Below, in pieces: positions 1 through 64,000 of a DNA stretch of 64,000 bases. The translations under genes were made by a program, and so were the position numbers. The stretch lies in NCBI RefSeq assembly GCF_002216065.1, contig NZ_CP022282.1, forward strand, positions 1,860,001 through 1,924,000, read 5' to 3'. Under the pieces are notes generated by a model. That model was not told the DNA's origin. It was given only the letters and a program-made list of their open reading frames with translations, and made no database searches. Position 1 is the first letter of the stretch; every line of letters starts with the position of its first letter. Source of the DNA: Chryseobacterium sp. T16E-39. Lineage in GTDB: Bacteria > Bacteroidota > Bacteroidia > Flavobacteriales > Weeksellaceae.

Positions 1-1
1 C

Positions 2-97
2 TATCCTACCTCACAAGACGGAGCAAAAGCTCTTCCGGGAAAATACAAAATAGGAATTACAATTAAAAAAACTGGCGAAAAACCTACCATGAGATAG
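2..97 (+). CDS. 3' end of an unidentified CDS, cut by the window edge
   Basis: A frame is open from the left edge and ends at TAG 95-97. It shows 31 codons ending KKTGEKPTMR, with normal-looking composition (YKIGITIKK before it). It overlaps the 3' end of ung tail to tail by 14 bases. The visible part is too short to name; the gene would extend left of the window. Confidence 0.5.
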   Translation, partial: YPTSQDGAKALPGKYKIGITIKKTGEKPTMR

Positions 98-725
98 GTT
101 TCTTTCCTTTCGAAATAAGATATTCATTAATTTTTGAAAACGGTTTGCTTCCAAAAAAACCTCTGTATACAGAAAACGGTGACGGATGCGCAGATTTCAA
201 AATAAAATGCTTAGCCGGATCAATGAGTTCGGCTTTTTTTTGCGCAAAAGCTCCCCATAAAACAAAAACCACATTTTCCTTTTTATCCGAAATTTCTTTG
301 ATAATAAAGTCAGTAAACTTCTCCCACCCCAGATCTTTATGAGAGTTTGGAGTATGAGCACGAACCGTCAGGGTTGCATTCAGGAGTAAAACCCCTTGTT
401 TTCCCCAGTCATCCAATTCTTTGGAAGTCCGTACTACACCAAGATCATCTTTCAGTTCAATAAATATATTTTTGAGTGATGGCGGCGCTGTTACCTGCTC
501 TGATACAGAAAAACAAAGTCCGTTTGCCTGGTGGTCATTATGATAAGGATCCTGACCAATAATCACCACTTCAATATCATCAAAAGGAGTAATTTCCAAT
601 GCTCTGAAAATTTGATTTTTGGGAGGAAACACCTTCGTCGTTGCATATTCTTGTTTTACCTTTTCCCAAAGATGGGTAAAATACTCAGTACTTTTTATGG
701 GGGCTAAAACTTCTGTCCAGGTCAT
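84..725 (-). CDS. ung: uracil-DNA glycosylase
   Basis: Family 1 uracil-DNA glycosylase, which removes uracil from DNA in base excision repair in the cytoplasm. The catalytic motif GQDPYHN is at residues 57-63 and the DNA-binding loop HPSPFS near residue 180 of a 213-residue product, the usual family length. I start at ATG 725 (MTWTEVLAPIKS), which aligns with the start of the conserved core in E. coli Ung (LTWHDVL). The frame stays open to an ATG at 770, but those 15 extra codons consist of an AT-rich repeat also found upstream of mutS2, so they are probably not native coding sequence. It converges with the partial gene at the window edge. Function is near certain; the start is likely. Confidence 0.95.
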   Translation of the reverse strand: MTWTEVLAPIKSTEYFTHLWEKVKQEYATTKVFPPKNQIFRALEITPFDDIEVVIIGQDPYHNDHQANGLCFSVSEQVTAPPSLKNIFIELKDDLGVVRTSKELDDWGKQGVLLLNATLTVRAHTPNSHKDLGWEKFTDFIIKEISDKKENVVFVLWGAFAQKKAELIDPAKHFILKSAHPSPFSVYRGFFGSKPFSKINEYLISKGKKPISW

Positions 726-739
726 AAATTCAATTTGAA

Positions 740-766
740 AATTTGAGAATGAATTAATTTGAAATT
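740..766 (-). repeat. AT-rich intergenic repeat, left copy
   Basis: About 25 bases match the reverse complement of 1454-1479 with two or three differences; the unit is built from CAAATT / TCTCAAATT words. The left copy forms the apparent 5' extension of the ung frame. With the right copy it makes an inverted pair around the GNAT gene at 909-1412. Confidence 0.6.
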
Positions 767-908
767 CCATTTTTGCGATGCTATATTATCCAGAACACAG
801 CCTGAAGGTCTGCGAACATAGTTCATAAGCGCAGTAAGAATCTAAGCAAATTTAATGATTAAAATAGAAACGTCAATTTCTTCTTCATCGAAATGACATA
901 ACAAACCA

Positions 909-1412
909 TTATTTCTTTAAGCTAAAAATAATGTTATCAGGGAAACCTTCATCTTCTTTACCTTCTTCCAAAATAAAATGATGTTTTAAAAGAAGTCCAA
1001 TAGAGTTCTCATTATGTTTATTAGTAATTGCCACAATTTCCTGCAAGTTTAGTTCATTAAAACCATAATTTAAAATGGCACCCAGTGTTTCAGACATAAT
1101 TCCCCTTCTATGGTAATCAGGTAATAATTCGTAGCCTACCTCTGCAACTTTTCTGTCCTCAGAGAAGTTCCATAAACAAATCGTTCCTATAATATTGGAT
1201 TGATCTTTTAAAGAAATCCCCAAATAAACGGTTTGATTATTTTTGGTTCTTTCTTTAATTGTTAGAATAAACTCCAGTGCATCATAATTCGTTTTTGGTG
1301 AATTACGCATAACATATCTATTGATGACTTCGTTACTTCGAATGCGAAGAATATCTTCTACATTACTTTCATCAATATTCTTTAATATTAGTCTTTCTGT
1401 TTCTAGTTTCAT
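909..1412 (-). CDS. GNAT N-acetyltransferase, RimJ/RimL type
   Basis: Acetyl-CoA-dependent N-acetyltransferase of the RimJ/RimL branch (Acetyltransf_3). The start LETERLILKNI is the typical first strand of this branch, and the acetyl-CoA-binding region follows the pattern YELLPDYHRRGIMSETL. I start at ATG 1412 (MKLETERLILK), giving 167 residues; the upstream ATG at 1439 adds nine residues that do not fit the family. The substrate cannot be told from sequence. It stands alone between ung and mutS2, bracketed by an inverted AT-rich repeat, so it could have moved as a unit, though its base composition resembles its surroundings. Confidence 0.85.
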   Translation of the reverse strand: MKLETERLILKNIDESNVEDILRIRSNEVINRYVMRNSPKTNYDALEFILTIKERTKNNQTVYLGISLKDQSNIIGTICLWNFSEDRKVAEVGYELLPDYHRRGIMSETLGAILNYGFNELNLQEIVAITNKHNENSIGLLLKHHFILEEGKEDEGFPDNIIFSLKK

Positions 1413-1453
1413 ATTCCAAATGTAATAAAACCTAGTCATTAGATATTTTCAAA

Positions 1454-1479
1454 TTCTCAAATTAATTCATTTTCAAATT
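1454..1479 (+). repeat. AT-rich intergenic repeat, right copy
   Basis: Inverted partner of the repeat at 740-766, sharing TCAAATTAATTCATT and flanking TCAAATT words. It lies just before the mutS2 promoter box. Confidence 0.6.
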
Positions 1480-1498
1480 AATATTCACAATTTCTCAC

Positions 1499-1506
1499 TA
1501 AATTTG
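1499..1506 (+). promoter_or_regulatory. TAnnTTTG promoter box of mutS2
   Basis: TAAATTTG matches the Bacteroidota -7 consensus exactly. It ends four bases before the only usable start codon (GTG 1511), so the transcript would be leaderless or nearly so. Confidence 0.5.
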
Positions 1507-1510
1507 CAAT

Positions 1511-3658
1511 GTGTATATAAATAAAGAAGATTTAGACGAATTAGAGTTTCCGCAATTGCTCGCGGAAATTTCTCCTTTTGCGTATTCTCCGAAAACGAGA
1601 GAAAAAATCCTTCACCTTCTTCCAATGGAAATTGAGGAAGCAGAACTTTCTTTGAAAAAGACTTCCGAATACTTGTCGAGTTTTGAGAGTTCAAATGCTA
1701 TTCCGTTTGATGAATACGAGGATATTGAGGCTGAGCTAAAATTAATGCTGATTGAAAATTATCGACTGGAGAACAGTGCTTTCATCAAAATAAAAACGCT
1801 TACAGAACAAATTGGAAAACTACAAAAGTTCTTCCCTACCATGCCGGAAACCTTTCCGAATTTAATGGAAGATGCTTCTGTTCTGGAATTTAAAAAAGAA
1901 ATCATCGATAAGGTTGATAAAGTATTCAACCGTTTTGGAGAAGTAAAAAGTGAAGCTTCCCCTATTTTGAAAACTTTACGAACTGAAATTCAACATGCTA
2001 AAAAAGCGATTCAGGAGAATTTTAACCGTGCATTATTCAATTATGGACAAAGTGACTTTCTTGATGATATCCGTGAAAGTATTATTGATGACCAAAGGGT
2101 TTTAGCTGTAAAATCGGCATATAAGAAAAGAGTTTCCGGAAGGGTTTTAGGCCTTTCTAAAACAGGATCTATTACCTACATCCAGCCGGATAGTGTGGTC
2201 AGTCATTATTTCAAACTTCGGGAAAATGAAGAGGAAGAAAAGAAAGAAATAGACAAAATCCTACGAAAGCTCACTGCAGAACTAGCAGAATTTCAACCCC
2301 AGCTTTGGAGGTATCAAAAGTATATTTTTGATCTGGACCTAACAAGAGCGAAAGCCAAGTTTTCAGAAATGATCAATGGTGTGTTACCTAAAATCAACCG
2401 CCATAAAACATTGAAATTAAGGGAGGCTTTTCATCCGTTGCTATGGTTACGGAATAAAGCCGAAAAAAAGACCATTCACTCACAGACCTTAAGTTTGACT
2501 GAGCACAACAGGATTATTTGTATTTCCGGACCTAATGCCGGAGGTAAATCGATTACCCTGAAGACGGTAGGATTACTTCAATTGATGATTCAAAGTGGAA
2601 TCCTTGTTCCTGTTCATCCAAAATCTGAAATGTTTTTCTTTGATAAGATCATGACAGATATTGGTGACAACCAATCGATTGAAAATCATCTATCTACCTA
2701 TTCATCAAGGTTAAAGAAAATGGGCGGAATTATTCGTGAAGCCGACGCCAACACGCTCCTATTGATCGATGAATTTGGAACCGGTTCTGATCCGGAATTA
2801 GGAGGAGCACTGGCCGAAAGTTTCCTTGAGTTTTTCTATGATAAAAAGAGTTTTGCAATTATCACCACGCATTACACCAATATTAAACTGGTTATAGAGC
2901 AGCTCCCTAATGCTGAAAATGCAGCGATGCTATTTAACGAGGAAACATTGGAACCAATGTACAAACTCGAAGTCGGACAGGCAGGAAGCTCATTTACTTT
3001 CGAAGTTGCAGAAAAAAATAAGATTCCACGATTTATCATTCATTCTGCTAAGAAAAAAGTAGAACATGATATTGTAAATCTGGATAAAACGATCGTAAAA
3101 CTTCAGCAGGAAAAATTTGAAGTGGAGAAACTTAAAACAGATCTTGCGGAAAGAAAAGAATCTGTTGAAGATAAGCGTGATAATCTGCAAAAACTAAATG
3201 AACAGCTTCAACAAAAACTTTTCAATTTTCAAAAACTATACGAAGATGAGCACCGTAAACTTCAGTTGGGGGGTAAGGTAGAAGCTTTCATTGAAAGTTA
3301 TGTAAAAGGCAGATCCCGAAAAGATGTAGTGAAAGATTTTGTCAAGATCCTTGAACAGGAGAAGTTCAGAAAATTGGGAGCTGATAAAGATGAAACAAAA
3401 CGTCTTCAAGTGGTAAAAAGGAAAATTACCCAACAGCTCAAAAAAGAAGATGTTATCGAAAAGATTGCCGAAACAAATGAAAAGATAGAAGAGAAGCGTA
3501 AAGTAGATCGTGCACTTTGGATGAAAATAGGACAGCGCGTGCGTATTCCCGGGAGTACAAGTGTAGGAACTATTGAGAAAATTTCCAGAAACAAAGTCAT
3601 TGTTAATTATGGAACTTTCAAGACGACCATTAATGCTGATGAGCTGGAAAGAATTTAG
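1511..3658 (+). CDS. mutS2: MutS2-type ATPase without a Smr domain
   Basis: MutS2 family protein, 715 residues. Family members bind branched DNA or stalled ribosomes. Walker A (GPNAGGKS) is at about residue 340, Walker B (LLLIDEFGTGSDP) at about 416-428 and the TTHYTN switch near 453; a long coiled coil follows (about 500-590) and the protein ends in a KOW-like segment (RVRIPGSTSVGTIEKI). Well-studied MutS2 proteins (about 780 residues) end in a Smr nuclease domain with an HGxG motif; none is present here. The start must be GTG 1511 because the frame has a stop at 1499 and the N-terminus (INKEDLDELEFPQLL) is family-like. It ends at a bidirectional terminator. Confidence 0.92.
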   Translation: MYINKEDLDELEFPQLLAEISPFAYSPKTREKILHLLPMEIEEAELSLKKTSEYLSSFESSNAIPFDEYEDIEAELKLMLIENYRLENSAFIKIKTLTEQIGKLQKFFPTMPETFPNLMEDASVLEFKKEIIDKVDKVFNRFGEVKSEASPILKTLRTEIQHAKKAIQENFNRALFNYGQSDFLDDIRESIIDDQRVLAVKSAYKKRVSGRVLGLSKTGSITYIQPDSVVSHYFKLRENEEEEKKEIDKILRKLTAELAEFQPQLWRYQKYIFDLDLTRAKAKFSEMINGVLPKINRHKTLKLREAFHPLLWLRNKAEKKTIHSQTLSLTEHNRIICISGPNAGGKSITLKTVGLLQLMIQSGILVPVHPKSEMFFFDKIMTDIGDNQSIENHLSTYSSRLKKMGGIIREADANTLLLIDEFGTGSDPELGGALAESFLEFFYDKKSFAIITTHYTNIKLVIEQLPNAENAAMLFNEETLEPMYKLEVGQAGSSFTFEVAEKNKIPRFIIHSAKKKVEHDIVNLDKTIVKLQQEKFEVEKLKTDLAERKESVEDKRDNLQKLNEQLQQKLFNFQKLYEDEHRKLQLGGKVEAFIESYVKGRSRKDVVKDFVKILEQEKFRKLGADKDETKRLQVVKRKITQQLKKEDVIEKIAETNEKIEEKRKVDRALWMKIGQRVRIPGSTSVGTIEKISRNKVIVNYGTFKTTINADELERI

Positions 3659-3674
3659 ATATAAAATTATAATT

Positions 3675-3706
3675 AAAAAAAGCGCTGAACAATCAGCGCT
3701 TTTTTT
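3675..3706. terminator. bidirectional terminator (mutS2 / T9SS protein)
   Basis: Stem AGCGCTGA / TCAGCGCT (3681-3688 with 3693-3700), loop ACAA, an A run before and a T run after. It serves both convergent genes. Confidence 0.9.
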
Positions 3707-4814
3707 ATTTCTTAATAAATTTCAACCTCCTCGGATTTTCTTTGTCCTTCAGTTGAATAAAATAAACACCCTTAGCAAGATGATGGACATTAACTTTATG
3801 ATCTTCTATTTTTCCCATCTCAATTTTTTGTCCTACCATATTATAAATTTCATAATCCGGATGAGAAGAAATCCCATTAATGTATAAAATATCTGAAACC
3901 GGATTTGGGTATATATTGATTTCTTTGTTTTTGTGATTTTCTGTAACTGATAATGTTCCACTTGTTAAAAGAGCTACCCCATAATCCTCAACTTCTCCAT
4001 ACACAAATGTTCCACAGGCAGAATTCGCCAGAGCCTGCGTCATCATCACCCGCATAGTAACACCACAAGTTCCCGCTGTCTGAAAGGCTGTAGGAGGAAT
4101 GGAAAATGTAGCAGTAGGAGAAGCACTTGTATTTGAACCAGAAAGCATAATTTTTTCCGTAGCTTCAAAAATCCCATTTCCATTGAGGTCAATCCAGACA
4201 CTTATTGATGCAGCAGAAGGGCTCCCATTCCAGGTTTTGGTCACCGAAATCATATTTCCTGTGCTTCCAACCAATAAATTTACTTTTCTTGAAGGGTCAT
4301 TTCTGTAATCCGTATAATTAGATGCTCCGGAATTGCTTACCATAGGTAAAAAGCTTCCATTTCCGGGACTTACCATAACATTAGAAATATGCATCATTCC
4401 GGAATCTGTAGAGGCAGATAGACAATAATTAAGGGTAGAAATAAAAATGATGGATTCGGACCACGTTCCAACTGTACCAGAGCATATTTTAGCAACCTGA
4501 ACCTCATATTGAGAACAAGGCGTTAGCCCGGTTAGGGTAAACGATGCCAGGTTAGAAATTGTAACCGTAGCCCATGGGGATACAACTCCCGCCACTGGCC
4601 GAAATCTTACCAGGTAATCTGGTGTAGCAGGATCAAAAGTCCATGTAACAACAGCAGAAGTAGCAGTAATGCTTGAAACCTGAACACTGGAAGGTGCATT
4701 GGTATCACAAAATAAAAAAGAAGAAAAAGAAGAAGAAATTTTATCTGGATTTTTACCATTAAAAGAGGAAATTCCTATTAAGAATAGAAATACATAGAGT
4801 AGATTTTTTGTCAT
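3705..4814 (-). CDS. secreted T9SS surface protein (FN3, GEVEDY domain, sorting domain)
   Basis: A 369-residue secreted protein. It has an N-terminal signal peptide (KNLLYVFLFLIGISSF), a fibronectin type III domain at about residues 40-125 (APSSVQVSSITATSAVVTW), a GEVEDY-type domain at about 130-285 ending GEVEDYGV, and a type A T9SS sorting domain from about 300 (INIYPNPVSDILYI ... GVYFIQL ... FIKK). Family knowledge: the tail directs export across the outer membrane and is removed at the cell surface. No catalytic domain is evident; an adhesin-like or structural role is only a guess. It is monocistronic and ends at the shared terminator. Confidence 0.88.
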   Translation of the reverse strand: MTKNLLYVFLFLIGISSFNGKNPDKISSSFSSFLFCDTNAPSSVQVSSITATSAVVTWTFDPATPDYLVRFRPVAGVVSPWATVTISNLASFTLTGLTPCSQYEVQVAKICSGTVGTWSESIIFISTLNYCLSASTDSGMMHISNVMVSPGNGSFLPMVSNSGASNYTDYRNDPSRKVNLLVGSTGNMISVTKTWNGSPSAASISVWIDLNGNGIFEATEKIMLSGSNTSASPTATFSIPPTAFQTAGTCGVTMRVMMTQALANSACGTFVYGEVEDYGVALLTSGTLSVTENHKNKEINIYPNPVSDILYINGISSHPDYEIYNMVGQKIEMGKIEDHKVNVHHLAKGVYFIQLKDKENPRRLKFIKK

Positions 4815-5054
4815 GTTTTACTAGTTTTTAATATTTTAATGAAAATTATACTAATATATTGAAATATCACTTACAATATATCTTACAGTATGTTCAAAAT
4901 TTTAATTAATTTCAATTTCTCCTTTCATGAAATCATGAAACTATTGTGATCTCCTGATTGATTATCCATCGATATATGCCTACCTCTTAGATTCATTGAA
5001 TGAATATTATAGATTTGAAACTATATAATTATATCCAGTGAAACATTTAATTTA

Positions 5055-5062
5055 TATATTTG
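5055..5062 (+). promoter_or_regulatory. TAnnTTTG promoter box
   Basis: TATATTTG precedes the gene at 5081. The TTG at its end would give a longer frame but lies inside the box, which argues for the ATG start downstream. Confidence 0.5.
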
Positions 5063-5080
5063 AAGCATCAAAAATTTTTC

Positions 5081-5881
5081 ATGATGATTTCGGTAAACAA
5101 AGCGTTCTATTTATCTGCCATTAGTCTATTTTCATTAGCTTTTGTAAAAGGTCAGCAAAAAATTCCTTTTGGAGTCGTAAAAGCCGAAGAAGGGTATGCT
5201 AATGTTCGCGTTCCAAAGGATAATTATAGAAAAATTGTAGATAAGATAAGGATGCGTAAAGGTGATGTCTTTCTTTATGTAAAACCAGCTCCCGGAGAAA
5301 CAGAATGGTTATGGATCAAATATCCTGAAAAGCAGGATACCGAAAAACCATTCGTGAGGTATGAAAATCTTGATAAAGAAGGGATGGTAAACAAAGAGCG
5401 TGTAGCCTTTATTGATCAATTACCGCAATATACTCCTTCAAAATCTAAAAACGGAAGATCTCTTATTTTCACCGATAACAACAATCCTAAAATTCCTACT
5501 GCTCAAAGGAGTAAAGTGATCATCGATGTATATCCTTCGAACGCAAGTTACCGTAAGATGGAAAAAGATGCAGATGGAACTATTCTGACTATTGATAAAA
5601 TAAAACCTTGGGGAATCAGTAAAGAGCTTCCTGAAGGAATGACTGAAATCAAGTCTATCCGTGTCCAGCAGATTGGAAGAGGGTCCGTTTTTGTAAGAGA
5701 AGCTATTAAAAATATGTTCCAGCCTACGATGGACTTTAACAATATCACTGTAGCTGCTATCGACAACGATAACATCTTCGTTTACATGATCAATGGATCA
5801 GGGGAAAACAGATATACAACACTTTGGACAATCAGACAAGGAAAGGTTGCCCACCAGATTATTTATAAAAGTCCGGAATAA
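5081..5881 (+). CDS. secreted protein of unknown function
   Basis: I do not recognise this family. The product is about 266 residues with an N-terminal signal peptide (VNKAFYLSAISLFSLAFVKG, then QQK) and no later membrane segment, so it should be periplasmic or exported. The body is rich in charged residues and beta-forming stretches, with no Cys and no obvious catalytic motif. The frame extends to TTG 5060, but that codon lies in the promoter box; ATG 5081 or 5084 begins directly before the signal peptide. The gene is monocistronic; the next transcript starts with the cobalamin riboswitch. Confidence 0.75.
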   Translation: MMISVNKAFYLSAISLFSLAFVKGQQKIPFGVVKAEEGYANVRVPKDNYRKIVDKIRMRKGDVFLYVKPAPGETEWLWIKYPEKQDTEKPFVRYENLDKEGMVNKERVAFIDQLPQYTPSKSKNGRSLIFTDNNNPKIPTAQRSKVIIDVYPSNASYRKMEKDADGTILTIDKIKPWGISKELPEGMTEIKSIRVQQIGRGSVFVREAIKNMFQPTMDFNNITVAAIDNDNIFVYMINGSGENRYTTLWTIRQGKVAHQIIYKSPE

Positions 5882-5906
5882 TTCACATATTTCTCTGTAT
5901 TATTCT

Positions 5907-5914
5907 TATTTTTG
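5907..5914 (+). promoter_or_regulatory. promoter box of the cobalamin riboswitch transcript
   Basis: TATTTTTG matches TAnnTTTG and lies about 35 bases before the conserved riboswitch core, so the RNA would begin near 5920. Confidence 0.5.
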
Positions 5915-5929
5915 CCCCTGAAAAAGTTT

Positions 5930-6099
5930 TATCGCTTATTCATCACAGGAATCGGTTCTGCTTAACCGCAGATTAATAGGGAATCGTGTGAAAATCACGA
6001 ACTGTCGCGCAACTGTAAGTAACTAAAGTCTTTGTAAAAAATCCACTGTGCTATGGCATGGGAAGGAAATAAAGATGTTACAAGTCAGGAGACCTGCCT
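5930..6099 (+). ncRNA. cobalamin riboswitch
   Basis: Matches the Rfam Cobalamin consensus element by element: GGTTCTG near 5954, TTAATAGGGAATC with GTGAAAATC, CTGTCGCGCAACTGTAAG (the B12 box core), CCACTG, GGGAAGG, and the closing AAGTCAGGAGACCTGCC ending at 6098. In the family it binds adenosyl- or methylcobalamin and lowers expression, usually of B12 transport or synthesis genes. Here the next gene on the strand is an acyl-CoA thioesterase 130 bases on, with no TonB receptor. Confidence 0.95.
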
Positions 6100-6155
6100 T
6101 TTTCTATAAACAAAAAACTTTCGCGACTTGAAGTTTATTGATCTGATGGATTTTT

Positions 6156-6174
6156 CAGGAATATGACATTCCTG
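6156..6174 (+). terminator. hairpin in the riboswitch expression platform
   Basis: Stem CAGGAAT / ATTCCTG with loop ATGAC, followed by a loose T-rich run. It could be the riboswitch-controlled terminator, though the T run is weak. Confidence 0.35.
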
Positions 6175-6228
6175 TATTATTCTGTTTGTTTCAATATATT
6201 TCATTTCGCTTTAATTTAATAATGAAAT

Positions 6229-6612
6229 ATGACTACAGAAGAAAGAATTCAAGCATCCGAAACCCGAATCTTTAAAGCGGTTTTCCCTAACACGACCAAT
6301 CATTACGATACCCTTTTTGGAGGAACAGCGATGCAATTGATGGATGAAGTGGCATTTATTACCGCGACTCGATTTGCAAGAAAAAGAGTGGTAACGGTAA
6401 GCAGCGACAAAATTGACTTTAAAAAACCTATTCCTGCAGGAACGATTGTGGAACTGATCGGTACTGTTTCTCACGTTGGAACGACCAGTATGAAAGTAAA
6501 TGTAGAGATCTACACCGAACAAATGTATTCTTATGAAAGAGAAAGAGCCATTGTCGGGGATTTCACATTCGTAGCAATTGACGAGTTTAAAAAACCAGTT
6601 CAAATACTATAA
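6229..6612 (+). CDS. acyl-CoA thioesterase, hotdog fold (YciA/BFIT type)
   Basis: Cytoplasmic acyl-CoA thioesterase that hydrolyses acyl-CoA to free acid and CoA. The 127-residue single hotdog domain carries the family motif NHYDTLFGGTAMQLMDE, with N24 and D39 as the expected active-site residues, followed by VVTVSSDKIDFKKPI. The gene is preceded by a cobalamin riboswitch and followed by a strong terminator, so it may be B12-controlled. That is unusual; a link through propionyl- or methylmalonyl-CoA metabolism is possible but is my inference. A weak box (TATATTTC near 6195) could also give it its own promoter. Confidence 0.9.
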   Translation: MTTEERIQASETRIFKAVFPNTTNHYDTLFGGTAMQLMDEVAFITATRFARKRVVTVSSDKIDFKKPIPAGTIVELIGTVSHVGTTSMKVNVEIYTEQMYSYERERAIVGDFTFVAIDEFKKPVQIL

Positions 6613-6621
6613 TTAGAGAAG

Positions 6622-6648
6622 AAACGCAAGTCAGATTGACTTGCGTTT
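6622..6648. terminator. intrinsic terminator
   Basis: Perfect 12-bp stem AAACGCAAGTCA / TGACTTGCGTTT with loop GAT and a T-rich tail, between convergent genes. Confidence 0.9.
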
Positions 6649-6651
6649 TCT

Positions 6652-7242
6652 TTATTTTAAAACTTTTTCTGTTTCAAGACTTTTGCTCAGTAGAAATTGG
6701 AAAGCCTCTCCCATTTCGTCAGAGGCCCTGCTAATTGCATTTTCCAGCATATTTCTGATTTGCCCTTCAGTAACACTTGCTTCTGTCCAGCTTTTTCCTG
6801 AAGTGTGGGAATTAAGGATAAACGGCATAATCCTGTCTATGGCACAGGCGAAAATAGCATCAGGGGTCTGCTCTTCTTCAAACTCAAGCCAAAGGTTAAA
6901 AAATTCCGAACGTAAAGGCTCATCAAGGATCCCAAAAATATTTTGAGCAGACAATTTCTCTCTTTCAAACTTACCCACCATTGCTTTTTCATCAAACAGA
7001 AATGTATCTCCAGCTTCGATTTCTACCAAATCATGAATAGAAAGCATTCTTATTACTCTTAATAAATCTATATCCGTCCTGTTTTTAGCATATGGAAAAA
7101 GCACCTGTGCTAAAATAATGATCTGCCAGGAATGTTCAGCCGTATTTTCTCTTCGTGAATCATCCGCATTGTAATTTCTTCTCTGTACATTTTTTAACGC
7201 ATCTACAGCTAAGATAAAATCGATTTCCTTTTGTATTTTCAT
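6652..7242 (-). CDS. HD domain phosphohydrolase (HD_3, YfbR-like)
   Basis: Metal-dependent phosphohydrolase of the HD superfamily, 196 residues, cytoplasmic. The metal ligands are visible as H37 (ENTAEHSW) and H70-D71 (MLSIHDLVEIEAGD); a later DRIMPF segment supplies another Asp. Relatives of the YfbR group are 5'-deoxynucleotidases, but substrate is not certain here. It starts four bases after the upstream gene at 7247, so the two form a minus-strand operon that ends at the terminator at 6622-6648. Confidence 0.85.
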   Translation of the reverse strand: MKIQKEIDFILAVDALKNVQRRNYNADDSRRENTAEHSWQIIILAQVLFPYAKNRTDIDLLRVIRMLSIHDLVEIEAGDTFLFDEKAMVGKFEREKLSAQNIFGILDEPLRSEFFNLWLEFEEEQTPDAIFACAIDRIMPFILNSHTSGKSWTEASVTEGQIRNMLENAISRASDEMGEAFQFLLSKSLETEKVLK

Positions 7243-7246
7243 TGTA

Positions 7247-7936
7247 TTATTCTTTATAATATTCTTTGATTGGGTATTTCTTTGTTTTTATGATCCATTT
7301 ATTTTTAATTTTTTCACGCCTTGTTACTTTTACAAAATCACCACCTCCCATGGCATCTTCTTCCAATTCAAATACCTTATCCAGTCCCTTTTTCGGAATT
7401 ATCCGGTATTCTGTGGTGATATGCCAGCAACAGCCGGATTTAGAAAATGTGATAATCCTTTTCCTTTTGGAATCGGTCTGGAACATTCCTAAGTTCTCAA
7501 AAGCAAGACTGGTTAATTCATCACTTATAACGAACTGTTTCTTTGTAGAATTATAAACATATACATCATAAGATGGTCCGCCATAGCTGCTTTCATTTCC
7601 ATTTCGTACTGCAATATCTTCAGAACCATCAAAATTAAAGTCATTAAAAATCAACGGACTTTGCTCATTATACAATTGAATAACATTGACGCTTGGCTGC
7701 TGGTCTTTGTTTAAATAAAAATAAAGATCGTCTGAATTCAGAGTCTGTACCACTCGGGAGGTTTTCTTATCTCTTAATTCTACAGTCCCATTTCCACTGC
7801 ATTTTTCACCATCACAATCTGCCACTGTAATAGCAGCATCATATTGGTTCGATCCTGATTTGAGTTCAAAATGATTTTGTCCAAAGGAGAAAGAACTATA
7901 AAAAATAAAAATGATCAATGTTTTGTATCTATCCAA
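7247..7936 (-). CDS. secreted XAC2610-like protein
   Basis: A 229-residue exported protein with a short signal peptide (LIIFIFYSSFSFGQ). Its middle carries an FG-GAP/calcium-loop-like segment, FNDFNFDGSEDIAVRNG, followed by SYGGPSYDVYVYN, the pattern seen in proteins annotated as XAC2610-related. Biological role unknown; members are often periplasmic. One CC pair (SGCCWH) and an earlier pair of Cys could form disulfides. First gene of an operon with the HD phosphohydrolase. Confidence 0.65.
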   Translation of the reverse strand: MDRYKTLIIFIFYSSFSFGQNHFELKSGSNQYDAAITVADCDGEKCSGNGTVELRDKKTSRVVQTLNSDDLYFYLNKDQQPSVNVIQLYNEQSPLIFNDFNFDGSEDIAVRNGNESSYGGPSYDVYVYNSTKKQFVISDELTSLAFENLGMFQTDSKRKRIITFSKSGCCWHITTEYRIIPKKGLDKVFELEEDAMGGGDFVKVTRREKIKNKWIIKTKKYPIKEYYKE

Positions 7937-8122
7937 AATATACTTTTTTATTCATTGAAATATCCTTGAAATTTCATAACAAAAATAAGAATAGCAATTA
8001 AAATTGTAATCATTAGCCTTCATTTTAACTGAATTTGATTTAGAGCAAAAAACTGACTTAAATTTATGTAACTGAAAATCAACATATTAAATAATTTTAA
8101 ATAAAAATTCCACTACTTTGTA

Positions 8123-8154
8123 TTGCATAATACCATTTTAATTACATATCTTTG
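8123..8154 (+). promoter_or_regulatory. promoter of padR-pspC
   Basis: TTG at 8123-8125, 21 bases, then TATCTTTG at 8147-8154: a full Bacteroidota-type promoter, about 75 bases before the PadR start. Confidence 0.6.
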
Positions 8155-8158
8155 TAAT
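8141..8158. promoter_or_regulatory. candidate PadR operator
   Basis: Inverted repeat ATTACA / TGTAAT with a 6-base spacer, lying across the -7 box. Its position fits autorepression by the PadR protein encoded next. Confidence 0.4.
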
Positions 8159-8228
8159 GTAAAATAAGAATAGGTTCAACTAGCTAGGAACTTAATTCTA
8201 AATATAACTAATTAAAAACCTTATTAAG

Positions 8229-8558
8229 ATGAATACTGAAAATACCAAAGCGCAAATGCGAAAAGGGATTCTGGAATTCTGTATTTTAAGTCTTATCAAT
8301 CATCGTGAAATGTATGTTTCCGACCTTATAGATGAACTAAAAAAAGGAAAACTGGATGTTGTGGAAGGCACACTCTACCCTCTTTTAACAAGATTAAAAA
8401 ATGGTGAGTTTCTATCCTACAGATGGGAAGAATCAACGGGAGGTCCTCCAAGAAAATACTACCAGATTACAGAAAAAGGGAAACTGTTTTTAGGTGAACT
8501 TTTAAATACCTGGAATGAATTAACAGATTCAGTAAACCAAATTACTCAAAAAAATTAA
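8229..8558 (+). CDS. PadR-family transcriptional regulator
   Basis: A 109-residue PadR-type winged-helix regulator. The diagnostic pattern is present: KGILEFCILSLI at the start, then GTLYPLLTRLKNGEFLSY and GGPPRKYYQITEKGK, which form the winged helix and beta hairpin. PadR proteins are usually repressors released by small molecules or stress. It sits 11 bases before the PspC-domain gene, an arrangement common in Bacteroidota, so it probably controls that gene and itself through the inverted repeat at 8141-8158. Confidence 0.92.
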   Translation: MNTENTKAQMRKGILEFCILSLINHREMYVSDLIDELKKGKLDVVEGTLYPLLTRLKNGEFLSYRWEESTGGPPRKYYQITEKGKLFLGELLNTWNELTDSVNQITQKN

Positions 8559-8569
8559 AAAACAAAGCT

Positions 8570-10288
8570 ATGAACAAGACACTCTCAATAGGACTCGCAG
8601 GTTTTTCTTTTACTATAGAGGAACACGCATATATAAAGCTTAGCGATTACCTTAATGCTCTTAGAAGCTCACTGGACGCTTCAGAAGTAGACGAGGTAAT
8701 GCATGACATAGAAATTAGAATGGTTGAAATCTTCAGAGATTCTTTAGGAAAAAGAGAAGTAATCAACGATACAGATGTAGAAGGGGTAATTGCACAAATC
8801 GGTACACCGGAAAAAATAGAAGAACAGGAAGAGGCTTATTATTCTGAAAAGAATTCTAAAAGAACAAGCAACTCCGGAGCAGAATACTCTGATAAAAAAC
8901 AATTATTCCGCGACCCTGAAAGACAAAAAGTCGCAGGTGTTTGCGCAGGTTTAGCTCATTATGTAGGAATGGATATTACTGCCATGAGAGCAATCTGGTT
9001 AGGAGTATTTATTTTAGGAATATTTACAGCAGCCATTTCTTCTTCACTGATCGCATTGTTATATATCATTCTTTGGATCGTACTTCCAAAAGCTGAAACA
9101 GCAGCAGATTTCCTGAAAATGAAGGGAAAGCCTATGAACTTCGACAATCTTAAGAATGAGTCTAACAAATTGGTACAATTTGCCAATGAATCTACTCAGA
9201 GGGTCGGAGAAATATACATCGAAAACAAACCGTATATCAACAACGCTGGAAACGGAATCTGGAATGTAGTAAGATATGTATTAGGTGGAATCTTTGCATT
9301 GATGGCATTCGGATGTCTGATCGGAGTATTTGTAGTTTTCGGATTCATGGGAAGTAATGATTTCCCTCCGATGAATGAAATGAATTTCTACTTTGACAGT
9401 GATGGAATGAGATACGTATTAATGGCAATGATTGTTTTAGGAAGCTTAATTCCGGCAATGCTGTTCGCATTATTAAGTATTAAACTAATCTCACCAAAAA
9501 CAAAACTAAGAAATACGGGTTGGGTTTTAGGAGCATTAATTCTCGGGTTAATTACAGTATCTGTTTATTTTGGTATCAGCATGGCTAAAAAAGACATGTT
9601 CCTGAAAGGTCATAAAGAAGATACAGAAGAGATATCAATTAATACAGCATCCGATAGTATTTATGTTGACCTAAAACAAATAACCATTCCTCAGAACTTT
9701 ATAGGCTATGATGATGATCTTTATTCTGATAAAGTATCTGTCTACAAAAAAGATTGGGTTGATGTACAAGTAACAAGAAAAGCTGACATAAAGACTCCGT
9801 ATTTAATTATTAGAAAAGAAGCAAAAGGTTACAACATTCCATTGAGCGTAAGTGTACCGGTAGAAATAGTGAATAACAAAGTGATTCTTCCTAATTACAT
9901 TAAATATCCGTACGATCACCGTTTCAGAGATTATCATATTGATTATGAACTCGTAGTTCCACAAAAAGCAGTAGTAATCTCTTTAAAGAAAGACGGAATT
10001 GATTTTGACGGAGACCTGAATGGTGACGGAATTGACGATGACGACCAGTACGATGATGATGAAGATGGAAATATCAGAATTGAAAAAAATAAGATTTCGG
10101 TGAACGGATCAACAATTGAATACAATTCTAATGATAAGGACAGCATCATCATTAATGGAAAAAAAGTTCCAAATTCTAAAGCAGAAAAGATAATGGACTC
10201 TGTAAAGTCTGACATTAAAAAAATGAAAGGCAAAGTAGATATCCAGATCAAAGACGGAAAAGACGAAATATCTATAAAAACCAAATAA
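8570..10288 (+). CDS. PspC domain membrane protein
   Basis: A 572-residue inner-membrane protein. Residues 1-100 are a soluble helical region (SLDASEVDEVMHDIEIRM) resembling the HAAS domain that often accompanies PadR. The PspC domain follows at about 108-170 (RDPERQKVAGVCAGLAHYVGMD), with further hydrophobic segments near 140-170, 225-260, 278-300 and 315-335. The C-terminal part is predicted outside the membrane and contains an acidic, calcium-loop-like run (about 480-500, rich in D and G). Likely an envelope-stress sensor or effector by analogy with PspC/LiaF; the partner is not visible. Confidence 0.85.
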   Translation: MNKTLSIGLAGFSFTIEEHAYIKLSDYLNALRSSLDASEVDEVMHDIEIRMVEIFRDSLGKREVINDTDVEGVIAQIGTPEKIEEQEEAYYSEKNSKRTSNSGAEYSDKKQLFRDPERQKVAGVCAGLAHYVGMDITAMRAIWLGVFILGIFTAAISSSLIALLYIILWIVLPKAETAADFLKMKGKPMNFDNLKNESNKLVQFANESTQRVGEIYIENKPYINNAGNGIWNVVRYVLGGIFALMAFGCLIGVFVVFGFMGSNDFPPMNEMNFYFDSDGMRYVLMAMIVLGSLIPAMLFALLSIKLISPKTKLRNTGWVLGALILGLITVSVYFGISMAKKDMFLKGHKEDTEEISINTASDSIYVDLKQITIPQNFIGYDDDLYSDKVSVYKKDWVDVQVTRKADIKTPYLIIRKEAKGYNIPLSVSVPVEIVNNKVILPNYIKYPYDHRFRDYHIDYELVVPQKAVVISLKKDGIDFDGDLNGDGIDDDDQYDDDEDGNIRIEKNKISVNGSTIEYNSNDKDSIIINGKKVPNSKAEKIMDSVKSDIKKMKGKVDIQIKDGKDEISIKTK

Positions 10289-10311
10289 TAAACTGCAGAG
10301 AGTGGCAGAAG

Positions 10312-10345
10312 GTGTGAATGGAAGGCAACCGTTTGAAATTCACAC
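10312..10345 (+). terminator. possible terminator after pspC
   Basis: Inverted repeat GTGTGAAT / ATTCACAC (10312-10319 with 10338-10345), an 18-base loop and a pyrimidine-rich tail. Weak by normal criteria. Confidence 0.3.
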
Positions 10346-10408
10346 TCTTCTTCTCTCACTAAAGCAAAAAAATAGTATTATTTAGTTCTTTATTTTAAAA
10401 AAATGTTA

Positions 10409-10416
10409 TACCTTCG
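10409..10416 (+). promoter_or_regulatory. promoter box of the small peptide gene
   Basis: TACCTTCG fits TAnnTTTG at seven of eight positions; transcription would start about 40 bases before the ATG at 10463. Confidence 0.4.
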
Positions 10417-10462
10417 TGTAGTTATATAAATCATAACCAAATCATTTAAAAACACCCCAACC

Positions 10463-10525
10463 ATGGTACAAATAGCACTAGAAATTGTAATGAAAATCGT
10501 AGATTTAATCAGCGGTTTATTTTAA
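10463..10525 (+). CDS. 20-residue amphipathic peptide
   Basis: A short frame, ATG 10463 to TAA 10523-10525, encodes MVQIALEIVMKIVDLISGLF. Charged or polar residues (Q3, E7, K11, D14, S17) are spaced every three to four positions in an otherwise hydrophobic sequence, as expected for an amphipathic helix. The frame has its own promoter-like box upstream and a near-perfect terminator downstream (10552-10587), so it looks like a free-standing gene. In size and pattern it resembles phenol-soluble modulin-type or type I toxin peptides, but that is a resemblance only. I do not recognise a named family. No ribosome-binding site is obvious, which is normal for this phylum. Confidence 0.5.
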   Translation: MVQIALEIVMKIVDLISGLF

Positions 10526-10542
10526 GAGCGATAATATTTCAA

Positions 10543-10550
10543 TATATTTG
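10543..10550 (+). promoter_or_regulatory. TAnnTTTG box before the acyltransferase gene
   Basis: TATATTTG, just before the hairpin at 10552. If used, the acyltransferase mRNA would begin inside or after the hairpin. Confidence 0.4.
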
Positions 10551-10551
10551 T

Positions 10552-10587
10552 AAAGTATAACCAGATTGGTTATACTTTCTTGTTTTT
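10552..10587 (+). terminator. intrinsic terminator of the small peptide gene
   Basis: Perfect 12-bp stem AAAGTATAACCA / TGGTTATACTTT, loop GAT, then CTTGTTTTT. Confidence 0.8.
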
Positions 10588-10600
10588 AATACGAAAATAT

Positions 10601-11200
10601 ATGAAAAAACTAATCGGCAAATTAATGTTGAAACTCATGGGTTGGAAAGTTGTTCTTCAGGGCGACGTCAACAGCCTTAACAAGTGTATTCTTGTAGTAG
10701 CGCCGCATACCCACAATATGGAATATATATTGGGAAATTTCGCTTATTGGTCTTTAGAAAAACCGTTAAAAATAATTATCAAGGACGCTCATACCAAGGG
10801 ATGGTACGGCGGAATTGTAAAAGGTCTTGGTGGAATCGGAATTGATAGAAGTCAGAAAAATGATCTTGTAAATTTCGTTGCCAAGCAATTTGCAAAAGAA
10901 GATTTCAGTCTTGTAATTACCCCTGAAGGAACGAGGAGCTGGGTACCGAAATGGAGAAAGGGTTTTTATCATATGGCTTTAGCTGCAAAAGTACCGATCG
11001 TATTGGCAGCTGGAGATTTTAAAAGAAATATTATCTATCTAGGATACACTATTCCATATGAAAGAATCGCTACAGCTTCTTTTTCTGATATCATGAATGA
11101 GATTCAAAATTATTATATCAAAAATGATATTACTCCAAAAGTGCCGGAAAACTGGAATCCTAACATAATGGGTGTCGAAAACGAACAACCTGCACAATAA
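10601..11200 (+). CDS. PlsC-like lysophospholipid acyltransferase
   Basis: 1-acylglycerol-3-phosphate acyltransferase-like protein, about 199 residues, probably membrane associated, acting in phospholipid or aminolipid synthesis. The acyl-acceptor motif TPEGTRSWVPKWRKGFYHMA is clear. The catalytic HX4D motif appears as HTHNME, so the Asp is replaced by Glu. I start at ATG 10601 (MKKLIGKLMLKLMGW); the longer frame from TTG 10580 runs through the terminator stem. It lies before a hotdog thioesterase but is separated from it by 62 bases. Confidence 0.85.
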   Translation: MKKLIGKLMLKLMGWKVVLQGDVNSLNKCILVVAPHTHNMEYILGNFAYWSLEKPLKIIIKDAHTKGWYGGIVKGLGGIGIDRSQKNDLVNFVAKQFAKEDFSLVITPEGTRSWVPKWRKGFYHMALAAKVPIVLAAGDFKRNIIYLGYTIPYERIATASFSDIMNEIQNYYIKNDITPKVPENWNPNIMGVENEQPAQ

Positions 11201-11262
11201 TAAATATTCACTAGTATCCACTACCCACTTCATCCATTATTTATAATTTCTTATACTGTTAT

Positions 11263-11691
11263 ATGAAAGACATGACCAAAGAAGAGCTATTACAATTCCT
11301 CAACAATTGGGGAGAAGAAACTATGGCTAAAGCTCTTGAAATAAAATTTATTGATATTGATCAGGAGAATGAAACACTAACGGCAACGATGCCAGTCCTA
11401 CCAAGGGTTCATCAGCCGTTTGGTATTTTACATGGAGGTGCAAGCTGTGTTTTAGCTGAAACCCTAGGTTCCAGCCTGTCTAATATTTTCATCGACGGTG
11501 ATAAATATTATGGGGTAGGCACCAATATTAATTCTAATCATTTAAGAAGTAAAAAAGATGGAATTATAACCGGAACAGCACGCTTTATAAGAAAAGGAAG
11601 AACAATGCACGTTTCAGAAATTGAAATTCGTGACGAAAAAGGACAATTGATCAACCATACGACCATGACTAATAATATTATCAACAAATAA
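11263..11691 (+). CDS. PaaI/MenI-type hotdog thioesterase
   Basis: A 142-residue hotdog thioesterase with the PaaI-type motif QPFGILHGGASCVLAETLG (Q51, H57-G58-G59, E66 as likely active-site residues). Because the next gene on the strand is an isochorismate synthase, the best guess is 1,4-dihydroxy-2-naphthoyl-CoA hydrolase (MenI) in menaquinone synthesis, although a phenylacetate-type PaaI role cannot be excluded by sequence alone. ATG 11263 and ATG 11272 are both possible starts. A terminator at 11715-11740 separates the two genes, so they are neighbours and not strictly one transcript. Confidence 0.82.
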   Translation: MKDMTKEELLQFLNNWGEETMAKALEIKFIDIDQENETLTATMPVLPRVHQPFGILHGGASCVLAETLGSSLSNIFIDGDKYYGVGTNINSNHLRSKKDGIITGTARFIRKGRTMHVSEIEIRDEKGQLINHTTMTNNIINK

Positions 11692-11714
11692 TCTTATTTT
11701 GATCATCAGCTAAC

Positions 11715-11740
11715 AGACTCAAATTCTTTGGGTCTTTTTT
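11715..11740 (+). terminator. intrinsic terminator
   Basis: Stem AGACTCAAA / TTTGGGTCT (one G-T pair), loop TTC, followed by a T run. Confidence 0.75.
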
Positions 11741-11776
11741 ATAATAAGAACCAGCTCATAAAAAGCTCATTTGATT

Positions 11777-11806
11777 TTGAGATTTTTAAGACTAATAATA
11801 CCTTTG
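11777..11806 (+). promoter_or_regulatory. promoter of the isochorismate synthase gene
   Basis: TTG 11777-11779, 19 bases, TACCTTTG 11799-11806. Confidence 0.65.
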
Positions 11807-11877
11807 CAGAAAGAAAGACTAACTAAGGATTCACTTATATGGGTTCCTTGTATTTTTTTCTAAAAGCAAGCAGACTA

Positions 11878-12852
11878 ATGATTTATTTTAAATTTCCATT
11901 CAACGAAAAGTTATATACTACAATAGAAGACTCCTTCAAAAATGCAGTTACTTTTTATTCATTTGACAGTTCAAACCATTTACGTTTTAAAGGGGACATC
12001 GTAGAATTTCACCCAAAGGATTTTGAAAAAATAACCATTACAAATCAAATTCTTCAGCCCGAAAATAATCATCTGGTAGGCGAAACAAAAGAAGAATATC
12101 TAAAAAAATTAGATAAGGTAATCGACGTTATTAGACAAAACAATCTTCCAAAATTAGTCCTGTCGAGAAGGAAAATAATCAGGGATTTTAGTACCATTGA
12201 TCTGAAAGAAAGCTTCAAAAATCTATGCAATTCTTATCCTAATGCCTTCAGGTATATTTTCATCGATGGCGAAAACTCATGGATGGGTGCTTTTTCCGAG
12301 GTTTTAGGAAAATTCGACAAGAAGACCCATACGTTTGAAACTATGAGTCTCGCGGGCACTTTACCCGTTTCTGAACCTTGGTCTGAAAAAGAAATTGAAG
12401 AACAGAAACCCGTATCAAGCTATATTCAAAATATTTTTGAAAAATATGCCGTTTTGGGCAACATTGAAACATCTTCCACTTATGATCATATTTCTGGAAA
12501 TATTAAACATCTGCGAACGGATTTCAAAGCAAAAATAAAGCCCGAAGATGTAGATCATATTATAAAAGAATTACACCCTACTCCTGCGGTTTGTGGAATT
12601 CCCAAGGAGTTCTGCAGAGAAAAAATTCAGGAGTTTGAAAAGTTTCCACGTGAATTTTATGCTGGCTATATTAAAATTGAAACGGAAGAAACTGTTCAGT
12701 ATTTTGTAAATTTAAGATGTGCCAAACTCCATAAAGATTCAATTCACCTATTCGTCGGTGGTGGAATAACATCACAGAGTAATCCTGAAAAAGAATGGCA
12801 GGAAACAGAACTGAAATCAGAAGCTGTACTTAAGAATCTTGCCATTTCGTAG
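11878..12852 (+). CDS. menF: isochorismate synthase
   Basis: Chorismate-binding enzyme that converts chorismate to isochorismate, the entry to menaquinone synthesis (or, less likely here, siderophores). The 324-residue product carries the family C-terminal half: SLAGTLPVSEPWSEKEIEEQKPV, the HLRTDF segment, TPAVCGIPK, and GGGITSQSNPEKEWQETELK. I start at ATG 11878 (MIYFKFPFNEK); the in-frame ATG at 11839 is also downstream of the promoter and cannot be excluded. It is shorter than E. coli MenF, as expected for Bacteroidota. The neighbouring hotdog thioesterase and menC at 44.2 kb support the menaquinone role. Confidence 0.88.
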   Translation: MIYFKFPFNEKLYTTIEDSFKNAVTFYSFDSSNHLRFKGDIVEFHPKDFEKITITNQILQPENNHLVGETKEEYLKKLDKVIDVIRQNNLPKLVLSRRKIIRDFSTIDLKESFKNLCNSYPNAFRYIFIDGENSWMGAFSEVLGKFDKKTHTFETMSLAGTLPVSEPWSEKEIEEQKPVSSYIQNIFEKYAVLGNIETSSTYDHISGNIKHLRTDFKAKIKPEDVDHIIKELHPTPAVCGIPKEFCREKIQEFEKFPREFYAGYIKIETEETVQYFVNLRCAKLHKDSIHLFVGGGITSQSNPEKEWQETELKSEAVLKNLAIS

Positions 12853-12937
12853 TTTTCAATTAGCGTATTATCGGTTTAAATGATTAACTTCATCCTTACA
12901 TCAAAAGATGCTATCAGAAAACCTTAAATTAAATCCG

Positions 12938-13126
12938 ATGAAAGTTTTATTTTTGATTCTTATTTTAATCACAACTGCTTGTGGTAATGGCAAGGATTCA
13001 TCTAAAAATTACAATGAGAGCCGTGAATTGATTCCTAATCCGGAAGGTTACCAAAAAGACACTTTCCCTTCTGATACTGTCAAGGATTCTCTTAAAAAAG
13101 ATTCTGTAAAGCCTAAAATTAAATAA
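12938..13126 (+). CDS. small lipoprotein
   Basis: A 62-residue predicted lipoprotein with a hydrophobic signal (VLFLILILI) and lipobox TTAC, followed by a polar, Lys/Asp/Ser-rich mature part. I start at ATG 12938, directly before the signal; the frame extends to ATG 12908. No family recognised. It ends at a bidirectional terminator. Confidence 0.6.
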   Translation: MKVLFLILILITTACGNGKDSSKNYNESRELIPNPEGYQKDTFPSDTVKDSLKKDSVKPKIK

Positions 13127-13131
13127 CAAAA

Positions 13132-13156
13132 AAACCTCTTCAAATTGAAGAGGTTT
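13132..13156. terminator. bidirectional terminator
   Basis: Stem AAACCTCTTCA / TGAAGAGGTTT, loop AAT, flanked by A-rich and T-rich runs; shared by the lipoprotein gene (+) and the gene at 13178 (-). Confidence 0.85.
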
Positions 13157-13177
13157 ATATTTTTATGATAATAAAGA

Positions 13178-13372
13178 TTATTTCTTTACTCCTATCTTAC
13201 TCCAGGTATTCAATACAAAAAGTAAAATCAATCCGATTGCCGCTGAAGCAATTGAAAAAACAAACTTCAGGTTATCTTCAGATAAAACTTCTGACTGCCA
13301 GTCTAACGCGTAAAGGTTAATTGCGATGAAAACGATAAATAGTATTAAAAATACTTTATAAAACTTCTGCAT
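13178..13372 (-). CDS. small two-helix membrane protein
   Basis: A 64-residue protein with two hydrophobic helices (about 5-23 and 36-55) joined by a short polar loop and ending in Lys. No family recognised. It starts five bases after marC and is probably co-transcribed with it. Confidence 0.6.
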   Translation of the reverse strand: MQKFYKVFLILFIVFIAINLYALDWQSEVLSEDNLKFVFSIASAAIGLILLFVLNTWSKIGVKK

Positions 13373-13377
13373 AATTC

Positions 13378-13980
13378 TTAAAAATTAAAATAGTTCTGCA
13401 CCAGTTGGGCAAAGTTAGCGGTAAATAATTTAATTGAAATTGCTAAAAGGATAATTCCGAAAACTTTCTGTAGGACTGCTAACGTAGCCTCACCCATTTT
13501 TCTTTCCAGCCACTTAGCTGATTTCAGCACCAAATATACGAAAATTGTATTGAGAATAATTCCACAAATGATATTAATATCATGAAATTCAGCTCTCAAC
13601 GATAAAGTAGTTGTTAATGTTCCGGCTCCAGCAACTAAAGGGAAAGCAATAGGAACGATAGATGCTGATTTAGCCTCAGTAGTTTTATTGATTTCAATTC
13701 CCAGGATCATTTCCAGCGCAATAATAAAAATAACGAACGCACCGGCAATAGCAAAAGAGTTAACATCTACTCCAATGAACTTTAGAATTTTATTCCCTAC
13801 AAATAAAAAGACCATCATGATGATTCCCGCAGTTATGGACGCTCTTCCTGCCTCGATCTGTCCAAACTTCTGTTGCAAACTAACAACAATAGGAACAGAC
13901 CCTATAATATCTATAACTGCAAAAAGAACCATAAAACAGGTCAGAACTTCCTTTAGAGAAAAGTGATCAAAAATTTCCAT
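13378..13980 (-). CDS. MarC family integral membrane protein
   Basis: A 200-residue inner-membrane protein with six predicted helices and MarC family hallmarks: FAVIDIIGSVPIVVSL near the start and SIVPIAFPLVAGAGTLTT in the middle. Members were once linked to multiple antibiotic resistance; transport activity is unproven. A promoter box on the minus strand (CAAAAATA, plus-strand 14003-14010) lies about 16 bases upstream of the leader, so it is separate from the Bat operon above it. Confidence 0.88.
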   Translation of the reverse strand: MEIFDHFSLKEVLTCFMVLFAVIDIIGSVPIVVSLQQKFGQIEAGRASITAGIIMMVFLFVGNKILKFIGVDVNSFAIAGAFVIFIIALEMILGIEINKTTEAKSASIVPIAFPLVAGAGTLTTTLSLRAEFHDINIICGIILNTIFVYLVLKSAKWLERKMGEATLAVLQKVFGIILLAISIKLFTANFAQLVQNYFNF

Positions 13981-14002
13981 CTTCCGTATTTTAATAATTT
14001 CG

Positions 14003-14010
14003 CAAAAATA
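14003..14010 (-). promoter_or_regulatory. promoter box of marC
   Basis: TATTTTTG on the minus strand, 23 bases before the ATG at 13980. Confidence 0.5.
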
Positions 14011-14024
14011 TGAAAAAAAATTAA

Positions 14025-15764
14025 CTATTTGCTAATCTTTGAATATAAATTAACGATAGCGACTAGAAGTTCATCTATTCCCTCTGAGGATTTCACAGGG
14101 GAAAACTTTTCAATCTGAATCTTTTGGGAAAGCGTTCTATATTCCTCTGCCACAGAGACACCTTTATAACTCTCCAAGAATTTCACAAAATCCTTTGTGG
14201 AACCCTGGAAATACTCTTTTCTTACTTCCGCATCCAGTTCATCCACCGTTTCAAAGAATTTGTGATATTCTTTGCCATCCTTCAGATTTTCTAAATAACT
14301 AAAATAATCATTGACATCAGTTCTTAACTTCTGTCTTATTTCATTTTCTGTTTCAGCAACAGAACCAATAGGTTTTAGTGGTACGGTTTCCTTAACTAAC
14401 TTGCGTTTTTTCTGCCAAGTCTTAAATAGAAGATACAGCAAAAATAACCCTAAAAGGATCGCAATATTCACCAGAAGAATATTCCAATGAAATTTGTTCT
14501 TTTCTTTGACTTTAAACGTTGTTGTTTTCAAAACCGGTGTATTTACCGTTTCCAAAAGACTGTTTGTATATTCATTTACCCTTTCTACGGTAGAACGGGA
14601 TTCAAGGATCTGATCATGAGAAAATGCATTAAGCGCCAGTGTTTCCTGTCCCAGATTCACATATTCTTTATTGGCTGGATTAAAGAATGCAAACTCTTCC
14701 GTTTTAATCGAAATTGGGCCTGCCTTTTTTGGAATAATAACATAGTTCGCCAAAACTTCTCCTTTTATTCCGGCCATTCCCGGAATCACTTTAGAAGTAA
14801 TCTTCGGAGCAAAAAAATCATAATCCGGGGACTCAGCAATTTTAGGAAGGCTCATATCCGTCAAGTTTCCTTCTCCTGAAACCTTCACAATTACATTTAA
14901 AGGCTTTTTAACTTCTACTTTTTCTTTGGAAGCATTAAGAACACTTACATTAAAATTTCCTACAGCATTTTTAAAACACTCCGGAGAACCTTCTGGAAGT
15001 CTTTTTACATTGAGCTTTACCTTGTTGGAAACGATTTTATTTTTATTAGCATAACTGCTTAGAGAAGCCGAAACAGAAGGAACTTCCACATAACCTGCAG
15101 CATTGGGGAATATCATGAACATGGCCAAAACCTGTGAAGCCATATTTCCATAATCAGAAGGATCAATTTCCGATCTATTGTAATTAATGGCGTGAACGTT
15201 GATATTACCCTGATCAGGAAGTCTGATATTTTTAATTTTTCTAAAATTGTCAATATTTCTGGAATACACCTTCAAAACAGCGATAGTAGGCTGATCCTGG
15301 TATACTTCCTTATCTTCAATTTCCATATTCAGATATACTTCATTGGAAGTACTGGCTACGGATTTTTTCTCACCATCCTTTACAAAAATATCAAAAGGTT
15401 CGGTCTTATAAATTTTATTATTGATGGTAACCAGTACAGAGCCGATCTTTACTTTTCCTTTTTGTTTGGGCTCAAGAGCTACACGGGTTACATACTGAGT
15501 GATTACTGTATTGGTTTCAGGATCCATATACCCACTGCTTACAGATCCGCTTCCCACCATATTAAATTTAGACAGATCGGGTAAACGTAATGGGGTCTGT
15601 TGATTATATTCACTCCCGTTCAGTTCCAGAACAATGGTAAGATTGATGATATCTTTACTGCTGTAATCTGTTTTATCCGGAGTTACAGAAATGTTTACTT
15701 GTCCGTAAGAAATTACGGACGTAAGTATCACAAGTATGTAAATCAGTTTATATTTCATCACCAA
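14025..15764 (-). CDS. batD: BatD family protein
   Basis: A 579-residue protein of the Bat (Bacteroides aerotolerance) locus. It has a signal peptide (YILVILTSVISYGQ), a long periplasmic beta-rich part with repeated immunoglobulin-like units, a transmembrane helix at about residues 425-445 (WNILLVNIAILLGLFLLYLL) and a helical cytoplasmic tail. It overlaps the 3' end of batC by seven bases, so translation is probably coupled. Family knowledge: BatD is thought to form a complex with the VWA proteins BatA/BatB; its precise role is not settled. Confidence 0.88.
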   Translation of the reverse strand: MVMKYKLIYILVILTSVISYGQVNISVTPDKTDYSSKDIINLTIVLELNGSEYNQQTPLRLPDLSKFNMVGSGSVSSGYMDPETNTVITQYVTRVALEPKQKGKVKIGSVLVTINNKIYKTEPFDIFVKDGEKKSVASTSNEVYLNMEIEDKEVYQDQPTIAVLKVYSRNIDNFRKIKNIRLPDQGNINVHAINYNRSEIDPSDYGNMASQVLAMFMIFPNAAGYVEVPSVSASLSSYANKNKIVSNKVKLNVKRLPEGSPECFKNAVGNFNVSVLNASKEKVEVKKPLNVIVKVSGEGNLTDMSLPKIAESPDYDFFAPKITSKVIPGMAGIKGEVLANYVIIPKKAGPISIKTEEFAFFNPANKEYVNLGQETLALNAFSHDQILESRSTVERVNEYTNSLLETVNTPVLKTTTFKVKEKNKFHWNILLVNIAILLGLFLLYLLFKTWQKKRKLVKETVPLKPIGSVAETENEIRQKLRTDVNDYFSYLENLKDGKEYHKFFETVDELDAEVRKEYFQGSTKDFVKFLESYKGVSVAEEYRTLSQKIQIEKFSPVKSSEGIDELLVAIVNLYSKISK

Positions 15765-16504
15765 TCTTTCTCGTTGCTTTCAGGCATCGAATAAGAATTT
15801 TTATTTAAAATTCTTCTGGCGGTTTCTTTTTCTTTTTCGCTTACTTTATTTAATATTGCGTTTTCAAGATCCTTAGGCATTTTACCTTCATTGTTCTGGT
15901 TCTTGTCAGGATTATTTCCTTGCTGACTTTCCCCTTGATTTTGCTGGCCTTTACCCTGATCTTGTTTTTGATCTTTTGGATTGCCTTTTTGATCATCATT
16001 TTGTTGTTGGTCTTTTCCACCACCGCCTTTTCCAGACTTATTTTGTTGGTTTTTCTTTTGCTCGTTTTCTTTTTCCTTCAACTTCGCAATTTCATAATTC
16101 TTTCGAGTAGCTTCATTATAGGGATCCTGTTTCAAGGACTGCTTATAAAAATCTGCCGCTTTATCCGGCTGATTCATCTGCATATAAGTATTCCCTAAAT
16201 TATAAAGAGCCGCAGCTTTATCCGGCAAGGTTTGAGACAGCTTTTGTGCCTTTTCAAATTCGCCCCTTGCTTCTTCATATTTTTTACTTTTATACAAAGC
16301 ATTTCCTAAATTGTAATGGGCCGTAAAATCTTTTTCATTGGATTTTATGGCTTCCATGTATTTAGAAGATGCACCATCATAGTTTTTACCATTAAATTTT
16401 TGATTGCCTTCATATACCAGAGTTCGGTAATTCTCCTGAGCAAATAAGGAGCCTGACACCAGAAAAGCAATTATAAACGATAAAAAAATGATTTTAGTAT
16501 TCAT
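15758..16504 (-). CDS. batC: BatC-type tetratricopeptide protein
   Basis: A 248-residue exported TPR protein. It has a signal peptide (IIFLSFIIAFLVSGSLFA), about three TPR units at residues 20-130 (AHYNLGNALYKSKKYEEA, ALYNLGNTYMQMNQPDKA), then a low-complexity tail rich in Q, N, K and G (about 140-205). I start at ATG 16504; the frame reaches a TTG at 16513 that lies inside a promoter box. That box (minus strand 16518-16511) suggests an internal promoter for batC-batD within the Bat operon. Confidence 0.88.
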   Translation of the reverse strand: MNTKIIFLSFIIAFLVSGSLFAQENYRTLVYEGNQKFNGKNYDGASSKYMEAIKSNEKDFTAHYNLGNALYKSKKYEEARGEFEKAQKLSQTLPDKAAALYNLGNTYMQMNQPDKAADFYKQSLKQDPYNEATRKNYEIAKLKEKENEQKKNQQNKSGKGGGGKDQQQNDDQKGNPKDQKQDQGKGQQNQGESQQGNNPDKNQNNEGKMPKDLENAILNKVSEKEKETARRILNKNSYSMPESNEKDW

Positions 16505-16510
16505 TATATG

Positions 16511-16518
16511 CAAAATTA
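16511..16518 (-). promoter_or_regulatory. promoter box before batC
   Basis: TAATTTTG on the minus strand, six bases before ATG 16504; would give a leaderless or very short leader. Confidence 0.45.
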
Positions 16519-16604
16519 TTCCTTTATATGTTAATAAACAGGCCTTTATTTGTTAAAATTCGGTTAAAGTATCTTGTGAAAAAATAGGAAAAAAACCAGA
16601 GAAA

Positions 16605-17612
16605 TCAAACATTAAAATCTCTTTTGGGATTAAAAATATAAATGAGGAAAAAAAACAGTAAGGATACTGCTAAAAAGTATTGATAATAGTGGTTGGCATT
16701 TTGAGATTTCACCATGGTTTCAGAAGAGGACATTTTTTTATTCAAAGCATCCATAATTCTGTCGGGTGCCTCATTGACATTATTTCCATCGATGTAGGAC
16801 CCTCCGGTAGATTCAGCCATTTTCCTCAATGCTCCTGTCTGTCTTTTCGAGATCACAGTTTCTCCGGCCCTGTCTGCTTTATACCCCATTAACTGTCCAA
16901 AAACGTATTCCGGAACCGGCGCCCCTTCATCAGAACCTATCCCCACAGAAGTAACCATAATACCCTCTTTATTTGCCAGCTTTGCTGCTGCATTATCATT
17001 TCCTTCATTATCTTCTCCATCACTTAGCAGCACCACTTTCCTGGATCCTTTGTTTATATTTTTGAATTTACTAACCGCTGCCTGCATCGCTTTCAGAAAA
17101 TCTGTTCCCTGAATCTGCATTGAACTTGTTTCAATTCCATTAATATAGTTTTCGGCCGATGTATAATCCGTTGTCAAAGGCATAATAGAAGTTGCTTCAC
17201 CCGCAAAAATCACAATACCTATTTTATCATTTTTCATCTTCTGCATGGTATTGATCATAAGATTTTTCGCTTCATTCAAACGGTTTGGATTAATATCCTC
17301 TGCGTTCATCGAATTGGAAACGTCGAGCATAAAAATGACATTGTTTAATTTTTGATTCGTTTTGATTTCCTCAGACCCGCTCAATAAATCAATGATCGCA
17401 AAAATTAAAAATAAGGATCCAAGAAGGTATAAGGCAGGAAACAACTTTGTAAAACCAGACCTTTTCTCAAATAAATCTTCATGAAACTGGCTGTCTGCAA
17501 AAATATTTTTCCGTTTATTTTTCCATTTGAGATAACGGACCAATAAAAGACTGAGCAGCGGCAATAGCAACAGCAACAACAAATACCAATAATTTCCTAA
17601 ATACCAATTCAT
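16605..17612 (-). CDS. batB: VWA domain protein BatB
   Basis: A 335-residue inner-membrane protein with two N-terminal helices (about 8-25 and 58-78), a von Willebrand A domain (about 88-290) and a C-terminal helix. The metal-site motif is DVSNSMNAED, and a second site TTDYTSAENY is present. It overlaps batA by one base (TGATG), so the pair is translationally coupled. Role: component of the Bat complex with MoxR. Confidence 0.9.
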   Translation of the reverse strand: MNWYLGNYWYLLLLLLLPLLSLLLVRYLKWKNKRKNIFADSQFHEDLFEKRSGFTKLFPALYLLGSLFLIFAIIDLLSGSEEIKTNQKLNNVIFMLDVSNSMNAEDINPNRLNEAKNLMINTMQKMKNDKIGIVIFAGEATSIMPLTTDYTSAENYINGIETSSMQIQGTDFLKAMQAAVSKFKNINKGSRKVVLLSDGEDNEGNDNAAAKLANKEGIMVTSVGIGSDEGAPVPEYVFGQLMGYKADRAGETVISKRQTGALRKMAESTGGSYIDGNNVNEAPDRIMDALNKKMSSSETMVKSQNANHYYQYFLAVSLLFFFLIYIFNPKRDFNV

Positions 17613-18604
17613 CAGCTCAAAAATTTATAAAAAACCCATCTCAGCAAAGCATCAACAACAAGCAGTCCCAGGGCTATCCAAAGAAAAATTTTAAAATATT
17701 CCTGATAGTTATACAATTTCGAAACTTTCACATCCGATTTCTCCAGTTGATTGATCTCATCATACACTTCTTCAAGACTGCTATTGGAAGTAGCTCTGAA
17801 ATATTTTCCGCCCGTTGTCTGGGCTATTTCCCGTAAAATAGGTTCATCTATTTTAACTTCTGTTTCTGTAAATACAAGATCTCCAAAAATATCCGTCTGG
17901 GTTGGCATCAGGGCATACCCATTGGTCCCAATCCCAATCGAATAGACTTTTATGTTATTATTCTTTGCAAGCTCTGCTCCCACCTGTGTAGGCATTGCAT
18001 TTTCAATGGTATTTACCCCATCTGTCATCAGAATAATAATTTTACTCTTAGCTTTGCTGTTCTTTAAATGGTTGACCGCTACTGAAAGCCCCTCTCCGAT
18101 TGCAGTACCCGGCTGTAGCTCCAATGGGTTAAGATTTTTTAACTCATCAATAACAACCTCATGATCAGAAGTTACAGGAACCTTAGTGAAGGCCTCACCG
18201 GAATACGTTACAAGACCTAATCTATCATTGGGACGTTTTTCAACGAACTTTATAGCGATATTTTTAAGCGCTGTTAAACGATCCGGTGTTAAATCTTTAG
18301 CCAGCATACTTAAGGATACGTCTACAGACAATACAATATCGATTCCTTTGGTATCGTCCCTATCTTGCGAAATGTTAAAAGTTCTAGGTCTTGCCATTGC
18401 AATAATGAGGGCAGAAAGTATGATATATTTTGAGACTTTCAGTAAAAATAAGACCACCTGAATTTCACCACTGTTATTCATATTTTTTACAGTGGGAACT
18501 TTTATACCCTTTCTTTTCTGTTTACTTATATCCCGAAATAAGATGGGAATAAATAGCAAAAAAAGCAATAAAAACCATGGACTATAAAATTCGAAATTAA
18601 ACAT
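17612..18604 (-). CDS. batA: VWA domain protein BatA
   Basis: A 330-residue inner-membrane VWA protein. Two N-terminal helices (about 10-22 and 53-70) precede the VWA domain with the metal-site motif DVSLSMLAKDLTPDRL, and a C-terminal helix (about 308-325) closes it. It starts inside the 3' end of the upstream gene (8-base overlap), which supports one transcript from moxR through batD, with a possible extra start before batC. Confidence 0.9.
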   Translation of the reverse strand: MFNFEFYSPWFLLLFLLFIPILFRDISKQKRKGIKVPTVKNMNNSGEIQVVLFLLKVSKYIILSALIIAMARPRTFNISQDRDDTKGIDIVLSVDVSLSMLAKDLTPDRLTALKNIAIKFVEKRPNDRLGLVTYSGEAFTKVPVTSDHEVVIDELKNLNPLELQPGTAIGEGLSVAVNHLKNSKAKSKIIILMTDGVNTIENAMPTQVGAELAKNNNIKVYSIGIGTNGYALMPTQTDIFGDLVFTETEVKIDEPILREIAQTTGGKYFRATSNSSLEEVYDEINQLEKSDVKVSKLYNYQEYFKIFLWIALGLLVVDALLRWVFYKFLS

Positions 18605-19499
18605 CCTTTCTTAAGTTTTCAAATTCAAGATCATGAGAAGATCTTTTTACAAATTCTCTGATCTCAGCATAATCATTCTCCATCGTCTGCTGGTCAGGGA
18701 ATGTTTTAGCAAACTTCACCAGATCCCCTCTTAAAAACACCTCCTCTACCACTTTTTCATTCTCAAGAGAAATGGTATTATTTTTCTTCATCAGATGCAC
18801 AAGGTCATCTGTAAGCAATACATCAGCAGGCAGATGATATTGTTTAGTGATGAACTTTCTTGAAATATCAATCAGTTCAACATAAAAGGAACGGTAATTT
18901 CCTTCTTCTATATATTTTTTCTTTTTAAGTGATTCCAGTTCTTTTAGCGTTTGATTGGTTGCAACAGCAGGACTGGCTTTCGACTTGCGCCCCCATTTCA
19001 GATACATGAAAATCGCAACAATTAATGCAATAACCGATAAAGCCGCTAAAACATACCATTTATAAAGCTCCCAATAATCTTTGGTTCCCAGCTTTATTTC
19101 TTTATTCTTCATAATATCATTAATCTGATCTCCTTTTTGAGCCGTATTAATAACATCTATTTCATAAGGGATGGTCTTTAATATTTTATCTCCTACTTTA
19201 AATTCGAGAACGGGAATGGTAAACTTGCCTTCTTCATATACAGCAAATTCAATTTTTCTTTCATAGGAGTTGGGTTGAGTTCCGATGCTATCCTTAACTT
19301 CTTCAAAATGAAATGGCAGAAGCTCATTTTTAGCCGCTGCACTTACTTTCTGATTGTTCAGGTTATCAATTTTAACCACAAAATGATTAACCTCACCCAA
19401 AGCAATAGTCTGCTTTTCCAGATGCGAAGAAAGGATCTGTGAAAATGCACTAGCACAGATCAAGGAACATAATATAAATAGTATTTTTTTCAATTTCAC
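18597..19499 (-). CDS. BatD-like/DUF4381-type membrane protein of the Bat operon
   Basis: A 300-residue protein with a signal peptide (ILFILCSLICASAFSQ), a periplasmic beta-rich domain to about residue 145, one transmembrane helix (about 150-170, YVLAALSVIALIVAIFMYL) and a cytoplasmic helical domain (ELIDISRKFITKQYHLPADVLLTDDLVHLM). That architecture matches the small BatD-like or DUF4381 protein often placed between the DUF58 and VWA genes in these operons. The precise family is a judgement by context. It overlaps batA by eight bases. Confidence 0.72.
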   Translation of the reverse strand: MKLKKILFILCSLICASAFSQILSSHLEKQTIALGEVNHFVVKIDNLNNQKVSAAAKNELLPFHFEEVKDSIGTQPNSYERKIEFAVYEEGKFTIPVLEFKVGDKILKTIPYEIDVINTAQKGDQINDIMKNKEIKLGTKDYWELYKWYVLAALSVIALIVAIFMYLKWGRKSKASPAVATNQTLKELESLKKKKYIEEGNYRSFYVELIDISRKFITKQYHLPADVLLTDDLVHLMKKNNTISLENEKVVEEVFLRGDLVKFAKTFPDQQTMENDYAEIREFVKRSSHDLEFENLRKDV

Positions 19500-19568
19500 T
19501 TCAATTTTGGCTTAAAGCCTCATATATTTCATTATCACGATATCAAATATCGTGTGTCTATAAAACAG

Positions 19569-20432
19569 TTATTTCCGCTGAAAATAATTATACAGCAATC
19601 TTGAATAATCTTCTCCCGCAGCTACATTCATAAAGCTGGCAGAGCTATTGGCAAAATCATCTTCTATCGCTCTTATCTTTTGCTTCTGGGCCTCAGCGAA
19701 TGTATATCTCCATCTGGCATTTGAAGTATTTGCCCAAACTTGTTTTCCTGTTTCAGAATCATAAAATAATGCATATCCAACATCCGGAATTTCATTATCT
19801 TTTTCGTCATAAATTCTCATCCCCAACAACTGATGCTTTTTTGAAGTCACCCTCAGCATTTTGGAATCATATTCATCTTCAAAATCTGAAAAAAGAAAAA
19901 CGAGAGATTTTCTCTTGAAAATCCCCATCATATATTCTAATGCTTTATCGACTTTAGAAACCGCCGGAACATAATCCGCAGTTAAAATATTACTAATAAT
20001 CGAAAGGATATGTTTCCTTCCTTTTTGAGGAGGAATCACTTTATACACCTTATCTGCAAATAATATCAGCCCTACTTTATCATTATTCCCTGCCGCTGAA
20101 AACCCTAAGCTGGCTGCAATTTCTGCTACATACTCTCTTTTCAGCTGGGTTTTTGTTCCATAATCCATAGAGGCTGAAATATCCACCAGAATCATCATCG
20201 TCAACTCCCGTTCCTCTTCCATTACCTTCACAAAAGGTTCACGGAAACGAGCGGTTTTATTCCAGTCGATTCTCCGGATCTCATCCCCAAACTGATAGGG
20301 ACGAACCTCAGAAAAAGTCATCCCCTGCCCTTTAAAAGCACTGTGATATTGTCCCATCAAAGTAGCTTCCGTTTTCTTTCGGGTACGGATCTCTATTTGC
20401 TTTACTTTTTTTACAATATCTTTTATCTGCAT
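19569..20432 (-). CDS. DUF58 domain protein
   Basis: A 287-residue cytoplasmic DUF58 protein with the signature GDEIRRIDWNKTARF (about residues 48-62) followed by a VWA-like fold with a metal-site motif DISASMDYG. DUF58 proteins pair with MoxR ATPases, probably as a substrate adaptor in assembly of metal-containing or envelope complexes. It is separated from the GNAT gene upstream by a 102-base spacer filled with AT-rich repeats. Confidence 0.92.
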   Translation of the reverse strand: MQIKDIVKKVKQIEIRTRKKTEATLMGQYHSAFKGQGMTFSEVRPYQFGDEIRRIDWNKTARFREPFVKVMEEERELTMMILVDISASMDYGTKTQLKREYVAEIAASLGFSAAGNNDKVGLILFADKVYKVIPPQKGRKHILSIISNILTADYVPAVSKVDKALEYMMGIFKRKSLVFLFSDFEDEYDSKMLRVTSKKHQLLGMRIYDEKDNEIPDVGYALFYDSETGKQVWANTSNARWRYTFAEAQKQKIRAIEDDFANSSASFMNVAAGEDYSRLLYNYFQRK

Positions 20433-20445
20433 ATATTTGGTAGTT

Positions 20446-20533
20446 GAAAATTGAAAGTTTAAAGTTGAAAGTGTTTAGTGTGGGATAAATTCCGTCGCTT
20501 TCAATTTTCCATTTTCCGCTTTCAATTTTTCTA
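20446..20533. repeat. AT-rich intergenic inverted repeat cluster
   Basis: Left arm words TTGAAAATTGAAAG and TTGAAAG, right arm words CTTTCAATTTTCC and CTTTCAATTTTTC, around a 25-base centre. It fills the spacer between the GNAT and DUF58 genes and would fold into an imperfect hairpin. Confidence 0.55.
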
Positions 20534-20534
20534 T

Positions 20535-20993
20535 TTAGTCTTTAAAATCAATAGATACATTAAGCCATTCATTATCAAATTTTGGGCTGTATTTTTTATA
20601 GAAGTTGATCGCAGGTTCATTCCAGTTCAATACCTGAAACATCATTCCACTGTAGTTATTAGATTTTCCAAATTCCAGAGTAGCATCAAACAGTTTTTTT
20701 CCAATCTGCTTCCCTCTCATTCTTTCAGTCACCACAAGATCCTCAAGATACAACCTTCTCCCCTTCCAGGTTGAATATCTGTTATAATACAAGGATATTC
20801 CAACGATCTCAGCATCCACCTCTGCCACAAAAGCTCCCCAAACAGGTGAGTTTCCAAATCCGGCATCAACAAACTCCTCCAAAGTCACGGTGACTTCGTG
20901 CAGAGCCTTTTCATATTCAGCAAGCTCTTTTATAAGCTCCAGCATAGGACCGCAATCCTCCTGAACCGCTCTTCTGATCATAACATCATTCAT
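20535..20993 (-). CDS. GNAT N-acetyltransferase, SSAT-like
   Basis: A 152-residue GNAT protein of the spermidine/spermine acetyltransferase-like group: IRRAVQEDCGPMLELIKELAEYEKA at the start (read in part), YLEDLVVTERMRGKQIGKKL for acetyl-CoA binding, and VLNWNEPAINFYKK at the C-terminus. Substrate is unknown; small amines or amino acids are likely. It lies six bases after moxR and inside the Bat operon, which is not a standard position, and may be a later insertion. Confidence 0.88.
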   Translation of the reverse strand: MNDVMIRRAVQEDCGPMLELIKELAEYEKALHEVTVTLEEFVDAGFGNSPVWGAFVAEVDAEIVGISLYYNRYSTWKGRRLYLEDLVVTERMRGKQIGKKLFDATLEFGKSNNYSGMMFQVLNWNEPAINFYKKYSPKFDNEWLNVSIDFKD

Positions 20994-20999
20994 AAATAC

Positions 21000-22004
21000 T
21001 TAGGGTGCTTGAATTTTTGCTAAAATCCTATTAACAATTTCTTCAGATGATACTTCTTCAGCCTCTGCTTCGAATGTTAAGCCAATCCGATGCCTTAAAA
21101 CGTCTTTAGCCAGCTCTTTTACATCTTCGGGAATTACAAATGCTCTTCCTTTTAAAAATGCATAGGCTCTGGAAGCAATGGCTAAGTTGATAGAAGCTCT
21201 TGGTGAAGCTCCGAAGCTGATATAGTTTTTAAGATCTGAAAGTCCATAGTTTTCAGGATAACGGGTCGCAAAAACCATATCCAGAATATATTTTTCAATC
21301 TTTTCATCCAGATAGATCTGATTGATAAGCTCTTTTGCATCTACAATATCCTGAAGAGAAATAACTGCCTGTACGCTAGGTTGATGGGAAGTTGAAACCA
21401 TCCGCATCACTTTTCTTTCATCTTCAAACTCAGGATAATCTATCTTACACTTCAACATAAAACGATCGCTTTGTGCTTCAGGTAATAAATAAGTTCCTTC
21501 CTGATCAATCGGGTTTTGAGTTGCCAATACTAAAAATGGCTTCGGAAGTTTCATTGTTTCATCTCCAATGGTCACCTGCTTTTCCTGCATCACCTCTAAA
21601 AGGGCAGACTGAACTTTTGCCGGTGCACGGTTGATCTCATCTGCAAGCACAAAATTGGCAAATACTGGCCCCTTTTTTATGGAAAAATCATTGTCTTTAA
21701 TATTGAATATCATCGTTCCCACGACATCTGCAGGCAGCAGATCCGGAGTAAACTGAATCCTTGAAAAGTCACCATGAACCGCATCAGCTAAAGTTTTTAT
21801 CGCTAAAGTTTTAGCCAGTCCCGGTACTCCTTCCAACAGCACATGACCATTCCCCAAAAGACCTACCAAAAGGCGGTCTATCATATATTCCTGTCCAATA
21901 ATAACTTTGTTGATCTCCTGCCTAAGTAGAGAAAACAAGTAATTCTTCTCTTTTACTTTCTCTGTGAGCTGGCGAATATCTTCTGCTTGGTATGTATCTG
22001 ACAT
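21000..22004 (-). CDS. moxR: MoxR family AAA+ ATPase
   Basis: A 334-residue MoxR-type ATPase with Walker A GVPGLAKT, the family stretch FTPDLLPADVVGTMIF, Walker B LADEINRAPAKVQSALLEVMQE and the LATQNPIDQEGTYLLPEAQSDRF sensor region (quoted in part from the frame). It acts as a cytoplasmic chaperone-like motor with DUF58 and VWA partners. First gene of the Bat operon. Confidence 0.95.
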   Translation of the reverse strand: MSDTYQAEDIRQLTEKVKEKNYLFSLLRQEINKVIIGQEYMIDRLLVGLLGNGHVLLEGVPGLAKTLAIKTLADAVHGDFSRIQFTPDLLPADVVGTMIFNIKDNDFSIKKGPVFANFVLADEINRAPAKVQSALLEVMQEKQVTIGDETMKLPKPFLVLATQNPIDQEGTYLLPEAQSDRFMLKCKIDYPEFEDERKVMRMVSTSHQPSVQAVISLQDIVDAKELINQIYLDEKIEKYILDMVFATRYPENYGLSDLKNYISFGASPRASINLAIASRAYAFLKGRAFVIPEDVKELAKDVLRHRIGLTFEAEAEEVSSEEIVNRILAKIQAP

Positions 22005-22073
22005 AGCTTAATTTAAAATAGTTGGTAAATTTCTAATAAATACTTGCATTAATCAACACAATGAATGCCATTT

Positions 22074-22101
22074 TTGAGTTAAAGTTTGTTAAATATTTTT
22101 G
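22074..22101 (+). promoter_or_regulatory. orphan consensus promoter
   Basis: TTG 22074-22076, 17 bases, TATTTTTG 22094-22101 on the plus strand. No plus-strand gene follows before 23829; the transcript would run through 22110-22270. Confidence 0.4.
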
Positions 22102-22218
22102 CGATTTATCGAGATAATCAGAATATGCACTTTAGCTTTAATTCATTTATTACACTAAGAATACAAATATCATAGCGTTAGTCTCTTTATAGAATTTAAT
22201 TGTAGGCTTAAAAATAAA

Positions 22219-22249
22219 ACTTGAAGATTAGCTGTACTAATCTCCAAGT
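22219..22249 (-). terminator. terminator of the 22279 gene
   Basis: Stem ACTTG-a-AGATTAG / CTAATCT-c-CAAGT, loop CTGTA; on the minus strand it is followed by a T-rich run. Confidence 0.6.
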
Positions 22250-22278
22250 AATAAAGTTTTCCGATAAATTATTGTTTA

Positions 22279-23574
22279 TTATAATTTAGTGATTGTAAGA
22301 GTAAATACATCTTCTGCTACATCAGTAGTTTCTTCGTAAGACCCTACATTCATATAATACTCGGTTCCTGCAGTAGTTGTAATAGTAACCGTTTCCGCTG
22401 CTGCTGCACCACCATTATCTACCGTATCCACACATACAAGACTGGTACAGCTTCCGCTGTACACACCTATCTGAGGATCAAAAGCACTTCCCGCAGGCAT
22501 AGTCACTTTAATCGTGTATTGACTGCCATCTCCTACCATTTTGAACCATGTACCATCATTCATTGCGTCAGCACATACACTTATATTTCCTGCATTATTC
22601 GTTGTAGAAACAGCATCAAGTTGTGTATACGTATAAGGAAAAGCAGATGCAATCAGAGCTCCGGAACAGGCATCGTTTGCCGGAACAGGAGGAACCGTTT
22701 TAAAAACTATATCCGCACAACCTGAAGATCCAACACCTGCTGAAACAGAGGTTACTCTTAAATAATAATTTGTACCTGGATTAAGTGGTGTTGATGGAGA
22801 AAAATTAGTCGCTGTTACAACTTGTTGATTAATAACATCTGTACCACCTGGAGTGGTTCCTATTGAAACTTTATAAGAATCTGCACCAGAAACAGGAAAC
22901 CATTTAATAGCAGGAGACAAAGGAATAGACTGCGCGTTATTCGTAGGATATACAATGAAAGGACAGGCAGGAGTAGCTGCCGGCGTTAATCCTAAAATAG
23001 ATATTGCCGATTTATAATCCGCTCTTATTCCACCCGGTGGAGTTGCAGGATCAATAATTCCACCATCTCCCTTATAATATAAAGTTGAATAAGGAGTATG
23101 TGGATATACATGAAAGACCTCATCAAAATTATTAATATCTATACTTTGAGAGTTTTCTTTTGCAGCCACCACCAGATTATCTGCATTGTTATAAGTAAAC
23201 GGGGTAGCAAAAGAAATGATAACCTTCCCATTATTATTCGACACTGTACCCGCAAAAACCTGAGTCAACTGTGAAACCGGAATCCAGTCGGTACCGGATA
23301 CAAACCCCGTCTTTGATGTATGCCCGAGATAAACGGTCCAGTTTGAAGAATCTGCAATAGTTGCCGATGAATCCAAGTAGAATGTAAGGCCCGTAATATT
23401 TCCTGCAGCATTCGTATTTAATTCCTGTTTAGGATAAATCTGCTGAACATATGAATAGGAAAAAAAACTACTTATTGGTGCAGTTCCAACACTTGTACTT
23501 CCGATATTTAAATTTATTTGAGCATTAAGCATCAACACTGCCGATAAAAAGGATAAAAGTAAAATTTTTTTCAT
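22279..23574 (-). CDS. secreted FN3 protein
   Basis: A 431-residue secreted protein with a signal peptide (ILLLSFLSAVLMLNAQ). An N-terminal beta-rich domain (about 25-200) is followed by a fibronectin type III-like module (about 205-300, IKWFPVSGADSYKVSIGTTP) and a C-terminal domain (about 303-431, ACSGALIASAFPYTYTQLD to DVFTLTITKL) of the kind found in flavobacterial exported proteins. It has no type A sorting tail, unlike the neighbouring proteins, so the route out of the cell is unclear. Monocistronic. Confidence 0.75.
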   Translation of the reverse strand: MKKILLLSFLSAVLMLNAQINLNIGSTSVGTAPISSFFSYSYVQQIYPKQELNTNAAGNITGLTFYLDSSATIADSSNWTVYLGHTSKTGFVSGTDWIPVSQLTQVFAGTVSNNNGKVIISFATPFTYNNADNLVVAAKENSQSIDINNFDEVFHVYPHTPYSTLYYKGDGGIIDPATPPGGIRADYKSAISILGLTPAATPACPFIVYPTNNAQSIPLSPAIKWFPVSGADSYKVSIGTTPGGTDVINQQVVTATNFSPSTPLNPGTNYYLRVTSVSAGVGSSGCADIVFKTVPPVPANDACSGALIASAFPYTYTQLDAVSTTNNAGNISVCADAMNDGTWFKMVGDGSQYTIKVTMPAGSAFDPQIGVYSGSCTSLVCVDTVDNGGAAAAETVTITTTAGTEYYMNVGSYEETTDVAEDVFTLTITKL

Positions 23575-23803
23575 ATTTAATAAAACTAATAAGGTAAACC
23601 ATGCTAATTTAGCATTAAAGTTTTAATTTCTATAATAAATATAATTTTTTTTACGATTAAAATTTCAATTCCATCGACTACACAATGTTGTAAAATGGCT
23701 TCCAATAAGCATTCCCATCAATGAAATTTATGTAATTAATAAAATTTTATCCATTATTATAAAAAGTCAACCAAGAGATCTTTATTTTAGATATATATTT
23801 TAA

Positions 23804-23811
23804 TATATTTG
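23804..23811 (+). promoter_or_regulatory. promoter box of the PNGase F-like gene
   Basis: TATATTTG, 17 bases before ATG 23829; predicts a leader of about 12 bases. Confidence 0.5.
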
Positions 23812-23828
23812 TATCAAACACCAACAAT

Positions 23829-25166
23829 ATGCATAAAAAGCTATTTTTTTTAAGTCTTTTTTTTATCGCTCTCTTTAAAGCACAGACAACAACAGTAACA
23901 AATGTGATTTCGCAGGCTGTTTATTACGATGGTTATGCGGCTCCAGTTTCCACACCTGTTCCTGCAGGTTTGATCAGGCTATCAAATACGAGATACGCAA
24001 GAAAACTTACAGATGCTGAGCTTAATTCTTTTAAGGCCAAGATTGCAATGAGGGTGACTATTGGTGCTTTATGTGATAACTATGACCGCTTAGGAAGTGT
24101 TTTTTTAGCTATGGTTCCTAAAAATCAACCTACCTATACTGTAGATGACACTAATGTAAAAAGAATTGAAGTAGGGAGATATATTACCCCATTCATGAAT
24201 AAAAACCGTTCTCCTCTGGAAGTTCCTTACACCTATGATTTAAGCAATTTATACAGTGTATTTCATGATAATGGATTGCGTACTAATTATGATATGTATA
24301 TGGAACTGGATGTATTTGGCGTTCCTTACGCCGCACAAACTCAGGTAGCGGGATGCACTGGAAGAATTGATGTTTTTTCAGGTACTTTAACTTTCTTCTC
24401 AACCAATACAGCAGCAACTGTTTCAGATTACAACAGCCTAGTTCCATTATTAAGTTACAGCAAATTAAATAATTATAACAGCACCGATGTTACAGGTGAA
24501 ACCGTCAGACTTTTAACGTTCAATTTACCAAATGCTATTACTGACGCCCATTTCTTTGTCATATCTACTCCTCATGGTGCAAACAGCGGTGGTGAAGAGT
24601 ATGTAAGAAGACAAAACTATACCTATATAGATGATGTACAGGTTCTCACTTATACTCCCGGAGGAATTTCCTGTGAACCCTACCGAGTGTACAATACACA
24701 AGGTAACGGAATTTACGGATCCGTTCCAAAAAGCTTCGCTGACTGGACTTCATGGAATAACTGGTGTCCGGGTAATTCCGTTCCAATCAGAGGATTTACA
24801 CTTCCCAATATAACTGCAGGAAATCATACCCTGAAACATACGATACCAACAGCCGTATTTAATCAGCAGCAGGGTGATGTATTTTTATCTGTTTATATGC
24901 AAGGTAAAAGCAATGCTGTCTTGAATGTAAAAGATGTTAAAACCATAGACGTTACTATTTATCCAAATCCAACCTCAGACTTAGTCAATATAAAATCAAA
25001 AATAGACGTAGCTTCTATAAGTCTTTTCAGCATAGATGGAAAAAAATTATCTGAAAATTACAGAGAAAACAAAATAGATCTGTCAGCTTATCCTACAGGT
25101 GTTTATTTTTTAAATATTGTCTTAAAAGATGGAACCACTTTTAAACATAAGATTGTTAGAAAATAA
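23829..25166 (+). CDS. secreted PNGase F-like peptide-N-glycosidase with T9SS tail
   Basis: Homologue of peptide-N4-(N-acetyl-beta-glucosaminyl)asparagine amidase F, which cleaves N-glycans from glycoproteins. The 445-residue protein has a signal peptide (KLFFLSLFFIALFKAQ), the PNGase F N-terminal domain with ALCDNYDRLGSVFLAMV and RIEVGRYITPF, a second domain with GGEEYVRRQNYTYIDDVQV and NNWCPGNSVPIRGF, and a type A T9SS tail from about 370 (DVTIYPNPTSDLVNI to KIVRK). Residues equivalent to PNGase F D60, E118 and E206 appear as D86, E159 and E256/E257, so activity is plausible. It would act outside the cell. It ends at a perfect terminator. Confidence 0.88.
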   Translation: MHKKLFFLSLFFIALFKAQTTTVTNVISQAVYYDGYAAPVSTPVPAGLIRLSNTRYARKLTDAELNSFKAKIAMRVTIGALCDNYDRLGSVFLAMVPKNQPTYTVDDTNVKRIEVGRYITPFMNKNRSPLEVPYTYDLSNLYSVFHDNGLRTNYDMYMELDVFGVPYAAQTQVAGCTGRIDVFSGTLTFFSTNTAATVSDYNSLVPLLSYSKLNNYNSTDVTGETVRLLTFNLPNAITDAHFFVISTPHGANSGGEEYVRRQNYTYIDDVQVLTYTPGGISCEPYRVYNTQGNGIYGSVPKSFADWTSWNNWCPGNSVPIRGFTLPNITAGNHTLKHTIPTAVFNQQQGDVFLSVYMQGKSNAVLNVKDVKTIDVTIYPNPTSDLVNIKSKIDVASISLFSIDGKKLSENYRENKIDLSAYPTGVYFLNIVLKDGTTFKHKIVRK

Positions 25167-25168
25167 TT

Positions 25169-25206
25169 AAAAAAGATCTTGGATAACAATATCCAAGATC
25201 TTTTTT
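25169..25206 (+). terminator. strong intrinsic terminator
   Basis: Perfect 17-bp stem (25169-25185 with 25190-25206), GATCTTGGATA at its core, loop ACAA, T6 at the end. Confidence 0.95.
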
Positions 25207-25272
25207 ACAAAAGCAAGGAAGGATAGAATAATTAATTTTCGCATTAAAGAATAATAAATGTAATTATATAAA

Positions 25273-25310
25273 AATAGAATAACCATTGCAGTTGCAGTGG
25301 TTATTCTATT
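25273..25310. repeat. orphan long inverted repeat
   Basis: A 17-bp stem with one G-T pair (25273-25289 with 25294-25310), loop AGTT, core AATAGAATAACCA / TGGTTATTCTATT. It lies between the PNGase F-like gene and the immunity genes without a clear T tract. Confidence 0.6.
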
Positions 25311-25431
25311 TACAGCCAAGGATTAGATTGCAATATTCAAATTTTCATATAACTTGTCAATTTATATGATTTATCCATTCTCCGCGATTATTTAAACTTA
25401 AAAAGGTATGTATAGTAAATATATAGATTAA

Positions 25432-25971
25432 TTACCAGTAATATTTATTACGCTTTAAATCCCATAAATCATTTATTTCATTTTTCTCAAGAAATTCCTC
25501 AAAAGCATTCCAGCCTTTTTCTCTTATTAATTGGGCTTCTTCCTGATAAATTGGTATTATTAGGGGAAAAACAACTCCTTTATTTTCTAAGATTAGCTCT
25601 TGAAAATCATTATCAAAATAAAAAGGCAAAGTGAAATATAATGAATTCATTTTTGTTTCTGAAGTCATCGTGAAATTAAAAGATATAACATCACCATGGA
25701 GCACTCCTTTTTTATTATCAATCAAATATTCGACAAAACTCGTTAAAAATGAGGCTATCTCATTTTCATTATATTTTGACATACACACAAAAGTAAATTC
25801 GTAATAATAATCAATAAAATAGTGATTCATTCCCAATGTAGAGTATGTCCTGATATCTTCAAATGGAATATTATCATACAAAGAAATTGTAAGATTGTAT
25901 TTTTTATCTAAAACATCTTTTACTCTTGATATTTCTCCAATATATTTTTCTAAATGCTCTACTACTATCAT
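25432..25971 (-). CDS. SUFU-family immunity-type protein
   Basis: A 179-residue cytoplasmic protein resembling the bacterial suppressor-of-fused (SUFU) domain: a central strand FIDYYYEFTFVCMS, LYFTLPFYFDN, then FPLIIPIYQEEAQLIREKGW and a terminal DLWDLKRNKYYW. Family knowledge: SUFU proteins are common immunity proteins next to polymorphic toxin C-termini. It is AT-rich relative to flanking genes and follows a TPR gene in the same orientation. No complete toxin gene is present in the window. The call is made by pattern and is fairly likely. Confidence 0.65.
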   Translation of the reverse strand: MIVVEHLEKYIGEISRVKDVLDKKYNLTISLYDNIPFEDIRTYSTLGMNHYFIDYYYEFTFVCMSKYNENEIASFLTSFVEYLIDNKKGVLHGDVISFNFTMTSETKMNSLYFTLPFYFDNDFQELILENKGVVFPLIIPIYQEEAQLIREKGWNAFEEFLEKNEINDLWDLKRNKYYW

Positions 25972-26086
25972 CTAAAATAATTTAATAATTTTTTTTTATC
26001 TATTGATGTATATAAAGTATGTATTCTCACCATAACATCTATTAATAGTTTACACAATTACTAATAAAATAAGCAGTACACTGTTT

Positions 26087-26524
26087 CTAAAGATTAATAT
26101 TATTCTGTACAGCTAATTCTTTTATCTTACAAGTTTTATTTTCTTCATTAATGAGCCCTTTTTTTATATCCAATAATAATTCTTCCAATGTCACTTTATA
26201 AAGATTAGCTTTATTATTTGACAAGAAATTAATTATTTCATCTAAGGCATCATCATAATCTTCCAATCCACAATAAGCTAAATATTTTAATTGAGAAGCA
26301 TATTCATTATTACTATTCTTTTGCAACAATATATCAGCTATATGAATTGCCAAATCATATTTTTCAACTTTATAATATGAATATGCGAGAAATAACAATT
26401 TGTAACTATAATCTTTTGAGGAAAGTTCATTTAAATTATTTAAAACATCAATAGCTAATTCATATTGTTCATTATCAATCAAATCTTTAGCTTTTTGTAA
26501 GTCCTCTTTCATAGTTAGATCCAT
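26087..26524 (-). CDS. TPR-type protein, possible immunity protein
   Basis: A 145-residue all-helical protein with two or three TPR-like units (AKDLIDNEQYELAIDVLNNL, LAYSYYKVEKYDLAIHIADIL, LAYCGLEDYDDALDEII). No signal peptide. Its small size, AT-rich codons, and position 115 bases upstream of the SUFU gene in the same orientation suggest a second immunity-type gene in a toxin locus whose toxin has been lost. Function otherwise unknown. Confidence 0.6.
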   Translation of the reverse strand: MDLTMKEDLQKAKDLIDNEQYELAIDVLNNLNELSSKDYSYKLLFLAYSYYKVEKYDLAIHIADILLQKNSNNEYASQLKYLAYCGLEDYDDALDEIINFLSNNKANLYKVTLEELLLDIKKGLINEENKTCKIKELAVQNNINL

Positions 26525-26752
26525 AATTTATCTTTTTGATATTTTTAGGGATTAAAAAATATCTTTCTTGGAAGTTATATTTACTCTTATACCCCTTCGT
26601 TGAATCGTTAGGCTCATTGTCCATTTAGTACTACAAATTTATATGTATTTACTAAAGTATGTAATAAATATGTTTATTATATTTTTCCAAATACAAAGTT
26701 CACAAATAGCAGTACAACTAAAGCTGGAAATATTCCCTAGGATTATTGTCTC
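26525..26752. other. gene-free stretch upstream of the immunity genes
   Basis: Very AT-rich. I find no frame with convincing coding features and no RNA structure. It probably holds the promoter of the TPR and SUFU genes and decayed toxin-locus sequence. Confidence 0.4.
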
Positions 26753-26800
26753 TTACTTAGTGCCTGTTACTCGAATACGCGCATCACGTGTATGCCGATA
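26753..26800 (-). pseudogene. possible toxin C-terminal remnant
   Basis: On the minus strand, 15 codons read YRHTRDARIRVTGTK and stop at 26753-26755. The stretch has higher GC than its surroundings, lies upstream of the two immunity-type genes in the expected toxin-immunity order, and breaks off exactly where similarity to a T9SS tail begins on the other strand. Too short to identify; the toxin reading is inference. Confidence 0.3.
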
Positions 26801-26803
26801 GCA

Positions 26804-26868
26804 TTTATTTTTTAAATATTGTCTTAAAAGATGGAACAACTTTTAAACATAAGATCATTAGGAAATAA
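26804..26868 (+). pseudogene. orphan T9SS tail, near-copy of the PNGase F-like gene end
   Basis: Sixty-five bases match 25102-25166, the end of the PNGase F-like gene, with four differences, and keep the frame to TAA 26866: FLNIVLKDGTTFKHKIIRK versus ...KIVRK. Nothing upstream continues the similarity. It is followed by its own terminator. This is the end of a lost paralogue or of a duplicated copy. Confidence 0.85.
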
Positions 26869-26892
26869 AATAAAGAGATCAGAACTAATCAC

Positions 26893-26930
26893 AATCCCTC
26901 CTTTGAGTATTTTCACAGGAGGGATTTTTT
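26893..26930 (+). terminator. terminator of the lost T9SS gene
   Basis: Stem AATCCCTCCT / AGGAGGGATT with a 14-base loop and a T run. Confidence 0.8.
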
Positions 26931-27003
26931 TATAAAAAAGAAAATAATAAATAACGTGTTTAGCTGGATTTAAGAACATTTACCCTAATCCTTATCCAAA
27001 AAA

Positions 27004-27034
27004 TTGTCATTTCCAGTTTATTAAACTATTTTTG
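27004..27034 (+). promoter_or_regulatory. promoter of the DinB-rlmB operon
   Basis: TTG 27004-27006, 20 bases, TATTTTTG 27027-27034; leader of about 14 bases to ATG 27054. Confidence 0.65.
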
Positions 27035-27053
27035 GTGATTAAAATTTTGTAAA

Positions 27054-27524
27054 ATGAATTATCATTTTCAAGCTCACAGACAGGTAAGGAGAAACCTTTT
27101 GGATATATTGCAAAATACTTCCCATGAAGACCTTTTGCTCATTCCTGATGGATTCAACAACAATATGTATTGGAATATTGCACATACTGTTGCCACTCAG
27201 CAGCTTTTGCATTATTACCTGAGTGGTAATCCTTTTCGAATCGACAAATATTGGATCGAAACCTATAAAAAAGGAACCTTACCCAACTTAAACGTTCAGA
27301 AGTCTGAAGTAGAAGATCTGGAGTTTTTACTCACTGAAACTTCAAAGATTTTAATGAAAGATTATGACAGCGATTTCTTTTCAGATTACACTCCTTATAC
27401 GACAAGTTTTGGTATGGATCTGAAAAGTATTCAGGATGCGATCATCTTTAACAATATGCATGAAAGCCTCCATTATGGGTATCTCATGTCACAGAAACGA
27501 GCAATTTTAGGAGAAAAATATTAA
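27054..27524 (+). CDS. DinB family protein
   Basis: A 156-residue four-helix protein of the DinB/YfiT-like superfamily. Metal-binding His candidates are in WNIAHTVATQQLLHYYLSG and in NNMHESLHYGYL, the usual first and last positions. Members act as metal-dependent thiol transferases or are uncharacterised; in organisms with bacillithiol some are S-transferases, which may relate to the ypdA gene at 35.4 kb. First gene of a plus-strand run; rlmB starts one base after its stop. Confidence 0.82.
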   Translation: MNYHFQAHRQVRRNLLDILQNTSHEDLLLIPDGFNNNMYWNIAHTVATQQLLHYYLSGNPFRIDKYWIETYKKGTLPNLNVQKSEVEDLEFLLTETSKILMKDYDSDFFSDYTPYTTSFGMDLKSIQDAIIFNNMHESLHYGYLMSQKRAILGEKY

Positions 27525-27525
27525 A

Positions 27526-28284
27526 ATGACAGATAAGAAAGACGACTTTATTTTCGGGTTACGCCCCGTAATAGAAGCTATTGAAGCAGGAAAAACCATT
27601 GACAAGATCTTTTTGCAGAATGCACTTCAAGGTCCGATATATGCTGAACTAAAAGCAGTTTTAGCACAAAATAAAATACGTCCAAACTACGTTCCGATTG
27701 AAAAACTAAACCGTTTTACAAGAAAGAACCACCAGGGAGTAGTTGCCTTTATATCGGATGTTCCTTTTCATAAAATAGAGGATATTGTTCCCCAATTATT
27801 TGAACAAGGAAAGACTCCGTTTTTATTAATTCTGGATCGATTAACTGATGTTAGAAATTTCGGTGCGATCTGCAGAACCGCAGAATGCGTTGGAATTGAT
27901 GCTGTAATCATTCCTGAAAAAGGAGCTTCACCAATTAATTCAGATGCGATCAAGACTTCGGCTGGAGCTATTTATAATGTGAAAATCTGTAAGGAGGCTA
28001 ATTTAGCGCACACCGTGGATTTCCTTCAGCAAAGTGGGATTTCAGTATATTCGGCTACAGAAAAAGCACAGAAGCTGATCTATGATGTAGACTTCGCTGC
28101 CCCTTGTGCTATTGTAATGGGTAATGAGGAAACCGGAATTTCAAAAGAAGTATTACATCATTCTGATGAAAAAATAAAATTACCTATTGAAGGAAAAACT
28201 CAATCATTAAATGTTTCTGTTGCGTGTGGAGCGATTTTATATGAAGCGGTAAGACAGAAAATGTCTATCACTCCAAATCCTTAA
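27526..28284 (+). CDS. rlmB: 23S rRNA (guanosine-2'-O)-methyltransferase RlmB
   Basis: SPOUT-class rRNA 2'-O-methyltransferase, 252 residues. An N-terminal substrate-binding domain (FGLRPVIEAIEAGKTIDKIF, HQGVVAFISD) precedes the knotted SAM domain with motifs LDRLTDVRNFGAICRTAE, IVMGNEETGISKEV and LPIEGKTQSLNVSVACGAIL. Methylates a conserved guanosine in the large ribosomal subunit. Lies in the operon between the DinB gene and the serine hydrolase. Confidence 0.93.
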   Translation: MTDKKDDFIFGLRPVIEAIEAGKTIDKIFLQNALQGPIYAELKAVLAQNKIRPNYVPIEKLNRFTRKNHQGVVAFISDVPFHKIEDIVPQLFEQGKTPFLLILDRLTDVRNFGAICRTAECVGIDAVIIPEKGASPINSDAIKTSAGAIYNVKICKEANLAHTVDFLQQSGISVYSATEKAQKLIYDVDFAAPCAIVMGNEETGISKEVLHHSDEKIKLPIEGKTQSLNVSVACGAILYEAVRQKMSITPNP

Positions 28285-28287
28285 TCC

Positions 28288-29406
28288 ATGAAAATAAAGT
28301 TTCTTTTACCTTTTTATTTTGTGCCTCTTGTTTTGAATGCACAGACTAAAAATATTCCAACAGACAATCCTTTGGCCAACGATTTTGATCAGCTTGTTCA
28401 CAAAGAGGTGTCTGCCTATATGAAAGATCCTGCTCGTGTTGGACTTTCTATTGGTATTATTAGAAATGGTAAAAGCTACTTTTATAATTATGGGACCACA
28501 AAAAAAGAGAAAGAAGAACTTCCAACTTCAAAGGATGTTTACGAAATAGCTTCTATTAGTAAAACCTTTACAGGAACACTTTTAGCACATGCTTTAGTAG
28601 ATAAAAAAGTAAATCTGGACGATGACATCCGAAAATATCTCGATGGAGATTATCCAAATTTAGAATTTAAAAAACATGCAATAAAAGTAGCCCATCTGAC
28701 GAATCATTCTTCGGGATTGCCACAGTTTGTACCGGATCAATCTGCAAATTTTAAAAAACCTATGGATTCTATTCCATTTATCCTGACCGAGGTTTATAAA
28801 AATTATTCACGAAAGAAATTTGCGGAAGATCTTCATGCGATCAAAATTGATGCAATTCCGGGAACAACCTATAAATATTCTAATGCGGGAGTTCAGATTA
28901 TAGGAGATATTCTGGAAAAAGTATATCATAAAAGTTTTCAGAACCTTCTCGAAGAATATATTACAGAACCTCTTAACATGAAGCAAACCATAGTTGGCAC
29001 GAACTCTGCTCAACTATTAACCGGTTATAATGAAAAAGGAAAAGTAATGCCTAGAAATACAACAAGTATTATGGCACCGGCGGGTGGAATTTATTCAAGT
29101 ACGGGAGATATGGTAAAATACATTCAGTATCATCTGAACAAGAATGACAAATATGTAGTAACGTCTCATACACCTATTGTAAAAAGTGATGGTGACGAGA
29201 TCGGACTACTCTGGAGAATTCATAAATATAAAGACAAAAACCTATCTTTTTGGCATACTGGCGGAACATTTGGTTTTTCAAGTGTTTGCCAGATCTATCC
29301 CGAAAAAAATATGGGAATAGTGATACTTACAAATGAGTCCGATATGTCTTCCCAGGGAAAATTACAGGATATCGCAGAAAATATATATAACAGTAGTAAA
29401 AATTAA
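28288..29406 (+). CDS. serine hydrolase, class C beta-lactamase family
   Basis: A 372-residue exported serine hydrolase of the beta-lactamase/D-alanyl-D-alanine carboxypeptidase fold. Signal peptide FLLPFYFVPLVLNAQ; nucleophile motif SISK (in EIASISKTFTG), tyrosine motif YSN (YKYSNAG), and HTGG in place of KTG (FWHTGGTFGFSS). The HTG variant is usual in esterase- and peptidase-type members; a true beta-lactamase is less likely. Sits three bases after rlmB. Confidence 0.9.
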   Translation: MKIKFLLPFYFVPLVLNAQTKNIPTDNPLANDFDQLVHKEVSAYMKDPARVGLSIGIIRNGKSYFYNYGTTKKEKEELPTSKDVYEIASISKTFTGTLLAHALVDKKVNLDDDIRKYLDGDYPNLEFKKHAIKVAHLTNHSSGLPQFVPDQSANFKKPMDSIPFILTEVYKNYSRKKFAEDLHAIKIDAIPGTTYKYSNAGVQIIGDILEKVYHKSFQNLLEEYITEPLNMKQTIVGTNSAQLLTGYNEKGKVMPRNTTSIMAPAGGIYSSTGDMVKYIQYHLNKNDKYVVTSHTPIVKSDGDEIGLLWRIHKYKDKNLSFWHTGGTFGFSSVCQIYPEKNMGIVILTNESDMSSQGKLQDIAENIYNSSKN

Positions 29407-29417
29407 AATAAAGAAAA

Positions 29418-30464
29418 ATGAAAAACATAGCAGCAATAGCGCTAATATCCATAGCATTAGTTTCATGTAAAAAGGAAACGGCAAAAATTACAAAAGTAGA
29501 TCCTAAAACAGGAAAGACCATTACCGTAGAAGTTCCGGCTGATTCCATTGCAAAAGTAGCAGAAAATGCGGCTATTAAAGATTCAGCAGGCATTTACACT
29601 CAGACTTTTAAGCTTGAAAAAGGAAAAACATATCCTTTAACGACGTATCAAAGAGATGTAAAAACAATGACTGACCCTCAGGGTAAAACATTAAACGGAA
29701 CAAGTGAAGCAACAGATGAAATGAGTTTCACGGTAAATGATATTAAAAATAATGTTTATGATATCACACTTAACCTTATTGCAAAGAGAAACTCTCAGAC
29801 CGCAGAAGGAAAAACAATCGTTGTAGATACTAAGCAACCCATTCCTAAAGAGGATGATCTTAAAATGATCTGGAATATCAACAGAGCATTGACTAGCAAT
29901 AAGCTGAACATGAAAATGGATACTAAAGGAAATGTCATTTCAATTACAGGTTTTGAGCCTGTTTACACAAAAGTGTCCAATGCCGTTGGTACTTTGGTGA
30001 AAGATGCTAACCAAAAAGCGAGTGTAGTTGCCAGTCTGAAAGAAAGCTTCAATGAAAAAGTTTTAAAAGACCAGTTCAGCAAAAATCTTACAATGATGCC
30101 TAAAAAAGGGGTTAAAATTGGAGAAAAATGGACAAACACAGAAAACGCTGATCCAAATGGTAAAATAAAAGTTACCTCAAACTATGTACTTAAAAGTGTT
30201 GGCAATGGTATTGCTGAAATTGGCGTAACAGGAGGAATTCCTAAAAAGACAGACAAACAGGCTCAGGGAGCTATGACGCACAGCATCAGCAGCGAGTTGG
30301 TACAAAACGGTACCATCAAGTTTGACGAAAATACAGGATGGATTACCAACCAGAATATTACCGTAAAAACCACTCAGGTAGAAACCATTTCAGACGGAAA
30401 ACAATCCCAGTCTATGAAGAGTGTTTCCAATTCTTCTGTAATGGTAAACCCTTCTGCTAAATAA
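29418..30464 (+). CDS. DUF6263 family lipoprotein
   Basis: A 348-residue lipoprotein: signal AAIALISIALVSC with Cys in a lipobox (LVSC), then KKETAKITKVDPKTG. The body (FKLEKGKTYPLTTYQRD to the end) fits DUF6263, a beta-rich periplasmic family of unknown function. Part of the plus-strand operon, 11 bases after the serine hydrolase. Confidence 0.78.
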   Translation: MKNIAAIALISIALVSCKKETAKITKVDPKTGKTITVEVPADSIAKVAENAAIKDSAGIYTQTFKLEKGKTYPLTTYQRDVKTMTDPQGKTLNGTSEATDEMSFTVNDIKNNVYDITLNLIAKRNSQTAEGKTIVVDTKQPIPKEDDLKMIWNINRALTSNKLNMKMDTKGNVISITGFEPVYTKVSNAVGTLVKDANQKASVVASLKESFNEKVLKDQFSKNLTMMPKKGVKIGEKWTNTENADPNGKIKVTSNYVLKSVGNGIAEIGVTGGIPKKTDKQAQGAMTHSISSELVQNGTIKFDENTGWITNQNITVKTTQVETISDGKQSQSMKSVSNSSVMVNPSAK

Positions 30465-30487
30465 TAGAGGTTTATAAATAAAAAAAT

Positions 30488-30715
30488 ATGAAGTGGATTT
30501 TTGAGCTAGTACTCACAGCTATTATTCTTTTCTTTGTCTGGAATATCCTTAAAAGGCTCTTCTTTAAGACTTTTTACAGTTATCGATTCAACAACGATAA
30601 CAATAATAAACAGCAGGATATACAAAACTCGAATAAGAAGACGAATCAGAAAATCAATTGGGACGCAGAGACTGTGGACTATGAAGAAGTAAAAGAAACT
30701 AAGGATAAAAGGTAA
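30488..30715 (+). CDS. DUF4834 family small membrane protein
   Basis: A 75-residue protein with one N-terminal helix (FELVLTAIILFFVWNILKRL) and a polar, Asn/Lys-rich tail ending with the acidic segment DWDAETVDYEEV-like (INWDAETVDYEEV). This matches DUF4834, found next to YfhO in Bacteroidota. Role unknown. Confidence 0.78.
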   Translation: MKWIFELVLTAIILFFVWNILKRLFFKTFYSYRFNNDNNNKQQDIQNSNKKTNQKINWDAETVDYEEVKETKDKR

Positions 30716-30747
30716 AATTTCCAAGAAAATAAAAGATAATAACCAGC

Positions 30748-33288
30748 ATGGCGAAAAATAAAAACTTAATTTATATTGCAATTTCATTAGTTGTATTTAT
30801 AGTTTTAGCATTTTTATATTCCACTCCTGTTTTTACGGGGAAACAGCTTTTCCAGCATGACATTGTTCAGTACCGGGGAGGAGCAAAAGAACTCCTTGAT
30901 TACAGAGCTAATAATGAAAAAGAAACCTACTGGAGTGACTCCATGTTCGGGGGGATGCCCACCTATCAGATGGGTAGCCAATTCAAAGGGGATATCATTA
31001 AGAAAATTGATAGCAACCTGAATTTCCTACCGAGACCTGTTAATTATCTTTTTTTACTTTTTGCCGGATTTTTCCTTTTGGGAATGGTAGTAGTTAGGAA
31101 CTGGAAGTATGCATTACTGGGTGCCACCTTCTTTGGGCTGTCTACCTATTTTTATATTATTATTGCTGCCGGACATAATGGTAAAGTAAACACAATTGAA
31201 TACTTTGCCCCTCTTTTAGCCGGTATATTATTGGTTTACATAAGAAAGAAGTATATTATCGGGTTTATTGTAACCACTCTGTTTATGGGACTGCAGATTG
31301 CTGCCAACCATCCACAGATGACCTATTATCTTTTCCTTGCTTTAGGGTTCTTGTTTATCTCTGAGTTGATCAGGGTTATTCAAAAAAAGACTCCAATGAA
31401 GCACTTTGTTATTTCATCGGCTATTATTGCTGTTTCCTGTATCATTGGTGTAGGAATGAATTCTCAAAGAATAATGGCCAATTCTGAATATATCAAAGAA
31501 ACAGTTCGCGGAAAACAAATCTTAAATACAGAAAGCCATACATCAGGAAAATCCGGAATGGATAAAGAAAGTATGCTGATGTGGAGCTATGGAAGGCTTG
31601 AAACGCTTAATCTTTTCATTCCAAGATTGATGGGTGGAGGAAGTCAGGAGCCTGAAGCTAAAGAAATAATGAACCATGTTCAGGAAATGATTCAGGAAAA
31701 TGTTTCCTCTCAGGCTGAGATGGATAGAATTTCTAAAGGTTTTTCTTCTGTGACCTATTGGGGAGATCAACCGGGAACTTCGGGTCCTGCTTATCAGGGC
31801 GCCATTGTTTGTTTTTTAGCACTTTTAGGATTCTTTTTTGCAGGAAAAAAATACCGTTACTGGATTTTAGGAGCTTCTATTCTGACTATTTTCTTAGCCT
31901 GGGGAAGCAACTTTATGCCATTGTCAGATTTCTTTATCGACTATGTACCATTTTACAATAAATTCAGAGCACCATCTTCCATTCTTGTAGTGGTTGAACT
32001 ACTGCTCCCATTAATTGCTATTATCGGTTTGTACAGATTCTTTATTGACGAAAAATTAACGGAAGAATATAAAAAGAAAATACTTCTTTATGTAAGTGGC
32101 GGAACTTTAGGGCTTCTTTTAATTCTATTAATTTTTGGAAAAAGCCTTTTAGGTTTTGCAACAGATAACGAAAAATTGTACTTCCCTCCTTTCCTGCTTG
32201 ATTATCTGGTAGATGAAAGATTTAAATTATTCAAAATTGATGCAATAAAAGCATTCATTTATGTAGCCATAGCTGCTGTAGTTTTATTCATGACCATGAA
32301 GAAGAAACTAAGTCAGAATATTGCATTGATCATTATAGGGATAGTAAGTTTATTTGACTTATGGACAGTAAACAAGCGTTATCTGAATGACGAAAATTAT
32401 GTAGATAAAGTATTTGCAGAAAACCCTTTTCAGACTGAAAGTTCTGATCTACTGGCGGAAAAAGTTCAGGCCAATCCAAGTCTCGGATCTATCTTAGCCA
32501 ACGTTAATGTCAATAAAGCATTAGAAACCATCGCTGAAAAAGATAAAACTCATTACAGGATTTTCAATAATATTCTTGGAACCTTCAGTGAGACCAATAC
32601 TTCATACTTCAAGTCCTCTATTGGGGGTTATCATGCTGTTAAATTAAGAAGGTATGATGATGTGATCAATGAGTATTTTCAAACAATGGATTCTGTAAGG
32701 GTTCCTAATGTTCTCAATTTATTAAATGCTAAATATTGGGTTTTAGGAGGTCCTGAAAAGCCACAAACAATGCCTAATACAAAAGCCAATGGTAATGCTT
32801 GGTTTGTAAGTGATGTACAATTTGCTAAAACTCCAAACGAAGAAATAAAATCAATTGGTGTTATCAACAGTAAAAGGACCGCAGTAGTTGCAGCTGAAGA
32901 TAAATCATATTTTGATAACAAACCCGTTCAGGCGGACTCTACAGCATTCATTAACCTGACGAAATACCAACCTAATGAACTGGAGTTTAAATCCAAATCT
33001 AAAACACCACAGTTAGCCGTATTCTCTGAAATTTACTATCCTCATGGTTGGAAGATGTTTGTAGATGAAAAAGAGGTTCCTTATATCAAAGCAGATTACT
33101 TACTTCGTGCTGTTCATGTTCCGGCAGGAGAACACCATATCAGAATGATTTTTGAACCAGAGGTTATTGAGAAAGGAAAATGGATTTCTCTGTTTTGCTT
33201 TGGACTATTCATCGTTTTAAGTGCCTTTGGTATTTTCTGGATCAACAAAAAGAAAAAGGAAGAAGAAGTTACTGAAAAAACAGCTTAA
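30748..33288 (+). CDS. YfhO family membrane protein
   Basis: An 846-residue inner-membrane protein of the YfhO family (glycosyltransferase C-like fold). About a dozen hydrophobic helices occupy residues 1-530; a periplasmic C-terminal domain (about 540-810) ends with a final helix (SLFCFGLFIVLSAFGIFWI). Family members are implicated in glycosylation of lipoteichoic acid or other surface polymers using lipid-linked sugars; in Bacteroidota the acceptor is unknown. Directly followed by a glycosyltransferase gene, which supports an envelope-glycan role. Confidence 0.88.
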   Translation: MAKNKNLIYIAISLVVFIVLAFLYSTPVFTGKQLFQHDIVQYRGGAKELLDYRANNEKETYWSDSMFGGMPTYQMGSQFKGDIIKKIDSNLNFLPRPVNYLFLLFAGFFLLGMVVVRNWKYALLGATFFGLSTYFYIIIAAGHNGKVNTIEYFAPLLAGILLVYIRKKYIIGFIVTTLFMGLQIAANHPQMTYYLFLALGFLFISELIRVIQKKTPMKHFVISSAIIAVSCIIGVGMNSQRIMANSEYIKETVRGKQILNTESHTSGKSGMDKESMLMWSYGRLETLNLFIPRLMGGGSQEPEAKEIMNHVQEMIQENVSSQAEMDRISKGFSSVTYWGDQPGTSGPAYQGAIVCFLALLGFFFAGKKYRYWILGASILTIFLAWGSNFMPLSDFFIDYVPFYNKFRAPSSILVVVELLLPLIAIIGLYRFFIDEKLTEEYKKKILLYVSGGTLGLLLILLIFGKSLLGFATDNEKLYFPPFLLDYLVDERFKLFKIDAIKAFIYVAIAAVVLFMTMKKKLSQNIALIIIGIVSLFDLWTVNKRYLNDENYVDKVFAENPFQTESSDLLAEKVQANPSLGSILANVNVNKALETIAEKDKTHYRIFNNILGTFSETNTSYFKSSIGGYHAVKLRRYDDVINEYFQTMDSVRVPNVLNLLNAKYWVLGGPEKPQTMPNTKANGNAWFVSDVQFAKTPNEEIKSIGVINSKRTAVVAAEDKSYFDNKPVQADSTAFINLTKYQPNELEFKSKSKTPQLAVFSEIYYPHGWKMFVDEKEVPYIKADYLLRAVHVPAGEHHIRMIFEPEVIEKGKWISLFCFGLFIVLSAFGIFWINKKKKEEEVTEKTA

Positions 33289-33315
33289 AGCTGTAAGTTC
33301 ATCTTTTAAAGTTCT

Positions 33316-34695
33316 ATGGAAAAGAAGAAAATTCTTATCATTACTTACTACTGGCCTCCTGCAGGAGGTCCCGGTGTCCAGAGGTGGCTGAAATTTGCAA
33401 AATATTTACCCGAATTCGGCTGGGAACCTATTATTTACACACCGGAAAATCCGAGTTATCCTTTATTGGACGAGAGTTTATTAAAAGATGTTCCAAGAGA
33501 TCTGAAGATCGTTAAAACAACTATTTGGGAACCTTATCAGCTCGCCGAAAAACTGAATAAAAGCAATAAAAAATTTAAGGCCGGACAATTTGATGTGGGT
33601 AAAAACCAAAGCTGGAAATCTAAACTTTCCATTTGGGTAAGAGGAAACTTCTTTATTCCTGATGCAAGAGTTTTTTGGGTAAAACCATCGGTGAAATTTA
33701 TAGAGCATTATTTAAAAGAAAATAAGATTGATACCGTGGTTACTTCAGGGCCGCCTCATTCTTTACATCTTATAGGTTTGCAACTTAAAAAGAAAATTCC
33801 AACATTAAAATGGATCGCCGACTTCCGAGATCCATGGACAGAAATTTCTTATTATAAACATTTAAAGCTCACCAAAAGATCTGATCAAAAACATCGGAAA
33901 TTAGAAAGTGATGTTTTTAAAAATGCAGATATTACTTTGGCAACCAGCTATACTGATGCTGAAAACTTCCGGAAAAACGGAGCCAATGCGGTCTGTATTA
34001 CGAATGGTTTTGATGAAAGTGATTCTACTGAAAAGGTAAAAAAGCAAAAAGGCGAAAAAGCTGGGTGGACGGATGGTGAATTTGTAAAATCGCAGAATCC
34101 TGAAACCGCGGACTCTCAAACTCTCAAATCTTCAAACCCTCAGACTCATTTCACTTTGAGTTATATTGGTGTATTAGAGCAGCTTCGGAACCCGGAGAAC
34201 TTATGGAAAGTGCTTGATCATCTTGTACAAACAAATTCTGATTTTGCACAGCATTTTTCACTGAAGTTTGCAGGCAGAGTAGATGATAAAATTCTGGAAG
34301 CTCTTAATGGTTCTAGTTTAAAAAACCATATTCTGGATCTGGGATATATTTCCCATGATAAAGCAATTGAGGAAATGCAAACTTCCGATATACTTCTGAT
34401 CACAAATTTTCCAAATGAATCTTCCAAAGGGATCATTCCGGGAAAAATTTTCGAATATTTAGCAACAGGAAAACAGATTATCTCATTTGGTCCGGACAAA
34501 GCCGATGTTTCTAAGATCTTAGAAGATACATATGCAGGAAAACACTTCAGTTATGAGGATTTTGATGCTGTCCAATCTTTTATAGTACAGAAATTTGAAC
34601 TCTGGAAAAAAGGAAATCTTCTTGAAAACACTCAAAATATTGAACAGTTCTCAAGAAGAAATCTTACTAAAAAATTATCTGAAATTTTAGGTTAA
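33316..34695 (+). CDS. GT4 glycosyltransferase with an unusual insertion
   Basis: A 459-residue GT-B glycosyltransferase (family 4-like). The N-terminal domain has YYWPPAGGPGVQRWLKFAKYLP and WIADFRDPWTE; the C-terminal domain has LSYIGVLEQLRNPENL, GIIPGKIFEYLATGKQIISFG for nucleotide-sugar binding. Between NGFDESDS (about residue 237) and FTLSYIGV (about 278) lies a 40-residue stretch rich in S, K, Q, N and T whose DNA consists partly of TCTCAAA words, similar to intergenic repeats elsewhere in the window. It is in frame and probably tolerated as a surface loop. The stop overlaps the convergent lipoprotein gene by four bases. Confidence 0.88.
   Translation: MEKKKILIITYYWPPAGGPGVQRWLKFAKYLPEFGWEPIIYTPENPSYPLLDESLLKDVPRDLKIVKTTIWEPYQLAEKLNKSNKKFKAGQFDVGKNQSWKSKLSIWVRGNFFIPDARVFWVKPSVKFIEHYLKENKIDTVVTSGPPHSLHLIGLQLKKKIPTLKWIADFRDPWTEISYYKHLKLTKRSDQKHRKLESDVFKNADITLATSYTDAENFRKNGANAVCITNGFDESDSTEKVKKQKGEKAGWTDGEFVKSQNPETADSQTLKSSNPQTHFTLSYIGVLEQLRNPENLWKVLDHLVQTNSDFAQHFSLKFAGRVDDKILEALNGSSLKNHILDLGYISHDKAIEEMQTSDILLITNFPNESSKGIIPGKIFEYLATGKQIISFGPDKADVSKILEDTYAGKHFSYEDFDAVQSFIVQKFELWKKGNLLENTQNIEQFSRRNLTKKLSEILG
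34095..34148 (+). repeat. TCTCAAA-type repeat inside the glycosyltransferase gene
   Basis: Successive words CTCTCAAA, CTCTCAAATC, TTCAAACC, CTCAGACTCA encode a low-complexity loop. It resembles the intergenic AT-rich repeats near 740, 1454 and 20446. Confidence 0.45.
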
Positions 34696-35336
34696 ATCGT
34701 CCATTGATCGTTAACAACAGCAATTAAATAATATTTTCCCTGAAATTCTTCATAGACAAAACGAAGGGTCTTCCAGTCCATTTCTCCATATTTCTCTGTG
34801 CCCTTGATATAATTTTCAGTGAAATCATGCTTTGGATAGATTTCTTCCAGATTATTCAATGAATTACCTCCGCCCTGAAATTTATTAAAAGAGTAGGAAG
34901 AAGTGGTATAGTCTTTGGAGAAAACCCATTTTCCCAGATAGTTTTTAATCGTTTCTTTATACAAATCTCCTGAGCCATCATGCGATCCCCAGGTAAACTG
35001 TGTTTGTGTTTGAACATATTTTTCAAAATCAGCCTTAGAAAAATGTTTATCCTCTTTGACATCAATAAAAGCATACATTGAAAAACGAATCCCTTTTTGA
35101 GGATGAATAAATTCAGAAAATTTTTGATAATCCTTATTTTTTAAGGCCTGTAGAATCTCATCATTGGTTCTTTTTATCACCTCTCCTTTCTCAGCCTCAC
35201 TGATCTTTGGAACAGCAGTAATACTGTCTCCTTTTACCTGAGCCGTTGAATCAACAGTATTGATGGATGGTTTTTCTGTATTCTTTTTACAGGCTACAAG
35301 GCTTATGATCAATAGTGGAATGAATAGTTTTTTCAT
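34692..35336 (-). CDS. lipoprotein of unknown function
   Basis: A 214-residue lipoprotein with signal LFIPLLIISLVAC (lipobox LVAC) followed by KKNTEKP. The mature part has an NTF2-like feel: NDEILQALKNKDYQKFSEFIHPQKGIRFSMY, then WGSHDGSGDLYKETI and a C-terminal beta region (LRFVYEEFQGKYYLIAVVNDQWTI). No firm family. It converges with the glycosyltransferase, overlapping it by four bases. Confidence 0.7.
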   Translation of the reverse strand: MKKLFIPLLIISLVACKKNTEKPSINTVDSTAQVKGDSITAVPKISEAEKGEVIKRTNDEILQALKNKDYQKFSEFIHPQKGIRFSMYAFIDVKEDKHFSKADFEKYVQTQTQFTWGSHDGSGDLYKETIKNYLGKWVFSKDYTTSSYSFNKFQGGGNSLNNLEEIYPKHDFTENYIKGTEKYGEMDWKTLRFVYEEFQGKYYLIAVVNDQWTI

Positions 35337-35390
35337 CTTTTTTTAATGTTAATTAAAGAAAATCACCAAAACTAATGCCAGAAAAATAAG

Positions 35391-35398
35391 TAAATTTG
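35391..35398 (+). promoter_or_regulatory. promoter box of ypdA
   Basis: TAAATTTG ends four bases before ATG 35403, the same spacing as at mutS2; predicts a leaderless transcript. Confidence 0.5.
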
Positions 35399-35402
35399 TT
35401 AT

Positions 35403-36374
35403 ATGGAAGTTTTAGATATCCTTATTATCGGAGGTGGCCCTATTGGTTTGAACTGTGCCCTGGAAGCACAAAAAAATAATCTCTCTTATTTAATTGTTGA
35501 AAAAGGAACAATCGTCAACTCACTGTATAATTATCCTTTATACATGCGTTTTTTCTCTACACCCGAAAAACTGGAAATTGCAGAAATCCCCTTTATATCA
35601 ACGGCCCCTAAACCCGGCAGGCAAGAAGCTTTAGAATATTATCAGGGAATTACAAGACAAAAGAACCTCAACATCCATCTTTATGAAACGGTTATCAAGG
35701 TCTCTAAAACCGATGGAATATTTGAAATTGAATCCTCTAAATCCAAATACTATTCAAAGAATGTGATCATTTCCACAGGCTTTTATGACATCCCTAATCT
35801 GATGAATATTCCGGGAGAAGATCTAGAGAAAGTCAAGCATTACTATTCCGAACCCTATCCTTATGCCCAACAGAAAATTGTTGTGGTGGGCTCAAGTAAT
35901 TCGGCAGTAGATGCAGCCCTGGAAACCTATAGAAAAGGAGCTGAAGTCACCATGATCATCCGTCATTCCGAAATATCGAAAAGTGTAAAATATTGGGTAA
36001 AGCCTGATATTGAAAACAGGATTGCAGAAGGGAGTATTACTGCCCACTTTCAGTCTGAGCTGATCGAAATTAAAGAGCACAGTGTTGTATTCAGGGATCA
36101 AAATGGCCTGATTAATGAAATTAAAAATGATTTCGTCCTTGCTATGACCGGCTATCTTCCAAATTTCAATTTTCTGAAGAGTTCCGGAATTGAGTTGCAG
36201 GGTGATTGTCTTAATCCGGTGTACCATCCCGAAACTATGGAAACCAACATCCAGAATCTTTATCTGGCGGGAGTGGTTTGCGGCGGAAAGGATACCCATT
36301 TGTGGTTTATCGAAAATTCCAGAATCCATGCGGACATGATTATCAAGAATATTGTTAAAATGAAATCGTTTTAA
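35403..36374 (+). CDS. ypdA: YpdA-type bacillithiol disulfide reductase
   Basis: A 323-residue flavoprotein of the YpdA family, which uses NADPH to reduce oxidised bacillithiol. The FAD motif is IIGGGPIGLNCALEA at about residues 7-21; the NADPH motif VVGSSNSAVDAALETYRKGAE is near 160 (read in part); LYNYPLYMRFFSTPEKLEI is family-specific. There is no CxxC redox pair, as is usual for YpdA. It implies bacillithiol as the low-molecular-weight thiol. Monocistronic. Confidence 0.88.
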   Translation: MEVLDILIIGGGPIGLNCALEAQKNNLSYLIVEKGTIVNSLYNYPLYMRFFSTPEKLEIAEIPFISTAPKPGRQEALEYYQGITRQKNLNIHLYETVIKVSKTDGIFEIESSKSKYYSKNVIISTGFYDIPNLMNIPGEDLEKVKHYYSEPYPYAQQKIVVVGSSNSAVDAALETYRKGAEVTMIIRHSEISKSVKYWVKPDIENRIAEGSITAHFQSELIEIKEHSVVFRDQNGLINEIKNDFVLAMTGYLPNFNFLKSSGIELQGDCLNPVYHPETMETNIQNLYLAGVVCGGKDTHLWFIENSRIHADMIIKNIVKMKSF

Positions 36375-36497
36375 TTAAATGCTAAGGCGAAACGACTTCA
36401 TTTTTAAATGTTTAAATTCCTGCAGAATGACAATAGTATTATAAATCATTTCAATACAGATTAGTAGAAAGTATTGGGGCTGAGTAGATTAAAAAGA

Positions 36498-38528
36498 TTA
36501 AAAGTCAGCTTTTACCCCAAAAATAAAATTTCTTTTTGCTGCAGGATTATAAAAACGGTTTCCAAAAGCATTGGTATCAAATCCTAAGACATAGTCTGTA
36601 TTATAAAGATTCTGAATCTGAAGATAGAGATTCAGCTTTGTTTTTTCAAACTGAACGGGCAATCTCAATTGAATATTCCCAACAATATTCGATTCTGACC
36701 ACACTGAATTAGCATCATTTAAGGGAATTTTTGAAGTATAAAAATGAGAATAATCGATGCCTAATTTATTCAAAATAACAAAATTAAATAAGCTGTTTAT
36801 TGTCGTTGCCGGAACACCAGTTAAATCATTTCCTGAAAAATTTTTATCTCCCTGCGCATAATCTCCAAATTTAAACTTGTAAAAGCTGCCTGAGAATCTG
36901 AATTTAAACTGATTAAACACATTATTATCAGTATTAAAGCTTTTTGATTCCACCAATACTTCAACTCCTTTTTGAATCACATTTCCCTGGTTGACAAAAA
37001 AATCCTGTCCTTTTTCATTTTGTCGCCTTACAATGGCATCTTTCATTCTAAAATCAAAATAACTTCCCTCTACAAACAAAATATTACCCAACTGCTTACG
37101 GATCCCAATTTCTTTATTCCATCCGTATTCCGGAACTAAGTTTAGATTAAATTCCTGACTGGAAGAACGGATCTCTTCATTTGTCGGAGCGGAATTACCC
37201 TTTCCGATTTTAGTTCTTATGGAAAATCCCTTTTCTAAAAGGTATGTGACCCCAAAATTGGGAAGCCATTGTTTTTTGAAATTCACTTTTCCTTTACTGG
37301 TTCCAGGATAAAGCCGTTCCCATTCATAAGAATTGGAATTTAAGCTTAGTGAAATATCCGTAAAAAGTTTTTCATTAAAATTTAATTTTTGTGATAAAAA
37401 ATAAAACCCTGAGGTATTCTTAAGATTGTCAAAATTTTGTGGGTTTCCTTTTACCCCTTGGTTATTATCATAATTTCTAACTACGATAGAATTAATTCCC
37501 CCTTCAAATCCGAATCGCCACGCTGACTTAATCCTACCCCAATCCTTCTCATAATTGATGTGAGTCCGTAAAGCAAAGTTCCTTTCGAACCTATTTTCAT
37601 AATTTGTGATAAAAGGATTTTTAAAGTCAACATAAGAGCCCTGTATCATAACAAAATGAGAAAATTCCGGACTCAAATCAATCTCATTGGAAATACCGGC
37701 TAATATCATTTTATTCCGAATTCCTGCATCCTGCTCACCCGCACCTGGAAGCATTGATGTTGCGGGTCTTGCCTGCTTTCTATCCTTCTCCATTTGTTCC
37801 ATCGTCAAACCTCCCGGGGTTTGATAATCAAGATCAGAGAATAAAACCATCGCTTTAAGAGAGGCTTTTTCAGCATATTGAAAATGGTCTTTTAAAAATA
37901 TCTGCTTTCTTTTGACTGCGGACTGCTTGCGATAGGAATCGCTTTGGTAATAATTTTGGAACACCTCAAAAAAATGCTTTCCTGTTTGTTTTGAAAGATC
38001 AAAGCTCTGGTTAAAAGTTCCATAACTTCCTACAGACAGGTTAGCAGATGTATTTTCTGAAGATCTTGTTTTAAGAAGAATAGTACCGCCTGTAATAGCA
38101 CCATAATCACCACTTTCAGGACCTTTATACAATTCTATCTTATCGATCAGTTCCGGAGAAATAAGATTAAAATAGGTGTTTCCTGAGGCATCCGAAAGAA
38201 TGAAATCATCCATATACACCTTGACATTACGTACCCCAAAAGGAGACCGTAAGGTACTTCCTCGGAAAGAGATCCTGTAACTTCCGGGAGACCGTTCCTC
38301 CATTCGTGCACCAGGAATCTGATTGATGGATTCAAGCATCCGTTCAGGAGTATTCTGATTCAAAAGACCTCTGGAAACTACGGAAACAGACTTGGTAGAA
38401 TTGATATAGGAAGTTGGCTTTTTATAAGCATCTATTTTTACTTCGGAAATCAATTCGACAGAATCTCTTCTTTGAGAAGAGAAAAATGAACAGACAGTGA
38501 TAAAGAGTAAAAAACAGATTCTCACCAT
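36498..38528 (-). CDS. TonB-dependent outer membrane receptor
   Basis: A 676-residue TonB-dependent receptor. After a signal peptide (ICFLLFITVCSFFSSQ), the plug domain spans about 40-160 (VSVVSRGLLNQNTPERMLESI, IPGARMEERSPGSYRISFRG, LYKGPESGDYGAITGG) and a 22-strand barrel follows, ending with aromatic ADF. Substrate is probably a siderophore or other chelate. It lies 24 bases after an MFS transporter gene in the same orientation; the pair may form an uptake-export unit for one compound. Confidence 0.92.
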   Translation of the reverse strand: MVRICFLLFITVCSFFSSQRRDSVELISEVKIDAYKKPTSYINSTKSVSVVSRGLLNQNTPERMLESINQIPGARMEERSPGSYRISFRGSTLRSPFGVRNVKVYMDDFILSDASGNTYFNLISPELIDKIELYKGPESGDYGAITGGTILLKTRSSENTSANLSVGSYGTFNQSFDLSKQTGKHFFEVFQNYYQSDSYRKQSAVKRKQIFLKDHFQYAEKASLKAMVLFSDLDYQTPGGLTMEQMEKDRKQARPATSMLPGAGEQDAGIRNKMILAGISNEIDLSPEFSHFVMIQGSYVDFKNPFITNYENRFERNFALRTHINYEKDWGRIKSAWRFGFEGGINSIVVRNYDNNQGVKGNPQNFDNLKNTSGFYFLSQKLNFNEKLFTDISLSLNSNSYEWERLYPGTSKGKVNFKKQWLPNFGVTYLLEKGFSIRTKIGKGNSAPTNEEIRSSSQEFNLNLVPEYGWNKEIGIRKQLGNILFVEGSYFDFRMKDAIVRRQNEKGQDFFVNQGNVIQKGVEVLVESKSFNTDNNVFNQFKFRFSGSFYKFKFGDYAQGDKNFSGNDLTGVPATTINSLFNFVILNKLGIDYSHFYTSKIPLNDANSVWSESNIVGNIQLRLPVQFEKTKLNLYLQIQNLYNTDYVLGFDTNAFGNRFYNPAAKRNFIFGVKADF

Positions 38529-38552
38529 AATACAAAACTAACAAATGATTCT

Positions 38553-39788
38553 TTAAATCATGTCCTCTTCTGAAACTTTCCTGTCCAGCATCCACGGAAC
38601 AATAAAATAAAAAGCAATCGCAATAAGAACCGCAAAAATTCCTGTCCCCAGCCATAAAGCTGTAAATCCGAATTTCTCAGCAATTAAAGTTCCTACATAA
38701 GGTGTAACAATAAAAGCAATGGAAAAAGAGATTCCGTTGAGTCCCATGTAAGCCCCTTTATTGTGAGCTCCCGACCTTAAAGCAGTAATCGTTGACATAA
38801 AAGGTAATGTCCATATCTCACCTACACAAAGGATCGTCATCGAAATAACCAATGCTACGATACTATAGTCAAATGCCATCATTGCATAAGCGAAACCACA
38901 AAGAAAGGTTCCTAAAAGCATCGTAACTCCTAATTTAAAATATTTCTCAGCAATCTGAACCAATGACATTTCTAACAGTACAATTAAAAAACCACTGTAC
39001 CCTAATAAATAACCGATATTTTGCTGACTGAGATGCGCTGTATCTTTATAGAAAATCGTCAGGGTACTGAAAAGCTGAAAAAAACATATGGCGAAAAGCA
39101 TACAAAAAAAGCAATACAACAAAAACTTTCCATCCCGATAAGGAGATCCTTCAGTAATTGTATTATTAACTTCTTTAACTTTCTTAGCTTTTCTTGTAAC
39201 TAGCTGATCTCTCTTTCTAAAGAATACAATATAGGTAATGCCTGCCATTAAAGCACCCAAAGCATTACTGTAAAAAAGAAACTCATAGGATATAGCGGAT
39301 AAAATACCTCCCAATGCAGGCCCTATCGAAAACCCCAAATTTACTGCCATTCTGTTCAATGAAAAAGCCCGGGTAAGGTTTTCAGGTTTTGCATATTTTG
39401 TAATAGCAACCGAATTGGCAGGACGGAAGGTCTCGCTTACAATACTCTGTGCTAAGATAATTCCGGCTAAACCAACCTCTGTTGTAAAAAGTGGGATCAT
39501 ACAAAATAACGGAACACTTAAGAGCAGACTTAAACTTTGTACTTTATATTCACCTATCTTATCCGTAATCATCCCTCCCAACCAAGAGCCCAATACCGAA
39601 CCAATTCCGAAAAAACTTAAGACCACTCCTGAATTTTCAATACTGAAATGTAAATGCGCAGTCATATAAACCCCCAAAAACGGGAGTACCATCGATCCGG
39701 CTCTATTGATTAGCATTACCAACGCCAGCATCCAACTTTCCTGGGAAAGTCCTTTGAAAGAACTTGTGTAGATCTTAATTAATTTCAC
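38553..39788 (-). CDS. MFS transporter
   Basis: A 411-residue major facilitator with 12 predicted helices and the loop motif GGMITDKIGEYKV between helices 2 and 3. The helical pattern and LNRMAVNLGFSIGPALGG resemble drug/siderophore exporters of the MdtH/YceL type. It has its own promoter box on the minus strand (39831-39824) and precedes the TonB receptor gene, suggesting export or recycling of the compound that receptor takes up; that is inference. Confidence 0.88.
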   Translation of the reverse strand: MKLIKIYTSSFKGLSQESWMLALVMLINRAGSMVLPFLGVYMTAHLHFSIENSGVVLSFFGIGSVLGSWLGGMITDKIGEYKVQSLSLLLSVPLFCMIPLFTTEVGLAGIILAQSIVSETFRPANSVAITKYAKPENLTRAFSLNRMAVNLGFSIGPALGGILSAISYEFLFYSNALGALMAGITYIVFFRKRDQLVTRKAKKVKEVNNTITEGSPYRDGKFLLYCFFCMLFAICFFQLFSTLTIFYKDTAHLSQQNIGYLLGYSGFLIVLLEMSLVQIAEKYFKLGVTMLLGTFLCGFAYAMMAFDYSIVALVISMTILCVGEIWTLPFMSTITALRSGAHNKGAYMGLNGISFSIAFIVTPYVGTLIAEKFGFTALWLGTGIFAVLIAIAFYFIVPWMLDRKVSEEDMI

Positions 39789-39823
39789 GGGAATATATTC
39801 TTTGGGGAATCTTTTCGGAGAGA

Positions 39824-39831
39824 CAAAATTA
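39824..39831 (-). promoter_or_regulatory. promoter box of the MFS-TonB operon
   Basis: TAATTTTG on the minus strand, about 36 bases before the MFS start. Confidence 0.45.
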
Positions 39832-40061
39832 GGGAAATTAAGTCAGAGCATCGCTCTTAAATCTCTTTTCATTGAAAAATAAATTGAAACAGATACAATA
39901 TGAATCAATAAATTCAGGAATATTTCAATTTATGATCGATCGGGTCCTTTATAAAATTTGTAAATTGCAACTACACCTTTTTAAATATTGCTCTATGTAA
40001 ATTTTCGACAATTTCCACATCAAATTAACTCTATACTATATGATCACCAAAACAAAATTGT

Positions 40062-40958
40062 ATGAATTTTAAAAATATAACCGTTGCAGGCAGCGGTGTG
40101 TTGGGATATCAAATTGCCTTTCAAACAGCTTTTCATGGTTTTAACGTAACCGTTTATGACATCAGCGACGAAATTTTAGAACAGGCAAAAGGAAAATTTA
40201 ATGTACTTGGTGAAGCTTTTAAAAAGGATTTAAATGCGACTCAGAAGCAACTAAATGCAACCTTGAAAAACCTCAATTATACTTCAGATCTGACAACAGC
40301 CGTAAAGAATGCTGATCTGATCATAGAAGCTGTTCCGGAGAATCTTAAAATCAAACTTGGCTTTTATCAGAAACTATCAAAAGCAGCGCCGGAAAAAACC
40401 ATTTTCGCCACGAACTCATCATCATTGCTTCCCAGTACGCTTGCAAAAAAAACGGGAAGACCCGAAAAATTTATTGCGTTACACTTTGCTAATGAAATAT
40501 GGAAGCACAATATTGCAGAGGTGATGAAACATGCAGGAACCTCACCACAAGTTTTTGATGATGTTATTGATTTTGCCAAAGCTATAGGAATGGTTGCTCT
40601 TCCTATTCATAAAGAACAGCCAGGCTATATTGTCAATTCATTGCTGATGCCTTTATTAAGCTCCGCACTTGAATTGTGGGCCAATAAGATATCCGACATT
40701 AAAACTATTGATAAAACCTGGATGGTGGCAACAGGTGCACCAATGGGACCATTTGGAATCCTGGATGTAGTAGGCATTACCACCGTTTATAATATTAATA
40801 AAATCGCAGCAGATTCTTCCAAATCTCCAATAAAGATTAAGGTTTCAAAAAAATTAAAAAAGGAATATATTGACAAGGGCAAATTAGGGACTACAACGGG
40901 CAAAGGCTTTTACACATATCCTGATCCAGCCTTTGAGAAAAAGAATTTTTTAAAATAA
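40062..40958 (+). CDS. 3-hydroxyacyl-CoA dehydrogenase
   Basis: A 298-residue NAD-dependent 3-hydroxyacyl-CoA (3-hydroxybutyryl-CoA type) dehydrogenase. The Rossmann motif is AGSGVLGYQIAFQTAFHGF; the catalytic region is FATNSSSLLPS and LHFANEIWKHNIAEVM (H and E of the dyad), and the C-terminal domain has GAPMGPFGILDVVGI. It oxidises 3-hydroxyacyl-CoA in fatty acid degradation. Single gene, ended by a strong terminator shared with glnS. Confidence 0.9.
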   Translation: MNFKNITVAGSGVLGYQIAFQTAFHGFNVTVYDISDEILEQAKGKFNVLGEAFKKDLNATQKQLNATLKNLNYTSDLTTAVKNADLIIEAVPENLKIKLGFYQKLSKAAPEKTIFATNSSSLLPSTLAKKTGRPEKFIALHFANEIWKHNIAEVMKHAGTSPQVFDDVIDFAKAIGMVALPIHKEQPGYIVNSLLMPLLSSALELWANKISDIKTIDKTWMVATGAPMGPFGILDVVGITTVYNINKIAADSSKSPIKIKVSKKLKKEYIDKGKLGTTTGKGFYTYPDPAFEKKNFLK

Positions 40959-40998
40959 TCTTTCTTCATTTTCATTCTGAAAGATTGAAGAAAAAAAA

Positions 40999-41030
40999 CA
41001 GGATCTACAAAAAGTAGATCCTGCTTTTTT
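40999..41030. terminator. bidirectional terminator
   Basis: Stem CAGGATCTAC / GTAGATCCTG, loop AAAAA, T run after and A run before; between convergent genes. Confidence 0.9.
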
Positions 41031-41046
41031 TATAGGATAAAGAGTC

Positions 41047-42719
41047 TTATTCTGGTTTGTAAGAATCTTTTAATGTTACTGTACGGTTAAACACCAAATG
41101 GTCTCCATTAGAATCCTGATCTTTCGTAAAATATCCGATTCTTTGGAATTGAAGAGGCTCTCCTACCGCCACATCTTTCAAACTTGGTTCAGCAAAACCT
41201 TGAATGGTAGATACAGAATCCGGATTGACAAAATTTAAGAAATCTACGTCTTTCTCTGCATCAGGCTGTTCTACCGTAAATAATTGATCGTAAATTCTTA
41301 TTTCAACAGGAATAGCATGATTAGCGGAAACCCAATGTAAAGTACCTTTTACTTTTCTTAAGCTTTCCTCTGTTCCACTTCCTGACTTACTCTTTTCATC
41401 GTAAGTAGCGTAGATGGTTGTGATCTCTCCATTTTCATCTTTCTCTACTCTTTCAGCTTTGATGATGTAAGCAGATTTCAAACGAACTTCGCCTCCTAAT
41501 TTTAATCTGAAGAATTTATTATTGGCTTCTTCTTTGAAATCCTCACGTTCGATATACAGTTCTCTCGAAAAAGGAACTTCTCTTGTTCCTGCATTTTCCT
41601 GCTCCGGATTATTTTCAGTTTCCAGCCATTCTTCCTGACCTTCAGGATAGTTTTCGATCACTAATTTTACAGGATCTACAACTGCCATCACACGTTTAGC
41701 CACTTTATTCAGATCTTCACGAACACAAAAATCCAATAACTGAATTTCAATAAGATTCTCTCTCTTGGCTACACCTACTTTATCAATAAAGTTTCTTATA
41801 GAAGTTGGAGTATATCCTTTTCTACGCATCCCTGAAATTGTAGGCATTCTTGGGTCATCCCATCCTGTCACTACTTTTTCAGCAACTAATCTCTGTAATT
41901 TTCTTTTAGAAGTGATCATATAGGTCACATTCATCCTTGCAAATTCTCTTTGCTTCGGAGCTACTTGAGGTTCTTCGTATACCTGATCCAGATACCAGTT
42001 ATATAATGGTCTGTGGTTTTCAAATTCTAAAGAACACAATGAATGCGATACTTGTTCCAAATAATCCGATTCACCATGAGCCCAGTCATACATTGGATAG
42101 ATTTTCCAATCAGTTCCTGTTCTGTGGTGCGGTCTTTTTAGAATTCTGTACATTACAGGATCACGCATATTCATATTCGGAGAAATCATATCGATCTTCG
42201 CACGAAGAGACATCGTCCCTTCTTCAAATTCTCCGTTTTTCATTCTCTCAAACAAATCCAAAGATTCTTCAACAAGTCGGTTTCTGAATGGACTTTCCAC
42301 TCCCGGCTCAGCTGGGTTCTTTCTTTGTTCTGTAATGATCTCAGACGGTTGTTCGTCTACATATGCTTTTCCTTCTTTGATTAATCTCACGGCCCAATCA
42401 TAGAGCTGCTGGAAGTAGTCGGATGCATACAATTCTTTATCCCATTTAAAACCTAACCATTCAACATCTTGTTTAATAGAATCTACAAATTCCTGTTCTT
42501 CTTTTTCAGGATTTGTATCGTCGAAACGAAGGTTTACAGGAGCATTGTATTTTTCTCCCAACCCAAAGTTAATGCAGATTGCTTTTGTGTGCCCTACATG
42601 CAGATAACCATTTGGTTCAGGAGGAAAACGGAAACGGATTTGATCTCTGTTCAAACCATTTGCCAAATCATCTTCTATAATTTGTTCAATAAAATTGAGC
42701 GATTTTTTTCTTCTTCCAT
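41047..42719 (-). CDS. glnS: glutaminyl-tRNA synthetase with apparent 5' frameshift
   Basis: Class I glutamine-tRNA ligase. The catalytic domain has RFRFPPEPNGYLHVGHTKAI (HIGH motif HVGH), VTYMITSKRKL (KMSKS equivalent) and the anticodon-binding beta barrels after residue 300. In frame the gene can be read only from a TTG at 42666, but the codons just upstream read NFIEQIIEDDL, matching E. coli GlnRS (NFIRQIIDEDL). The natural ATG is at 42719 and reads MEEEK; the two parts are joined by an A7 run (plus-strand T7 at 42703-42709) that needs one more base. So the gene has lost one base in a homopolymer, or the sequence has an error, or slippage corrects it. No YqeY fusion. Confidence 0.93.
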
Positions 42720-42764
42720 TATTTATTAAAAGTTACAAAAGTTATAATTTATATAACTGATTCG

Positions 42765-42772
42765 CAAATTTA
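42765..42772 (-). promoter_or_regulatory. promoter box of glnS
   Basis: TAAATTTG on the minus strand, about 45 bases before ATG 42719, which supports that ATG over the internal TTG. Confidence 0.5.
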
Positions 42773-42880
42773 GCGAAAATTTAGGGTTTATGAAAGGCCT
42801 GATTTAAAAGCATATTAACTTATAATCCAATATTTTTTCCGAAATTTATAAAACCGAAACCAATCACAAAAAAATTCATT

Positions 42881-44014
42881 ATGGCCGTTTATATCCTAAG
42901 TAACCGGAAGATCGTCCGTCATAAAAACGAAACCGTTGATTCATTCTCCAATGATGAATACTCTATTCCCAATTTTAGAATTGCAAAATGTGATTTTGAC
43001 AATTATACAGAACCGACTGCCCAGGCAAAAAAGAAAAAAAACTACACCAACAGAAATATTCTGAATTATCAGCTTTTTTCAGAACCTGAAAAACAAGGAT
43101 ACCAGGAAGTTCTTGATGTATTATTGAGTGAGAAAAAAATCAAAAAATCAAATCTTACAGCAGATAATCTCGGTGGAACTCAAAGAATGTTCTACGAATT
43201 GTATAAAAACATGTCCTCTACAAAATTAAGGAGCGATGTTTTACTATTTATTCATGGTTATGCTTATGATTTCGATGATGAACTGGAAGCAATCATAGAT
43301 TTAAAAAAATTATTTATTGATCATCCTGAATCTCCCATCGAACACATCTTATTTGTAAGCTGGCCAGCTTCAAGCAGTATTGTCCCATTGACCTATTTTG
43401 ATGATAAAGCATCAAGTATTAATTCAGGAACTTCTTTGATGAGACTGTTCTATTTCTATACTCAGTTTTTAAAAGACATCTTTTCCAACCGGGATTTAGC
43501 CCCTTGTAACCAGAGAATTCATCTTATGGCTCATTCTTTAGGAAACAGAGTACTTCAAAGTATGCTGTATAGCCTGAAAAATGAGAATATTCTGAGAGTT
43601 ATTGATCAGGTCCTACTCCTGAATGCTGATGTAACTTATAAAGTTTTTGAAGATTCTGAAGATTCATTTAATAAACTGCCTTTGCTTGCCAATCGGATCT
43701 CAATTTATTTAAACCGTAATGATGCTGTTCTGGCTATTTCCCAATTTACCAAGAATATTCTTACACCGAGGCTTGGCAAAAACGGACCGACTAACATAGA
43801 AAAATTTAAGGATATTGTTTCTATTATTGATTGTACCTTTATTGAAAATGATCTTAAAACCGGTTTAAAATTTGAGCTTGGAAATCACTGGGGATATCTC
43901 TCCAGCTCACAAGCTCAAAATGATATTTTCCAGACACTGAACGGAATAGATAGAAACCTCATTACCAATAGAATAAGTAATTCTGAAAATATTTTCACAA
44001 TTATTTCAAAATGA
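42881..44014 (+). CDS. alpha/beta hydrolase (DUF900-like)
   Basis: A 377-residue cytoplasmic protein with an alpha/beta hydrolase core: VLLFIHGYAYDFDDELEA (oxyanion loop), VSWPASSSIVPLTYFDDKAS, and the nucleophile elbow MAHSLGNRVLQSMLYSL (GxSxG-like, S in AHSLGN). This is the DUF900-type esterase pattern. No signal peptide; substrate unknown. The gene stands alone; the downstream region holds a sigma-54-type promoter. Confidence 0.82.
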   Translation: MAVYILSNRKIVRHKNETVDSFSNDEYSIPNFRIAKCDFDNYTEPTAQAKKKKNYTNRNILNYQLFSEPEKQGYQEVLDVLLSEKKIKKSNLTADNLGGTQRMFYELYKNMSSTKLRSDVLLFIHGYAYDFDDELEAIIDLKKLFIDHPESPIEHILFVSWPASSSIVPLTYFDDKASSINSGTSLMRLFYFYTQFLKDIFSNRDLAPCNQRIHLMAHSLGNRVLQSMLYSLKNENILRVIDQVLLLNADVTYKVFEDSEDSFNKLPLLANRISIYLNRNDAVLAISQFTKNILTPRLGKNGPTNIEKFKDIVSIIDCTFIENDLKTGLKFELGNHWGYLSSSQAQNDIFQTLNGIDRNLITNRISNSENIFTIISK

Positions 44015-44072
44015 TCATTTAACTTAGCATTAACAATAAAATAATGTGTTAAAATTTGTAAAAAATATAAAA

Positions 44073-44088
44073 TGGCATGATCATTGCT
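44073..44088 (+). promoter_or_regulatory. sigma-54-type promoter
   Basis: TGGCATG, four bases, TTGCT: a near-consensus -24/-12 element (TGGCACG-N4-TTGCW) in an intergenic region. Transcription would start near 44100, about 27 bases before a 25-codon frame. Confidence 0.55.
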
Positions 44089-44126
44089 TATTTCTAGCGA
44101 TAGAGAATTAATTAAAATTTCCGGCA

Positions 44127-44204
44127 ATGAAAAAGTTTAAAGAAAAGTTTTCTATTTTATTAGAAAACATCAAAAAAACGATTTTCATAAATGATGAGAT
44201 TTAG
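44127..44204 (+). CDS. small peptide ORF behind a sigma-54-type promoter
   Basis: A 25-residue frame (starts MKKFKEKFSILLENIKK, ends FINDEI) with a basic, amphipathic-helix character. It is the only frame after the sigma-54-type promoter before the convergent menC gene. No family recognised, and no clear terminator follows. It may be a real peptide or the visible part of a small RNA. Confidence 0.35.
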   Translation: MKKFKEKFSILLENIKKTIFINDEI

Positions 44205-44249
44205 CTAGATGCACATCAACAAGAATCCTAACACAGTTCCATGTTGAAA

Positions 44250-45254
44250 TCATGCTTTAAAAAGCAAGCGTTCCCCAATTAGTTCCGAATGGTTGTCAAA
44301 ATTATTAGTAAATAAGCCTCCTGTGCCTAAGCCTTGAGGCAATTTGCTATTTTTGGTAAAGGTATATTGCGCAATTGCATTCAATCCAATATTACTCTCC
44401 AATGCGGATGTGATCCACCAGCCAATATTATTTTCTTCTGCAAGAGCAATCCATTCATCAGATCCAGAAAAGCCCCCAATCAGAGAAGGTTTAAGAATTA
44501 TATATTGCGGGTTGATCGTTTCTAATAGTTTTTTCTTTGCATCAATAGATGTAATCCCTATCAATTCTTCATCCAAAGCAATTGGTGTTGGAGTTTCAGC
44601 ACATAGCAAAGCCATGTCATTCCAGTTTCCAGCCTTGATAGGCTGTTCTATAGAATGAATATTCAGATCTGAAAGTTGTTGTAATACAATTTTAGCTTCC
44701 TGCACTGTAAATCCCCCGTTAGCATCCACACGCAGTTCAAGTATATCTTCTGAGAACTTTTCCCTTAATTTCTTTAATACTTCATGTTCAGACTTCCAAT
44801 CGACTCCAATCTTTAGTTTGATACAATGAAACCCTTTTTCGAGCTTATCCTGAATCTGCTCTTCCATATAGTCTACATCTCCCATCCATATCAACCCATT
44901 GATGATAATAGGAATCTGACCCTTTGTAAATTCGCTCGGATAGTAAAGATGATTTCCATTCTTCAGATTGAGAATCGCCTGTTCGTATCCAATCCAAATG
45001 GATGGAAATTCGGTTAACTCTTTCTTTAAAAATTGATGATCCTCCTGAATATTTTCACAAAGCCACTTCAGCTTCTCTTCATAATCAGGCCTGTCATCGA
45101 AACTCAATCCTCTAAAAATAGCACATTCCCCAATTCCCTTTTTTCCATCTTCTGAAATTGTAAGAATAAAAGTCTCTTTTTCATACAAAACGCCACGAGA
45201 TGTTCCACTCGGGCGTTTGAATTTTAATAAATATCTGGAATATTCCGCTGTCAT
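44250..45254 (-). CDS. menC: o-succinylbenzoate synthase
   Basis: Enolase-superfamily enzyme that dehydrates SHCHC to o-succinylbenzoate in menaquinone synthesis. The 334-residue protein has the catalytic Lys pair at K146/K148 (CIKLKIG), metal ligands D177 (VDANGG), E203 (IEQPI) and D228 (ALDEE), and a second Lys K255 (ILKPSLIG). A dipeptide-epimerase role is the alternative in this superfamily, but the presence of menF in the window supports MenC. Its ATG directly abuts the fbp stop codon. Confidence 0.88.
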   Translation of the reverse strand: MTAEYSRYLLKFKRPSGTSRGVLYEKETFILTISEDGKKGIGECAIFRGLSFDDRPDYEEKLKWLCENIQEDHQFLKKELTEFPSIWIGYEQAILNLKNGNHLYYPSEFTKGQIPIIINGLIWMGDVDYMEEQIQDKLEKGFHCIKLKIGVDWKSEHEVLKKLREKFSEDILELRVDANGGFTVQEAKIVLQQLSDLNIHSIEQPIKAGNWNDMALLCAETPTPIALDEELIGITSIDAKKKLLETINPQYIILKPSLIGGFSGSDEWIALAEENNIGWWITSALESNIGLNAIAQYTFTKNSKLPQGLGTGGLFTNNFDNHSELIGERLLFKA

Positions 45255-46271
45255 TTATTTTACATTATCTATTCGCATAAACTCTTCTGCTTTCTCTACC
45301 ATAGATACACTTCCACAAAAGAATGGGATCCTCTGATGAAGTTCTGTAGGTTCTACTTCCAGGATTCTTCTAAATCCATCTGTAGCTTTCCCACCCGCTT
45401 GTTCAGCAAGAAATGCCATTGGATTACATTCATATAACAATCTAAGTTTTCCGTTCGGCGATTGAGAATATGAAGGATAAATATAAATCCCCCCTTTCAG
45501 CATATTTCTATGAAAATCCGCCACAAGGGAACCAATATACCTCGATGTATAAGGACGATCCCCTTCTTCCATCTGGCAATATTTCAAATAATTTTTAACT
45601 CCCTGAGGAAACTTGATATAATTCCCTTCATTGATTGAATAAATTTTCCCGGTAGCAGGGAACTTCATATTAGGATGAGAAAGATAATAGGTACCTAAAG
45701 AAGGATCAAGAGTAAATCCATTTACTCCGTTTCCAGTGGTATAAACGATCATTGTAGAAGATCCGTAAATCACATACCCGGCAGCAATTTGATTAACTCC
45801 TTTTTGTAAGAAATCTTCAAGCTGAACAGGCGTACCTGGTTCTGACACTCTTCTGTAAATTGAGAAAATAGTTCCTACAGAAACATTTACATCAATATTT
45901 GAAGATCCATCAAGGGGATCAATTAAAACTACATATTTACTAAGGTGTCCATTTCCAACACATTTAATATCTATAAAATCATCGTTTTCTTCTGAAGCAA
46001 TTCCACAAACCACTTCCCTTTGTGACAAGGCAGTGATAAATATTTCATTGGCAAGAACATCAAGCTTTTGCTGTTCCTCTCCCTGAATATTTTCATTACC
46101 CGCTTTTCCAATGATATCTGCAATTCCAGCTTTATTTACTTCTCTGTTTACAACTTTTGAAGCCAATCTTATAGCACTTAGAAGTCGGGAAAGCTCCCCT
46201 GTAGAATACTGAAAATCTTCTTGTTTATCTATAATAAATTCTCCTAAAGTCTGCAACGATTGATCTGACAT
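45255..46271 (-). CDS. fbp: class 1 fructose-1,6-bisphosphatase
   Basis: A 338-residue gluconeogenic enzyme that hydrolyses fructose 1,6-bisphosphate. The metal-binding signature [23 protein letters not shown] is clear (quoted in part), with the ligand Glu in [10 protein letters not shown] and the C-terminal [20 protein letters not shown]. Cytoplasmic tetramer by family. Forms a tight pair with menC; the functional link is not obvious. Confidence 0.95.
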
Positions 46272-46664
46272 ATTTTACTTTTTACGATTTCCCCAAATTT
46301 CGTAAAATTATTGCAATCTGAAAAAAATTCTTTTAAAACACTTTAATAACTGTATACCAACACAATACACCCCGATCTAATCATTACACCCTCTTATTGT
46401 TTCTATAATTTGTTCCCATTTTTGACTATAAGTAAATTTCATTAATTTTTATCATTTTTGGTCATATAACTCCATTACATAGGAATAATATGGTATAATC
46501 CCAACTATATAACACAAAAACACATCAATATGGTCAGTTTATCATAAAAATCTTTATCTCATCCTGCCCTTTAGCTATTTCATATCTCATTGTAAATTTA
46601 TAATTTTGACGTCCGTAAAAAACTCAACTATTTTTTATCTAACAATTTTATTTTTAATAATTTA
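46272..46664. other. intergenic region between fbp and lysC
   Basis: About 390 AT-rich bases between divergent genes. I see a TAATTTTG box at 46601-46608 that fits lysC, and no gene or structured RNA. Confidence 0.5.
46601..46608 (+). promoter_or_regulatory. promoter box of lysC
   Basis: TAATTTTG, giving a leader of about 50 bases before ATG 46665. Confidence 0.4.
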
Positions 46665-47903
46665 ATGAAAATTTTCAAGTTTGGTGGAGCGTCTGTAAAA
46701 GATGCTGAAAGTGTAAAAAATGTGTCAATGGTTTTAAAAAGCCAGGGATTTGCTAAATGTTTGCTGGTAATCTCAGCAATGGGCAAAACGACTAATGAAT
46801 TGGAAAAGGTTGTAGAACTTTATTTCAAGAAGGAAAACTATCAAACTGAAATTAAGGTTATTAAACAGAAACACATAGAAATAGCTCAGGGTCTTTTTCA
46901 GGAAAATCATCCTGTATTTGCAGAGATCAATTTGTTTTTTGATGATCTTGATTCTTTTCTAAGAAGAAATAAGTCACCTAACTTCAATTTTGTATATGAT
47001 CAGGTAGTAAGCTGTGGAGAAATGATTTCCACTAAAATTTTAAGTGAATATCTGAATGAAATACAGTTTACCAATCAATGGCTGGACGCCAGAGATTATA
47101 TAAAAACTGACAATTCATACAGAGATGGTAATGTAGATTGGAAAAAAACAGAAGAATTTATTTCTACTTTAAATTCTGAAATTTGCTATGTAACCCAAGG
47201 TTTCATTGGTTCAGATGAGAATAATTTTACAGTAACTTTAGGAAGAGAAGGTTCGGATTATTCTGCTGCTATTTTTGCTTATTGCACCAATGCAGAAGCA
47301 ATGACCATATGGAAGGATGTTCCCGGAGTAATGACAGGTGACCCAAGAAAATTCAAGGATGTTACTTTACTTTCCAATATTTCTTATGAGGAGGCTATTG
47401 AAATGGCGTATTATGGGGCCAGCGTCATTCACCCGAAAACATTGCAGCCTTTACAGCAGAAAAGCATTCCCTTTTATGTTAAATCTTTTGTGGATCCTAC
47501 AAAAGAAGGAACAAAAGTAGGAGCTTCAGAAAAAAATCAACATGAGGAATCTTATATTTTAAAAGAAAATCAAAATCTCCTGAAAATATCTACTAGAGAC
47601 TTCTCATTTATTGCAGAAGATCATATGAGCCAGGTTTTCAGTCTTCTATCCAGACATAAAATTAAAGTTTCTTTGATGCAGAATTCTGCAATTTCACTAG
47701 CTTTATGTTTGGAAGATAAATTCAATGCAATTGATGATCTGAATGAAGAATTGCAAAAAGGCTTTAAAACTGAGGTAATTAAGAATGTATCATTATTTAC
47801 CGTAAGAAATGCAAAGATGGATAAGATTGATCAATTTTACCAGGAAAAAAGTGTATTATTGGAACAAATTTCCAAGAACACACTTCAAATGGTAACACAA
47901 TAA
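46665..47903 (+). CDS. lysC: aspartate kinase
   Basis: Monofunctional aspartate kinase, 412 residues, first step of the lysine, threonine and methionine pathway. Kinase motifs: KFGGASVKDA at the start, VTLGREGSDYSAAIFA and WKDVPGVMTGDPRKF; ACT-type regulatory region from about 300 (LLKISTRDFSFIAEDHMSQVF). In an operon with the acyltransferase gene 22 bases on. Confidence 0.93.
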   Translation: MKIFKFGGASVKDAESVKNVSMVLKSQGFAKCLLVISAMGKTTNELEKVVELYFKKENYQTEIKVIKQKHIEIAQGLFQENHPVFAEINLFFDDLDSFLRRNKSPNFNFVYDQVVSCGEMISTKILSEYLNEIQFTNQWLDARDYIKTDNSYRDGNVDWKKTEEFISTLNSEICYVTQGFIGSDENNFTVTLGREGSDYSAAIFAYCTNAEAMTIWKDVPGVMTGDPRKFKDVTLLSNISYEEAIEMAYYGASVIHPKTLQPLQQKSIPFYVKSFVDPTKEGTKVGASEKNQHEESYILKENQNLLKISTRDFSFIAEDHMSQVFSLLSRHKIKVSLMQNSAISLALCLEDKFNAIDDLNEELQKGFKTEVIKNVSLFTVRNAKMDKIDQFYQEKSVLLEQISKNTLQMVTQ

Positions 47904-47925
47904 ATATAATTGCGACTAAACACAT

Positions 47926-49767
47926 ATGAGCTTAATTTCGAAAAACGATTTAATCCAGGCTTCCGGCTTAAGTAAAATAGGGTTTCTAAAGAATCCTGTG
48001 GCATCTGCTATCATGAGCGTTGCTAAAATAAATGAAGTTAATAAACTATATGATAAACTGAAAGACAAGGAAGGTAAAGACTTTTTCGATTCATTTGTAA
48101 GGGAAAGAAACTTAAGCTATATCGCTTTTGAAGAAGATCTGGCTAAGATCCCAAAGACAGGGCCTTTTATTTTAGTTTCCAACCATCCGCTAGGCGCAAT
48201 TGACGGGATTTTGATGTGTAAAATACTATTAGAAGTACGTCCTGATTTTAAAGTAATGGGTAATTTTTTACTGGAAAAAATAAAACCCATGGAGCCTTAT
48301 GTAATTTCTGTAAATCCATTTGAAAACAGGAAAGGAGCTTACAACAGTTCTTCAGGAATGCGCGAAACTTTAAAGCATATTGAAAATGGGGGTTGTGTAG
48401 GTATTTTTCCTGCAGGAGAAGTTTCAAATAAAAACAATGCTTATAGCGAGATCTTAGATAGAGAATGGGAAAAGCCAGCTTTAAAATTAATTAAGATGGC
48501 CAAAGTACCTGTTGTTCCCATGTATTTTCATGCTAAAAACAGTACTTTATTTTATCAGGTCGCAAAGCTTCATGCAAGTCTGCAAACCCTAATGTTACCA
48601 TCTGAAATGATGAATGACAGGGAGAAGCCCATTCGTGTACGAATAGGAAAACCTATAGCTGTAAAAGCTATGGATGAGATGGAAAATATAGAGGAACTGG
48701 GTGAATTTCTAAAGCGTAAGGTTTACATGATGAAATCTTACTACGAAAAAAGAAAATCTTTAGCCCAGGTCATTAATCTTCAAAATCTATCTTTAAAATT
48801 TCCTTTGCTTAAAGAAGAAAATATTGTCCAGAATATCATCGATGAAACGCCAAAAGAAAGTATTCTGCATGACATTAATAAACTGAAAGGTACCGATAAA
48901 ATGCTTTTCAGTAATGGTAATTACGAGATCTATTTTACGACCTACGAAGAAATCCCTTCTGTAATGCGGGAGATAGGCAGACAAAGGGAGCTTACATTCC
49001 GTGCTGTAGGAGAAGGAAGCAATCTTCCTTTCGATCTGGATGAATATGATAAGCATTATCATCATCTTTTCCTTTGGGACAGCACTGCAGAGATGTTAGT
49101 GGGTGCTTATAGAATGGCTTTAGGAAAAGAGGTCATGAAAAAGTATGGCATCAAAGGATTTTATACAAGCTCACTTTTTGAATTTGAACAGGACATCCAT
49201 CCATTCTTCAAAAAGGTCATTGAAATGGGAAGAGCTTATATCTGCCAGGAGTATCAGCAGAAGCCTCTTCCACTCTTTTTATTGTGGCGCGGAATCGTTC
49301 ACGTATGCTTAAGAAATCCAGACCATAAATTCCTGATGGGAGGAGTAAGTATTTCGAATAAATTTTCAGAATTTTCAAAATCTTTGATGATTGAATTCAT
49401 GCGTTCGAATTATTATGACGGTGCAGTAGCTCAATATATAACTCCAAGAAATGAATATAAGGTAAAGCTTAGGGATCGTGATAAAAATATCTTCTTTGAA
49501 GAAATGGAGTCTGATCTTAATAAGCTTGATAAAATTATCGACGACCTGGAACCGGAGTTGAGATTACCTGTTTTGATCAAAAAGTATATCAAACAGAATG
49601 CAAAAGTAATCGCTTTTAATGTTGATCCTAATTTCAATGATGCTATTGACGGACTCATGTATATCCGCATCAGCGATCTTCCGGAAAGTACGATTAAACC
49701 GGTATTGGAAGAAATGAGTGAGCAAATCAGAAAAGAACAGGAAAACAATCCGGCTGAGAATCAGTAG
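47926..49767 (+). CDS. fused PlsC-like and N-acyltransferase (OlsF type)
   Basis: A 613-residue bifunctional acyltransferase. The N-terminal half (about 60-270) is PlsC-like with SNHPLGAIDGIL near residue 85 and IFPAGEVSNK; the C-terminal half (about 330-540) is a GNAT-like acyl-ACP-dependent N-acyltransferase of the OlsB/hemolysin-like family (LFLWDSTAEMLVGAYRMALG, FEFEQDIHPFFKKVIEMGRAYI). Such fusions (OlsF) make ornithine lipids in Flavobacterium; related proteins make glycine lipids. So it should produce membrane aminolipids. Second gene after lysC. Confidence 0.85.
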   Translation: MSLISKNDLIQASGLSKIGFLKNPVASAIMSVAKINEVNKLYDKLKDKEGKDFFDSFVRERNLSYIAFEEDLAKIPKTGPFILVSNHPLGAIDGILMCKILLEVRPDFKVMGNFLLEKIKPMEPYVISVNPFENRKGAYNSSSGMRETLKHIENGGCVGIFPAGEVSNKNNAYSEILDREWEKPALKLIKMAKVPVVPMYFHAKNSTLFYQVAKLHASLQTLMLPSEMMNDREKPIRVRIGKPIAVKAMDEMENIEELGEFLKRKVYMMKSYYEKRKSLAQVINLQNLSLKFPLLKEENIVQNIIDETPKESILHDINKLKGTDKMLFSNGNYEIYFTTYEEIPSVMREIGRQRELTFRAVGEGSNLPFDLDEYDKHYHHLFLWDSTAEMLVGAYRMALGKEVMKKYGIKGFYTSSLFEFEQDIHPFFKKVIEMGRAYICQEYQQKPLPLFLLWRGIVHVCLRNPDHKFLMGGVSISNKFSEFSKSLMIEFMRSNYYDGAVAQYITPRNEYKVKLRDRDKNIFFEEMESDLNKLDKIIDDLEPELRLPVLIKKYIKQNAKVIAFNVDPNFNDAIDGLMYIRISDLPESTIKPVLEEMSEQIRKEQENNPAENQ

Positions 49768-49803
49768 GTTTTTATCTTTAGTAGAAAAAAGTTTCGTTAA
49801 TAC

Positions 49804-49834
49804 TTGCGTCATATACTAAAACTTACTACTTTTG
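49804..49834 (+). promoter_or_regulatory. promoter of tRNA-Phe copy 1
   Basis: TTG 49804-49806, 20 bases, TACTTTTG 49827-49834. Confidence 0.65.
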
Positions 49835-49876
49835 CATCACTTTAAAACAACGAAGTAAGACAAACAAAAATATAAT

Positions 49877-49949
49877 GGTTTCTTAGCTCAGTTGGTAGAG
49901 CAATGGATTGAAAATCCATGTGTCCCTGGTTCGATTCCTGGAGAAACCA
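49877..49949 (+). tRNA. tRNA-Phe (GAA), copy 1
   Basis: A 73-base cloverleaf: acceptor GGTTTCT / AGAAACC, D arm GCTC...GAGC, anticodon loop with GAA (GGATTGAAAATCC), T arm with GGTTCGATTCC, discriminator A; CCA is not encoded. Identical to the copy at 51667. Confidence 0.97.
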
Positions 49950-49950
49950 C

Positions 49951-49980
49951 AAACCACCTTTTTAAGGTGGTTTTTGTTTT
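49951..49980 (+). terminator. terminator of tRNA-Phe copy 1
   Basis: Stem AAACCACCTT / AAGGTGGTTT, loop TTT, T-rich tail. Confidence 0.85.
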
Positions 49981-50165
49981 TATATACTTACAGCACTCCT
50001 TTCCACTCATACTATCCCAAAAGAGATAAGAAGTTCATCAACGAAGTAATATGTTTTTATTTCATGAATAACATCAATAAATTTAATCATCGATTTGTGA
50101 AATAATTTTCTAATTAGCGATAAAAGAATTAAATTAGTCTTTTAAACCAAATCACACATACAATC

Positions 50166-51512
50166 ATGAGATTAAAATTATTAACCGATACTTTTTTAGG
50201 TATCTCATTGCTCATTTTTCAATCATGCGCAGAAAGCAATATTGCAACAGAAGACACCATTTCTACGCAAAAGAAAGTATCAGCTTTAGCAAATAACACC
50301 TCTTTCAGTGTACCAGTTGCAGGAAACTCCTTTCTAACAATAAAGCCTTCTGGTGCCAACGAGGTAATCACTTCTACCAAATTAGCCAACTGGACCAGCT
50401 CCAATACGGTTATCAGCACTTATTTCAGAGTAAGCAATACCGGAATATTAAGTATTGGATTAAAAGCCTCTGTCCCATCAGGCAGCAGTGTTGTAAAAGT
50501 AACTATAGGCAATACTTCAAAGAATATCACGTTAACAGGATCAGCTTACACTGATTATAGTGTGGGAGATTTTACGGTTTCTACTCCAGGATATGTAAAA
50601 GTTGATCTTCAGGGAGTATCCAAAACCGGTGGGTATTTTGCGGACCTAACAGATATTACGTTCAGTGGGGCAGCTTCCACCGGAACTAATGTTTTCAGTA
50701 ATGACCCATCTTATTATTATTGGGCCCGCAGAGGACCTTCATGTCATCTGAACTATACCATTCCAACAACAGACAATGTCAGCTATTATTACAATGAAGT
50801 AACAGTGCCTGCAGGAGAAGACAAGATTGGCTCTTATTTTATGGCAAATGGCTTCGGTGAAGGTTATTTCGGCATGCAGGTTAACTCTTCTACAGAAAGA
50901 AGAATTTTATTTTCTGTATGGAGCCCTTTTGAAACGGATGATCCTAACAATATTCCTCCTGATCATAAAATAATCCTCAACAGAGCTGGTAGCGGTGTTA
51001 CTATTGGGGAGTTTGGTAATGAAGGCTCCGGAGGACAAAGTTATTATAAATACAACTGGACGGCCGGGCAAACCTACAAATTCTTATTAAAAGGAGAACC
51101 CGACGGTAATGGAAAAACAGATTATACAGCATGGTTTCTTTCCCCAGATACCACAACCTGGAAACTTATCGCCAGCTGGAAGAGACCGCAAACGACGACT
51201 TATCTTAAAAGATTTTACAGTTTTGTAGAAAATTTCAATCCTGAGAATGGATACCAGGGAAGAAAAGCTGAATTTAAAAATCAATGGGTAAGAACAGCAG
51301 GTGGAAACTGGATGGCCATCTCAGGAGCGAAATTCAGTGTTGACAATACTTATAATGCTCAACAAAGAATCGATGCAATGGGTGGGACAAATAATGGTTC
51401 TTTCTTTTTACAAAATGGAGGATTTTTTAACTCTATCGTAGCTCCGGGAACACAATTTTCAGTTACTGCTCCTAATCAAGCCCCCAATATAAATCTTTCC
51501 ACTCTTCCATAA
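50166..51512 (+). CDS. DUF5077/DUF3472 lipoprotein
   Basis: A 448-residue exported lipoprotein (signal LGISLLIFQSC with lipobox FQSC). Residues about 45-170 form a carbohydrate-binding-like DUF5077 domain (FSVPVAGNSFLTIKPSG, GYVKVDLQGVSKTG); DUF3472 follows at about 185-400 (SYYYWARRGPSCHLNYTIP, FYSFVENFNPENGYQGRKAEFKNQW in part). Such proteins are thought to bind or act on polysaccharides at the cell surface. It lies between the two tRNA-Phe copies and ends at its own terminator. Confidence 0.83.
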   Translation: MRLKLLTDTFLGISLLIFQSCAESNIATEDTISTQKKVSALANNTSFSVPVAGNSFLTIKPSGANEVITSTKLANWTSSNTVISTYFRVSNTGILSIGLKASVPSGSSVVKVTIGNTSKNITLTGSAYTDYSVGDFTVSTPGYVKVDLQGVSKTGGYFADLTDITFSGAASTGTNVFSNDPSYYYWARRGPSCHLNYTIPTTDNVSYYYNEVTVPAGEDKIGSYFMANGFGEGYFGMQVNSSTERRILFSVWSPFETDDPNNIPPDHKIILNRAGSGVTIGEFGNEGSGGQSYYKYNWTAGQTYKFLLKGEPDGNGKTDYTAWFLSPDTTTWKLIASWKRPQTTTYLKRFYSFVENFNPENGYQGRKAEFKNQWVRTAGGNWMAISGAKFSVDNTYNAQQRIDAMGGTNNGSFFLQNGGFFNSIVAPGTQFSVTAPNQAPNINLSTLP

Positions 51513-51534
51513 ATCACTAGATCAAAGATATTCA

Positions 51535-51570
51535 GCCAGTTATTACTTTGAAATAAATAACTGGCTTTTT
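51535..51570 (+). terminator. terminator of the DUF3472 gene
   Basis: Stem GCCAGTTATT / AATAACTGGC, 11-base loop, T run. Confidence 0.85.
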
Positions 51571-51595
51571 ATTTTCATTTAATTTTAATTTTTTG

Positions 51596-51626
51596 TTGCA
51601 TTATATACTAAAAAGCACTATTTTTG
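51596..51626 (+). promoter_or_regulatory. promoter of tRNA-Phe copy 2
   Basis: TTG 51596-51598, 20 bases, TATTTTTG 51619-51626: same spacing as copy 1. Confidence 0.65.
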
Positions 51627-51666
51627 CACCCACTTTAAACAACGAAGTAAGTCAAACAAACATATT

Positions 51667-51739
51667 GGTTTCTTAGCTCAGTTGGTAGAGCAATGGATTG
51701 AAAATCCATGTGTCCCTGGTTCGATTCCTGGAGAAACCA
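51667..51739 (+). tRNA. tRNA-Phe (GAA), copy 2
   Basis: Identical 73-base sequence to the copy at 49877-49949, 1,790 bases downstream, with a similar promoter and terminator. Confidence 0.97.
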
Positions 51740-51740
51740 C

Positions 51741-51768
51741 AAAACCACCTTATATAAGGTGGTTTTTT
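51741..51768 (+). terminator. terminator of tRNA-Phe copy 2
   Basis: Stem AAAACCACCTT / AAGGTGGTTTT, loop ATAT, T run. Confidence 0.85.
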
Positions 51769-51806
51769 ATTTTAAATAGATCAAGTAATTATTTAATTAT
51801 TATACA

Positions 51807-52565
51807 CTATAATAACTTATTGCTTGTAACAAAGGCCAATGCTTCAGAAATATTGCTTACCTGCATTTTCTCAAATAACTTTCTTCGATGAAATTTAATG
51901 GTATCGGGTGAAACAAAAATTTTCTCAGCAATTTTATTGATTGTATATCCCTGTGCGTAGTAGCGTAAAACTTCGAGCTCCCTTTCGCTCAGTTTTATTT
52001 TTTCCTCATTTCTCCATTTTTCCTCTTCAGCATCATACCACCAATAGTCATTAGTTCCCTGTCTTGAAATGGTAATATTTCCAGAATTCGTATTAGTAGA
52101 TAAGGAGACGACCCCCATCGCTTTCCATATTTTACCTTCTTCTGTAAGAAACAAGGGTGTCAGTTTTTGATTGACCAAAATGGCTTTATCCTTATTCAGC
52201 AAGTGGATATCATAAGAAAGGGTATAATATTTTCTTTCCTCAGCAGGAATTTTTTCATAAAACTCATATCCCAACCGATTAACCTTTGATAATAAATCAG
52301 CGTCACTTTTCTGGACATATCTAAAATAAAACTCATACCCCATTTTCTTCACTTCTTCTGCAGTATTACCGCAAAGAAACAAGGGGTTCTCCGAAACATA
52401 CTCAAAATTTCTTTTCTGATAGTCTATTATATATACACTCATATAAATAGCACGGGAAAAGGCATCCGTTACCTCAAGGTAATTATTTAATGCCATAGTT
52501 TCTTCATTTAGATCCTCTTTAACTGTATTCTCAGAAAAAAAGAACCTATTAATATTTTCACTCAT
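51807..52565 (-). CDS. LuxR-type regulator with PAS-like sensor region
   Basis: A 252-residue regulator. Residues about 20-150 look like a PAS-type sensory domain (AIYMSVYIIDYQKRNFEYVSENPLFL); the C-terminal LuxR helix-turn-helix is at about 190-252 (LSERELEVLRYYAQGYTINKIAEKIF, DTIKFHRRKLFEKMQVSNISEA in part). There is no receiver domain. It is transcribed away from the precursor peptide gene, and two perfect palindromes lie in the shared 395-base region, so it is the probable local controller of the peptide system. Confidence 0.87.
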   Translation of the reverse strand: MSENINRFFFSENTVKEDLNEETMALNNYLEVTDAFSRAIYMSVYIIDYQKRNFEYVSENPLFLCGNTAEEVKKMGYEFYFRYVQKSDADLLSKVNRLGYEFYEKIPAEERKYYTLSYDIHLLNKDKAILVNQKLTPLFLTEEGKIWKAMGVVSLSTNTNSGNITISRQGTNDYWWYDAEEEKWRNEEKIKLSERELEVLRYYAQGYTINKIAEKIFVSPDTIKFHRRKLFEKMQVSNISEALAFVTSNKLL

Positions 52566-52619
52566 AAATTCAAATTTGGTTATTGTTTTTTCATGTCATA
52601 TCTGATCTAATTAACAATT

Positions 52620-52635
52620 CTACACTAAAGTGTAG
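52620..52635. promoter_or_regulatory. palindrome near the luxR-type gene
   Basis: CTACACT-AA-AGTGTAG, a perfect 7-bp inverted repeat 55-70 bases upstream of the regulator gene; candidate binding site for that regulator. Confidence 0.45.
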
Positions 52636-52880
52636 CATTTAGTTAATTCAATCCGTCTAAATTTATGAAAAATAATTCCCACGAGCAAGACATCTTTAAC
52701 GAAAATAATTATTGACTATAAGTTGTTTACAACGTCTATAATTTGTTTCCTTAAAAAAACTGAGGCATTTATTTCATTAATACAAGAATTAAAACGCTTC
52801 TCTTGCTTTAAATTGTTTTTAATTTAAAGAAGCATAACAATCTTTCTTTTTGATCTCAATAAGACAGATGTAAAAATACT

Positions 52881-52892
52881 TTCTTGCAAGAA
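52881..52892. promoter_or_regulatory. palindrome upstream of the precursor gene
   Basis: TTCTTGCAAGAA, a perfect 12-bp palindrome about 30 bases upstream of the promoter-like box, where an activator would bind. Confidence 0.45.
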
Positions 52893-52918
52893 GAGACCAG
52901 CGAAGGAGCTAATGTCTA

Positions 52919-52927
52919 TAAACTTTG
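52919..52927 (+). promoter_or_regulatory. promoter-like box of the precursor gene
   Basis: TAAACTTTG, the TAnnTTTG pattern with one extra spacer base; gives a leader of about 28 bases. Confidence 0.35.
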
Positions 52928-52960
52928 ATCCACAAAAAATCATTTTAAAAATTTATTATC

Positions 52961-53122
52961 ATGAAAAAAGCAAATTTTAACGCAAAAGAGTTTTTGAAAG
53001 TAAAAAACCTTTCTCCACTAGATCAAAACAAAGTAAGAGGTGGATTCGGAGCACAAGAAGCTGATAACGTAGTTGTACGTCAAGTACGTCAGGTAGTACA
53101 AGTTGTACAAGTAGTTTCTTAA
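52961..53122 (+). CDS. RiPP precursor peptide with double-glycine leader
   Basis: A 53-residue peptide. The leader (residues 1-28) begins MKKANFNAKEFLKVKNLSPL and ends KVRGG, a typical double-glycine site for C39 peptidases. The 25-residue core has FGAQEADNVV and then four V-x-Q triads (VRQ, VRQ, VVQ, VVQ at residues 39-50) and VVS. It has no Cys, no Thr and one Ser at the end, so lanthionine, thiazole and graspetide-type linkages are unlikely; Arg, Asn, Asp, Gln and Val remain as targets. It is followed by a strong hairpin and then by a cupin enzyme and a C39 ABC exporter on the same strand. Annotators often miss genes this short. Confidence 0.85.
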   Translation: MKKANFNAKEFLKVKNLSPLDQNKVRGGFGAQEADNVVVRQVRQVVQVVQVVS

Positions 53123-53130
53123 TATTACCT

Positions 53131-53168
53131 AGACAACAGAGAACCCCAATTCTCTGTTGTCTTTTTTT
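53131..53168 (+). terminator. hairpin between precursor and cupin genes
   Basis: Perfect 13-bp stem AGACAACAGAGAA / TTCTCTGTTGTCT, loop CCCCAA, T7. Strong enough to terminate most transcripts, so the precursor would be made in excess over the downstream proteins. Confidence 0.9.
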
Positions 53169-53187
53169 ATTTCAAAAACTAAATACT

Positions 53188-54531
53188 ATGGAAAATAATT
53201 TTACTAAAGATTTTTGGGAAAGTTTTATTGCTACCAATAAAAACTTCACTCAAACCTGTGTGATCAAAGATGTCATCTCAGAAGATTTGATCAAAAAACT
53301 GAAAGATGCAGTAGTTGATGGATTAATCAACAGATTTAAAACAAAAGATCATGATGGTTTCAGACTTTATTTTCCTTCTCAGGGAAAAGGTAAAGAAAAT
53401 AATGATTTTGTTGATGAATTATATAAAAACCCTCCTTTTGAAAATGAGGATATCATAGAATATTGTAATCGGGTTTTCAAAGAAAAATTCGGCCTGATCG
53501 TTAATTTCCTTGAAAGACATTCTGATTATATAGCAAAAGAACTTAGACTCATCACTGAACCCCTACTGGAAACCATTGGTATTCCAGCTACAGGAGTAGA
53601 TGTAACTGTTTTTATCGGAAACTACGGTTGGACACCCCTTGGAATCCATCAGGATCACAAAGGGGAAAACGTACTTCATTTCCATTTAGGTCCCGGAGAA
53701 AAAACAATGTACATATGGGATCAGGAAAAATATAAAGACCTTACGGGTACAAAACACAATAATTTTGATATAGAGCCTTTACTTGAACACGCTGAAAAAT
53801 ACGATTTTGGAGCTGGCGACTTATTCTATATGCCATGGAATAAATTTCATATCGGTAAAAGTGATGACCTTTCAGTTGGAGTAACATTTTGGTTCAACAA
53901 CCCTTCGAAGGTTAAATTTTTCGACAGAGTGCTTAATACTTTCTATACCAATTATCTGGACGTTAATAAGGATGTTCTGGAGCCTCAACATAATTACTTA
54001 GAAAATCACCAGACCTTTGAAGAGTTCCTTTCTCTTTTAAAGCTGGACGAAGATATATTAAAAGGATCCACTGAAGCATTCTTTAAATACCTGTATGACG
54101 AATACAAGAGTAGTTTACTAAGCAATGCAGGATGGCAGGCACCTCCTCAAACGAGAGAATCAGAGGATAAATATGATATCGATGGTTATGAATTTTTACT
54201 TGAAAAAGAGATTCATGCCAATGACCCCTTTAAAATGATCTACAAAGTAGATGAAAGCAAAGACACATTCTATCTTTTCGTAAGAGGTTCAAAAATAGAA
54301 ATGAGGTATCATCCTGAGCTAAAAAATATCGTTGATAACCTTAACACCCACAAAAGCTGGAAAGTAACAGATCTGTTAAAAGACCTGGAAACAGAATGGC
54401 CGATAGAAGCCGGTTTATATTTTCTTTCAATGATCTATAACAAAAAAGGGATTGAAATTGTAGGCGAAACTAAAACAGTGAAACAAACTGAGGATATTTT
54501 AACTGAGGATATTTTAATAGAAGAAAAATAA
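53188..54531 (+). CDS. JmjC-like cupin protein, candidate RiPP oxygenase
   Basis: A 447-residue protein with a central cupin domain of the JmjC / ribosomal-oxygenase type. The metal triad fits H154-x-D156 (GIHQDHKGENVLHFHLGPGE) and H221 (AGDLFYMPWNKFHIGKS), with strands YIWDQE and GVTFWF completing the barrel. Family knowledge: such enzymes use Fe(II) and 2-oxoglutarate to hydroxylate protein side chains. The C-terminal third is probably a helical/winged-helix dimer or substrate-binding part. The last residues come from a perfect 15-base tandem repeat (EDILTEDIL). The gene follows the precursor and overlaps the exporter start (TAATG). Hydroxylation of the precursor core is my inference. Confidence 0.78.
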   Translation: MENNFTKDFWESFIATNKNFTQTCVIKDVISEDLIKKLKDAVVDGLINRFKTKDHDGFRLYFPSQGKGKENNDFVDELYKNPPFENEDIIEYCNRVFKEKFGLIVNFLERHSDYIAKELRLITEPLLETIGIPATGVDVTVFIGNYGWTPLGIHQDHKGENVLHFHLGPGEKTMYIWDQEKYKDLTGTKHNNFDIEPLLEHAEKYDFGAGDLFYMPWNKFHIGKSDDLSVGVTFWFNNPSKVKFFDRVLNTFYTNYLDVNKDVLEPQHNYLENHQTFEEFLSLLKLDEDILKGSTEAFFKYLYDEYKSSLLSNAGWQAPPQTRESEDKYDIDGYEFLLEKEIHANDPFKMIYKVDESKDTFYLFVRGSKIEMRYHPELKNIVDNLNTHKSWKVTDLLKDLETEWPIEAGLYFLSMIYNKKGIEIVGETKTVKQTEDILTEDILIEEK

Positions 54532-56732
54532 TGAAATTTATTCCTCAACATGATAAAATGGACTGTGGTCCGTCATGTCTGGCTATGATCACTGCTTATT
54601 ATGGCAAAGCATACGGACTACAGTACTTACGTGATTATTGTTTTATATCCAGGGAAGGTGTTTCCATTCTTAGTATGAATGATGCAGCCACCAAAATTGG
54701 ATTTAAGACTTTAGCCACACAACTTGCTATTGAGGATTTAAAAAATGAATTCTTACCATGTGTCTTGCACTGGAACCAAAATCACTTTGTAGTTCTTACT
54801 AAAATTTCCAAACACTTTTTTAATAAGGAAAAAATATATACAATCGCTGATCCGGCACATGGAATTATCAAATTAACAGAAACTGAGTTTAAAAAGTCGT
54901 GGCTGAAAAACTCTGACAAAGGTATAGTATTGCTACTAGAGCCTACAGAAAACTTTTTCCAGGCTGAAAATGTTAAAGATAAAAAGGTATCCTTACAATA
55001 CGTTTATCAATATCTGAGTCCACATAAAAAACAGTTCCTGTGGTTATCATTGATTCTTCTGCTGGGAACAGTGGCTACTCTGGCCTTCCCTATTCTTACA
55101 CAAAAACTGATTGATGATGGTGTGAATAAGAAAAATCTAAGCATCATCACTTACATCCTTCTTGCCCAGCTGACATTTTTCCTTGGAAATATCATATTAG
55201 GAGTATTCCGTAACTGGATCATGTTGAGTGTTGGCAGTAGATTGAATATTAAAATCATATCCGACTTCCTTAAAAAACTGATGAGCTTACCGATAAAGTT
55301 CTTTGACACTAAATTTATGGGTGATTTTAATCAAAGAATACAGGATCATGAAAGGATAGAGCTTTTTCTTACTTCACAGAGCTTAGCGACTCTTTTCTCA
55401 ATGATTACCTTCTCGGTATTCTTTGTTGTCCTGTGGACCTATGATTTCAGGATTCTTGCGACCTATTTTATATTAACCATAATTTCAGTTGTATGGTCGC
55501 TGTATTGGCTAAAAAAAATAAAATCGTTAGATTATTTCAGATTCCGTGAAAAAAGTGAAAATCAGGAATCCATTTATGAGATCATTAATGGTATTTCCGA
55601 GATGAAACTGAATCAGTTTGAAGAACACAAACGTAAGGAATGGGAAGAAATCCAGCAAAAATTATTTAAAGTAAATATCCGGATTTTAAAGCTTGACCAA
55701 ATCCAACTTTCCGGATTCGAATTCATCAACCAGCTAAAGAATATTATCGTTACTTTCCTCGCTGCTTCTTTCGTAGTAAAGGGACATATGACATTAGGAG
55801 CCCTGCTGAGTGTATCCTATATCATCGGGCAAATGAACTCTCCCGTTAGCCAATTGATCAGCTTCTTTAAATCTTTACAGGATGCTAAGTTAAGCTTATC
55901 CCGTTTAAATGAAGTTCAAAATCATCCGGAAGAAGAACAGGAAGATCTGGTTCCTTTAATGAATGAAAAGTACACCACTCAAAACGGAATTCAGAAAGGG
56001 ATCTATTTTAAAAATGTCTCTTTTCAGTATGAGGGACCTCAATCCCCTTTTGTTCTTAAGGACATTGATCTTTTTATCCCTCAGGGAAAAGTTACTGCCA
56101 TTGTTGGAGCAAGTGGCAGTGGAAAAACAACATTGATGAAATTATTATTGAAATTCTATGAACCAACTTCTGGGGATATTTATTTCAATCATTCCAATTT
56201 AAAAGAAATTTCTCCAAAGAATTTAAGAAAAAACTGTGGGGTGGTGATGCAGGATGGTTATATATTTTCTGATACCATTGAAAGAAACATCGCAACCGGG
56301 GAAGAAATTCCGGATGATGATGTATTAGACTTTGCCCTTAAAACGGCCAATATTAAATCATTTGTAGATGAACTTCCTTTAGGACTAAACACAAAAATCG
56401 GAGCTTCAGGAAATGGAATATCTGGTGGGCAAAAACAAAGGATATTGATTGCAAGAGCCGTTTACAAACAGCCTTATTTTGTATTCTTTGATGAAGCGAC
56501 CTCTGCACTGGATGCAGAGAACGAAAAAGTCATCCATGATCATTTACAGGATTTCTTTAAAGGTAAAACTGTTCTGATTATTGCACACAGGCTTTCAACC
56601 GTTAAAAATGCAGACCAGATCATTGTTTTGAAAAAAGGAGAGATCGTAGAACAGGGAAATCACCAGTCGCTGGTAGAAAAAAAATCAGATTACTACAATC
56701 TGGTTAAAAACCAACTGGAACTGGGTGCGTAA
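54531..56732 (+). CDS. peptidase-containing ABC transporter (C39 exporter)
   Basis: A 733-residue PCAT-type exporter that removes double-glycine leaders and exports the mature peptide. The C39 peptidase domain (about 1-125) has catalytic C12 (MDCGPSCLAMI), H86 (NQNHFVVL) and D108 (IADPAHG). A six-helix membrane domain follows (about 165-445), then the ATPase domain with Walker A GASGSGKTT near 526, Q-loop VMQDGYIF, signature SGGQKQR near 631, Walker B FVFFDEATSALD near 650 and the His switch AHRLS. All key residues are present. Its ATG overlaps the cupin stop codon. Confidence 0.95.
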   Translation: MKFIPQHDKMDCGPSCLAMITAYYGKAYGLQYLRDYCFISREGVSILSMNDAATKIGFKTLATQLAIEDLKNEFLPCVLHWNQNHFVVLTKISKHFFNKEKIYTIADPAHGIIKLTETEFKKSWLKNSDKGIVLLLEPTENFFQAENVKDKKVSLQYVYQYLSPHKKQFLWLSLILLLGTVATLAFPILTQKLIDDGVNKKNLSIITYILLAQLTFFLGNIILGVFRNWIMLSVGSRLNIKIISDFLKKLMSLPIKFFDTKFMGDFNQRIQDHERIELFLTSQSLATLFSMITFSVFFVVLWTYDFRILATYFILTIISVVWSLYWLKKIKSLDYFRFREKSENQESIYEIINGISEMKLNQFEEHKRKEWEEIQQKLFKVNIRILKLDQIQLSGFEFINQLKNIIVTFLAASFVVKGHMTLGALLSVSYIIGQMNSPVSQLISFFKSLQDAKLSLSRLNEVQNHPEEEQEDLVPLMNEKYTTQNGIQKGIYFKNVSFQYEGPQSPFVLKDIDLFIPQGKVTAIVGASGSGKTTLMKLLLKFYEPTSGDIYFNHSNLKEISPKNLRKNCGVVMQDGYIFSDTIERNIATGEEIPDDDVLDFALKTANIKSFVDELPLGLNTKIGASGNGISGGQKQRILIARAVYKQPYFVFFDEATSALDAENEKVIHDHLQDFFKGKTVLIIAHRLSTVKNADQIIVLKKGEIVEQGNHQSLVEKKSDYYNLVKNQLELGA

Positions 56733-56764
56733 AACAATACAACTTCAATCACTATTTAAAAATA

Positions 56765-56795
56765 AAATGCCGGGTTTTTAAAAAACCCGGCATTT
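56765..56795. terminator. bidirectional terminator
   Basis: Stem AAATGCCGGGTTTTT / AAAAACCCGGCATTT around a one-base centre; GC core GCCGGG. Ends the peptide-system operon and the convergent outer-membrane protein operon. Confidence 0.85.
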
Positions 56796-56799
56796 GCTA

Positions 56800-57480
56800 T
56801 TAAAAAGGCAGTTTATAATTATACCCAACCTGTAAAAGATAAGGCAGCTGCGGTTTTGTTTTTAAGTCTTGTGATACGATAGCTCCCACTTTAAGATATA
56901 CTTCCTGATTACTAAAAGAGTATCCTCCCTGAACTGCACCATAGAAGTTCCCTCCGGTTGCCGGTTCATACCACCCATCTTTTACGTCAGGATAATCTTC
57001 TTTGTAGTGGTCAGTATGTTTAAAATGGGTGACGATGGCTTTATCAAATCCAATTTCAAGGGCAGCAAACCATTTTGGACGATAATATCCGATAGTTCCG
57101 GACATATCCAAGCCAAAATTCATGAGTTGTACATTTTCATTTTCATATTTCCGGAAAATACCCTGAGCTTTCGCTGAAAACTGTAGATTATTAAGTTTTA
57201 ACCATCTTACATTTGCACCTGCTTTCGTTTTAAAATCATCAAATAAACGCTCTCCCATAGGAACAGACGCTTCTATATTAACAATGGTGGGAAACAATTT
57301 GCTGTTGAATTTATATCCATATCCAAGACCAACAATAGCTCCATATTCAGCCCCTACATTCACATTGAGTATATGTCTTTCCTTGTCAGTAAGTCCTCCC
57401 CAGTTTACCGTCTGTGATAATGCCATGTTAGATACCAGGCTAAAAAAAGCTGCTGTTATATATAATTTATTATTTTTCAT
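56800..57480 (-). CDS. outer-membrane beta-barrel protein
   Basis: A 226-residue predicted outer-membrane barrel. Signal peptide LYITAAFFSLVSNMALSQ, then alternating amphipathic strands and a final strand ending LQVGYNYKLPF with a C-terminal Phe, the usual barrel-assembly signal. No enzyme motif. It begins five bases after the hydrolase gene, so both are one operon. A role with the neighbouring peptide system (export or immunity) is conceivable but not shown. Confidence 0.75.
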   Translation of the reverse strand: MKNNKLYITAAFFSLVSNMALSQTVNWGGLTDKERHILNVNVGAEYGAIVGLGYGYKFNSKLFPTIVNIEASVPMGERLFDDFKTKAGANVRWLKLNNLQFSAKAQGIFRKYENENVQLMNFGLDMSGTIGYYRPKWFAALEIGFDKAIVTHFKHTDHYKEDYPDVKDGWYEPATGGNFYGAVQGGYSFSNQEVYLKVGAIVSQDLKTKPQLPYLLQVGYNYKLPF

Positions 57481-57485
57481 TTCTC

Positions 57486-58505
57486 TTAAAGGCTGTTGAT
57501 AAAGTTGATAATTTTAGGTTTTGTCTGAGAGTTCCATGCATCCTTATTGGTGACGATACCATCGTGTCCGACATTTGAAACTTTAACGCTCTCCACATGT
57601 TTATAGGAAGAAGTTATCTTTTGAGCCCAGGAATCAGGATACGCCTTGTTTCTTTCACTGTAAAAAAACAATACCGGAGCGTTATAGTTTTGTAGACCGG
57701 CAGAAAAGTCTGATTTGTATTTATCCCCTACTTCAAACAAAGCGTCCATTATTACCGCTCCATCTCTCCAACCCGCACTTGAGTCAAAATCACCCTCTCC
57801 TGTAATATCATTTTTTGAACTCAGCATCGACATTTTATAATCTAATATTTCGTGCTGATCCTCTTTCCCGGAAATAAACTGATCCAGATAAGTGGCATCA
57901 TTAAGAATCTCACCCCATAATTTAAAGGATCTTGATTCCTTTACATAGTCCTCAACGTCATCCCATTTTAATCCGCCGGGTTCACATACTATAAGTCCCT
58001 GGACAGCTTCAGGATATTTACCAGCATATCCTGAAGCTAGCATAGCTCCCCACGAGTGGCCTAATAAGACGACTTTTTGATTGGGTGTCTTTTTATAATG
58101 GGCAATTACTGACTTTAATTCCTCAAACATAATATTGGTAGCCCCTGCTCCCTGTGACGTGTAAGAATTTTTGGAAAAGCGCTGTGATAATCCAGAACCC
58201 CGCTGATCATAAAACACAACACGATATCCCTGGGCGGCTAGATCCTTGCAATTCAGAAGGTATCTATAATCTCCACCAGGCCCGCCGTGAAGGGCAATAA
58301 TAAGAGTTCCGTTTTCAGGACCAAAAGCTTCAGAATGGAGTAAAGCGCCGTTGACACTGATTGCCGGCAAAGAAGAATCCTGGTCTACTGTTTTTGGAAC
58401 TAAATTTCCAGGCTCATCTATTGTCCGTCCCTCGGTACAGGAAAATAGTAATGTAAAAATTGTAAAAGAAGCGACCAAGGCATTCTTTTTTCTTAATGTT
58501 GTCAT
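57486..58505 (-). CDS. exported alpha/beta hydrolase, proline iminopeptidase-like (S33)
   Basis: A lipoprotein (signal LVASFTIFTLLFSC, lipobox LFSC) with an S33-type alpha/beta hydrolase domain. Motifs: HGGPGGDYRYL for the oxyanion hole, VVFYDQRGSGLSQRF, nucleophile GHSWGAML, and a C-terminal VGHDG with the catalytic His. These mark proline iminopeptidase-like peptidases. I start at ATG 58505 directly before the signal; the frame reaches ATG 58544. It would sit in the periplasm or at the surface and could trim small peptides. Confidence 0.85.
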   Translation of the reverse strand: MTTLRKKNALVASFTIFTLLFSCTEGRTIDEPGNLVPKTVDQDSSLPAISVNGALLHSEAFGPENGTLIIALHGGPGGDYRYLLNCKDLAAQGYRVVFYDQRGSGLSQRFSKNSYTSQGAGATNIMFEELKSVIAHYKKTPNQKVVLLGHSWGAMLASGYAGKYPEAVQGLIVCEPGGLKWDDVEDYVKESRSFKLWGEILNDATYLDQFISGKEDQHEILDYKMSMLSSKNDITGEGDFDSSAGWRDGAVIMDALFEVGDKYKSDFSAGLQNYNAPVLFFYSERNKAYPDSWAQKITSSYKHVESVKVSNVGHDGIVTNKDAWNSQTKPKIINFINSL

Positions 58506-58673
58506 AGTTTTCGGTTTAAAAATATTGATGCAAAGATTCATCAATTCCGAAAGCTAAGCGCCCCAACAGGAAGGTTGGCCCATGAAAAACAGCAAATACA
58601 AATAAATGACTATCAATTAATTATGCAAGTTGAAACGATTCCCTGAAACATGAAACGCTGAAAAAGAAAAGAA

Positions 58674-59783
58674 TTAAAATGTTTTTTGGTATTCTGTGGG
58701 AGTAACTCCCGTGTATTTTTTGAAATTTCTATTGAAGGATGTTTTAGAATTAAAACCACAGTCAAATGCGATAGCTAAGAAAGTATATTGCTTACTCTCT
58801 GGTTCTACAATTTTATTTAAAAATTCTTCAATCCTCTTCTCATTAATCAGTTCGTAAAAGTTCTTATTCTCCCTTGAATTGATAACCTGAGAAAGGTAGT
58901 TAGGATGAACTTTAAGCAATTCAGCCAGTTCATTTAAAGTGAGATTGGGATTAATAAATGGTTTTTCTTCATTTAAAACGATGATCAAGCGTCTATGAAT
59001 ATCTTCAATACTTTGTTCCGTCAATCCTGATTTCTGATATTTTTTATCTTCAGAATCAACAATATGAACCACTTCATCCGCTTCATCTTCACTTTCTTCT
59101 ATGGTAAAAAAGGAATTAGGCTGATTAAATACCTGCACCTGCTTAATTCCAAAATATCCTAACCACATAATAAAAACAGCAACAGCCCCATAAACAATAT
59201 CGGCATTTTGGTTTAAAAGAACCAAACCCCAAATCAATCCCATCCAGATAATGAGATACAGCAACCAATTAAAATTTATTTTCTCAGTATTGGAAAATTG
59301 CTGAACCATATTTTTACGGAATCGGTACAAAAGAAGGAATGAAACAGCTACATAAACAATCCCAGATATATAGATGCCATACAATCTAATAAGTAATTCA
59401 GTATTAAAACCTCTTCCTTCCTGTTTAAAAATACTAATCCTTTCACTAAAAGAGGCTGTGTAAAATGATAAAAACAAAAGATTACACATTAAAAAAGGTA
59501 AAAAATGCAATAACAATAATGATGAAAAAGGCTTAGGAGAGGTTTGTTTTTTTACATACAAATACAAAAAAGGTCCATAAAGCAATGGTAGTGTAAATCC
59601 TAAAAAAACAGAAGAGGGATATTCTGTATACTGATTGGTAAGGAATAAGTAGTGGGTCAACAAATTGACTCCAATGGTCAAAAGCCATCCCCCTAAAATG
59701 AAATCAGCTGAACTTTTACCTTTCTTGGTCAACAAAAGAAAAGTGAGAAAAAAAGCGATAAATATCCCAGAAAGATAAAGCAT
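58674..59783 (-). CDS. AraC-family regulator with membrane sensor domain
   Basis: A 369-residue regulator with about seven hydrophobic helices in residues 1-215 and a C-terminal AraC helix-turn-helix (about 265-369: LNELAELLKVHPNYLSQVIN, FLAIAFDCGFNSKTSFNRNFKKYTGVTPTEY in part). Such membrane AraC proteins sense outside signals. Encoded 168 bases upstream of the hydrolase-barrel operon in the same orientation and probably controls it. Confidence 0.88.
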   Translation of the reverse strand: MLYLSGIFIAFFLTFLLLTKKGKSSADFILGGWLLTIGVNLLTHYLFLTNQYTEYPSSVFLGFTLPLLYGPFLYLYVKKQTSPKPFSSLLLLHFLPFLMCNLLFLSFYTASFSERISIFKQEGRGFNTELLIRLYGIYISGIVYVAVSFLLLYRFRKNMVQQFSNTEKINFNWLLYLIIWMGLIWGLVLLNQNADIVYGAVAVFIMWLGYFGIKQVQVFNQPNSFFTIEESEDEADEVVHIVDSEDKKYQKSGLTEQSIEDIHRRLIIVLNEEKPFINPNLTLNELAELLKVHPNYLSQVINSRENKNFYELINEKRIEEFLNKIVEPESKQYTFLAIAFDCGFNSKTSFNRNFKKYTGVTPTEYQKTF

Positions 59784-59987
59784 ACAAAGCTTTTATTATT
59801 GGTTATAGCATTAATACATTTAATTGTCTGATCGACAAAAATAAAGAATAACTTTCATCTAATGATGACAAAACAAAATAAAAACGGCAGTTAATTGTTT
59901 CAATATAGAAATTAACTTCAGTTCTTAAAATTAGTTAATATAAGAGATCAAACCGCTAAATCCTTAATCTATATCTTGAAAATTACC

Positions 59988-59995
59988 TATCTTCG
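59988..59995 (+). promoter_or_regulatory. promoter-like box of the thioredoxin-family gene
   Basis: TATCTTCG, seven of eight positions of TAnnTTTG, 18 bases before ATG 60014. Confidence 0.35.
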
Positions 59996-60013
59996 CCTAC
60001 AAATTTTAATCGA

Positions 60014-61188
60014 ATGAAGAAGATCATCTCCGGATTATTTGTTTTTTTCACTGTACTTCTTTTTGCACAGGAAGCTATTCAGTTTCAGGATCTGCCTTTT
60101 AAAGACCTCGTTGCTAAAGCAAAGAAAGAAAATAAAATTATTTTTTTAGATGCTTATGCCTCATGGTGTGGTCCATGCAAACTGATGGAAAAAAATGTAT
60201 TTACAAAAAAATCCGTTGGAGATTATTATAATGCCAATTTCGTCAATGCCAGATTTGATATGGAAAAGGGAGAAGGAAGAGAAATTGCTGCCAAATATGG
60301 TGTTCGTTCCTACCCTACTTATTTATTTCTAAATGGAGATGGTGAATTGGTTTCTCAGAATCTCGGATACATGGAAGAAAGTGTTTTCCTTGCGATGGCA
60401 CAGGACATCAACTCCCCCAATAATAAAAAAGGTTCTTTAAAAGACCGTTTTGCTTCCGGTGAAAAAGACCCTGAATTTTTAATCAATGTCATGAAGTTAA
60501 ATTCTACTTCAGATTTTGATTTTGCAAAAAAAGCTTCAGAAAGATATTTTGAAAACAAAAAGAAAACGGAGGAACTTTCGAAAGATGATATTGGATTTTT
60601 ATTATTTTTCTAAAATCCGTAGAAGATCCTAATTATAAAATTTTCACTTCAAGAAAAGCCGATATTATCAAATATCTTCCTGAAGAAACTTACAAAGAGT
60701 TTGATCATCAGCTTATATTATCAAAAGTTGTAGCACAGTCTATTGATGATAAAAATAAGAAAATCAATGAAGACTATTTTCTGAAAACGGCAGAACCTTT
60801 AGTTGGAAAATATGAAGCTACCGTAAAACTGAATCAAACTAAAATCAGTTATTACGAACAAAATGAAAATTTCCCGGAGTACGAAAAAGCCGCTCTGGAA
60901 TATTATAAAAATTCGGATTCTTTTGAACCTAATCAATTATTAAAAGCAGCCTGGATATTCTCCGAGCATATCAAAACAACGTCTTCATTAAAAAAAGCTG
61001 TTGAGTGGGCAGAAAAATCGGTTATGAGAGGAGAAACATCTGAAAACACTTTTATTTTAGCAAAGCTTTATTTCTTAACGGGAAATAATGATATGGCAAA
61101 GACCTATGCTGAAATGTCTAAAAATATGGCAACACAATCTAACAAGGATGCTACTTTAGCAGAAGGATTGCTTAAACAAATCAAATAA
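60014..61188 (+). pseudogene. thioredoxin-family protein, split by a one-base frameshift
   Basis: Periplasmic thioredoxin-like protein: signal ISGLFVFFTVLLFAQ, thioredoxin fold with active site WCGPCK (C52, C55), then a helical C-terminal region with TPR character. The first frame stops at 60611-60613 after GFLLFF; the protein clearly goes on in the next frame (KSVEDPNYKIFTSRK to GLLKQIK, stop 61186-61188). One extra T in the T5 run at 60605-60609 would restore GFLLFFLKSVED and a product of about 391 residues. Either a recent mutation or a sequencing error in a homopolymer. The intact reading frame afterwards favours an error or a very young lesion. Confidence 0.85.
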
Positions 61189-61196
61189 TATTCAAT

Positions 61197-61829
61197 ATGA
61201 AATATAAATTTGCGATGGGTTTTCTTAGCCTGTTTTCATTAGGAATGGTACAGGCTCAGGAAAAGGAGCAGACAATAGAAAAAGAGAAAAGTTTGTATGT
61301 AAAAGGTAATGCTCTTCTTCTTCCCGTAGGAGTTTTGAACGCCGGATTAGAATACCAGCTGAGTAAAAAGTATACCTTACAGGGAGATTTTTTAGTTTCT
61401 CCATGGAAATCTTTCGCAGGACATGAATTTCAGTATTACTCTGTTTCCCTGGAAGGCAGATATTATTTTGACGAAGCCTTTAAACACTGGTATGTAGGAG
61501 CCAATCTTTCCACTGCTGCCTTTGTACTTCAAAAATGGAACTATTGGGGATCGGGTACCTATACCAATGATCGTGGGGAAAAATTTGTAAAATCCAATCT
61601 TTATCAAAAGGGAATTTCTGTTATAGTAGGCGTTACTGCAGGTTATCAGTTCCAACTTTCAGAAAACTGGAATCTGGATGTATATGCAACGGTTGGTACT
61701 TCTCAGGATTTCTATAAAGGGTATGATCGTACAACAGGTAAAAGATACGATATGGCAAAAGATTTCAATAAAAGTGGTGAAGTATTACCTTACAGAGGAG
61801 GTATTATGATTTCTTACAAATTAAAATAA
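61197..61829 (+). CDS. DUF3575 outer-membrane protein
   Basis: A 210-residue exported barrel-type protein (signal FAMGFLSLFSLGMVQAQ). The mature part starts VKGNALLLPVGVLNAGLEYQLSKKYTLQGDFL (read in part), the DUF3575 pattern, and ends in a strand GGIMISYKLK. Eight-strand barrel expected. Follows the thioredoxin-family gene by eight bases and is probably in the same operon. Confidence 0.8.
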   Translation: MKYKFAMGFLSLFSLGMVQAQEKEQTIEKEKSLYVKGNALLLPVGVLNAGLEYQLSKKYTLQGDFLVSPWKSFAGHEFQYYSVSLEGRYYFDEAFKHWYVGANLSTAAFVLQKWNYWGSGTYTNDRGEKFVKSNLYQKGISVIVGVTAGYQFQLSENWNLDVYATVGTSQDFYKGYDRTTGKRYDMAKDFNKSGEVLPYRGGIMISYKLK

Positions 61830-61833
61830 TACC

Positions 61834-62040
61834 ATGAAACTATTCGGAAAGAACCATATCATCATTTTAGTGATTACTTTTGTCATCCTATTCCTAATGA
61901 ATTATATTGGGAATGAAGCCCCTGACAAATTACAAAGAGCTGTTATGACGGCTTTTGCCGGAGTTGTTGGATTAACAATCGGTCTTTTTATACTGAATAA
62001 GGGTAAAAATGACAAGAACCCACCACAGGATTTCGATTAG
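61834..62040 (+). CDS. small two-helix membrane protein
   Basis: A 68-residue protein with two hydrophobic helices (HIIILVITFVILFLMNYI and MTAFAGVVGLTIGLFIL) and a polar tail. No family recognised. Four bases after the DUF3575 gene; its stop overlaps the convergent muramidase gene by four bases. Confidence 0.65.
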   Translation: MKLFGKNHIIILVITFVILFLMNYIGNEAPDKLQRAVMTAFAGVVGLTIGLFILNKGKNDKNPPQDFD

Positions 62041-63233
62041 TTCTCATATACAATATACCGGGATCTTATTTTTTCAAATGTATCTAGATCCGGCTTCCAC
62101 GAGGCTTTGATTTCTTTTATTGACTTGCCTGCTATGATTTGTTTTCTCAATTCATCAGTCCCTGATAATGTATCAAACCATAGATTTTTAAGGAAAAAAT
62201 CAAGTTGTGGATTCTTATAGTTTTTATAAGCTTTAATAACCCATTCTAAATTAAGCTCCCTTAAGTCGGTTGAATAATCAGACAGATTTTCACCATAGCA
62301 TAATTGTCCATTAAGGAAAGGATCTTTTGCTCCATAATTAGGTTTTGGGGTAAATTGATAAGGAAGACTTTTCGTCCATGGAGAACCATACACCTGAAAA
62401 GGAGTATCCGTTCCTCTTCCTACAGAAACCTGTGTTCCTTCAAAAAAACATAAACTTGGATATAGGTTTATTGATTTATCATTAGGTAGATTTGGAGACG
62501 GCTTATCAGAAATAGCATATCGTTGTTTTTTATGATAATTCTGCATTGGAATCAAGGTATACTTTGCCTGTACTCCATTTTTCAGCCATTTTTCACCATT
62601 AACCATTTTTCCATACTCGCCAATAGTCAGACCATATACTACAGGAACTTCATGCATTCCTACAAAACTAGTCCATTTTTTCTTTAAAACCGGACCATCC
62701 GTATATCCATCATGAGGATTGGGCCTGTCCAGTACCATTACCTCAACATTATTTTCAGCAGCGGCTTCCATCAAATAAGTTAACGTTGAAATATAAGTAT
62801 AGAACCGAACTCCAACATCCTGGATATCAAAAACGACAATATCAATTCCTTTTAATTGTTCAGCCTTTGGTTTTTTATTGCTTCCATATAAAGAAACAAT
62901 TGAAATTCCTGTCTTCGAATCAACTCCATTCTTTACTTTCTCACCCGCATCGGCATCTCCTCTGAAACCATGTTCAGGGGCAAAAATAGCTTTTATCTTA
63001 ACTCCGTTTTTTACCAGAAAATCGACTAAATAGGTTTTATCTTTCATTAAACCAGTTTGATTGGTTACAATACCAATTGTTTTACCTTTTAATAATGGCA
63101 AATACACGTCAGGACGGTCTGCACCTGTCTTAAAATCACCTTTAGTTTGATTTTGAGAATAATATTGATTGAATACTCCTAAAAAAATTAGGCAAATAAG
63201 AAGTAAATTTTTAATTTTGAAATCTAAATTCAT
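62037..63233 (-). CDS. DUF1343 protein, NamZ-type exo-beta-N-acetylmuramidase
   Basis: A 398-residue exported protein of the DUF1343 (YbbC/NamZ) family, which removes terminal MurNAc from peptidoglycan fragments. Signal NLLLICLIFLGVFNQYYSQ; family motifs IGIVTNQTGL, IFAPEHGFRGDADAGE, DIQDVGVRFYTYISTL, VLDRPNP and VSVGRGTDTPFQVYGSPW. I start at ATG 63233; the frame is open to 63467, but that part lies under the permease gene on the other strand and has no signal peptide. Confidence 0.9.
   Translation of the reverse strand: MNLDFKIKNLLLICLIFLGVFNQYYSQNQTKGDFKTGADRPDVYLPLLKGKTIGIVTNQTGLMKDKTYLVDFLVKNGVKIKAIFAPEHGFRGDADAGEKVKNGVDSKTGISIVSLYGSNKKPKAEQLKGIDIVVFDIQDVGVRFYTYISTLTYLMEAAAENNVEVMVLDRPNPHDGYTDGPVLKKKWTSFVGMHEVPVVYGLTIGEYGKMVNGEKWLKNGVQAKYTLIPMQNYHKKQRYAISDKPSPNLPNDKSINLYPSLCFFEGTQVSVGRGTDTPFQVYGSPWTKSLPYQFTPKPNYGAKDPFLNGQLCYGENLSDYSTDLRELNLEWVIKAYKNYKNPQLDFFLKNLWFDTLSGTDELRKQIIAGKSIKEIKASWKPDLDTFEKIRSRYIVYEN
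63212..63219 (+). promoter_or_regulatory. promoter box of the permease gene
   Basis: TAATTTTG, inside the first codons of the divergent muramidase gene. Confidence 0.45.
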
Positions 63234-63237
63234 AAGC

Positions 63238-64000
63238 TTGAACTTTCCTTTATATTTCTCTAGAAAAATAGCGTTTTCCAAAGATAACAAAAATAATCTT
63301 TCAAGGGTTATCATCTTCATAGGCAGGCTTTCCGTGGCTTTAGGAATTATAGTTTCATTAATAACGGTATCTACAGGTTTTGGTTCTAAAAAAGCAATCA
63401 AAGAAAGACTGGCAGATTTCAGCGGACATATTACGGTAAAATCAACCCGATCAAATTCTTCATACAATACTTCTGTTCTTGATAAACAAGGTTTAAATAT
63501 CCAGAAAATAAAAGCACTTCCTGATGTTGAAAGTGTTCAAAAATATGCCATGGTTACAGGAATCATGCGTAATGAACATAATTTTGCAGGGATCATATTT
63601 AAAGGAATAGGCAAAGATTTTGATAGTGTACGCTTTAAAAAATTCTTAATTGCAGGAAGAACCCCTAATGTTACAGAAGTAGGGTATAATCATGGGGTAA
63701 CCATTTCACAAAAAATTGCGAATGATCTCCATTTAAAAGTTAAAGACAGTATCGTTACCATATTCTCAAAAGCTGATCAGAAACCTATTTACAGAAAGTT
63801 TGAAGTAGTTGGAATCTACCGGACTGATATTAAAATGATTGATGAACAGTTTGTCATTGGTGGGATTAACCACGTCAGAAAGATACAGGATATGAAACCC
63901 GATGATATTGGAGGATTGGATATTTTCTTTAAAAATGTAAACGATATCGATAGTGATTTTCCGGAAATAGAAAAACTCATCGGTTATAAAAATTATGCTG
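63238..64000 (+). CDS. ABC transporter permease, LolC/E-MacB type (3' part outside window)
   Basis: A frame open to the right edge, 254 codons visible. It starts with LNFPLYFSRKIAF, has one helix (SVALGIIVSLITVSTGFG, about 30-50) and then a large periplasmic domain (ADFSGHITVKS, VESVQKYAMVTGIM, GVTISQKIANDLHLKVKDS, VVGIYRTDI), which is the MacB/LolE-like permease layout. There is no ATG at the start: TTG 63238 is the best choice, TTG 63217 the alternative. Divergent from the muramidase gene by four bases. Likely role in lipoprotein release or export. Confidence 0.8.
   Translation, partial: MNFPLYFSRKIAFSKDNKNNLSRVIIFIGRLSVALGIIVSLITVSTGFGSKKAIKERLADFSGHITVKSTRSNSSYNTSVLDKQGLNIQKIKALPDVESVQKYAMVTGIMRNEHNFAGIIFKGIGKDFDSVRFKKFLIAGRTPNVTEVGYNHGVTISQKIANDLHLKVKDSIVTIFSKADQKPIYRKFEVVGIYRTDIKMIDEQFVIGGINHVRKIQDMKPDDIGGLDIFFKNVNDIDSDFPEIEKLIGYKNYA
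63279..63286 (-). promoter_or_regulatory. promoter box of the muramidase gene
   Basis: TATCTTTG on the minus strand (a second box, TATTTTTG, at 63295-63288), inside the permease coding region. Confidence 0.4.

Follow-up and report, generated by a model that had tools for sequence, protein, structure and literature searches.

What does a short gene with a double-glycine leader make when a JmjC-like cupin and a peptide exporter are encoded directly downstream of it, and what happens to its product before secretion? This question is raised by a 64,000-nucleotide stretch of the chromosome of Chryseobacterium sp. T16E-39 (hereafter the window), for which a first-pass annotation had proposed a new RiPP-type peptide system. 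Our results indicate that the cassette most likely represents an undescribed RiPP class, and that iterative side-chain hydroxylation by the JmjC enzyme would most likely be its chemistry. Specifically, we consider it probable that the locus is a RiPP cassette in which a YcfD-like JmjC protein hydroxylates several side chains of a repeat core, after which a C39 exporter cuts behind Gly-Gly and secretes the peptide.

Gene content of the window cassette

The precursor, cupin, exporter, and divergent LuxR-type gene were all found where the first-pass annotation had placed them. The precursor gene (52961–53122, forward strand; 53 codons) encodes a 28-aa double-glycine leader (MKKANFNAKEFLKVKNLSPLDQNKVRGG; 52961–53044), as had been claimed, and a 25-aa core (53045–53122, including the stop). 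It is followed on the same strand by the gene for a 447-aa JmjC-type (YcfD/ROX-like) cupin (53188–54531), predicted to be a core-modifying 2-oxoglutarate oxygenase, and by the gene for a 733-aa C39-peptidase ABC exporter (54531–56732), predicted to cut after Gly-Gly and to export the core. The two larger genes share one base in a TAATG overlap, the coupling noted earlier. The LuxR-type gene (51807–52565, reverse strand) encodes a 252-aa protein. The JmjC gene is present as a single copy in the genome, and no second candidate tailoring gene was detected in the window operon (Pfam on six window ORFs). Three features go beyond the first-pass annotation, namely the repetitive core sequence, a terminator-like hairpin, and an RRE-like C-terminal domain of the cupin.

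The metal triad of the JmjC protein (H154-x-D156...H221) occurs in 121, 121, and 120 of 121 aligned sequences (the window protein and the best 120 of 181 homologues), in agreement with the HxD...H triad described before. In the same alignment, H164 and H166 (an HxH motif; 53677–53685) are invariant in 121/121 proteins. The Pfam model JmjC_2 (PF08007) scores 19.9 bits, below its gathering cut-off of 22, and the JmjC label therefore leans mainly on the predicted fold. A single-sequence search against solved structures returned nothing, and a profile search of the PDB gave no ROX match at E ≤10 (the best of three matches was 3al5, E 0.13). The predicted structure has its closest solved folds in the side-chain hydroxylases YcfD, NO66, and MINA53, and a predicted JmjC fold combined with the HxD...H triad is what characterizes JmjC/2-oxoglutarate oxygenases. 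The C-terminal domain (residues 328–428; 54169–54471, forward strand) is predicted to form strands and then three helices in an RRE-like winged-helix fold. Foldseek placed RRE-bearing RiPP proteins on top (E 0.009–0.06), with ROX winged helices scoring equally. The model shows a JmjC domain with a winged-helix domain behind it at the C-terminus, which is the layout of the ROX family, and the C-terminal domain is predicted to be the site where the leader docks. Genomic context points to a peptide, not a ribosomal protein, as the probable JmjC substrate.

The exporter matched PF03412 (E 8.8e-33), PF00664, and PF00005, with the C39 domain spanning about residues 2–139. It thus combines the C39, ABC transmembrane, and ATPase domains with the Cys, His, and Asp residues of the C39-ABC exporter family; Q6, C12, H85, and D107, which we take to be the catalytic residues of the C39 domain, are all present, as previously described. 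None of the 25 NCBIfam models listed for the exporter reaches its cut-off. The window genome encodes four full-length exporters of this kind. Near the three others (L097, L098, and L099) we observed Cys-containing GG peptides, and each of these appears to be a separate RiPP or bacteriocin locus.

Between the precursor and the JmjC gene lies a perfect 13-bp terminator-like hairpin followed by a T-run (53131–53162, forward strand). Of 43 distinct gaps between precursor and JmjC gene in the family, 27 contain a comparable hairpin, versus 6% in shuffled gaps (mononucleotide shuffles). Such hairpins suggest higher transcription of the precursor than of the enzyme genes, and the one in the window probably keeps expression of the enzymes below that of the precursor.

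Precursors, repeat cores, and distribution

A contig scan of genomes yielded 40 related loci. Hosts on the Bacteroidota side include Chryseobacterium, Flavobacterium, Aquimarina, Kordia, Zobellia, Tenacibaculum, Pedobacter, Chitinophaga, and Niastella, among others; Pseudomonadota hosts are Chromobacterium, Paucibacter, and Massilia. The precursors share the leader motif FLxxKxLSPLE/DxxKxRGG. A leader model matched 71 of 7333 small ORFs from 65 family loci (some of them the same locus from two collections), with the positives partly by construction, as the model was trained on ORFs picked by regular expression in these loci. All 71 matches are encoded on the same strand as the JmjC gene closest to them, at a distance of 6 to 922 bp (median 134). 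The first-pass proposal hinged on whether close homologues recur beside GG-leader peptides and C39 transporters, and they do so: a leader-family precursor lies near the JmjC gene in 33/40 related loci, one of the loci carries six, and a C39 exporter is present in the available flank of 36/40. Among the seven loci missed by the leader model, two (L007 and L026) start right at the edge of a contig, two (L036 and L040) carry a divergent GG-leader ORF, and L037, L038, and L039 have no precursor near the JmjC gene by either the leader model or a search for GG-leader ORFs. The four loci in which a C39 exporter was not found are L011 and L038 (short contigs), L037 (whose ABC transporter has no C39 domain), and L039 (in which the JmjC genes are broken). 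In some loci the exporter lies on the opposite strand (e.g., L013–L015, Chromobacterium).

The family has the arrangement that marks a RiPP, a short gene with a conserved leader and a variable core beside a modifying-enzyme gene, and we infer that the enzyme modifies the core of the precursor next to it. A chance origin of the short ORF was rejected because, among 173 genomes of the genus, the leader family is confined to those carrying the JmjC gene; the purely synonymous divergence of the window core from that of L002 and its period-3 repetition, both given below, also speak against chance. NCBIfam precursor models gave no family at E ≤1 for the window precursor and seven other family precursors.

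The pairing of precursor and JmjC gene is strict within the genus. A JmjC profile matched 16 of 173 genomes and a precursor profile matched the same 16, with neither in the other 157; the precursor alignment includes rows from several of the 16, and the positives are partly by construction while the 157 negatives are not. Exporters of this kind occur in 169/173 of these genomes (E ≤1e-100), and an exporter alone is thus no predictor of a precursor. A family-level search matched 21/320 genomes, among them the 16 already counted in the genus. Of 395 genomes drawn from across the class, three matched: the window's own genome, a weak one (E 1.1e-4), and one other.

The window core consists of FGAQEADN and then a V/R/Q repeat (VVVRQVRQVVQVVQVVS); its lag-3 identity of 0.50 was reached by 0/5000 shuffles. 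Repeat types across the family include VVQ, KV, KE, TV, Q-runs (up to 15 Gln at the longest), and H/D, with examples such as KVKVKVKVKIK, KEKEKEKEKEK, TVTVTVTVTVTVTVT, VKETVKETVTET, HHHDHD, and KCKCKCKC. Among 43 cores that are non-redundant at 75%, 21 have an entropy lower than the 1% quantile of window-ORF pieces (leaders, 0/43), so that about half do not pass this threshold, and 14 show greater periodicity than shuffled versions of themselves (p ≤0.01). Codons are mixed within the runs (CAA/CAG; GTA/GTT/GTG), on which ground mere DNA slippage was rejected as the source of the repeats. Among near relatives, the window and L002 cores differ by four synonymous and no non-synonymous changes, and the L056 and L057 cores by five changes, all synonymous; judged by such sequence comparisons, it is the protein repeat that is maintained. 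Cys is found in 2/57 distinct family cores versus 9/9 control cores beside other C39 exporters, the controls being hand-picked from GG ORFs with other GG ORFs of the same listings omitted.

Core class tracks the JmjC tree, with 14 changes versus a shuffled mean of 34 (0/200 shuffles as low), where classes follow our own composition rules per locus, not per enzyme, and near-copies add to the agreement. Taken by itself, the poly-Q class shows no clear clustering (63/500 shuffles as low). The tree kept 54 of 59 rows, those shorter than 400 aa being dropped, and several long branches leave parts of it unsure. Five loci of Chromobacterium and Paucibacter (L028, L030, L033, L034, and L035) have His-rich cores and one Q-run core. 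A duplicated JmjC pair with His-rich cores is common to Chitinophaga and Chromobacterium in the tree, which fits, and suggests, transfer between phyla.

Of the 40 loci, 15 have two or three JmjC genes, broken in one case, and 21 encode a TonB-receptor-like OMP_b-brl_3 protein (Pfam on one member). The cupin, earlier viewed as the sole tailoring enzyme, is the sole candidate for that role in the window operon; this does not extend to 7/40 loci (L004, L005, L006, L016, L017, L020, and L021), in which a ThiF-family gene (identified by Pfam on one member) and a gene for a ~220-aa protein sit around the LuxR gene. The ~220-aa protein of L004 had no Pfam or NCBIfam match. It is possible that these two genes provide a second tailoring step. 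We also note that the JmjC genes of L039, L061, and L063 are interrupted by frame breaks or in-frame stops, reflecting either cassette loss in some lineages or assembly errors.

Comparison with known systems

Searches of open-licence PMC papers found no description of a class with these features, in line with the novelty proposed in the first-pass annotation, although a subscription paper may hold one. GG leaders, C39 exporters, and JmjC oxygenases are each of known kinds; as far as our literature search reaches, their combination and the repeat cores are new.

Among the closest known systems are biphenomycin-type RiPPs, where a JmjC-type oxygenase hydroxylates a RiPP side chain: BipG, a JmjC protein, hydroxylates an ornithine of the biphenomycin precursor and, as the nearest RiPP precedent, yields +16 Da (PMC12707348), and PbsQ and BpmG are related JmjC/cupin ornithine hydroxylases (PMC12257519). 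As described there, the biphenomycin JmjC protein belongs to a larger enzyme set (with an MNIO, an arginase, a B12 radical SAM enzyme, and a TldD-type protease) that acts on an aromatic FRF motif, and the transporter is of the MFS type; our cassette has repeat cores and a C39 exporter, with the JmjC protein as the sole tailoring candidate in the window operon. We rejected a biphenomycin-type RiPP since the window operon has no FRF-type core motif and none of the signature genes (MNIO, B12 radical SAM, and arginase). A lanthipeptide was rejected as well, with no Lan dehydratase or cyclase gene in the window operon and no Cys in the window core.

Ribosomal oxygenases (YcfD/ROXA, MINA53, and NO66) share with the predicted model the JmjC fold, the metal triad, and a C-terminal winged-helix-like domain, in the same order. 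The window JmjC family differs from them in being tied to exported precursors and in the additional invariant H164 and H166 (best 120 of 181 homologues plus the window protein). RRE-like domains fused to PF08007 JmjC have been reported in fish and algae, and one sentence of the same paper mentions bacterial homologues in RiPP-like contexts (PMC12710340). Its section on these fusions describes no precursors, cores, or class.

Should our interpretation be true, the enzyme family known for hydroxylating ribosomal proteins, in bacteria as well as in humans, would be joined to natural-product biosynthesis, and a one-enzyme system for hydroxylating repeat peptides would be at hand. The class would also be one with simple-repeat cores, a type of sequence easily discarded as low-complexity noise.

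Module exchange and alternative explanations

A genome from another species of the genus (G080) has the same chromosomal slot (L148, 709–15457) as the window (50166–58544). The DUF3472 gene (87% identity over 124 aa), the LuxR gene (83%), the exporter (69%), a 226-aa gene (89%), and an alpha/beta hydrolase gene (90%) are all kept. Between LuxR and exporter, G080 carries a TonB-receptor-like gene, two Cys-containing GG precursors, two LanC-like genes, a luciferase-like gene, and a LanB gene, together a class I lanthipeptide module. This module is like the JmjC cassette in its slot, LuxR gene, and C39 exporter, and shares the receptor family with related JmjC loci, but it has LanB/LanC in place of JmjC, a different leader, and Cys/Ser/Thr cores. 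Since the regulator and exporter are kept and the module differs, the JmjC gene and precursor form an exchangeable unit; this is a chromosomal slot where a whole modification module swaps, and the exchange suggests that LuxR and exporter serve whichever module occupies it. The case is a single one, and of the genetic evidence it points most strongly to the precursor as the target of the JmjC protein. The survey behind it covered flanks of ≤1.5 kb at 19 exporter loci without JmjC, four of which were read further. With regard to LuxR, the divergent gene is present as annotated. It occurs in 9/40 related loci in addition to the window and has a lanthipeptide neighbor in one relative, for which reasons it was rejected as a dedicated JmjC partner; it is part of the slot, not of the JmjC module.

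We propose the following pathway. The precursor would be produced in excess, given the hairpin that separates it from the enzyme genes, and its conserved leader would bind the JmjC protein at the RRE-like C-terminal domain. Repeating core residues would then be hydroxylated at the Fe(II)/2-oxoglutarate site, the target varying by clade (Lys, Gln, His, or Val/Thr/Arg/Gln cores), before the exporter cleaves off the leader with its C39 domain and secretes the core through its ABC part. We infer these four activities together with all of the chemistry. An OMP_b-brl_3/TonB-receptor-like outer-membrane protein, encoded nearby in about half of the related loci, may act in a fifth step. In its broadest form our proposal is more tentative, and we put its chances at somewhat under even: a new RiPP class defined by a ROX-type JmjC with a built-in leader-docking domain, iterative hydroxylation of low-complexity cores, and a clade-switched target (Lys, Gln, His, or Val/Thr/Arg), through which two phyla would secrete poly-hydroxylated (TV)n, (KE)n, and poly-Gln.

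2-Oxoglutarate enzymes catalyse varied oxidations, and the JmjC protein could act on the core by cross-linking, desaturation, or ring formation between repeat residues; the regular repeat spacing would suit cross-links. The title of a 2025 paper on dioxygenase-catalysed RiPP macrocyclization, cited in PMC12710340, lends this some plausibility. We consider it unlikely, as YcfD, NO66, and MINA53, the closest solved folds, are protein side-chain hydroxylases, and the BipG precedent (PMC12707348) gives +16 Da. It is very unlikely, in our estimation, that the core is secreted unmodified and that the JmjC protein acts elsewhere (e.g., on a cellular protein for self-protection). The solved fold relatives do act on ribosomal proteins, judging by structure titles, and JmjC activity is here a prediction, but such a role fits poorly with the strict pairing of precursor and JmjC gene in 173 genomes, the agreement of core class with the JmjC tree, the existence of tandem JmjC genes, and a slot swap in which JmjC gene and precursor are replaced as a pair and the exporter is retained.

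Beta-hydroxy-Asp and beta-hydroxy-His are siderophore ligands, and the product could be a metallophore, its hydroxylated His/Asp, Cys, or Lys repeats binding metal and the outer-membrane receptor retrieving it. This is compatible with hydroxylation and would be consistent with the receptor-like gene in 21/40 loci (Pfam on one member) and with cores such as HHHDHD or KCKCKCKC. We nonetheless regard it as quite unlikely: poly-Q, TV, and KV cores lack the usual metal ligands, and the same receptor family also occurs in the lanthipeptide module, so it is not specific to JmjC loci. In addition, no receptor gene lies beside the window cassette, and the best match in the window genome to the receptor of L008 is 34% identical.

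As a minor observation on the slot itself, two tRNA-Phe (gaa) genes (49877–49950 and 51667–51740) enclose the DUF5077/DUF3472 gene directly next to the cassette, and this pair is possibly the point at which the cassette integrated.
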